A stretch of DNA of 22,972 nt. Source: a virus. Below the pieces are notes generated by a model. It ran no database searches and was not told the DNA's origin. It was given only the letters and a program-made list of their open reading frames with translations. The position numbers were made by a program, and so were the translations under genes. Shown piece after piece: positions 1 through 22,972 of the stretch. Where the stretch lies: the IMG/VR virus record IMGVR_UViG_3300039191_000476, positions 1 through 22,972 of that record, one strand, 5' to 3'. Positions within the stretch are counted from its first letter, which is position 1; every line of letters begins with the position of its first letter.

Positions 1-271
1 CGGCCTGAAACTTCCGCCACTCAGCCCTGGCCAGGGGCGTGTAAATCACTGAGTCACCGCAAACCATCACGCACTCGCCCACGTCCTCGCTCAACGACGC
101 CCAGGGCGTCCAGGACGCCCAGGACCACTCGCCCGTCCACCGCTCGCGCACCGTCTTGGCTGCGAGGACGTAGTCCGCCTCGTGGTCGAAGAGGACCACG
201 CCTTCGAGCGCGTCCCAGAGGCGGAGCTGATCCTCGGCGTGTACCGCGCTTCTAAGCTCGCCAAAGTTCAT
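1..271 (-). CDS. Unknown minus-strand protein, C-terminus beyond window edge
   Basis: Reading the minus strand from the ATG at 271-269 gives at least 90 codons with no stop, running off the left edge, so the C-terminus is missing. The protein starts MNFGELRSAVHAEDQLRLWD and is rich in Trp and acidic residues. I recognise no family. The ATG overlaps the TGA of the upstream minus-strand gene as ATGA, the usual sign of translational coupling, which supports both reading frames. The pair runs opposite to every other gene in the window and lies just before the protease/scaffold gene, where portal or head genes are usually found. It may be an accessory (moron-like) gene; function unknown. Confidence 0.6.
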   Translation of the reverse strand, partial: MNFGELRSAVHAEDQLRLWDALEGVVLFDHEADYVLAAKTVRERWTGEWSWASWTPWASLSEDVGECVMVCGDSVIYTPLARAEWRKFQA

Positions 272-471
272 CCCGTGACCTCCCAGACCGTGGCCCACTC
301 GGCGTCGGGCTCGACGACGATTGGGCGTAGATTCAACTGTACTTCGGTCCCCTTCGCGCTGGTACGGTAGCGGGGGCCGAGCACCTCGTTCGCCTTCGAG
401 GCGACCTCGGCCACCCCGTAACCCGGGGTGTTCGGAGTACGGTCCGCCCCGGCGAAGGTCCTCTTCTGCAT
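268..471 (-). CDS. Small unknown protein, first gene of minus-strand pair
   Basis: This is a 67-residue protein starting at the ATG at 471-469 on the minus strand. A clear Shine-Dalgarno AGGAG lies 7 nt upstream (minus-strand sequence gcaAGGAGcagagcg before the ATG), which decides the start. The stop TGA overlaps the ATG of the next minus-strand gene (ATGA), so the two are probably made from one message. The protein is small, soluble and mildly basic at the N-terminus, with an alternating hydrophobic pattern near the C-terminus (VQLNLRPIVVEPDAEW) that could be beta structure. I see no signal peptide or known motif. It may be an inserted accessory gene or a small neck/head factor; no function can be assigned. 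Confidence 0.6.
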   Translation of the reverse strand: MQKRTFAGADRTPNTPGYGVAEVASKANEVLGPRYRTSAKGTEVQLNLRPIVVEPDAEWATVWEVTG

Positions 472-489
472 CGCTCTGCTCCTTGCTCG

Positions 490-510
490 CGTCGACCACC
501 GTGGTCGACG
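490..510. promoter_or_regulatory. Perfect 10-bp-arm palindrome in divergent intergenic region
   Basis: CGTCGACCAC and its exact reverse complement GTGGTCGACG are separated by a single C. It lies in the 75-nt gap between the divergent minus-strand pair and the protease/scaffold gene. A near-continuous palindrome with a 1-nt centre is a poor RNA hairpin, because the loop is too tight, but a good binding site for a dimeric protein. It could be an operator for one or both directions. No convincing -35/-10 pair was found beside it: TTGACC on the minus strand at 546-541 has no good -10. Confidence 0.4.
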
Positions 511-546
511 AGTACGACTCTAATCCCCCGACCGATAGGAGGTCAA

Positions 547-1653
547 GTGCTTACTTACCGACTCGACCAAAACGACCGGCGCCTCGTGCTCCGGTCGATG
601 ACCATCGACCCCGACACCGGGTTCGCGCGGATCACCGGCGTCGTCGCCGCCCCCGGGGAGCTCGAGTACCCCGAGATCGGGATGACCGAGACCGTCGGCG
701 TGCGCGCGCTCAGCGACCCCGCCGCCAACGACACCCTCCGAGGAGCCCCGGTCGTTCGCCTGCACCCGGGCGAGAACGACGGCCGAGTAGACGTCTCAAA
801 CGTGTCCTGGCTGCGCGTTGGGACCGTTTTGGACGTTCGCTGGGTCCCAGAAGCAGAGGAACTACTGTTCGAGGCGCAACTAGAAGACCCCGCGACCATC
901 GCCGAGGTCCAGCTCGCGAAGGCGACGGGCGCCGCGCCCGACACGCTCGCAGACTGCTCCCCCGGCTACGACGTCATCGAGAAGTCCGGCGACGAGCAAG
1001 TGCGTCGGAAATACAACCACCTCGCCCTTGTCCCGTACGGACGGGGCGAGCGAGCGAGGATACACCTCGACGCCCAACCCACCGACCCGCCCAAGGAGGC
1101 AGACGTGACCCCCGAAGAGATGAAAGCCATGCTCGCCGAGCAGCGCGAAGACATGCAGAAGATGATCACCGACGCCTTCGAGGCGAAGGCGCAGGCCGAC
1201 GCCGCCGAGAAGCAGGCCGCGATCGACGCCGAGGGTATGCCCCTCGAGCTCACCGAGATCGAGAAGGCCGATGAGGCCAAGCGCATGGACGCTCTCGTCA
1301 CGAAGCGCGCCGAGCAGCGTCGCATCGTCGCCGCCGTGGCCTCTAAGGCCGGCGTCGAGTGGAAGACGGACGCGAACGTCTTCGCGAACATGCGCAACGT
1401 CCTTGAGAAGAAGGCGCCCAAGTCCTACCGGGCCGACGCGTCCGACGAGATGGTCGCCGGCATGTTCCACCTCTACTCGGAGACGCTCGCCGAGACCGCG
1501 ACGAAGCCGGCCAAGTCCTCGCTGAACTTCGACGGGTTCGGCGTCTTCGACCTCCCGGTCGAGCCGAAGGGCGAGCCCACGAATCGAAACGACTCCGCCG
1601 ATCCGATCGGCGACACCCTGAACAGCCTACGCGACGCGCGCTCGAAGCGCTGA
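547..1653 (+). CDS. Prohead protease fused to scaffold (DUF2213-like)
   Basis: A 368-residue protein. The GTG start at 547 is chosen because AGGAGG ends 4 nt upstream; the next ATG, at 598, has no such site. Residues about 15-175 match the DUF2213 family, HK97-type prohead proteases: the histidine in RLHP (H73), the serine in ADCSPGYD (S138) and the closing motif YNHLALVPYGRGERARI (156-172, H158) are in the expected order. Residues about 185-240 are Lys/Glu/Ala/Met-rich and should form a coiled coil, the built-in scaffold, and the remainder is a linker plus C-terminal helices. By family knowledge it nucleates capsid assembly and is then cleaved. It is followed 25 nt later by the cement gene. 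Catalytic residues are inferred from family position, not proven. Confidence 0.8.
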   Translation: MLTYRLDQNDRRLVLRSMTIDPDTGFARITGVVAAPGELEYPEIGMTETVGVRALSDPAANDTLRGAPVVRLHPGENDGRVDVSNVSWLRVGTVLDVRWVPEAEELLFEAQLEDPATIAEVQLAKATGAAPDTLADCSPGYDVIEKSGDEQVRRKYNHLALVPYGRGERARIHLDAQPTDPPKEADVTPEEMKAMLAEQREDMQKMITDAFEAKAQADAAEKQAAIDAEGMPLELTEIEKADEAKRMDALVTKRAEQRRIVAAVASKAGVEWKTDANVFANMRNVLEKKAPKSYRADASDEMVAGMFHLYSETLAETATKPAKSSLNFDGFGVFDLPVEPKGEPTNRNDSADPIGDTLNSLRDARSKR

Positions 1654-1678
1654 ACCACCTCTTCTAAGGAGAAATAAT

Positions 1679-2467
1679 ATGGGAATCATCTCGCAGATCA
1701 AGGTCGACGACGTCCGAGACATCGGCGTCCCCGGCCAGCTCGCCGACGGCGGCGGCCACGGAACCACCGACGAGGACAACGTCCCGAACGCGCTCGGCGC
1801 GGTCGCCGGCGTCCACGTCTTCACGGTCCAGACGACCACGGGCGACGACGACCTCGCGCTCTCGGAGGCTCGCACCGGCGAGTCCATCCTCGTCGTCTCG
1901 GTCACCAACGCCGCGACCAGCGGTCCGCTCGTCGCAGCCGCGATCAACGACAACCCGGTCCTCCGAGGGCTCGGCGAGGCCGTCGCCGTCGGAGCCGTGG
2001 TCACGTACACGCTCTCGAACGCGAACATCGAGCTCGCGTTCACGGGGAATGCGGACCTCGTCGTCACGGAGCCCACGGCCGAGGCCGAGGCCAGCCGCTA
2101 CCCGTTCGGCGTCCCCGTCTACCTCGACGGCGGGAACGCGACCGAGGCCTACCCGGACAACTCGCTCGACGGCGACCTGTACGGCTTCTCGATTCGCGCC
2201 CTGAACCAGGAGGCGGCCAGCCCGTTCTCCTCGGACGTCTCGACGGCGGGCCGCACGGACGTCCGCGTCCTGCGCAGCGGTCGCATGTACGTCGCCGGCG
2301 GCTCGGACGCGGTCAAGGGTGGCATCCTCTACGTCGGCACCTCGACGGCGAATGCTACGGTCGCCGGCCAGTGCTACACGACCAACGCGACCGAGCGCGA
2401 GGCCCTCTCGAAGAGCCTCGGGTCGTGGTACGGGCCGAACACCATCGAACTCAAGCTCGGCCTCTGA
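1679..2467 (+). CDS. Capsid cement/decoration protein (Gp24-like) with inserted domain
   Basis: A 262-residue protein with AAGGAG 7 nt before the ATG. The N-terminus (DIGVPGQLADGG, 14-25) and the C-terminal half (about 135-262) read like the phage structural cement family: YPFGVPVYLDGG, LYGFSIRALNQE, then VRVLRSGRMYVAGGSDAVKGGILYV in separate pieces, ending in a beta strand IELKL. Between them, residues about 35-130 form an extra Thr/Val/Ala-rich, beta-predicted block not normally present. Cement proteins bind the outside of HK97-fold capsids and stabilise them. Its place between protease/scaffold and major capsid gene agrees with this. The alternative is a DUF2190-type head protein. The role is inferred from position and pattern. 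Confidence 0.6.
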   Translation: MGIISQIKVDDVRDIGVPGQLADGGGHGTTDEDNVPNALGAVAGVHVFTVQTTTGDDDLALSEARTGESILVVSVTNAATSGPLVAAAINDNPVLRGLGEAVAVGAVVTYTLSNANIELAFTGNADLVVTEPTAEAEASRYPFGVPVYLDGGNATEAYPDNSLDGDLYGFSIRALNQEAASPFSSDVSTAGRTDVRVLRSGRMYVAGGSDAVKGGILYVGTSTANATVAGQCYTTNATEREALSKSLGSWYGPNTIELKLGL

Positions 2468-2495
2468 GCCACCCACCAAAAAGGAGATACAGGAA

Positions 2496-3587
2496 ATGAC
2501 CATCGGACTGACCAACTGGGACGACTTCCAGTCACGATTCGACGGCGCGCAGGCTTTCCTGCGCGTCGACGCGCGTGGCAACGAGTCGGCCTCCGACCGC
2601 TACCGAATTCTGACCAACGCGAAGGCGTTCTCGAAGATGTACGCGAACGCGAAGGCCACGGGCATGGGCGACTCGCGCCTCGATGCCATGGGCGACGGCG
2701 CCGGGCTGCACCTCGCGCGCCAGCTCGAGCACATCTACGCCGAGGTACTCAAGGACAAGTACTCGTCGAACGACGGGCTCGACCTCTTCGTGACCGATCG
2801 CAGCGTGCCCCCGGGCGCGCGCAATCACACGCAGCGTAGGATCAAGCACAACGGCGAGGCCCGCTTCTACGAGGGCAACGCCTCGAGGGCGCCGACCGTG
2901 TCCGTCGAGCAGCGCGAGGAGACGTTCAACGTCGCCCCCGTCGTGACCTCGATCAGGATCAACTTCTTCGACCAGCTCGCCGCCGACTTCTCGGGCTTCG
3001 CTCTCAGGAGCGAGCTCGAAGACGCCGCGCGCGATGTCATGGACCGGTTCATCGACGACAAGATCTGGAACGGTGCGCCCTCGCGCAACCTCCCGGGCGT
3101 CCTGAACTACCCGTGGGTCGCGAAGGCGACCTCGCCGGTCACGATCGGGACCTCGACCCCCGAGGCCATCCTCGCCGACCTACACGCGAAGGCGAACAGG
3201 GCCGCGACGAGGTCGAAGGGTGTCTTCTCCCCGAACCGGATGCTCGCGAGCATCCGGGTCCAGAACTACCTCGCGACCACGAAGCGCTCGGCGACCACGG
3301 AGGACACGATCCTCTCGGCGTTCCTCCGCGACAACCCGTACATCGACGAGGTCATCCCGGTCCACGCGCTCCGCGAGGCCGGCCCCAACGGGACCGACGT
3401 CATGATCTTCGACCGGAAGGTCAAGGACGCGTTCGCGCGGGTCATGCCCCGGGACTTCACGATGCTCCCGGCCATCGACCATGGCTTCGACCTCGAGATC
3501 CCCTGCTACGCGATCTACGGTGGCATGGTCTCCCGCGAGCCCATGCACAACCTGATCACGTACGTGGCCACCTCCGGGCTGGGCTGA
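2496..3587 (+). CDS. Major capsid protein (DUF2184-like, HK97 fold)
   Basis: A 363-residue protein. The reading frame is open further upstream, but the start is placed at the ATG at 2496 because AAGGAG lies 9 nt before it and the longer frame would overlap the cement gene by about 150 nt. The sequence resembles DUF2184, the major capsid family that pairs with DUF2213 proteases: a long helical N-terminus, a basic Arg/His stretch (PPGARNHTQRRIKHNGEARF), a spine-helix-like region (ALRSELEDAARDVMDRFIDD) and the family signature W/N-GAP..NLPGVLNYPWV, where a bound-domain loop leads into the A domain. It should form the head shell. A hairpin starts 8 nt after the stop codon. Confidence 0.8.
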   Translation: MTIGLTNWDDFQSRFDGAQAFLRVDARGNESASDRYRILTNAKAFSKMYANAKATGMGDSRLDAMGDGAGLHLARQLEHIYAEVLKDKYSSNDGLDLFVTDRSVPPGARNHTQRRIKHNGEARFYEGNASRAPTVSVEQREETFNVAPVVTSIRINFFDQLAADFSGFALRSELEDAARDVMDRFIDDKIWNGAPSRNLPGVLNYPWVAKATSPVTIGTSTPEAILADLHAKANRAATRSKGVFSPNRMLASIRVQNYLATTKRSATTEDTILSAFLRDNPYIDEVIPVHALREAGPNGTDVMIFDRKVKDAFARVMPRDFTMLPAIDHGFDLEIPCYAIYGGMVSREPMHNLITYVATSGLG

Positions 3588-3594
3588 TCAGGTG

Positions 3595-3627
3595 ACCCGG
3601 GCTGTCCTATATTAGGATGGCCCGGGT
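3595..3627 (+). terminator. 15-bp hairpin after major capsid gene
   Basis: The arms ACCCGGGCTGTCCTA and TAGGATGGCCCGGGT pair over 15 bp (two adjacent G-U wobbles) around a TAT loop, starting 8 nt after the capsid stop codon. No T-run follows, so it may be a weak or factor-assisted terminator, an mRNA-stabilising 3' structure, or a processing site that raises capsid expression over downstream genes. Confidence 0.55.
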
Positions 3628-3675
3628 CTCGTCCGTTCTACTACTACTCGAATCCATGCCCAAGGGAGGGCCACT

Positions 3676-4074
3676 ATGTCCAATATCAAGCCGATCATCC
3701 TGGTCAACGAGACCAACTCGCCGCTCGACTTCGCCGTGACCCAGCTCAAGGCGCAGTACCGTTCCATCGTCGTCCCCGACGAGTCGGGCGTCCTGGTCAA
3801 GGCCGAGGAGGCGTACGAGGTTCGTATGCCCGATTCGGGCGGCACCGTCGAGATCCCGCCCTCCCTGGACATCGGCGAGCGAGGAGCGAAGCCCGGGTAC
3901 GCCGTCCTTAAGGCTGGCACCTACGCCCGCCTGACCTCCGAGGCCAACGGCTACCCCGACTTCGAGTCCACCTGGGCCAACGCCCGAGATGGCTTCGTGA
4001 GCGTGCTCAAGGACGCGGAAGCGGAGCGCTTCGTCGCCGCGTGGGACATCGACGTGAAAGCGGAGGCCCAGTAA
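3676..4074 (+). CDS. Unknown protein between capsid and connector genes
   Basis: A 132-residue protein, with GGGAGG upstream of the ATG at suitable spacing. The sequence begins MSNIKPIILVNETNSPLDFA and has a short Ala/Glu-rich helical C-terminus (KDAEAERFVAAWDIDVKAEA). It is acidic, has no transmembrane segment or signal peptide, and I do not recognise a family. Its place after the major capsid gene and 2 nt before the connector gene suggests a head accessory, adaptor or decoration role. The roughly 90-nt gap before it holds the hairpin at 3595-3627. Confidence 0.7.
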   Translation: MSNIKPIILVNETNSPLDFAVTQLKAQYRSIVVPDESGVLVKAEEAYEVRMPDSGGTVEIPPSLDIGERGAKPGYAVLKAGTYARLTSEANGYPDFESTWANARDGFVSVLKDAEAERFVAAWDIDVKAEAQ

Positions 4075-4075
4075 C

Positions 4076-4480
4076 ATGCCCTCGCTCACCGGCCTCGACC
4101 TGCTCAACGTGATCTTCGTCACAGACGCGGTCATCTCGGACGCGACGAAGGAGCTATACATCGAGCTCGCGGCCGAGGAGCTCGGGGATCCCTGCCCGTG
4201 GGGGGCGAGCTACGCGCAGGCGGTCGTCTACCTCGCGGCTCACAACCTGATTCTGGACCAGGTCCGGGGTGCCGATGGTGCCCCGGGTCCGATCACCGGT
4301 GAGCGCGCCGGCGAGGTGTCCCGGCAGTACGGCTGGAACTCGAACGGCGCGCGCGAGGACGGTCTCAACGAGACCAGCCCCGGGCGCCGCTTCCTGGCCC
4401 TACGCGCGAAGCTCCCTTCGACGAAGTTCTCGTCGACTTCGCGCATGTACCAGGCCAACCGTAAGCAAGGGTGCGACTAG
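4076..4480 (+). CDS. Head-tail connector/adaptor (DUF4054-like)
   Basis: A 134-residue protein beginning 2 nt after the upstream stop. It matches the pattern of DUF4054, the small adaptor next to DUF2184 capsid genes: an N-terminal helix pair, AVVYLAAHNLIL (49-60), a Gly-rich loop, ITGERAGEVSRQYGW (73-87) in place of the usual GxIxSxSxG turn, and SPGRRFLALR (101-110) near the C-terminus. Members are thought to form the ring joining portal to neck. It lies in a run of connector genes with spacings of 1-3 nt, probably one translational unit. The assignment is by pattern and position. Confidence 0.7.
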   Translation: MPSLTGLDLLNVIFVTDAVISDATKELYIELAAEELGDPCPWGASYAQAVVYLAAHNLILDQVRGADGAPGPITGERAGEVSRQYGWNSNGAREDGLNETSPGRRFLALRAKLPSTKFSSTSRMYQANRKQGCD

Positions 4481-4481
4481 C

Positions 4482-4964
4482 ATGGGCGGACGCGTCGTAG
4501 ACAAGGATCGGGGGTTCAAGCGACTCAAGAAGCAGATCCTCGGTACGCGCAGCGGCGCAGGCCAGGCGTTCGCCGGGCTCGAGGTGGGCGTCTTCGGAGA
4601 TATCGACCCGGAGGCGCCCAGTCGTATGCTCATAAACGAGTTCGGCGTCCGCCCCCACGTCCCCGCCCGACCCGCGCTCGCGACGACCTTCGACTCACAG
4701 CGCGGTCCCATCTACCTCGCCTTCGCGAAGGCGTACGGGCGGGCGCTGCTTCGGAGGGGCTCGGCGCGCGACGCTGGGCTCGAGGCCGCCGGGCAGTTCC
4801 TCGCCTCTCGCCTCCGAAAGAACATCGTCGACTGGTCTTCCCCCGCCAACCGCCCCCGTACGGTCCGCCGTAAGGGGTTCAACGACCCGCTCGTCGAGAC
4901 CGGTACGATGGCCGCCTCGGTCGGGTACAGGGTGACGGGTGGGCCTATACGCAGAGACTTCTAA
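4482..4964 (+). CDS. Neck/tail completion protein (HK97 gp10-like)
   Basis: A 160-residue protein. The frame is open upstream into the connector gene, but the ATG at 4482, directly after that gene's TAG stop, is the sensible start. Two hallmarks of the gp10/virion-morphogenesis group are present: INEFGVRPHVPARPAL (51-66; usual form EFG..IPARPFL) and DPLVETGTMAASVGYRV (135-151; usual form PLVDTG.L..SI). Between them lies a basic helix with many Arg/Lys. These proteins act at the head-tail interface. The family role is known; the exact position in this virion is inferred. Confidence 0.75.
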   Translation: MGGRVVDKDRGFKRLKKQILGTRSGAGQAFAGLEVGVFGDIDPEAPSRMLINEFGVRPHVPARPALATTFDSQRGPIYLAFAKAYGRALLRRGSARDAGLEAAGQFLASRLRKNIVDWSSPANRPRTVRRKGFNDPLVETGTMAASVGYRVTGGPIRRDF

Positions 4965-4966
4965 GC

Positions 4967-5311
4967 ATGGCCTTCGTCGGAAACCAGAAAATCTCGGTCA
5001 TCGAGCGCTCCGCCCCGGCCCGGGGCTCCGACGGACGCATGACCGCGCCCACGGAGACGCTCTTCGAGCTCGTCGACGCGACGGTCAACCCCGTCCCGGG
5101 CGACGAGCTCAGCGCGCTCCCCGAGGGCGAGCGCAACACGAAGCAGCTTCGTGTGATCACGCAGTACGAGCTCACCGAGGGCGACGAGGACGCAGGCACC
5201 TACGCCTCGATCGTCGTCTACGAGGGGGAACGTTACGAGGTCCGATCGGTCTCGAAGTACCGCCGGGTCATCCCACACAACGCGGCGCGCGTCGCCCGCA
5301 TCAAGCCCTAG
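4967..5311 (+). CDS. Probable head closure protein
   Basis: A 114-residue protein starting 2 nt after the previous stop. It begins with a polar turn region, then has alternating beta strands ending in ASIVVYEGERYEVRSVSKYR (83-102) and ARVARIKP, the arrangement seen in small beta-barrel head-closure or stopper proteins (SPP1 gp16-like, and the VxYxGxxYxVxxVxxW motif common in this class). Genomic position between the gp10-like gene and the tail genes agrees. The evidence is fold-level pattern only, so an alternative neck role is possible. Confidence 0.55.
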   Translation: MAFVGNQKISVIERSAPARGSDGRMTAPTETLFELVDATVNPVPGDELSALPEGERNTKQLRVITQYELTEGDEDAGTYASIVVYEGERYEVRSVSKYRRVIPHNAARVARIKP

Positions 5312-5320
5312 GAGACACAC

Positions 5321-5626
5321 ATGGCCCTCGGAGCCCTTATATACGCCGCCAACGACATCTCGTTCGCCGGCAACGAAGCTCTCCTCCCCGCCCTACCTCC
5401 GGGCGTGGACGGGGAGGCTAGACTCGCGATCATAGTGACCGAGCTCGACGCCGCCGCTGAGCTCGTCCCTGAGTCCGGGGACACAGCTGGTCTGGTCATC
5501 CCGATCGTCGAAGCCGGGGCTGCACCCTACGAGGCTGGGATCTGGCGACGGGTCAGCCTGCCCACTGTCCTCTACTCGACCTCCGCCTCGGCTGCGTCGG
5601 TACGTTGCTACGTCTGGGTCACCTGA
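5321..5626 (+). CDS. Small unknown structural-cluster protein
   Basis: A 101-residue protein with AGGAG 7 nt before the ATG, beginning 9 nt after the head-closure stop. It is Ala/Leu/Pro-rich in the first half and has Val/Ser beta-like strands at the end (VRCYVWVT). No signal peptide, membrane span or known motif is visible. The end (SASAASVRCYVWV) resembles small phage beta proteins that sit on virions, as does the 118-residue protein at 20864-21220, but I would not name it. Possibly a partner or head-binding adaptor for the LamG-like protein downstream. Confidence 0.65.
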   Translation: MALGALIYAANDISFAGNEALLPALPPGVDGEARLAIIVTELDAAAELVPESGDTAGLVIPIVEAGAAPYEAGIWRRVSLPTVLYSTSASAASVRCYVWVT

Positions 5627-5667
5627 CCCGTTGCCCTGCCCCACGCCCTACACGTAGGTGACCTTAT

Positions 5668-7125
5668 ATGCCAGGCTCGACTCACATGCGCAGCACCTGG
5701 GTGCTCCGCATCCCAGGCTACGGGCCTACAGTGCCCGGCCCCACGCTCTTCGACCCGACCTCTATCGAGAGCATAGCCCATCGCTGGCGCGCGTCCAAGG
5801 GGACGTTTACGGGGCTGGACGGTACGGGGGCGGCTTCCAGCGGGGACCCGGTCGGCACGTGGACGGACGAGATCGGGGCGGTTGATCTGGTCGCACCGTC
5901 GACGAGCGCCCGCCCGGCGCTCATTACCATAGGGCGTACTCCGGTTGTCGATTTCGATGGGACAGATGATGCGCTGGCGACGGTCGTGGATGGAATAGGT
6001 ATATCGCTCGAGAGCACGATTTGGCTCGTGTGTACGTATCCCACGACAGAAAGGCGTATTTTTGATACCGTGGAGGGCGGCAACGTCGATCGTATGATGA
6101 TGAATCGACTTGATTCGAGCCATCAATTTTACATTTCGGGCAGAATCCTATCGTCTGTGTCGACGCATGATCCCGGCGACTGGATGGTACCAGCCCTGAG
6201 CGCAAACACGTCAACGGTGTTTGCGCATGTTGACGCCGTTCAAAAGGGGACCGGAAATGAGTCCGTAGGTTCAGGTGTTCGAGATCTGAGACTCGGATCA
6301 TCGAACACGGGCACGTCCTTCTACCCTGGTAAGATCGCCGAAGTGTTAGTATTCGATGATGATTTGAGCACTGAACAGTTGCGTGAACTCCAATCATACG
6401 CATTCACGGCCTACGGCGACGATCTCGGTGTCCTCGCGCCCCTGGACGTGGGTGATCCTCTCAACTTCTTCAGCCTCGTGGACTATCTCGACGCGCGCAC
6501 GCTCTCGGCGACCCTCTCAGAAGGCGACGCCGTGGCTACGTGGGCAACCGTTATAGAGGGAAGCTTAGGTGGCACACAGACCGTCGTTGCCGATCGTCCG
6601 ACGTATCGAGCCGCAGGTATCGGATCAGGCCCCTCTGTCGAGCTGGACGGGGTGAGTGACAACGTTCTTTGGATCCCAGCCCTGAGCGTCACGTCCCACA
6701 CCCTACAGTTCCTACTTGAGCTGGATTCCATCGCCGATGATCAAAGGATCGTCGACTGCTCGACGGGGCGGCTCATCGTCCGTGTGAGAGGGACCACGGG
6801 TGCCCTCGAGATCCTGTCGGGCGGGAGCGGTTACATCGATGCAGGTGTTACACTCTCCACCGCCACACCGTACCTCCTGACTCTGAGGTTCAGAGGAGCC
6901 GACGATCAGGTCGACGTGTGGGTCAATGGCACCTCGGCGGCGACGAATCTGACATACGATCCCGTAGACTTCCGAACATCTACGCGTCTCGGGTCCGGCG
7001 TGGGTGCTGACCGGGAGTGGCTGACTGGTCACATCGGTATGGCGGCCGCCTACGATAGAGCGCTCACGGATACCGAGATCGGTGACACATACACGTACGT
7101 CTCAAAAGCCTGGACCTTACCATGA
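5668..7125 (+). CDS. Two-domain LamG/concanavalin-like virion protein
   Basis: A 485-residue protein; AGGTGA lies 6 nt before the ATG. It consists of two copies of a LamG-like (concanavalin A-type beta-sandwich) unit. Copy 1 (about 60-250) has W64..DEIG, RPALI...PVVDFDGTDD (82-101) and ends GKIAEVLVFDDDLSTEQLRE (221-240). Copy 2 (about 288-480) has W292, RPTYR...PSVELDGVSDN and ends GHIGMAAAYDRALTDTEI (454-471). Such domains bind sugars or cell-surface polymers. Residues 1-55 may anchor it to the particle. It sits between neck and tail-terminator genes rather than with the fibres. About 5930-6420 is visibly poorer in GC than the flanks, which suggests later acquisition. Its stop overlaps the next start. 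Confidence 0.7.
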   Translation: MPGSTHMRSTWVLRIPGYGPTVPGPTLFDPTSIESIAHRWRASKGTFTGLDGTGAASSGDPVGTWTDEIGAVDLVAPSTSARPALITIGRTPVVDFDGTDDALATVVDGIGISLESTIWLVCTYPTTERRIFDTVEGGNVDRMMMNRLDSSHQFYISGRILSSVSTHDPGDWMVPALSANTSTVFAHVDAVQKGTGNESVGSGVRDLRLGSSNTGTSFYPGKIAEVLVFDDDLSTEQLRELQSYAFTAYGDDLGVLAPLDVGDPLNFFSLVDYLDARTLSATLSEGDAVATWATVIEGSLGGTQTVVADRPTYRAAGIGSGPSVELDGVSDNVLWIPALSVTSHTLQFLLELDSIADDQRIVDCSTGRLIVRVRGTTGALEILSGGSGYIDAGVTLSTATPYLLTLRFRGADDQVDVWVNGTSAATNLTYDPVDFRTSTRLGSGVGADREWLTGHIGMAAAYDRALTDTEIGDTYTYVSKAWTLP

Positions 7126-7502
7126 CCGAGTTCACCTACCGTATCCTCGCCGTCGTCCCCGACGGTCCCGCATACGATGCGGCTCGCGGCGCGATGGCCC
7201 AGGTCACGAGCGTCCCCGAGGACGCGACGGCGACGTGGCGCAAGGCGTCCGACGTCGAGGATTACACTGTCACGCATCGCGTGGCGGATATGCTCGCTCG
7301 AGCCTCCGACGTGCGCCTCCTCCCAGGACTCGCGACCCAGGTTGGCGGGTCGTTCCATGTCCTCGAGAGCGGACGAGGAACGGCTCAGATGACTACGGTC
7401 CAGACCCGCGCGGCGGCCCTAGTCACGGCCGGCGTGGTCCTGCTCCAGCCCGTCATCGGAGAGGACGGAGAGCCTACGGGCGCCTACGAGCCTTCGGAGT
7501 AA
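7122..7502 (+). CDS. Unknown protein coupled to LamG gene
   Basis: A 126-residue protein whose ATG overlaps the LamG-protein stop (ATGA), so it is probably translated with it. The sequence is soluble with a mixed alpha/beta pattern: MTEFTYRILAVVPDG, an Ala-rich helix (ADMLARASDVRLL) and a hydrophobic strand (ALVTAGVVLLQPVIGEDG) near the end. There is no recognised family. Coupling suggests a chaperone or anchoring partner for the LamG-like protein, as tail fibres often have, but this is inference from position. Confidence 0.65.
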   Translation: MTEFTYRILAVVPDGPAYDAARGAMAQVTSVPEDATATWRKASDVEDYTVTHRVADMLARASDVRLLPGLATQVGGSFHVLESGRGTAQMTTVQTRAAALVTAGVVLLQPVIGEDGEPTGAYEPSE

Positions 7503-7565
7503 CCGCCTAGACAAGCAGACCGTCGTCGTGTAACTTAGCGGGCGGACCCTACTAGGAGGTGTACT

Positions 7566-7583
7566 ATGGTTCAGATTTTCTGA
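7566..7583 (+). CDS. Possible 5-codon minigene MVQIF
   Basis: A full AGGAGG Shine-Dalgarno (7554-7559) stands 6 nt before ATG, followed by only four sense codons and TGA (MVQIF). It lies upstream of the island promoter and far from any other start codon. It could be a leader peptide, a translated minigene that stalls ribosomes, or the stump of a deleted gene. Confidence 0.3.
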   Translation: MVQIF

Positions 7584-7628
7584 CCTATTCTGCGGCATGA
7601 CCGCCGCGATCATCCGTACACTTCTCTC

Positions 7629-7656
7629 TTGACGAGCGCGACTGCGCGCGTATAAT
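7629..7656 (+). promoter_or_regulatory. Sigma-70 promoter of the tRNA island
   Basis: TTGACG (7629-7634) and a perfect TATAAT (7651-7656) are separated by 16 nt. The predicted start of transcription, about 7 nt after the -10, falls at about 7663, the first base of the 10-bp stem closing the tRNA-like RNA. It should drive transcription of the whole tRNA cluster to the terminator at 8382-8418 by host RNA polymerase, separately from the late structural message. Confidence 0.75.
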
Positions 7657-7662
7657 CATCCT

Positions 7663-7787
7663 GGCAGGTAGTACAAGGTCGAGGTCTGGTCCTCGACGGG
7701 TAGTCTGGCTTGAACCCAGACGCCCCGGCATAGTCGCCCCTTCGAGGGACGGCCTGCCGCGCGGTTCGAGTCCGCAGGCTACCTGCC
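7663..7787 (+). ncRNA. Atypical tRNA-like RNA, Ser(UGA)-type anticodon loop
   Basis: A 125-nt segment is closed by a 10-bp helix (GGCAGGTAGT at 7663-7672 with GCTACCTGCC at 7778-7787, one G-U). Inside, in tRNA order, are a D-like hairpin with an overlong 7-bp stem (7678-7684/7691-7697) and loop TCTGGT, an anticodon-like hairpin with a 6-bp stem and loop CTTGAAC (7709-7715, anticodon UGA), a large variable-arm-like hairpin (CGGCA 7726-7730 / TGCCG 7755-7759), and a T-arm (GCGG TTCGAGT CCGC, 7761-7775). It is too long for a standard class II tRNA, and the junctions do not match one. It may be a divergent tRNA-Ser, a tRNA-Sec-like form, or a separate structured RNA. CCA is not encoded. Confidence 0.5.
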
Positions 7788-7791
7788 TCGC

Positions 7792-7862
7792 AGCGGGTCA
7801 GAGAAATGGTAACTTGCGGGGCTCATAACCCCGAGAACTGGGTTCGATTCCCAGACCCGCTA
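7792..7862 (+). tRNA. tRNA-Met(CAT), initiator-like
   Basis: A complete cloverleaf of 71 nt including the discriminator A. The acceptor AGCGGGT/ACCCGCT (7792-7798/7855-7861) is perfect. The D-arm has a 3-bp stem with A11-U24 and a GG-containing loop. The anticodon arm is CGGGG CTCATAA CCCCG with CAT at 7824-7826, and the T-arm is CTGGG TTCGATT CCCAG. Three G-C pairs at the base of the anticodon loop and A11-U24 are initiator-tRNA traits, but position 1-72 is an A-U pair rather than the bacterial mismatch, and position 8 is C instead of U. CCA is not encoded, so the host must add it. Confidence 0.88.
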
Positions 7863-7984
7863 TATCCACGATGCGCCTACGCACCGGGTAAGACGCCGCC
7901 TAATTAGCGGACACACTGCCCGGATGCGCTCGAACGGTCGTTCAAGGCGAGAGGCACATTGACCTGGTACCGGGTCAAGGTCCC
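7863..7984 (+). other. Structured spacer without a clear gene
   Basis: No open frame or proper tRNA is seen here. Short hairpins are present: CCGC CTAATTA GCGG (7896-7910), GAACG/CGTTC (7932-7942) and TTGACC/GGTCAA around 7959-7978. ATGCGCC (7871) can pair with GGCACAT (7953) at 6 of 7 positions, but no sound D-arm or T-arm lies between them. It may be spacer or a decayed tRNA gene. Confidence 0.4.
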
Positions 7985-8060
7985 TACGTAACGACGCCCT
8001 CGGAGGGCGCATCGAGGCTAGACACTTCGATGACTCGGGTTCGATCCCCGGGCGGACGTA
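7985..8060 (+). ncRNA. Degenerate tRNA-like fold
   Basis: Three hairpins are in tRNA order with correct spacing. The D-like one has CGCCC/GGGCG and loop TCGGA (7995-8009). The anticodon-like one has loop CTAGACA (8018-8024) on a stem that can extend to 8 bp (CATCGAGG/CTTCGATG). A 5-nt variable loop follows, then a canonical T-arm TCGGG TTCGATC CCCGG (8035-8051). The acceptor is poor: only TACG (7985-7988) pairs with CGTA (8057-8060) before mismatches. In register the anticodon would be AGA with C at position 37, which is unusual. It is probably a decayed or highly divergent tRNA gene. Confidence 0.35.
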
Positions 8061-8135
8061 TCTCGGATGTGCTACGCGTACCTCGTCGGTACGACGTGGC
8101 CGTAACTCGGGGGAAGATCCCGAGGTCCGAGTTGA
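8061..8135 (+). other. Hairpin-rich spacer before tRNA-Trp
   Basis: CGTACC/GGTACG (8077-8082/8088-8093, loop TCGTC) is a clean 6-bp hairpin. It is followed by a region with two competing folds: AACTCGG/CCGAGTT around 8104-8133, or CTCGGG/CCCGAG within it. No open frame or tRNA is seen. It could be processing spacer or a small structured RNA. Confidence 0.35.
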
Positions 8136-8208
8136 GCACGAAAGGCCCAAGTGGACGGGCGCCGGATTCCAATCCCGGAGGTTCCTGGTTCGAAGCCAGG
8201 TTCGTGTG
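8136..8208 (+). tRNA. tRNA-Trp(CCA)
   Basis: The acceptor GCACGAA/TTCGTGT (8136-8142/8201-8207) has one terminal G-U. The D-arm is GCCC/GGGC with loop AAGTGGAC. The anticodon loop is TTCCAAT, anticodon CCA at 8169-8171, on a stem with one A-C mismatch at its top. The T-arm CCTGG TTCGAAG CCAGG is perfect. Discriminator G73 (8208) is the tryptophan identity base in bacteria. CCA is not encoded. Confidence 0.85.
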
Positions 8209-8211
8209 TCA

Positions 8212-8294
8212 CGAAGAGCGCCGGAGCGAGAGAGCCGGGGCGGACTGTAAATCCGCTGTCTTGTACTGAGTAGGTGCGAATCCTACCTCTTCGA
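8212..8294 (+). tRNA. tRNA-Tyr(GTA)
   Basis: A class II tRNA. The acceptor CGAAGAG/CTCTTCG (8212-8218/8287-8293) is perfect. The D-stem is CCGG/CCGG with a 10-nt loop. The anticodon arm is GCGGA CTGTAAA TCCGC with GTA at 8247-8249, the variable arm is 13 nt (8257-8269), and the T-arm is GTAGG TGCGAAT CCTAC with TG instead of TT at the start of the loop. Discriminator A (8294) fits tyrosine. It begins 3 nt after tRNA-Trp. CCA is not encoded. Confidence 0.88.
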
Positions 8295-8302
8295 CTCACC
8301 GC

Positions 8303-8373
8303 CCGATCCCACGAGGGTCGGACCTAAACGCGCACATAGCGGTACGCGCCGAGCGAGAGGGTAACTCTCGCTC
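8303..8373 (+). other. Two hairpins between tRNA-Tyr and terminator
   Basis: The first is CCGA-T-CCC / GGG-TCGG with loop ACGA (8303-8321). The second is a perfect 9-bp stem GAGCGAGAG/CTCTCGCTC with loop GGTAA (8351-8373). No tRNA T-loop and no open frame are present. They may protect or process the 3' end of the tRNA transcript, or form a small RNA released with it. Confidence 0.4.
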
Positions 8374-8381
8374 TCTAATCC

Positions 8382-8418
8382 GAGCCCTTCGACCCTACGT
8401 GGTCGAAGGGCTCTTTTT
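8382..8418 (+). terminator. Strong intrinsic terminator of the tRNA island
   Basis: A perfect 13-bp stem (GAGCCCTTCGACC / GGTCGAAGGGCTC) with loop CTACGT is followed at once by TTTTT. This is a textbook Rho-independent terminator, placed 23 nt before the tail terminator gene. Late transcription reaching the tail genes from upstream must pass it or start anew. Confidence 0.9.
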
Positions 8419-8441
8419 GTGCGCCCACGAGGTCCCCGACG

Positions 8442-8957
8442 ATGGCTGTGTACGAACCCTTGATACAAGCCGTCCGCGCCTGGGTCGCCGACTCTCTCGA
8501 GCTCGACGACCCTGCCAACGAGGTGATCCCGGCCGCCGAGGGGCCGGACGCAGGGCCTCGCCCACGTGGGACCTACTACGTCGTCCACCTCCTGTCCGTC
8601 GGACAGAGGCTCGGGCCAACCGAGACCAGCTACGACGTGGCCGGTAAGGTTCGCTCGACGCCCATGCGCGGCGTCGTACGCATCGAAGCGTTCGGAGAAG
8701 GAGGCTACGACGGCCTCCTGTGCCTCCTGAGCTTCGTGAGCGAGCTATACGACCCTGTGTCCCTGACTCCGATCACGGACGTCCAGCGCATCGCTGGGCT
8801 GTTCTCCGGCGAGGTTCGCATCGAGCCCCGAGCAGTCATCGACTTCGACGCCCATTACAACCTCGAGACCGCCCCCGGCTCGGAGACGCCCTTCGTCGAA
8901 GCGCTCGGCCTCGACCTCGAAACCAACGAGGGCGACCTCGCCTTCGACTTCGACTGA
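8442..8957 (+). CDS. Tail terminator / neck terminator protein
   Basis: A 171-residue protein beginning with a helix (VYEPLIQAVRAWVADSLEL), followed by PRGTYYVVHLLSV, beta strands in which residues 75-95 read VVRIEAFGEGGYDGLLCLLS, and an acidic C-terminus. This layout fits the phage neck-terminator group (the LIC_12616 type), which caps the tail tube and joins it to the neck, and the gene directly precedes the sheath gene as those do. The Shine-Dalgarno is weak (GAGGT about 10 nt upstream). The terminator hairpin lies just upstream. The assignment is mainly by position and strand pattern. Confidence 0.6.
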   Translation: MAVYEPLIQAVRAWVADSLELDDPANEVIPAAEGPDAGPRPRGTYYVVHLLSVGQRLGPTETSYDVAGKVRSTPMRGVVRIEAFGEGGYDGLLCLLSFVSELYDPVSLTPITDVQRIAGLFSGEVRIEPRAVIDFDAHYNLETAPGSETPFVEALGLDLETNEGDLAFDFD

Positions 8958-8983
8958 GACACATCTAAAAGGAGCACAGATCC

Positions 8984-10087
8984 ATGGCTATTTCCTTCGA
9001 CGGCAACGTTAACATCGTTGTCTCTTTCGCCGCCGACGCCGAGCGCTTCGACGGCTTCGGTACGGTCGTCGCGCTCATCGCGCACGACCCATCCTCTCCC
9101 ATCCTCGATGGGGACCGCTACCGCGTGTACACGTCTGCCTCTCAGATCGCGGCCGACCTCGCCCTCGCGACGCCCGAGCTCACCGCTGGCATCGCCGCGC
9201 AGATCACGACCGCCTTCGCTCAGGACCGTGCTCCGTCGCGGATCATCCTCGCGCAGTACGAGGCCGGGGGGAGTCCCGAGGTCCCCTCGGACGCGATCGA
9301 CGCGTTGGACGCCGACGGGGTCGCGTACTACGGTGTCGCGCTGCTCACCGACTCGGCCACGGACGCGGCGGACCTCGCCACGAAGATCGCCGCCCGTCGA
9401 GGGGGCACCGATCCCAAGTACGCGATCGGAGCGGCCACGCTCAGCGGGGCGGCCATGCTCGACGGCTCGATCGTCGAGGCCTCCGGGGCGCTCGAGGACC
9501 ACGCCGCAGCGACCGACTTCTGCGTCCAGTACCACGACGGTACGGGCACCGGCGCGGCGCTCGGCTTCGCGCGTCTCGTCGCGCGCCTCGGGTACGACCC
9601 GGACCTCGGCACCGCCGGGTTCGAGGGCGTCGTCCGAGGCATCGAGGCGTACGCGACCGACCCGACGCCCACGCAGCGCCTGGCCATGGAGGGCGCGGAC
9701 ATCGAGCTCTACGGGCAGTTCGGGGGTCAACCCTACGTCTCCCCCGGCGTCTCACTCTCCGGGCGCCCGCTCGCCGAGCAGGTATCGATCGACTGGTTCG
9801 CGATTCGGTTCGCCGAGGACCTCCGCCAGCTCAAGCTCCGCCGCGACGCGGCCGGTAAGCAGATCCCCCTCTCCGCCGAGGGACAGGAGTACATCCAGTC
9901 CGTCTTTGCGAAGAGGCTCGCCATCGGCGAGGCCGCCGGGAAGTTCGACCCGGGCGTCTCCGAGCTCAACCTCCCCGACCCGATCCCCGCCTCGGATATC
10001 ACCGCCGAGCGGTTCTCCGGCGACGGGACGCTCGCGCTGCTTCGAGGCGGTCGCATCTTCTCGCTCACGTTCACGGCCTCGGCCTGA
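8984..10087 (+). CDS. Tail sheath protein (DUF3383-like)
   Basis: A 367-residue protein with AAGGAG upstream of the ATG. The first 120 residues have the form of sheath proteins of the DUF3383 type: NVNIVVSFAADAE, FGTVVALIAHD, then YRVYTSASQIAADL, where a time-of-entry pattern like 'Y.s.s.v..df' is usual, and a segment listing residues involved in inter-subunit packing. The C-terminal part (RPLAEQVSIDWFAIRFAEDL, then helices and LPDPIPASDITAERF) resembles the conserved sheath core. Sheath subunits surround the tube and contract at infection, so this gene is what marks the phage as contractile. It is followed 28 nt later by the tube gene, the normal sheath-tube order. Confidence 0.75.
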   Translation: MAISFDGNVNIVVSFAADAERFDGFGTVVALIAHDPSSPILDGDRYRVYTSASQIAADLALATPELTAGIAAQITTAFAQDRAPSRIILAQYEAGGSPEVPSDAIDALDADGVAYYGVALLTDSATDAADLATKIAARRGGTDPKYAIGAATLSGAAMLDGSIVEASGALEDHAAATDFCVQYHDGTGTGAALGFARLVARLGYDPDLGTAGFEGVVRGIEAYATDPTPTQRLAMEGADIELYGQFGGQPYVSPGVSLSGRPLAEQVSIDWFAIRFAEDLRQLKLRRDAAGKQIPLSAEGQEYIQSVFAKRLAIGEAAGKFDPGVSELNLPDPIPASDITAERFSGDGTLALLRGGRIFSLTFTASA

Positions 10088-10115
10088 GCCGACCGCCCAC
10101 TAAAAGGAGCACCCT

Positions 10116-10574
10116 ATGTCAAACTTCCAGGCCGCGAAACTCTACTCCCTCCCGCAAAACTTCGTCGTCGTCGACGAGTTCCGGATCGAAGGCTTCTCGG
10201 AGGACGAGGCCGTCTCGTACGAGACGGAGTCCGACGCCGTCGAGCACCTCGTCTCCGCCGACGGCGAGGTCACCGTCTCCACGACCAACGACGAGCGCAT
10301 GGTCGTGACCATTACGGTCATGGAGACCTCGGAGTCGTGCCGGCGCCTGGACGGTCTCCGTCGCAGGCAGCGTGACGAGATGAAGCAGGGCCGTCTCGAG
10401 ACGGTCGGTTACTCGCACAGCGACCGAATCAACGGTGACCTCGTCCGAGGCGAGGGGATCTTCCTCTCGTACGGCAAGCCCTCGAAGGGCAAGGGCGCGG
10501 GGACGCGCGAGTTCCAGATCCTGCTCCCCTACTCGGCCGCGAAGACCAACCTCGCGCCGAACATCGGGCTGTGA
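10116..10574 (+). CDS. Tail tube protein (DUF3277-like)
   Basis: A 152-residue protein with AAGGAG upstream of the ATG. The pattern is that of contractile tail tubes: an early strand FVVVDEFRIEGFSEDEAVSY, the central motif SADGEVTVSTTNDERMVVTI (about 48-67; in the family, G.DGe...s...d..g..ti), a Thr-rich strand VMETSES, and a late strand GTREFQILLPY. Tube subunits stack into the channel for DNA. Its stop overlaps the GTG start of the membrane-protein gene. Family level is reasonably secure. Confidence 0.75.
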   Translation: MSNFQAAKLYSLPQNFVVVDEFRIEGFSEDEAVSYETESDAVEHLVSADGEVTVSTTNDERMVVTITVMETSESCRRLDGLRRRQRDEMKQGRLETVGYSHSDRINGDLVRGEGIFLSYGKPSKGKGAGTREFQILLPYSAAKTNLAPNIGL

Positions 10575-10951
10575 GCCTCCGACGGGTCTCCGCCGGCGTG
10601 ATCATCGCGACGGTCGTGCTCGTCGTCGGCTACGACCTGGTCCCAGCGTTCCTGACGCCGGGCCAGCCGGACACGATCTCCGAGGTCCTCGCGGACTGGA
10701 CCGGGCGCGCCTGGTTCCTCCCCTACTTCGGCGGCGTGCTCGTCGGGCACTTCTGGTTGCGCGTCCCTTGGGCGCGCAGCCAGCCGACCATCTGGGTCGG
10801 AATCGGGCTGCTCATGGTCGCGCTCTCGGCCGCCGGCCTGAGCACCTATGACTCCCGAATCTGGGCTCTCCTTCTGACCAGCGGGGCGCTCGCGGGGACC
10901 ACTTGGTTCCCTCTACCCCCGCCAAAACGACCAGAAGAGCCGGTCGGCTGA
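10571..10951 (+). CDS. Small multi-span membrane protein, holin-like candidate
   Basis: A 126-residue protein starting at GTG 10571, which overlaps the tube-gene stop (GTGA). Four hydrophobic segments are visible: about 8-25, 47-65, 73-90 and 97-113. There is a short charged N-terminus (MSLRR) and a Pro/Lys/Arg-rich tail (PLPPPKRPEEPVG). The stretch PDTISEVLADWTGRAWFLP followed by FGGVLVGHFW resembles small phage membrane proteins often annotated as putative holins. A holin would form the lesion that starts lysis. Position between tube and chaperone is unusual for a lysis gene, so another membrane function is possible. There is no signal-peptide cleavage site. Confidence 0.7.
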   Translation: MSLRRVSAGVIIATVVLVVGYDLVPAFLTPGQPDTISEVLADWTGRAWFLPYFGGVLVGHFWLRVPWARSQPTIWVGIGLLMVALSAAGLSTYDSRIWALLLTSGALAGTTWFPLPPPKRPEEPVG

Positions 10952-10953
10952 CC

Positions 10954-10975
10954 AAAAAGGACCCCGAAACGGGTC
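10954..10975 (-). terminator. Hairpin with A-tract, terminator-like on the minus strand
   Basis: GACCC (10960-10964) and GGGTC (10971-10975) pair around CGAAAC, next to AAAAA at 10954-10958. Read on the minus strand this is a short stem followed by C and TTTTT. It would stop transcripts coming leftward out of the structured region. On the plus strand it has no U-run. Confidence 0.4.
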
Positions 10976-11016
10976 GGCCCAACCACCTGGTTACCAGCGG
11001 CGGAGCCCGCCGGGAG

Positions 11017-11125
11017 GCCCGCTAAGTCGTAAAAGGGGCTGGCCAAGTGGTCATAGCGCCTTCGTAAATGGTTTCCGAGTTAGGGGTTAACTCCCTGAAC
11101 TCGTTACACTTACGACTTAGCGGGC
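11017..11125 (+). repeat. 16-bp perfect inverted repeat with branched interior
   Basis: GCCCGCTAAGTCGTAA (11017-11032) and TTACGACTTAGCGGGC (11110-11125) are exact reverse complements, 77 nt apart. Within the loop, GAGTTAGGG pairs with CCCTGAACTC (11077-11085/11093-11102) with one bulged G and loop GTTAACT, and GGC/GCC can close a second arm near 11041-11060. As RNA this is a long stem carrying two arms. The arm count is tRNA-like, but the T-loop and anticodon are absent. As DNA it could form a cruciform. Confidence 0.7.
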
Positions 11126-11237
11126 AACCAGCCAGCCATCTCGAAAACCAGCCAGCATTTCGCTCGAAAACACCCGCTGGCCCGCCCACCAAGCGCCTCT
11201 CCGGCGCGTCGCTCGTCCCGAGCAACCAGCAACCAGC
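11126..11237 (+). repeat. Short direct repeats AACCAGC / CTCGAAAAC
   Basis: AACCAGCCAGC occurs at 11126 and 11146. AACCAGC then occurs twice in tandem at 11224-11237. CTCGAAAAC occurs at 11140 and 11163. They cluster directly after the inverted repeat. They may be protein-binding iterons or remnants of slippage. Confidence 0.45.
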
Positions 11238-11543
11238 GCTCAACTTCTTCCTAGACTTTTTTTAGGAGGTTTTTCTCGACGCGCTCTATAGAAAAGGAAC
11301 AGGGTATCTAGTTACTGGTTCCTTGTTACTTGTTGCTAGTAACCGCGCGCGTATACCCGCGCGAGGGCTGCCTCCCGACCGACGCTCCGAAGTGGGCTAT
11401 TTCGACCGAAACCGGTCCTCTCGCCTCCTCGGAGGCGTTTACCCGGGTCGGTAGTCGCCCCGCCCCTCTACGACCGCTCACACGGCGAATACGCTCTCCG
11501 AGCAAACCAGGCCACGATGGCCACCTTACGCAAGGACGCACTT

Positions 11544-11999
11544 ATGTCTGATCTCTCGTTCAACGTTGCTGGCTCCGACGGAGCCGAGCACATCTACCGC
11601 TCGCTCAAGATCCCGACCCGCTCCGGGCTGCGCTTCGCTCAGAAACTCATCGGAGCCGGGGCCAAGCCGCTGGCTCGCCTGATCTCGAGCGTCGACGCTC
11701 AGGAGGCTAGCGCGATCACGGCGACCGACGCCGACGATACGGCCGGGCTGCTCGATGCCTTCGACGGCCTCGACATCGAGGCGCTCGCCGGGGACCTCGG
11801 CGAGGTCATCTCCGAGATGGACGTCGACGTTATCTGCGACTTGTTCAAGTACGTGACCCGGGATGGCATCCCGCTGGACACGGATATCGCGCTGGACAAC
11901 GTGTACTCGGGCAACTGGGTCGAGTTCTACAAGGCCGCTTTCCACCTGGTTCGCATCCAGGGGTTCCTCGGTTTTTTCGGTACGTCCTCGAAGACGTAA
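11544..11999 (+). CDS. Tail assembly chaperone, short form (gpG-like)
   Basis: A 151-residue protein directly upstream of the tape-measure region. The start is placed at the ATG at 11544, which has AAGGA 7 nt upstream; an in-frame ATG at 11517 has no good site. The sequence is helical and acidic (GLLDAFDGLDIEALAGDLGE, 66-85; ISEMDVDVICDLFKYV) and ends LVRIQGFLGFFGTSSKT. The place, size and slippery sequence near the 3' end match the lambda gpG class of chaperones, which coat the tape measure during tail assembly. Its last codons overlap the frameshift hairpin and its TAA is inside the hairpin loop. Confidence 0.75.
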   Translation: MSDLSFNVAGSDGAEHIYRSLKIPTRSGLRFAQKLIGAGAKPLARLISSVDAQEASAITATDADDTAGLLDAFDGLDIEALAGDLGEVISEMDVDVICDLFKYVTRDGIPLDTDIALDNVYSGNWVEFYKAAFHLVRIQGFLGFFGTSSKT

Positions 12000-12271
12000 G
12001 TCTCGAGGACGTCCCCGACCCCTCCGCCTCCCAGGCCGATCTGGTCATGGACGGCCTCCCCGCAGACGCGAAACTCCGCCGACTCATTCGGCGTGGAGCA
12101 CGCTCCGAGATCGACCCCCACGTCGTCCGCCTGGTCGCCCATAAGGCGGACTGGGGCTCGTACCACGAGATCATGGACAACTGGACCCTCGTCGATCTCG
12201 TCGCTGCGCTGCGAGTCTCGGATATCACCGATCGACTCGAGGAGCTCAACGCTCCGAAACACACCCGCTGA
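11544..12271 (+). CDS. Tail assembly chaperone, -1 frameshift fusion (gpGT-like)
   Basis: Slippage by -1 at 11972-11978 joins the first 145 residues of the short form to 97 residues read from 11978 to the TGA at 12271, about 242 in total. The second frame is open throughout, from CGG TAC GTC onward, and encodes RYVLEDVSLEDVPDPS... and a conserved-looking helical domain (IDPHVVRLVAHKADWGSYHE, then MDNWTLVDLVAALRVSDIT). On its own the second frame has an ATG only at 12047 with no ribosome site, so fusion is the likelier way to express it. By analogy with lambda gpGT, the extension recruits tube subunits to the chaperone-coated tape measure. Confidence 0.75.
11972..12012 (+). promoter_or_regulatory. 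-1 ribosomal frameshift site with stem-loop
   Basis: The slippery heptamer T TTT TTC (11972-11978) is in the correct register (GGT TTT TTC). Three nt later a stem begins: ACGTCCTCG (11982-11990) pairs with CGAGGACGT (12004-12012), and after one bulged A, AGAC pairs with GTCT around a GTAA loop, 13 bp in all. The zero-frame TAA stop lies in that loop. Stem and register together make this a strong programmed frameshift signal. Confidence 0.85.
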
Positions 12272-12281
12272 TATAAAACGC

Positions 12282-12310
12282 TTGACACGGTATAACTCCT
12301 CTTGTATAAG
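12282..12310 (+). promoter_or_regulatory. Sigma-70 promoter of the small HTH gene
   Basis: A perfect TTGACA (12282-12287), a 17-nt spacer and TATAAG (12305-12310) lie just after the chaperone stop. The predicted start is near 12317, about 30 nt before the GTG of the HTH gene. This is the strongest promoter seen in the window, so the HTH gene can be expressed independently of late transcription. Confidence 0.85.
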
Positions 12311-12348
12311 GGCTAGGCAACCTACCCCTTAGCAAGCAGGAGCCCACC

Positions 12349-12585
12349 GTGGCCAAGCGCATCGACTCCGAGATCGTCCTCGCCCTTCGCGAGGCGTACT
12401 GCTCCGACGCTCAGCCCACCTACACCGAGCTCGCGGAGCAGTACGAGGTCTCGACCTCGACCGTCGCGAAGATCGTTAAGGGCCAGACCTACGCCGACGT
12501 GGGCGGCCCGATCACGGCGACGCCCCGGCGCGGTCGCAAGGCGGGCAAGTCGCCCGCCAAGCTCGCCACCGGCGACGAGGGCTGA
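12349..12585 (+). CDS. Small helix-turn-helix DNA-binding protein
   Basis: A 78-residue protein; the GTG start has CAGGAG 6 nt upstream. Residues about 24-53 (YTELAEQYEVSTSTVAKIVK then GQTYADVGG) form a helix-turn-helix of the type seen in resolvases and in the DNA-recognition tails of HNH homing endonucleases (the pattern S..TV..I..G..Y). The C-terminus is basic (RRGRKAGKSPAKL) and probably contacts DNA. It has its own promoter and a strong hairpin after it, so it looks like a self-contained inserted gene between chaperone and tape measure. It could be a small regulator, or a derivative of an endonuclease like the decayed one next door. Confidence 0.75.
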   Translation: MAKRIDSEIVLALREAYCSDAQPTYTELAEQYEVSTSTVAKIVKGQTYADVGGPITATPRRGRKAGKSPAKLATGDEG

Positions 12586-12617
12586 CCCTCTGGTCCCTCG
12601 CCTCCCAGCCCTATCCT

Positions 12618-12651
12618 ACGAGCCCTCGCCGACCTATCGGCGAGGGCTCGT
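12618..12651 (+). terminator. 15-bp hairpin after HTH gene
   Basis: ACGAGCCCTCGCCGA and TCGGCGAGGGCTCGT pair perfectly around CCTA, and CCTA/TAGG can extend the base past a small bulge. It is followed by TGCG rather than a T-run. It is most likely the terminator of the HTH unit, possibly working in both directions. Confidence 0.65.
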
Positions 12652-12715
12652 TGCGTAGGCCGACTTTAAACGAGGTAGAAACCCGCCTACGTTAATTATA
12701 TACAATATCAGTTGA

Positions 12716-13052
12716 TACTCGGCGTCGGGCCCGATCCCCGAGGGCTACGACGTCCACCACGTTGACCATGACAGGTATAACAACGCGACCGATAACCTCG
12801 AAGCACTCAGCCGTGCCCAAAATATCCACCGAAGGGGCGAGGCTCACGCCCAGTCGAGACTCACCGAGGCACAGGAAGGGCGGACCCACTACACCCCCTG
12901 GTCGCCGTCGGGCGCTGACCGAGGCGGACTCCCAGCGTATCTCCTCTAACTACTGCGCTGGTACGAGTCAGACTGACCTTGCCGCCCAGTTCGGTGTCAG
13001 CCAAGCAACTATCTCAAACACGATTCGACGTGCCCGCGAAGAGCGCTCATAG
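12716..13052 (+). pseudogene. Decayed HNH homing endonuclease with HTH tail
   Basis: From 12716 to the TAA at 12947, one frame reads GPIPEGYDVHHVDHDRYNNA then TDNLEALSRAQNIHRRGEAH, the HNH core (HH, N-N, N and final H) of phage HNH_3-type endonucleases. An in-frame TGA at 12713 and no start codon cut off the N-terminus. The continuation, ALTEADSQRISSNYCAGTSQ then TDLAAQFGVSQATISNTIRR, is a helix-turn-helix like those at the C-terminus of such enzymes, but it lies in another frame, ending at 13052. So one gene has lost its start and suffered a frameshift. A 96-codon frame from ATG 12762 exists but has no ribosome site and reads the HNH part out of frame. Confidence 0.7.
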
Positions 13053-13076
13053 GCTTCGACGTCCCTCTCACCCGAG

Positions 13077-13101
13077 AAGGCGCCGATGACTTCGGCGCTT
13101 T
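13077..13101 (+). terminator. 10-bp hairpin before tape measure gene
   Basis: AAGGCGCCGA and TCGGCGCTTT pair (one G-U) around TGACT, 25 nt after the HNH/HTH remnant stop. No long T-run follows. It may end transcripts from the insertion, or tune tape-measure expression. Confidence 0.45.
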
Positions 13102-13131
13102 CGCTGTTCACGGAGGAGAGGAGCCCTTCCC

Positions 13132-15072
13132 TTGGCGATTAACATAGTTCGCGAGTTTCTCATTGAGCTTAAGGTCCAGACCGCGAGGTCTGCCCGGCGC
13201 GCGCTCACCGGACTCGATAGTCAACTCTCTCAGACCGAGGCCAGCGCCGGTAACCTGATCTCGACGCTGCGCGCGCTCAGCGTCGTGGGGCTCGGGCTCG
13301 GTACGGCGATGGGATTCATCGCCAAGGGAGCCGCCGACTTCGGCGAGAACATCCGACGCTCGTCGACTGGTCTCGGTATCTCCGAGGACGAATACCAGCG
13401 CCTGCATGGCACCTTCGGTCTACTCGACGCCGACGTAGGCGACTTGCAAGACGCGCTCGGCACGGTCACCGATCGCGTGACCGACGCGCTCGAGGGTAAC
13501 AAGACCTACCGTAAGGAGCTGAGCCGGCTCGGGCTCGACTTTCGCAAGCTCAAGGGCCAGAACCCGGCGCAGCTCTTCGAGAGCATCGCCGAGGCGGGGT
13601 CCAAGGTCGCGGACAAGAACCAGGTCGTCACGGCCGCCGTCCGCCTCTTCGGCGACGACCTCGGCCGTAAACTCCTGCCCGCGCTCGTGGGCGGAGGCGA
13701 GAACCTTAAGGAGCTCGGTAAGCGGCTCCAAGCGACCGGCCTGTTCATGTCCAAGTACGCCGTCGCCCAAACCAAGGCGGCGGCCGTCGAGTATCGGTTC
13801 CTCTGGTTCACGCTCAAGGGCTTGACTCGGATGTTCGGGGCCAAGCTTGCCCCGATCCTCCGGCACTACTCGAAGCTGATCCAGACGATCCTCGTGGGTA
13901 ACCGGGAGTGGATCGAGCAGGGCATGACCGAGGCCGTGGACACGATGTTCCGCGCCTTCCAGCACCTCGTCGCCGTCCTGAAACACGTCGACCGAGGGAT
14001 CAAGGCCATGGGGGGCTACGTGGCGCTGTTAGCGAGGCTCAAGCTCGCGGTCATCGCGCTCTCGACGGTCATGGTCGGCGCGCCGATCTTCCGCCTGTTC
14101 GCGTCCTTCGGGCCGATGCTCGCGGCGGCTAGTCCCCATGTCTCGTTCTTCATCTACAAGCTCATGACCGCGCAGAGTATTATGTCTGTGCTGGCAGGCG
14201 CCGGTATCATCCTCGCGGCGAAGATCGCCGCGATCGCTCTGGCCGTGATCCTCGTCGCGCTGGCCCTCGAGGACCTCTGGGCGTACATGAACGGCGGGCT
14301 CTCCGTCATCGGTGACATGATCGTCGCCGGAGGCAACTTCGGTACGGCGATGAGCATCGCGGCTAGCATCGCGGTGGCCGGGTTCAACCTCATCCTCGCG
14401 ATAGTCGAGGGTGTCCTGACTTGGTTGGGATGGCTCACGGATAACACCGACGACTTCGGCGCTACGCTCCTATGGCTGGCGAAGGTCATCGGGGTGACCC
14501 TGGTCGCGGCTATCGGGCTCACGGCTATCGCCGTGGGCCTGCTCATCGCCCCGTTCGCCCTCGCGATCGTAATCACGACTGGACTGATCGCCGTTGTTTG
14601 GGAACTTCTTGGGATCATCTACGACGTGGGCGCGGCCATCTTCGATGTACTCGTAGATAGCTTTAAGGAGGTCGGTCGGGTGATCATGGCCAGCCCACTC
14701 GGGACGTTCCTCAAGCTCGTCTACGATGGGTGGGTGGCAATCTTCGAGGTGATCGGGATGGCCATCGGCGCGATCAAAGAGTTCGTGACCGTCGCTGTCC
14801 CGAAGCCCGGCGGCTTCGGCTCGCCGGGCGGTGCAACGTACGGGTCTAGTAGGATCGCGGAGCAGGGTCTCGCCGAGGTCGCTCGCCGAGAGGCCGAGAA
14901 GGAGAGGGCCAAGGCCGCCGCCTCCGGCACGAACCAGTCGTCGGTAGTTACGACGAACGTCTCAATCGACGCGCGCGGAGCAGACGCTCCGGCCGTCGAG
15001 CGCCTCCCGGGGCAGATCGAAGAACTGGACAAGCGCCGGGCCAAGGCCGGGTTTAGCGGAGGTGAGCGATGA
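13132..15072 (+). CDS. Tape measure protein
   Basis: A 646-residue protein, the longest in the window. The TTG start at 13132 follows AGGAG with 8-nt spacing. Residues 1-50 are helical, and about 65-200 contain the pattern of phage tape measures (GISEDEYQRL, LGLDFRKLKG, LFESIAEAGSKVADKNQ and AAVRLFGDDLGRKLLPAL). Strongly hydrophobic segments follow at about 296-325, 350-380, 405-435, 450-500, suited to insertion into the host membrane. A Gly-rich hinge (560-570) precedes the C-terminus, where SSVVTTNVSIDARG is common in this family. It sets tail length; at the usual 0.15 nm per residue the tail would be about 95-100 nm. Its stop overlaps the next start. Confidence 0.9.
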   Translation: MAINIVREFLIELKVQTARSARRALTGLDSQLSQTEASAGNLISTLRALSVVGLGLGTAMGFIAKGAADFGENIRRSSTGLGISEDEYQRLHGTFGLLDADVGDLQDALGTVTDRVTDALEGNKTYRKELSRLGLDFRKLKGQNPAQLFESIAEAGSKVADKNQVVTAAVRLFGDDLGRKLLPALVGGGENLKELGKRLQATGLFMSKYAVAQTKAAAVEYRFLWFTLKGLTRMFGAKLAPILRHYSKLIQTILVGNREWIEQGMTEAVDTMFRAFQHLVAVLKHVDRGIKAMGGYVALLARLKLAVIALSTVMVGAPIFRLFASFGPMLAAASPHVSFFIYKLMTAQSIMSVLAGAGIILAAKIAAIALAVILVALALEDLWAYMNGGLSVIGDMIVAGGNFGTAMSIAASIAVAGFNLILAIVEGVLTWLGWLTDNTDDFGATLLWLAKVIGVTLVAAIGLTAIAVGLLIAPFALAIVITTGLIAVVWELLGIIYDVGAAIFDVLVDSFKEVGRVIMASPLGTFLKLVYDGWVAIFEVIGMAIGAIKEFVTVAVPKPGGFGSPGGATYGSSRIAEQGLAEVARREAEKERAKAAASGTNQSSVVTTNVSIDARGADAPAVERLPGQIEELDKRRAKAGFSGGER

Positions 15073-15638
15073 GCGGAGCGCTGTACTCGGAGTCACTGGA
15101 CGACTTTATCTACTTCGACGGGGTGCTCGAGGAGCAATGGGACGAGCCAGTCAACGTGACCACGCACCCGGTCGACAACCGCTCACCCGTCTCGGATCAC
15201 ATACAAGCTCTCCAGCGCAAGTTATTCCTGCGTGCCGTGATCACGGGCTCGCCTTCACTCACGGCCACGATCTTCTACCCACCCGTCGGGAAGGCTCGGT
15301 ACCTTGGCATCCGTGACCTGCTACGGGAGCATCGGTCGACCCCCTTCCGGTACATCTCGCCGCGCACCGGCGTGATCGAGAGGCTCGTACTCAAGGGGCT
15401 TCGGTACTCGATCGACCCCCGGGAGCGGGTCATCTTCTCGCTGGATTTCGTCCAGATCGCATTCGCCCAGACGCAGACGGGCAAGCTTCCGCCGCGCCCG
15501 AAGAAGAAGCGGGACGAGATCCCCGTCCCATCGGGCGCGGCGGGACTCACGAAGGTCCCCACGGGTGCTCCCCTCTTCGAATCCCGTACGCGCGCGCTCA
15601 GGGACCTATTCGCGTCCGCCCTACCGTCCAGAGGATGA
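15069..15638 (+). CDS. Dit-like baseplate/tail-tip protein
   Basis: A 189-residue protein whose ATG overlaps the tape-measure stop (ATGA), with GGAGGTGA just upstream. The N-terminal motif VNVTTHPVDNRSPVSDHI (28-45), followed by LFLRAVITG, is the hallmark of the Dit-like N-terminal domain found in many myophages (general form VT.HPVE.G..ISDH...P..L.L.G.I). The remainder is beta-rich, with a basic Lys/Arg stretch (RPKKKRDE) and a helix at the end. Such proteins connect the tube's first ring to the hub. The position straight after the tape measure agrees. Confidence 0.75.
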   Translation: MSGALYSESLDDFIYFDGVLEEQWDEPVNVTTHPVDNRSPVSDHIQALQRKLFLRAVITGSPSLTATIFYPPVGKARYLGIRDLLREHRSTPFRYISPRTGVIERLVLKGLRYSIDPRERVIFSLDFVQIAFAQTQTGKLPPRPKKKRDEIPVPSGAAGLTKVPTGAPLFESRTRALRDLFASALPSRG

Positions 15639-15642
15639 AACC

Positions 15643-15945
15643 ATGCCTGCTCTACTCGCCGTTGGCTCCTCGTCGCCGATTCAGATCTATGAGTTCGAGG
15701 ACGCTGGACGGGCGTACGCGATCCGGTACTCGTGGGTCGAGCGCCTCGGCGCCTACTACCTGGACATCCTCGACGGGGACACGGGGGACGAGCTGTTCGT
15801 CGGGCGACGACTCTCCCCTGGAGGGCTGATCGCTCGACTACCGAGCGGCGGTACGCTGTCCGGGCTCGGTGTCCTCGACCCCTACGCCTACGAGGCGCTC
15901 GGGGTGACCCTGTACGTGGCACTCACGTTCGCGGAGGATGCATGA
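15643..15945 (+). CDS. Baseplate plug protein (Pam3 gp18-like)
   Basis: A 100-residue protein; GAGGA lies 7 nt before the ATG at 15643, so the longer in-frame extension is not used. The core YAIRYSWVERLGAYYLDILD followed by GDTGDELFVGRRLSPGG matches the family of the cyanophage Pam3 baseplate plug (general form Y...l.Wn.r...W.L.l.d..g..l..g..l..g), and the length is close to that family's. These plug the inside of the hub near the tube. Its stop overlaps the hub start (ATGA). Confidence 0.7.
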   Translation: MPALLAVGSSSPIQIYEFEDAGRAYAIRYSWVERLGAYYLDILDGDTGDELFVGRRLSPGGLIARLPSGGTLSGLGVLDPYAYEALGVTLYVALTFAEDA

Positions 15946-16931
15946 CACAGGTACCGTTCTTCCGTAACGTCGTCATCCAGTTCGACGATCAGATCTACCG
16001 ATCGGGCTACCGCCTCTCGTTCACGGTTACGAAGAAGCTTAGCGGGAAGAACCGGAACTCCGCTCGCATTCAGATCTATAACCCCGATGTCAAGGGCGTC
16101 CGCGAGGCTATCGGGCGTAAAGGCCGGCGGTTCATCCAGATCCGCGCGGGCTACGGGGTCACCGAGCCTCCTATCATCTTCGCCGGCTACGCTGTCCCCG
16201 ACGGCTCGATCCTGAACCGTAACGGCCCCGATAACATCCTCGTCGTCGAGGCCAAGGGGTTCGGGAGCGGTCCGTCGGCCAAGGCGAGGCCCAAGGCGAT
16301 TACGATCGAGGAGGCGCTGACCGCCGAGAACCTGCTCGCGGCGGGCGAGGCGGCGTTCGGCGTCGCGTTCACGTTCGTCGAGCCGGCGCTCTCGGTCGCG
16401 AACGTGGGTACACGGACGCTCACAGGTAAGGGCTGGGCGTTCACGGGCTCCTTCGAGGACTTCGTCGTCGCCGCCGGTAAGAAGCTCGGGGCCGACTTCC
16501 AGGTCCAGAAGGGTCGAGCGACCTTCGTGCCCAAGCGCAAGACGCAGGGCTCGACCGGGCAGATCTTCTCGGCAGACAACGGTCGGATCATCGACTCCCC
16601 GTCCCCTCGACCCAAGGGCAAGACGCGGTTCAAGGTCCTCCTCTCCCCCGACCTCGAGGCTGGCTACCGGTTTCTGGTCGAGGACGACGTCTTCGGCGGC
16701 GTCTACCGCGCCGAGTCGGTCGTCCACTCCGGTGACGTGGGCTTCTCGAACGAGTATTACACCTCGATCGAGGCCAGGATCGCCCCGAAGGTCGCGAAGG
16801 ACGGGCAGGCGACCCTATTCGACCCGATGGCACCGTTCGAGGCGCTGGGCCGAGGCATCGGTCGCGCGGCGAACTTCGCCAACGAGTATCTTAACAACCC
16901 CGCCGCTGGGATCTTCGATCTCATCGACTAG
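15942..16931 (+). CDS. Baseplate hub protein (gp27/gpD-like)
   Basis: A 329-residue protein whose ATG at 15942 overlaps the plug stop (ATGA); the frame extends further upstream but only through the plug gene. It starts with strands FFRNVVIQFDDQIYRSGYRL, then TVTKKLSGKNRNSARIQIYN (a tail-hub barrel entry, common form 'v.k.....pN.a.i.iyNl'), RRFIQIRAGYG, and IIFAGYAV. The middle holds GWAFTGSFEDFVVAAGKKLG, a typical helix in hub proteins that precedes the second barrel. Hub trimers sit between tube and spike. The C-terminal tail is helical. Order Dit-plug-hub-spike is as in Pam3-like phages. Confidence 0.75.
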   Translation: MTQVPFFRNVVIQFDDQIYRSGYRLSFTVTKKLSGKNRNSARIQIYNPDVKGVREAIGRKGRRFIQIRAGYGVTEPPIIFAGYAVPDGSILNRNGPDNILVVEAKGFGSGPSAKARPKAITIEEALTAENLLAAGEAAFGVAFTFVEPALSVANVGTRTLTGKGWAFTGSFEDFVVAAGKKLGADFQVQKGRATFVPKRKTQGSTGQIFSADNGRIIDSPSPRPKGKTRFKVLLSPDLEAGYRFLVEDDVFGGVYRAESVVHSGDVGFSNEYYTSIEARIAPKVAKDGQATLFDPMAPFEALGRGIGRAANFANEYLNNPAAGIFDLID

Positions 16932-16942
16932 AGGAGGCACGG

Positions 16943-17662
16943 ATGCCTGACCATATCGACTGGGAGGACGTGATCGAGGAGGCTATCAGCGACGCGCTGG
17001 GCGGCGTCCATACGATCGTCCCGGCCACGTTGACAGCCTACGACCACGCGACGCAGACAGGGTCGATTTCGTTCGATCTACGCACGCTCTGGGTCGACGC
17101 CGAGACCGACGCGGAGGAGTGGATCAAGGTCACCGGCGTTTCGGGTGTGCCCGTCGTCATGCACCCGTCCTTCCTCGCCGACCTCGAACCCGGTACGCGA
17201 GGGCTCGCGTTGATCTGCGAGCGGGACATCGACCGTTGGAAGGCGAGCGGAGGATCCGATGTCACCCCCGCCGACCCGGCGAAGTTCAACCGTAACGACG
17301 CGATCTTCCTCCCCGGAATCTACCCGGGGACCCCGAACCCGGACGCTCGAGACGGAGCGACGGTCCTCCCGAGCTCGGACATCCGCCTCGGTTCACCGGA
17401 CGCGACGGCGCCCGTCGCGCGCGAGCCCGAGGTCGCCTCCGCGCTCCTCGAATCAAACCGACGCATCGCGGCGCTCGAGGCACAACTCGATGCGATCACG
17501 CTGGCTCAGGCACCTGTCCTACAGCCTCTATTGATCTTGGCTTTCCCGGCGCTCGGAGCGACGACCCCTGTCCCGACCATACTCGCCCTCGTAGGTGACA
17601 CCGCCGCCGCCGTTGAGCCCCCCGTAACCGGTCTAGGCTCAACCACGACCAAGGTAGAATGA
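16943..17662 (+). CDS. Central spike (Gp138/gp5 N-terminal-like)
   Basis: A 239-residue protein with AGGAGG 5 nt before the ATG. Residues about 22-125 fit the OB-fold Gp138 N-terminal domain: VPATLTAYDHATQTGSISF (26-44), VSGVPVVMHPSF (66-77), PGTRGLALICERDIDRWKAS (83-102, the GD.gl....eRsid pattern) and NDAIFLPGIYPG (118-129). Residues about 164-190 are a short coiled coil (ALLESNRRIAALEAQLDAIT), ending in a hydrophobic, Pro/Thr-rich tail. Spikes of this group pierce the outer membrane. There is no visible lysozyme domain or HxH iron-binding tip. Confidence 0.75.
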   Translation: MPDHIDWEDVIEEAISDALGGVHTIVPATLTAYDHATQTGSISFDLRTLWVDAETDAEEWIKVTGVSGVPVVMHPSFLADLEPGTRGLALICERDIDRWKASGGSDVTPADPAKFNRNDAIFLPGIYPGTPNPDARDGATVLPSSDIRLGSPDATAPVAREPEVASALLESNRRIAALEAQLDAITLAQAPVLQPLLILAFPALGATTPVPTILALVGDTAAAVEPPVTGLGSTTTKVE

Positions 17663-17663
17663 C

Positions 17664-18056
17664 ATGGCTGACTTCGCACTCGACGACGACCTGGACCTCC
17701 TGATCCCGATGCGCCTCATCGACGGGGCCGAGCTCGTGATCCAGCGCGTTCGCATCCGACTCTCGACGTTCCTCGGGGAGTGGCTCCTCGACGAGAGGGA
17801 GGGCATCCCCTACCACGACTGGATCGAGACCACCCCCGCCCCGATCGCCCAAATCGAGGCGGTCTTACTCGACGCGATCGGCACGACGCCCGGCGTCCTC
17901 CGGGTCGACGGCTTCGCGGTCGTCCTCGATTCGACCTCGGCCACGTTCTCGGCCACCGGGACCATTGTCCTCGATTCGGAGGACCCCGACACCTCGATAG
18001 AGGTGTCTGTGAGTCCGATACGAGGAGCCATCCGAGTTCGCTCCGTAACCAACTGA
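17664..18056 (+). CDS. Baseplate wedge, gp25/Mu gp46-like
   Basis: A 130-residue protein starting 1 nt after the spike stop codon. The strands DLLIPMRLIDGAELVIQRVR and the signature STFLGEWLLDEREGIPY (34-50) are characteristic of gp25-like/GPW wedge proteins (general form 'l.t..gEw.fdp..GiPw'), followed by helices (IAQIEAVLLDAIGTTPGVLR) and the closing beta strands. gp25-like subunits start sheath assembly at the baseplate. Order gp25-like, J-like, I-like is the P2/Mu order. Confidence 0.85.
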   Translation: MADFALDDDLDLLIPMRLIDGAELVIQRVRIRLSTFLGEWLLDEREGIPYHDWIETTPAPIAQIEAVLLDAIGTTPGVLRVDGFAVVLDSTSATFSATGTIVLDSEDPDTSIEVSVSPIRGAIRVRSVTN

Positions 18057-18073
18057 ATACACGAGGCACGAAC

Positions 18074-19264
18074 ATGGCCTACACGCTCACAGACGCAGGA
18101 CTCAATGTCTCGTCCGCCTCCGAGATCCGCGAAGAGATCCGAGCCGCCCTCGAGGCCGAGCTCGGACGCACGATCGACGTCGAGGCGGACCTTGTTACGG
18201 GGTCGCTCATCGCCGTCTTCGCTGGCCGGCTCGCCGAGCTCGGTGGGACACTCCGCCAGGTTTACGCCGAGCGCGACCTGAACAACGCTCAGGGCGCCCA
18301 GCTCGACGGCCTCGGCTCGCTCCTTCGCCTCGAGCGCAAGGGGTTGGCCTCGGCGACCTTCGACGCGACGCCTACCGGCACGCCCGGGACGTTGATCCCC
18401 TCGGGCTCGCTACTTCGCATCAACGACGGCACGAGCCGGACGTTCTTCGTCGTCGACGAGGCGATCATCGGGACCGACGATCTCTCGCTCGAGGCGAGCA
18501 TCCCGGGCGCTACCTCGCTCTCGACCGCCTCGACCTTCGAGGTCTCCTCGACGGTCTCGGGTTGGACCGGGATCGGCTCGCCGAGCTCGATCTTCGCCGG
18601 CCGTACCGAGGAGGACGACGCGGCCTTCCGGCGACGCATCCAGCGTAACCGAATCCCCGGCACGACCGCGAACCTGTCCGCCATGCAACGAGCCGTCTCG
18701 ATCGTACCGGGTGTCGACTACGTCGCGATCCTGAACAACCCCTCCGGCCTCGCCGCGACGATCGACGCCGTCTCGATCGAGGCGCACTCCTACGCCGTCG
18801 TGGTCTTCCCGACGCTCGACGCAGTTAGTGAGCAGACGCTCGCGGACGTGATCTACGCGGTCGGACCAGCCGGCATCGAGCCGAGCGGGGACCAGACCGC
18901 CTCGGTCACGGGGGTCGACGGTCTGAGCCGCGACTACTCCTGGTACTACGCCACTGAGTCGCTCATCGACGTGACCATCGACGTCGGGCTCCTGCCCTCG
19001 GCTGAGAGCGGCATCGAGGCGGCCATCGAAGAGGCCATCGAGCTCTACTTCGATACGATCGCCCCCGGCGACGACCTCTACCACCTGCGCATCTTCGGGG
19101 CCGTCGACGACGTCCCGGGCACCGCCGTCGTGAGCTCTCTCACCGTCGAGCGGGTCGACGCGGGCGGCTCCGTCCTCGAGACGCTCTCCTCGCCGGGGCG
19201 CGACGCGGGGGCAGCCGAGGTCTTCGTCCTTAATTCTGTCACCGTGACCACGAGCATCGTATGA
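18074..19264 (+). CDS. Baseplate J-like wedge protein (Mu gp47-like)
   Basis: A 396-residue protein. The start is placed at ATG 18074, just after the gp25-like gene and preceded by GAGG; the frame is open further back but only through that gene. It has the baseplate-J pattern: an N-terminal helix for assembly (SASEIREEIRAALEAELGRT, 14-33), GAQLDGLGSLLRLER (74-88), PSGSLLRINDG, the conserved RTEEDDAAFRRRIQRN (177-192), then VDYVAILNN and repeated alpha/beta lobes. J-like proteins form the wedge dimers of the baseplate. The stop overlaps the next start (ATGA). Confidence 0.85.
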   Translation: MAYTLTDAGLNVSSASEIREEIRAALEAELGRTIDVEADLVTGSLIAVFAGRLAELGGTLRQVYAERDLNNAQGAQLDGLGSLLRLERKGLASATFDATPTGTPGTLIPSGSLLRINDGTSRTFFVVDEAIIGTDDLSLEASIPGATSLSTASTFEVSSTVSGWTGIGSPSSIFAGRTEEDDAAFRRRIQRNRIPGTTANLSAMQRAVSIVPGVDYVAILNNPSGLAATIDAVSIEAHSYAVVVFPTLDAVSEQTLADVIYAVGPAGIEPSGDQTASVTGVDGLSRDYSWYYATESLIDVTIDVGLLPSAESGIEAAIEEAIELYFDTIAPGDDLYHLRIFGAVDDVPGTAVVSSLTVERVDAGGSVLETLSSPGRDAGAAEVFVLNSVTVTTSIV

Positions 19265-19881
19265 GCCGGACACGCAGTCACATCCCCGACCACGAGGACG
19301 AGGCGCTCGAGGAGGGCATCTCACGCCTCTGGACGAGCCCTACCCTTCGCGCGCTCCTCGCGGCGCTCTCCGGCCCGATTCAGGCCCTTGAGTCGCTCAT
19401 GCTCGGCACCTCTCTCGCGGGGTCGCTCGACTCGGCCACGGGACGCGACCTCGACCTGCTCGGTGGGCTTATCGGCGAGTTCCGCCGAGGGCTCCCCGAC
19501 TCGGAGTACCGACGCATCCTCCGAGGCGCTGTCTGGGCTGCTCGCTCGAGCACGACCCGCGACGAGATCATCGACCTGTTCCGGTTGCTCCTGGGCGACG
19601 AAGGATCGGTTGAGTACTACGACCGCTACCCCGCGAACATCGAGCTCGTCTACCTACGAGCGGACGAGCTCACCGACCGGTTCAAGAACCGCGTCGCTCG
19701 CCTGATCGAGGACGCGCTCCCGCTGGGCGTCGGCGCTCGGTTCGCCTCCGTCGACCTCGGCGGCGGGTTCGTCTTCGGCGGGCTGGACGGCGACGAAGGC
19801 GACGAGGTCGGCGCTCAGTTTGGCGGGCTCGACGCCGAAGCGGGCGACCCCGAGGGGTCGACCTTCGGTGGACTCTGGTAA
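19261..19881 (+). CDS. Baseplate/tail protein I-like (Mu gp48, DUF2612 type)
   Basis: A 206-residue protein coupled to the J-like gene (ATGA). The helical N-terminal half has the DUF2612 features LDSATGRDLDLLGGLIGEFR (56-75), PDSEYRRILRGAVW (79-92) and DEIIDLFRLLLG (100-111). The wedge proteins of this class link the baseplate to tail fibres. The last 40 residues contain three FGGL units separated by acidic linkers (FGGLDGDEGDEVGAQFGGLD, then GSTFGGLW), probably a glycine-rich fibre-docking tail. It is followed 24 nt later by the first fibre-type gene, in agreement with a linker role. Confidence 0.8.
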   Translation: MSRTRSHIPDHEDEALEEGISRLWTSPTLRALLAALSGPIQALESLMLGTSLAGSLDSATGRDLDLLGGLIGEFRRGLPDSEYRRILRGAVWAARSSTTRDEIIDLFRLLLGDEGSVEYYDRYPANIELVYLRADELTDRFKNRVARLIEDALPLGVGARFASVDLGGGFVFGGLDGDEGDEVGAQFGGLDAEAGDPEGSTFGGLW

Positions 19882-19905
19882 CTCTTACACCTCGAGGCAC
19901 ATATC

Positions 19906-20853
19906 ATGGCGACTAAACCCAGTTCCCCATTCGAGTGGATCACCGACGCGCTCGCGAGGGCAGACGCGACCCGCTGGCAGGCGCTGCCGGCCAGTTGGGT
20001 CACAGACGGCCCGGACGCCGACGACCGATTCTTGCACGAGTACGCTAACTTCGCGTTCGGTACGATCTCCGACTGGACCGTATACCTCGACGACCTCTCG
20101 ATCGAGCAGGTTGGGTTCGGGGCGAACGGCGAGGCTACGCTGGTCGTAGACGACGGCTCCTTGGTCCAACTCGACCTTAGCCATACGACCACGGGCGTGG
20201 CAGCGATCAGCCTGGACTCTCTAAGCGCTCGAGCTCTGATCGCAATCGGAGACCAGGCGGGCTCACCGGGCACATCTCTGGTCGTGTGGGAAGCCGACGA
20301 AGTCTCCGTCGACTTCGCTCGGGTGTCCTTGACACACGTGGACGTGGGCTCCGAAGCAGCGTTCCAGGCCGACGTGCTCGAACCGGCGATACGGTACGCC
20401 GACGCCGACGCCGACACGCAAGCCAGCGCCTCCCCCGGGACCTCTCTCTATCGCGAGAACGTGATCAAGCTTGAGACGATCGTCACGATATCCACCGGCG
20501 CTGAGTCGGTGTCCTATGACTCGTCTACGGCCGGCGGGGCGACGTCCTACGGTTACAACGTCAAGCTCGGGGACACGGCCCCGGTCCTCTCGGGGAATAG
20601 GATCAGGGTCAGGATAGAGGATAATACGGCTTTCGAGGGTCGCGTCCACGCGACCCTGACCCCGTCGGCGGGGACGCCTTGCGGCATATGCAAAATGACC
20701 GCTTTCTATGACATCGTGAACGAGTGGATCGAGTTGATCCCGACGACGACGTCGACCGCCGACCTGACCACGGACCTCTCCCTGGTCACCGGAGGGGCGA
20801 TCGATGTGTCGATCCCCGCCGGTACATACACGATCAGTCTACTCGTCTTCTAA
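19906..20853 (+). CDS. Probable tail fibre or receptor-binding protein
   Basis: A 315-residue protein directly after the I-like gene, where fibres are normally encoded. The N-terminus (SSPFEWITDALARADATRWQ, 5-24) is helical and may attach to the baseplate. The rest is Thr/Ser/Val/Gly-rich beta sequence (ARVSLTHVDVGSEAAFQADV, SYDSSTAGGATSYGYNVKLG) ending with IDVSIPAGTYTISLLVF, a strand set typical of fibre tips. I recognise no family, no collagen repeats and no enzyme motif. The role is from position and composition. Confidence 0.65.
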   Translation: MATKPSSPFEWITDALARADATRWQALPASWVTDGPDADDRFLHEYANFAFGTISDWTVYLDDLSIEQVGFGANGEATLVVDDGSLVQLDLSHTTTGVAAISLDSLSARALIAIGDQAGSPGTSLVVWEADEVSVDFARVSLTHVDVGSEAAFQADVLEPAIRYADADADTQASASPGTSLYRENVIKLETIVTISTGAESVSYDSSTAGGATSYGYNVKLGDTAPVLSGNRIRVRIEDNTAFEGRVHATLTPSAGTPCGICKMTAFYDIVNEWIELIPTTTSTADLTTDLSLVTGGAIDVSIPAGTYTISLLVF

Positions 20854-20863
20854 GGAGCCTCTC

Positions 20864-21220
20864 ATGCCCGATCCCTTCGAGACCGCTAACAACGCGGTCG
20901 TCCTCGAGTCCGCCCTACGCATCGAGCTCGCAGGCACCGTCGCGAACCTCCCGACGGCCGCGCCCACGATCGGTACCGACGGCTACTCGCTGGCCTCGGC
21001 TGCTCGGTGCGTCGTCGCCGTCGCCGGCGGGACGGCCATGACCGCGACCGTCTGGTTCTACGTCGGGTCGACCTGGTACATGGCCAACGCTGCTGCGCTG
21101 ACCGTCGACGTCGCGGGCGGCGTGGTCGAGCGGCTCAACTGCGCGGGGTTCACCCGCGTCTACGTCCAGGGATCGGCCGAGTCCTCGGGGACGCTCAGCG
21201 TGTACAGGAGCATCCTATGA
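20864..21220 (+). CDS. Small beta-rich tail protein of unknown function
   Basis: A 118-residue protein; AAGGAG precedes the ATG at 20864, though the frame is open further back through the preceding gene. It is Ala/Val/Thr-rich (AVAGGTAMTATVWFYVGSTW, 53-72; FTRVYVQGSAESSGTLSVYR, 96-115), which suggests a compact beta sandwich, perhaps a fibre cap or decoration subunit. The stop overlaps the next ATG. The last about 50 nt are repeated at 22653-22705 at the end of another small gene. Confidence 0.7.
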   Translation: MPDPFETANNAVVLESALRIELAGTVANLPTAAPTIGTDGYSLASAARCVVAVAGGTAMTATVWFYVGSTWYMANAAALTVDVAGGVVERLNCAGFTRVYVQGSAESSGTLSVYRSIL

Positions 21221-21222
21221 CC
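21170..21222 (+). repeat. 53-nt direct repeat, copy 1
   Basis: Positions 21170-21222 and 22653-22705 align over 53 nt without gaps and differ at 6 positions by eye. Both end in the coding end SSGTLSVYR(S/G)IL and the ATGA overlap with the next gene. The offset is 1483 nt. Confidence 0.8.
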
Positions 21223-21432
21223 GCGATTCTAGGTAACGCGTCGATTACGGGGTCGACCGGCGACGGCGGGCCTACGAGCCTCCGAGCGTTCGAGAGCGAC
21301 CCACCCCCGTTCACTCGCTCGCCGCCGCTCAGCGAGCAGGCGGCAGGAGGAGCAGCTCGCATAGTTAGTCCGAGTGACTTCGGGCCTCCTTCGGCCACTG
21401 ACACGCCCGCGCCCTCCGCCCTACCCCTCTGA
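21217..21432 (+). CDS. Small Pro/Ser-rich protein, unknown
   Basis: A 71-residue protein, its ATG overlapping the upstream stop (ATGA). It begins MTAILGNASITGSTGDGGPT and becomes rich in Pro, Ser and Ala (SDPPPFTRSPPLSEQ, TDTPAPSALPL), so it is probably disordered. No known motif. It may be a linker or chaperone-like factor for the tail-tip genes, or a chance frame kept open by composition. The coupling makes a gene more likely. Confidence 0.5.
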   Translation: MTAILGNASITGSTGDGGPTSLRAFESDPPPFTRSPPLSEQAAGGAARIVSPSDFGPPSATDTPAPSALPL

Positions 21433-21446
21433 CCAGGAGCCAGTAA

Positions 21447-22535
21447 ATGACACGCAAAATCGTACACCTGCCCACACTCACAGCGAGCCTAATGGACTCC
21501 GCTGGCTACGGCACAGACGAGAGCAAGGCAAGGTTCGTCGCGATTCGAGACGCGCTACGCACTGGGCTCGACGGCGTGGCCGTCGTCGGTGACATCGGCA
21601 CGTGGGTCGTAGGTGTAGCTAATGGCATGATCTTCGAGATCCACGACGACGCGCAGGACACGAGCTTCTACATGCTAGGGGGGTACTCGACGAGTTCGAC
21701 TGCACCTACCCTCGCCACGTTTATCGGCTCAACCGGCGCGAACCTCCGAACTCGGTTCAAGGCGATGCAGGTTGCGTTTGCGTCGGCATCTGTCAGCCCC
21801 CTCGCAGGCCTCGTAGTCGGAGTTAACACCGACACGACGATCGCGCGCGCCGATCTCGACTACGACACGCCGGCTACGCTGACCTACTCGGGCGGGGACT
21901 TCACGACCCTAACAACGATAAATCCCGATAGCCTGGGAGGCATCCAGGCGATCCTACCCGCCCACTGCCCGTACGGTATGACCAACGACACGGGCGCCTC
22001 TACGACGGCCGTGTCGCACGCTCTCGGGTACGACGACACCCTCGGCGTGTGGGCTTATATGGCCACGCAGCTAAATCATGACCGGATAGCGTGGTGCACG
22101 TGGGGTAAGAACATAATCGACCCGCTCACGGGCTCCGACGGTGTAGGCATGGCCTATGTCTGGGGGCAGGACTCGGATAGGGGGTATGCGTCGACTTATA
22201 AAGAGGTCAACGCCCGCGACGCGGGAGGGACGTGGCGGGATTATGACCTCGCGCCGACCAATGGACTTGACGCGGGGAATCACAAGATCACCGGAGGCGG
22301 CGATGACGGGAAGCTGAATTGGCGCCCGGTCTCCGTAGAAAATGGGACCGGCGGGTCCGGCCAGAAGGGTTTCATGAAGCCGGGCATTTTGGTCGAGATC
22401 GGACTATTCGGCGCTCGGGAGTTCTTTCGCAAACCGATTCAATTCCCGAACGTCGCAAACCCTGTCATCTGCTATTTCAACGCGATGGCCATTTGGTGGG
22501 AAGACGGCGCGAGGATGTTCCCCTCGTATGTCTAA
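21447..22535 (+). CDS. Putative tail tip/receptor-binding protein, no known family
   Basis: A 362-residue protein with AGGAG before the ATG. It begins with a helical stretch (LMDSAGYGTDESKARFVAIR, 15-34) followed by beta segments, and its second half is rich in Trp, Asp and Gly (WGKNIIDPLTGSDG, GYASTYKEVNARDAGGTWRD, GGGDDGKLNWRP), which suggests a surface-exposed sugar- or surface-binding domain. From about 22060 the codons use more A and T at third positions than the baseplate genes, so this part may have come from elsewhere. I do not recognise a family. The position past the fibre genes favours host recognition. Confidence 0.65.
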   Translation: MTRKIVHLPTLTASLMDSAGYGTDESKARFVAIRDALRTGLDGVAVVGDIGTWVVGVANGMIFEIHDDAQDTSFYMLGGYSTSSTAPTLATFIGSTGANLRTRFKAMQVAFASASVSPLAGLVVGVNTDTTIARADLDYDTPATLTYSGGDFTTLTTINPDSLGGIQAILPAHCPYGMTNDTGASTTAVSHALGYDDTLGVWAYMATQLNHDRIAWCTWGKNIIDPLTGSDGVGMAYVWGQDSDRGYASTYKEVNARDAGGTWRDYDLAPTNGLDAGNHKITGGGDDGKLNWRPVSVENGTGGSGQKGFMKPGILVEIGLFGAREFFRKPIQFPNVANPVICYFNAMAIWWEDGARMFPSYV

Positions 22536-22568
22536 CGTGGCCCCTAGACCATCTTGAGTAGGTGCCAT

Positions 22569-22703
22569 ATGGCCAGCAAAACAATCGAAGTCTCATCGGG
22601 GAGCCAACTCACCCGTGGCAGCGCGTCGGCGTCGCTGTGCCCTCGGGGACCGGGCTCGGCGGGGTCCTCGGGGACGCTCAGCGTGTATCGGGGCATCCTA
22701 TGA
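22569..22703 (+). CDS. Small protein with duplicated C-terminus
   Basis: A 44-residue frame from the ATG at 22569 to the TGA at 22701-22703. Its last residues, GSAGSSGTLSVYRGIL, are nearly those of the 118-residue protein at 20864-21220 (GSAESSGTLSVYRSIL), and the next ATG overlaps the stop in the same way (ATGA). Only a short, unrelated head (MASKTIEVSSGSQL) remains, so this looks like a deletion derivative of a second copy. It may survive because its end carries the translational coupling for the lipoprotein gene. The ribosome site is weak (GTAGGTG, partly). Confidence 0.5.
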   Translation: MASKTIEVSSGSQLTRGSASASLCPRGPGSAGSSGTLSVYRGIL

Positions 22704-22705
22704 CC
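22653..22705 (+). repeat. 53-nt direct repeat, copy 2
   Basis: This is the partner of 21170-21222. It lies at the end of the 44-codon gene and carries the start of the lipoprotein gene. Recombination between the copies would delete the 362-residue gene and the 71-residue gene. Confidence 0.8.
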
Positions 22706-22972
22706 CGATGGATCGCCCTCCTGGCCACTCTGAGCGCGTGCGCTCCTCGACCCAGTTCCTGCCCCCTACCCCGGACTCACGTCGTCGAGAACGGACACAC
22801 GGCGGCTGTACCGGTTGCCTGGATCCGAGGCGCCTGGACCTCGGGACTGAACCGGCTCCAACGCTACCCAATCTGCGACGCGGCCGAGGGCGTCGAGGTC
22901 TGGCTCCGGTACCATCGAGGGGAACCGCTGCTTTGTGCACGGCGCCCACCGTATTACACGTGCACGACGCCG
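22700..22972 (+). CDS. Lipoprotein, C-terminus beyond window edge
   Basis: The ATG at 22700 overlaps the preceding stop and the frame stays open for 91 codons to the window end. The N-terminus MTRWIALLATLSAC is a lipoprotein signal peptide: one Arg, a hydrophobic core and the lipobox LSAC with Cys14 as the lipidated residue. The mature part starts APRPSSCPLP and holds several further Cys (C21 and near C59, C81 and C88). Phage lipoproteins near the tail end of the genome are often outer-membrane spanins (Rz1-type) or superinfection-exclusion proteins. This one is longer than a usual Rz1, so the second is equally possible. The presence suggests a diderm host. Confidence 0.7.
   Translation, partial: MTRWIALLATLSACAPRPSSCPLPRTHVVENGHTAAVPVAWIRGAWTSGLNRLQRYPICDAAEGVEVWLRYHRGEPLLCARRPPYYTCTTP

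Follow-up and report, generated by a model that had tools for sequence, protein, structure and literature searches.

Described long and irregular tRNAs

An 8/4 type of serine tRNA was reportedly described in bacteria and phages by Mukai et al. 2017. The tRNA-Sec has been called the longest tRNA, with 90-101 nt (PMC5330540), and its family (RF01852) shares with the element described here the class II form, a 7-bp D-stem (in archaea), a 6-bp anticodon stem and a 4-bp T-stem (9/4). SerRS was found to accept the 7/5, 8/5, 9/4 and 8/4 branches (PMC7609411). The allo-tRNAs of the 8/4 and 9/3 types contain a long acceptor with a short T-stem and a long variable arm, along with a long D-stem in the 9/3 type, and the allo-tRNAs and irregular tRNA polycistrons of soil metatranscriptomes contain extra sequence between the acceptor and the D-stem and several irregular tRNAs in one transcript (PMC7609411). 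All of these features were also found in the present element. A 12-bp branch is retained in the allo-tRNAs, most of which have anticodons other than those of serine; the element has a serine anticodon, and its branch is not a clean 12 bp. No report of an allo-tRNA or irregular tRNA of its length was found in the literature.

The tRNA operon and its first gene

The DNA analysed here (the window) was an IMG/VR fragment of 22,972 nt, which is the sole DNA through which the phage is known. The fragment was found to belong to a contractile-tailed phage with 65% GC, encoding a head protease, major capsid protein, tail sheath, tape measure and baseplate wedge. A non-coding transcription unit was present between structural genes, one ending at 7502 and the next starting at 8442 (Table 1). 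Its sigma-70-type promoter was the sole such site within 7000-9000, with 0.4 expected. The +1 predicted from -7 at 7656 was 7663, where a 10-bp helix begins, and the near-perfect promoter with a start at about 7663 that an earlier note on this DNA had claimed was thereby confirmed.

Table 1. Features of the tRNA operon, with positions counted from the first base of the window
Feature	Positions	Strand	Remarks
Sigma-70-type promoter, TTGACG-16 nt-TATAAT	7629-7656	+	11/12 consensus bases
Oversized tRNA-Ser(UGA)-like RNA, first gene of the operon	7663-7787	+	outlined at 125 nt; uncertain mature ends
Closing (acceptor-like) helix, 5' strand GGCAGGTAGT	7663-7672	+	pairs with 7778-7787
D-like arm, 7-bp stem GTCGAGG/CCTCGAC, loop TCTGGT (contains GG)	7678-7697	+	pair probability 0.98
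Anticodon arm, 6-bp stem GTCTGG/CCAGAC, loop CTTGAAC	7703-7721	+	U33, anticodon TGA, A37
Hypertrophied variable arm, three-part hairpin of 5+4+4 bp with internal loops	7726-7759	+	
T arm, 4-bp stem GCGG/CCGC, loop TTCGAGT	7761-7775	+	
Closing helix, 3' strand GCTACCTGCC	7778-7787	+	last GCC may be G73-C74-C75
tRNA-Met(CAT), next operon gene	7792-7862	+	ARAGORN; RF00005 58.5 bits
Second irregular tRNA-like element	7870-8062	+	z -3.81; low confidence
tRNA-Trp(CCA)	8136-8208	+	ARAGORN; RF00005 43.6 bits
tRNA-Tyr(GTA)-like gene	8212-8293	+	recognised by eye; missed by ARAGORN and RF00005
Intrinsic terminator of the tRNA operon, 13-bp stem (8382-8413) then TTTTT	8382-8418	+	

The RNA 7663-7787 was found to fold at -69.1 kcal/mol with z = -4.97 (0/200 shuffles), and the minimum free energy structure was identical to the centroid. 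The fold was a five-way junction in which the 10-bp helix, with U-G as its last pair, encloses D-, anticodon-, variable- and T-like arms in tRNA order, as the earlier note had outlined. The anticodon stem was found to be extendable by pairing of GGGT (7698-7701) with GCCC (7722-7725) across a bulged A, which goes beyond that outline. At the junction of the acceptor and T arms, A7776 and G7777 were unpaired on the 3' side and a 5-nt linker was present on the 5' side, so that a 12-bp stacked branch needs two mismatches. These fall beside the T-stem in the 8/4 frame, and the fold favours 10/4 with two unpaired bases. When the entire 757-nt transcript was folded, the helices persisted with mean pair probabilities of 0.68-0.98 (0.81 for the 10-bp closing helix).

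Three frames of the mature ends were found to fit. The frame 7663-7788 contains a 10/4 branch, no leader and a U discriminator, the frame 7666-7785 contains a 13-nt branch as in tRNA-Sec, G73 followed by an encoded CC and a 3-nt leader GGC paired with GCC, and the frame 7667-7784 contains a 12-nt branch and a 4-nt leader. The possible absence of a 5' leader is thus one of three frames between which the sequence cannot choose.

Family searches and viral tRNA-Ser(UGA) relatives

The RNA 7663-7787 was not detected as a tRNA by ARAGORN. A scan with the Rfam tRNA, tRNA-Sec and tmRNA models, as the earlier note had proposed, yielded a full-length alignment with tRNA-Sec (RF01852) as the sole matching family, at a sub-threshold 19.9 bits (threshold 47), and no match to RF00005 (threshold 29 bits). 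A tmRNA was rejected, as none was found by ARAGORN or in the Rfam scan. The likeness to tRNA-Sec that the note had drawn is therefore real in alignment and weak in score. Ordinary viral tRNA-Ser(UGA) genes (L191 and L207), taken as a control, were also found to match RF01852 best among the matches listed, at 36-39 bits and above the tRNA model, so the likeness to tRNA-Sec is mostly a class II likeness.

The motif pair GGCTTGAACCC...GGTTCGANTCC was found in 30 viral contigs of IMG/VR, which contained tRNA-Ser(UGA) genes save for two or three chance matches; the anticodon loop with its closing pairs together with GGTTCGANTCC is, judging from these contigs, diagnostic for tRNA-Ser(UGA). From them, 23 distinct genes were delimited (among L179-L207), all with the loop CTTGAAC, which fold as class II tRNA-Ser(UGA) of 81-89 nt. 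In most of them the branch was of the 8/4 type (8-bp acceptor, 4-bp T-stem) and the D arm was minimal, and RNAalifold of 16 aligned relatives also returned an 8-bp acceptor and a 4-bp T-stem. The G-CC 3' end was present in 15 of the 23, and in the element at 7785-7787.

The viral class II tRNA-Ser(UGA) genes of the 8/4 type (e.g. L207:5305-5387 and L191:3718-3798) and the element were found to share the CTTGAAC loop closed by GG/CC, the T-loop GGTTCGANTCC with a 4-bp T-stem, a short GG-bearing D-loop, a long variable arm and the 3' GCC. The element contains the features expected of the anticodon arm (a 7-nt loop with U33, TGA and purine 37 on a 6-bp stem), of the T arm (a TTCRANY loop closed by GG/CC) and of the long variable arm, which is longer than in the 23 relatives. 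Its closing helix is 10 bp, whereas the acceptor of the viral genes is 7-8 bp; its variable region is about 39 nt, against 14-22 nt; and the 7-bp D-stem and longer linkers are its own. Its total length is about 118-126 nt, compared with 81-89 nt in the 23 relatives and about 85 nt in a usual serine tRNA. In all 23 relatives the acceptor helix extends into leader and trailer by at most one pair.

When the window was searched with a covariance model built from 16 relatives, the element itself being excluded, only tRNA-Met ranked above the element (21.1 bits, E 0.0014), and the Tyr-like gene came third. The model misplaces the 5' acceptor strand of the element and its score is partly circular, the relatives having been chosen by shared loop motifs, so that it supports the arms of the 3' half and not the whole element. 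The divergent Ser(UGA)-type tRNA that the note had suggested is supported by the motifs of the anticodon and T loops, by the setting in the operon and by comparison with the 23 viral genes. The element is read as a relative of tRNA-Ser(UGA) with a 4-bp T-stem and hypertrophied acceptor, D and variable arms; on its sequence, 7663-7787 is a genuine gene of the tRNA family whose dimensions are new and which tRNA finders miss.

Search for the oversized form elsewhere

Motif searches of IMG/VR and GTDB for TGA-anticodon forms with these loops yielded no homologue of the oversized form from which covariation might be read, and among the matches listed only coding DNA, chance matches and unrelated tRNAs were found. 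An exact search with the anticodon arm gave no match, and blastn of the element against phage genomes gave nothing significant. A single-sequence covariance model of the element found little beyond itself and normal tRNA-Ser genes; as the model misses normal tRNA-Ser genes in genome mode, its silence means little. Searches of IMG/VR with the sheath and the major capsid protein yielded no close phage relative, and the 54 distant capsid relatives (24-28% identity over the alignment) contained no tRNA in the stretches examined.

Controls against chance folding

The minus strand of 7663-7787 was found to fold equally well (z -5.1), and 9 of 1746 coding windows of the same GC-rich phage were at least as stable as the element, so the fold energy alone proves nothing. 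Energy being a weak guide in a phage of 65% GC, the arrangement itself was tested. Helices with 9 bp or more and a span of 85-170 nt were taken, and for a full match the fold had to retain the helix and enclose four hairpins, no more and no fewer, of which the second carried a loop of 7 nt containing U33 and purine 37 and the fourth a TTCRANY loop. In the window, 84 helices of this kind gave 6 five-way junctions and a single full match, 7663-7787, whereas the 860 helices in 344,897 bases of GC-rich viral loci gave 52 five-way junctions and not one full match; it is by this arrangement that the observation is confirmed. The motif pair GG-CTTGAAC-CC followed by GGTTCGANTCC at 20-50 nt was found once in the window and never in its shuffles.

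Interpretation of the element

The promoter, the terminator, the neighbouring tRNAs, the anticodon arm, the T arm, the long variable arm and the 4-bp T-stem can be read directly from the DNA. The element probably heads a phage tRNA operon and would encode a class II tRNA-Ser(UGA) of 118-126 nt, in which the anticodon loop and the T-loop are conserved and the acceptor, D and variable arms are lengthened. Since host RNA polymerase would start at 7663, the leader would be 0 to 4 nt. Host enzymes would trim the 3' end and complete the CCA, host SerRS would charge the RNA through its long variable arm and not the anticodon, and the tRNA would read UCA (and UCG by wobble) during infection, replacing or supplementing the host tRNA-Ser. 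The enlarged shape may, speculatively, make a poor substrate for host nucleases that target tRNAs.

A decoding tRNA is favoured by the promoter and terminator, which bracket a non-coding unit with recognised tRNAs. Engineered allo-tRNAs with hairpins at the tip of the variable arm stay active in translation, whereas a bulge in the variable stem abolished their charging by SerRS (PMC7590224), and the internal loops in the variable arm of the element count against decoding in this respect. The imperfect acceptor junction (A7776 and G7777), the lack of a homologue and the failure of ARAGORN and RF00005 to recognise the element also count against it. The UCA codon is rare in the genes of the phage itself (4.0 per 1000), which makes codon supply a weak motive.

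The main rival of a decoding tRNA-Ser(UGA) is a non-decoding decoy or regulator derived from tRNA-Ser, which would occupy a host factor that binds tRNA, such as an anticodon nuclease, SerRS or RNase P. This is considered unlikely. In its favour, the stems are longer and not decayed, the recognition loops are intact, and the transcript contains several more irregular stretches rich in hairpins; soil metatranscriptomes have also yielded irregular polycistrons of tRNAs that E. coli synthetases could not charge (PMC7609411), which gives the irregular operon a precedent. Against it, no target or partner gene was identified, the neighbouring Met, Trp and Tyr genes resemble decoding tRNAs, and nothing in the sequence separates a decoy from a decoding tRNA, or speaks for or against the tRNA-mimicking regulatory RNA that the note had raised. 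One source contains the proposal that phage tRNAs evade tRNA-targeting defences (PMC10264068). That the elements 7663-7787 and 7870-8062 form an enlarged tRNA set, of a size class beyond tRNA-Sec, which evolved to escape or titrate such host defences or to fit altered translation factors, is a rather doubtful suggestion. A drifting tRNA-Ser pseudogene, with insertions in the linkers and the variable arm, is improbable: the unpaired AG at the T/acceptor junction, the mismatches in any 12-bp frame, the lack of a homologue and the irregular neighbours would fit such drift, but the insertions form long uninterrupted stems and not broken ones (with the D-stem and the closing helix at the pair probabilities given above), and a strong promoter and a terminator are retained.

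A chance fold of GC-rich DNA, to which the equally stable coding windows and the folding minus strand might point, is very improbable and already largely refuted by the controls, in which the arrangement with its loop motifs and the motif pair were absent; the element moreover sits in a tRNA operon at the +1 of its promoter. A selenocysteine tRNA is hardly credible. The full-length RF01852 alignment speaks for it, and the lengths of the D-stem and variable arm of the element, along with an anticodon stem of 6 bp and a T-stem of 4 bp, resemble the archaeal type (PMC5330540), but the anticodon is TGA and not TCA, ordinary viral tRNA-Ser(UGA) genes outscore the sub-threshold element on RF01852, its length exceeds 101 nt, and it contains extra linker bases.

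A charged and decoding element would exceed tRNA-Sec in length and would show how much additional RNA in the variable and D arms is tolerated by the translation machinery, which would be useful in tRNA engineering. An uncharged element would be a candidate tRNA decoy. Either way, standard finders miss phage tRNA genes, as the Ser-like and Tyr-like genes were unreported by ARAGORN or RF00005.

Other elements of the operon

The tRNA-Met was found to contain initiator-like marks, namely three G-C pairs beside the anticodon loop, A11-U24 and a weak A1-U72 end pair. The Tyr-like gene contained the T-loop TGCGAAT and a D-loop without GG. It was matched by an annotated tRNA-Tyr of Rhodococcus phage Francesca, and a similar unannotated Tyr-like sequence with the T-loop CGCGAAT was present in Lactobacillus phage Satyr (L208, about 291-379). 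The minus-strand tRNA-Glu that ARAGORN reported at 8098-8178, in overlap with tRNA-Trp, is probably a false prediction.

The second irregular element contained a canonical T arm CTCGGG-TTCGATC-CCCGGG (8034-8052), an 8-bp hairpin with the loop CTAGACA, a GG-looped hairpin and three extra arms between the acceptor and D positions. Its closing helix GATGCGCC/GG-A-CGTATC was found with a pair probability of only about 0.44 in the whole-transcript fold. Within the tRNA transcript, 8071-8124 and 8351-8373 contained strong hairpins of 12 bp (bulged), 7 bp and 9 bp but no T arm, and the near-palindrome TTGACCTGGTACCGGGTCAA at 7959-7978 inside the operon may be an operator or a mere hairpin.
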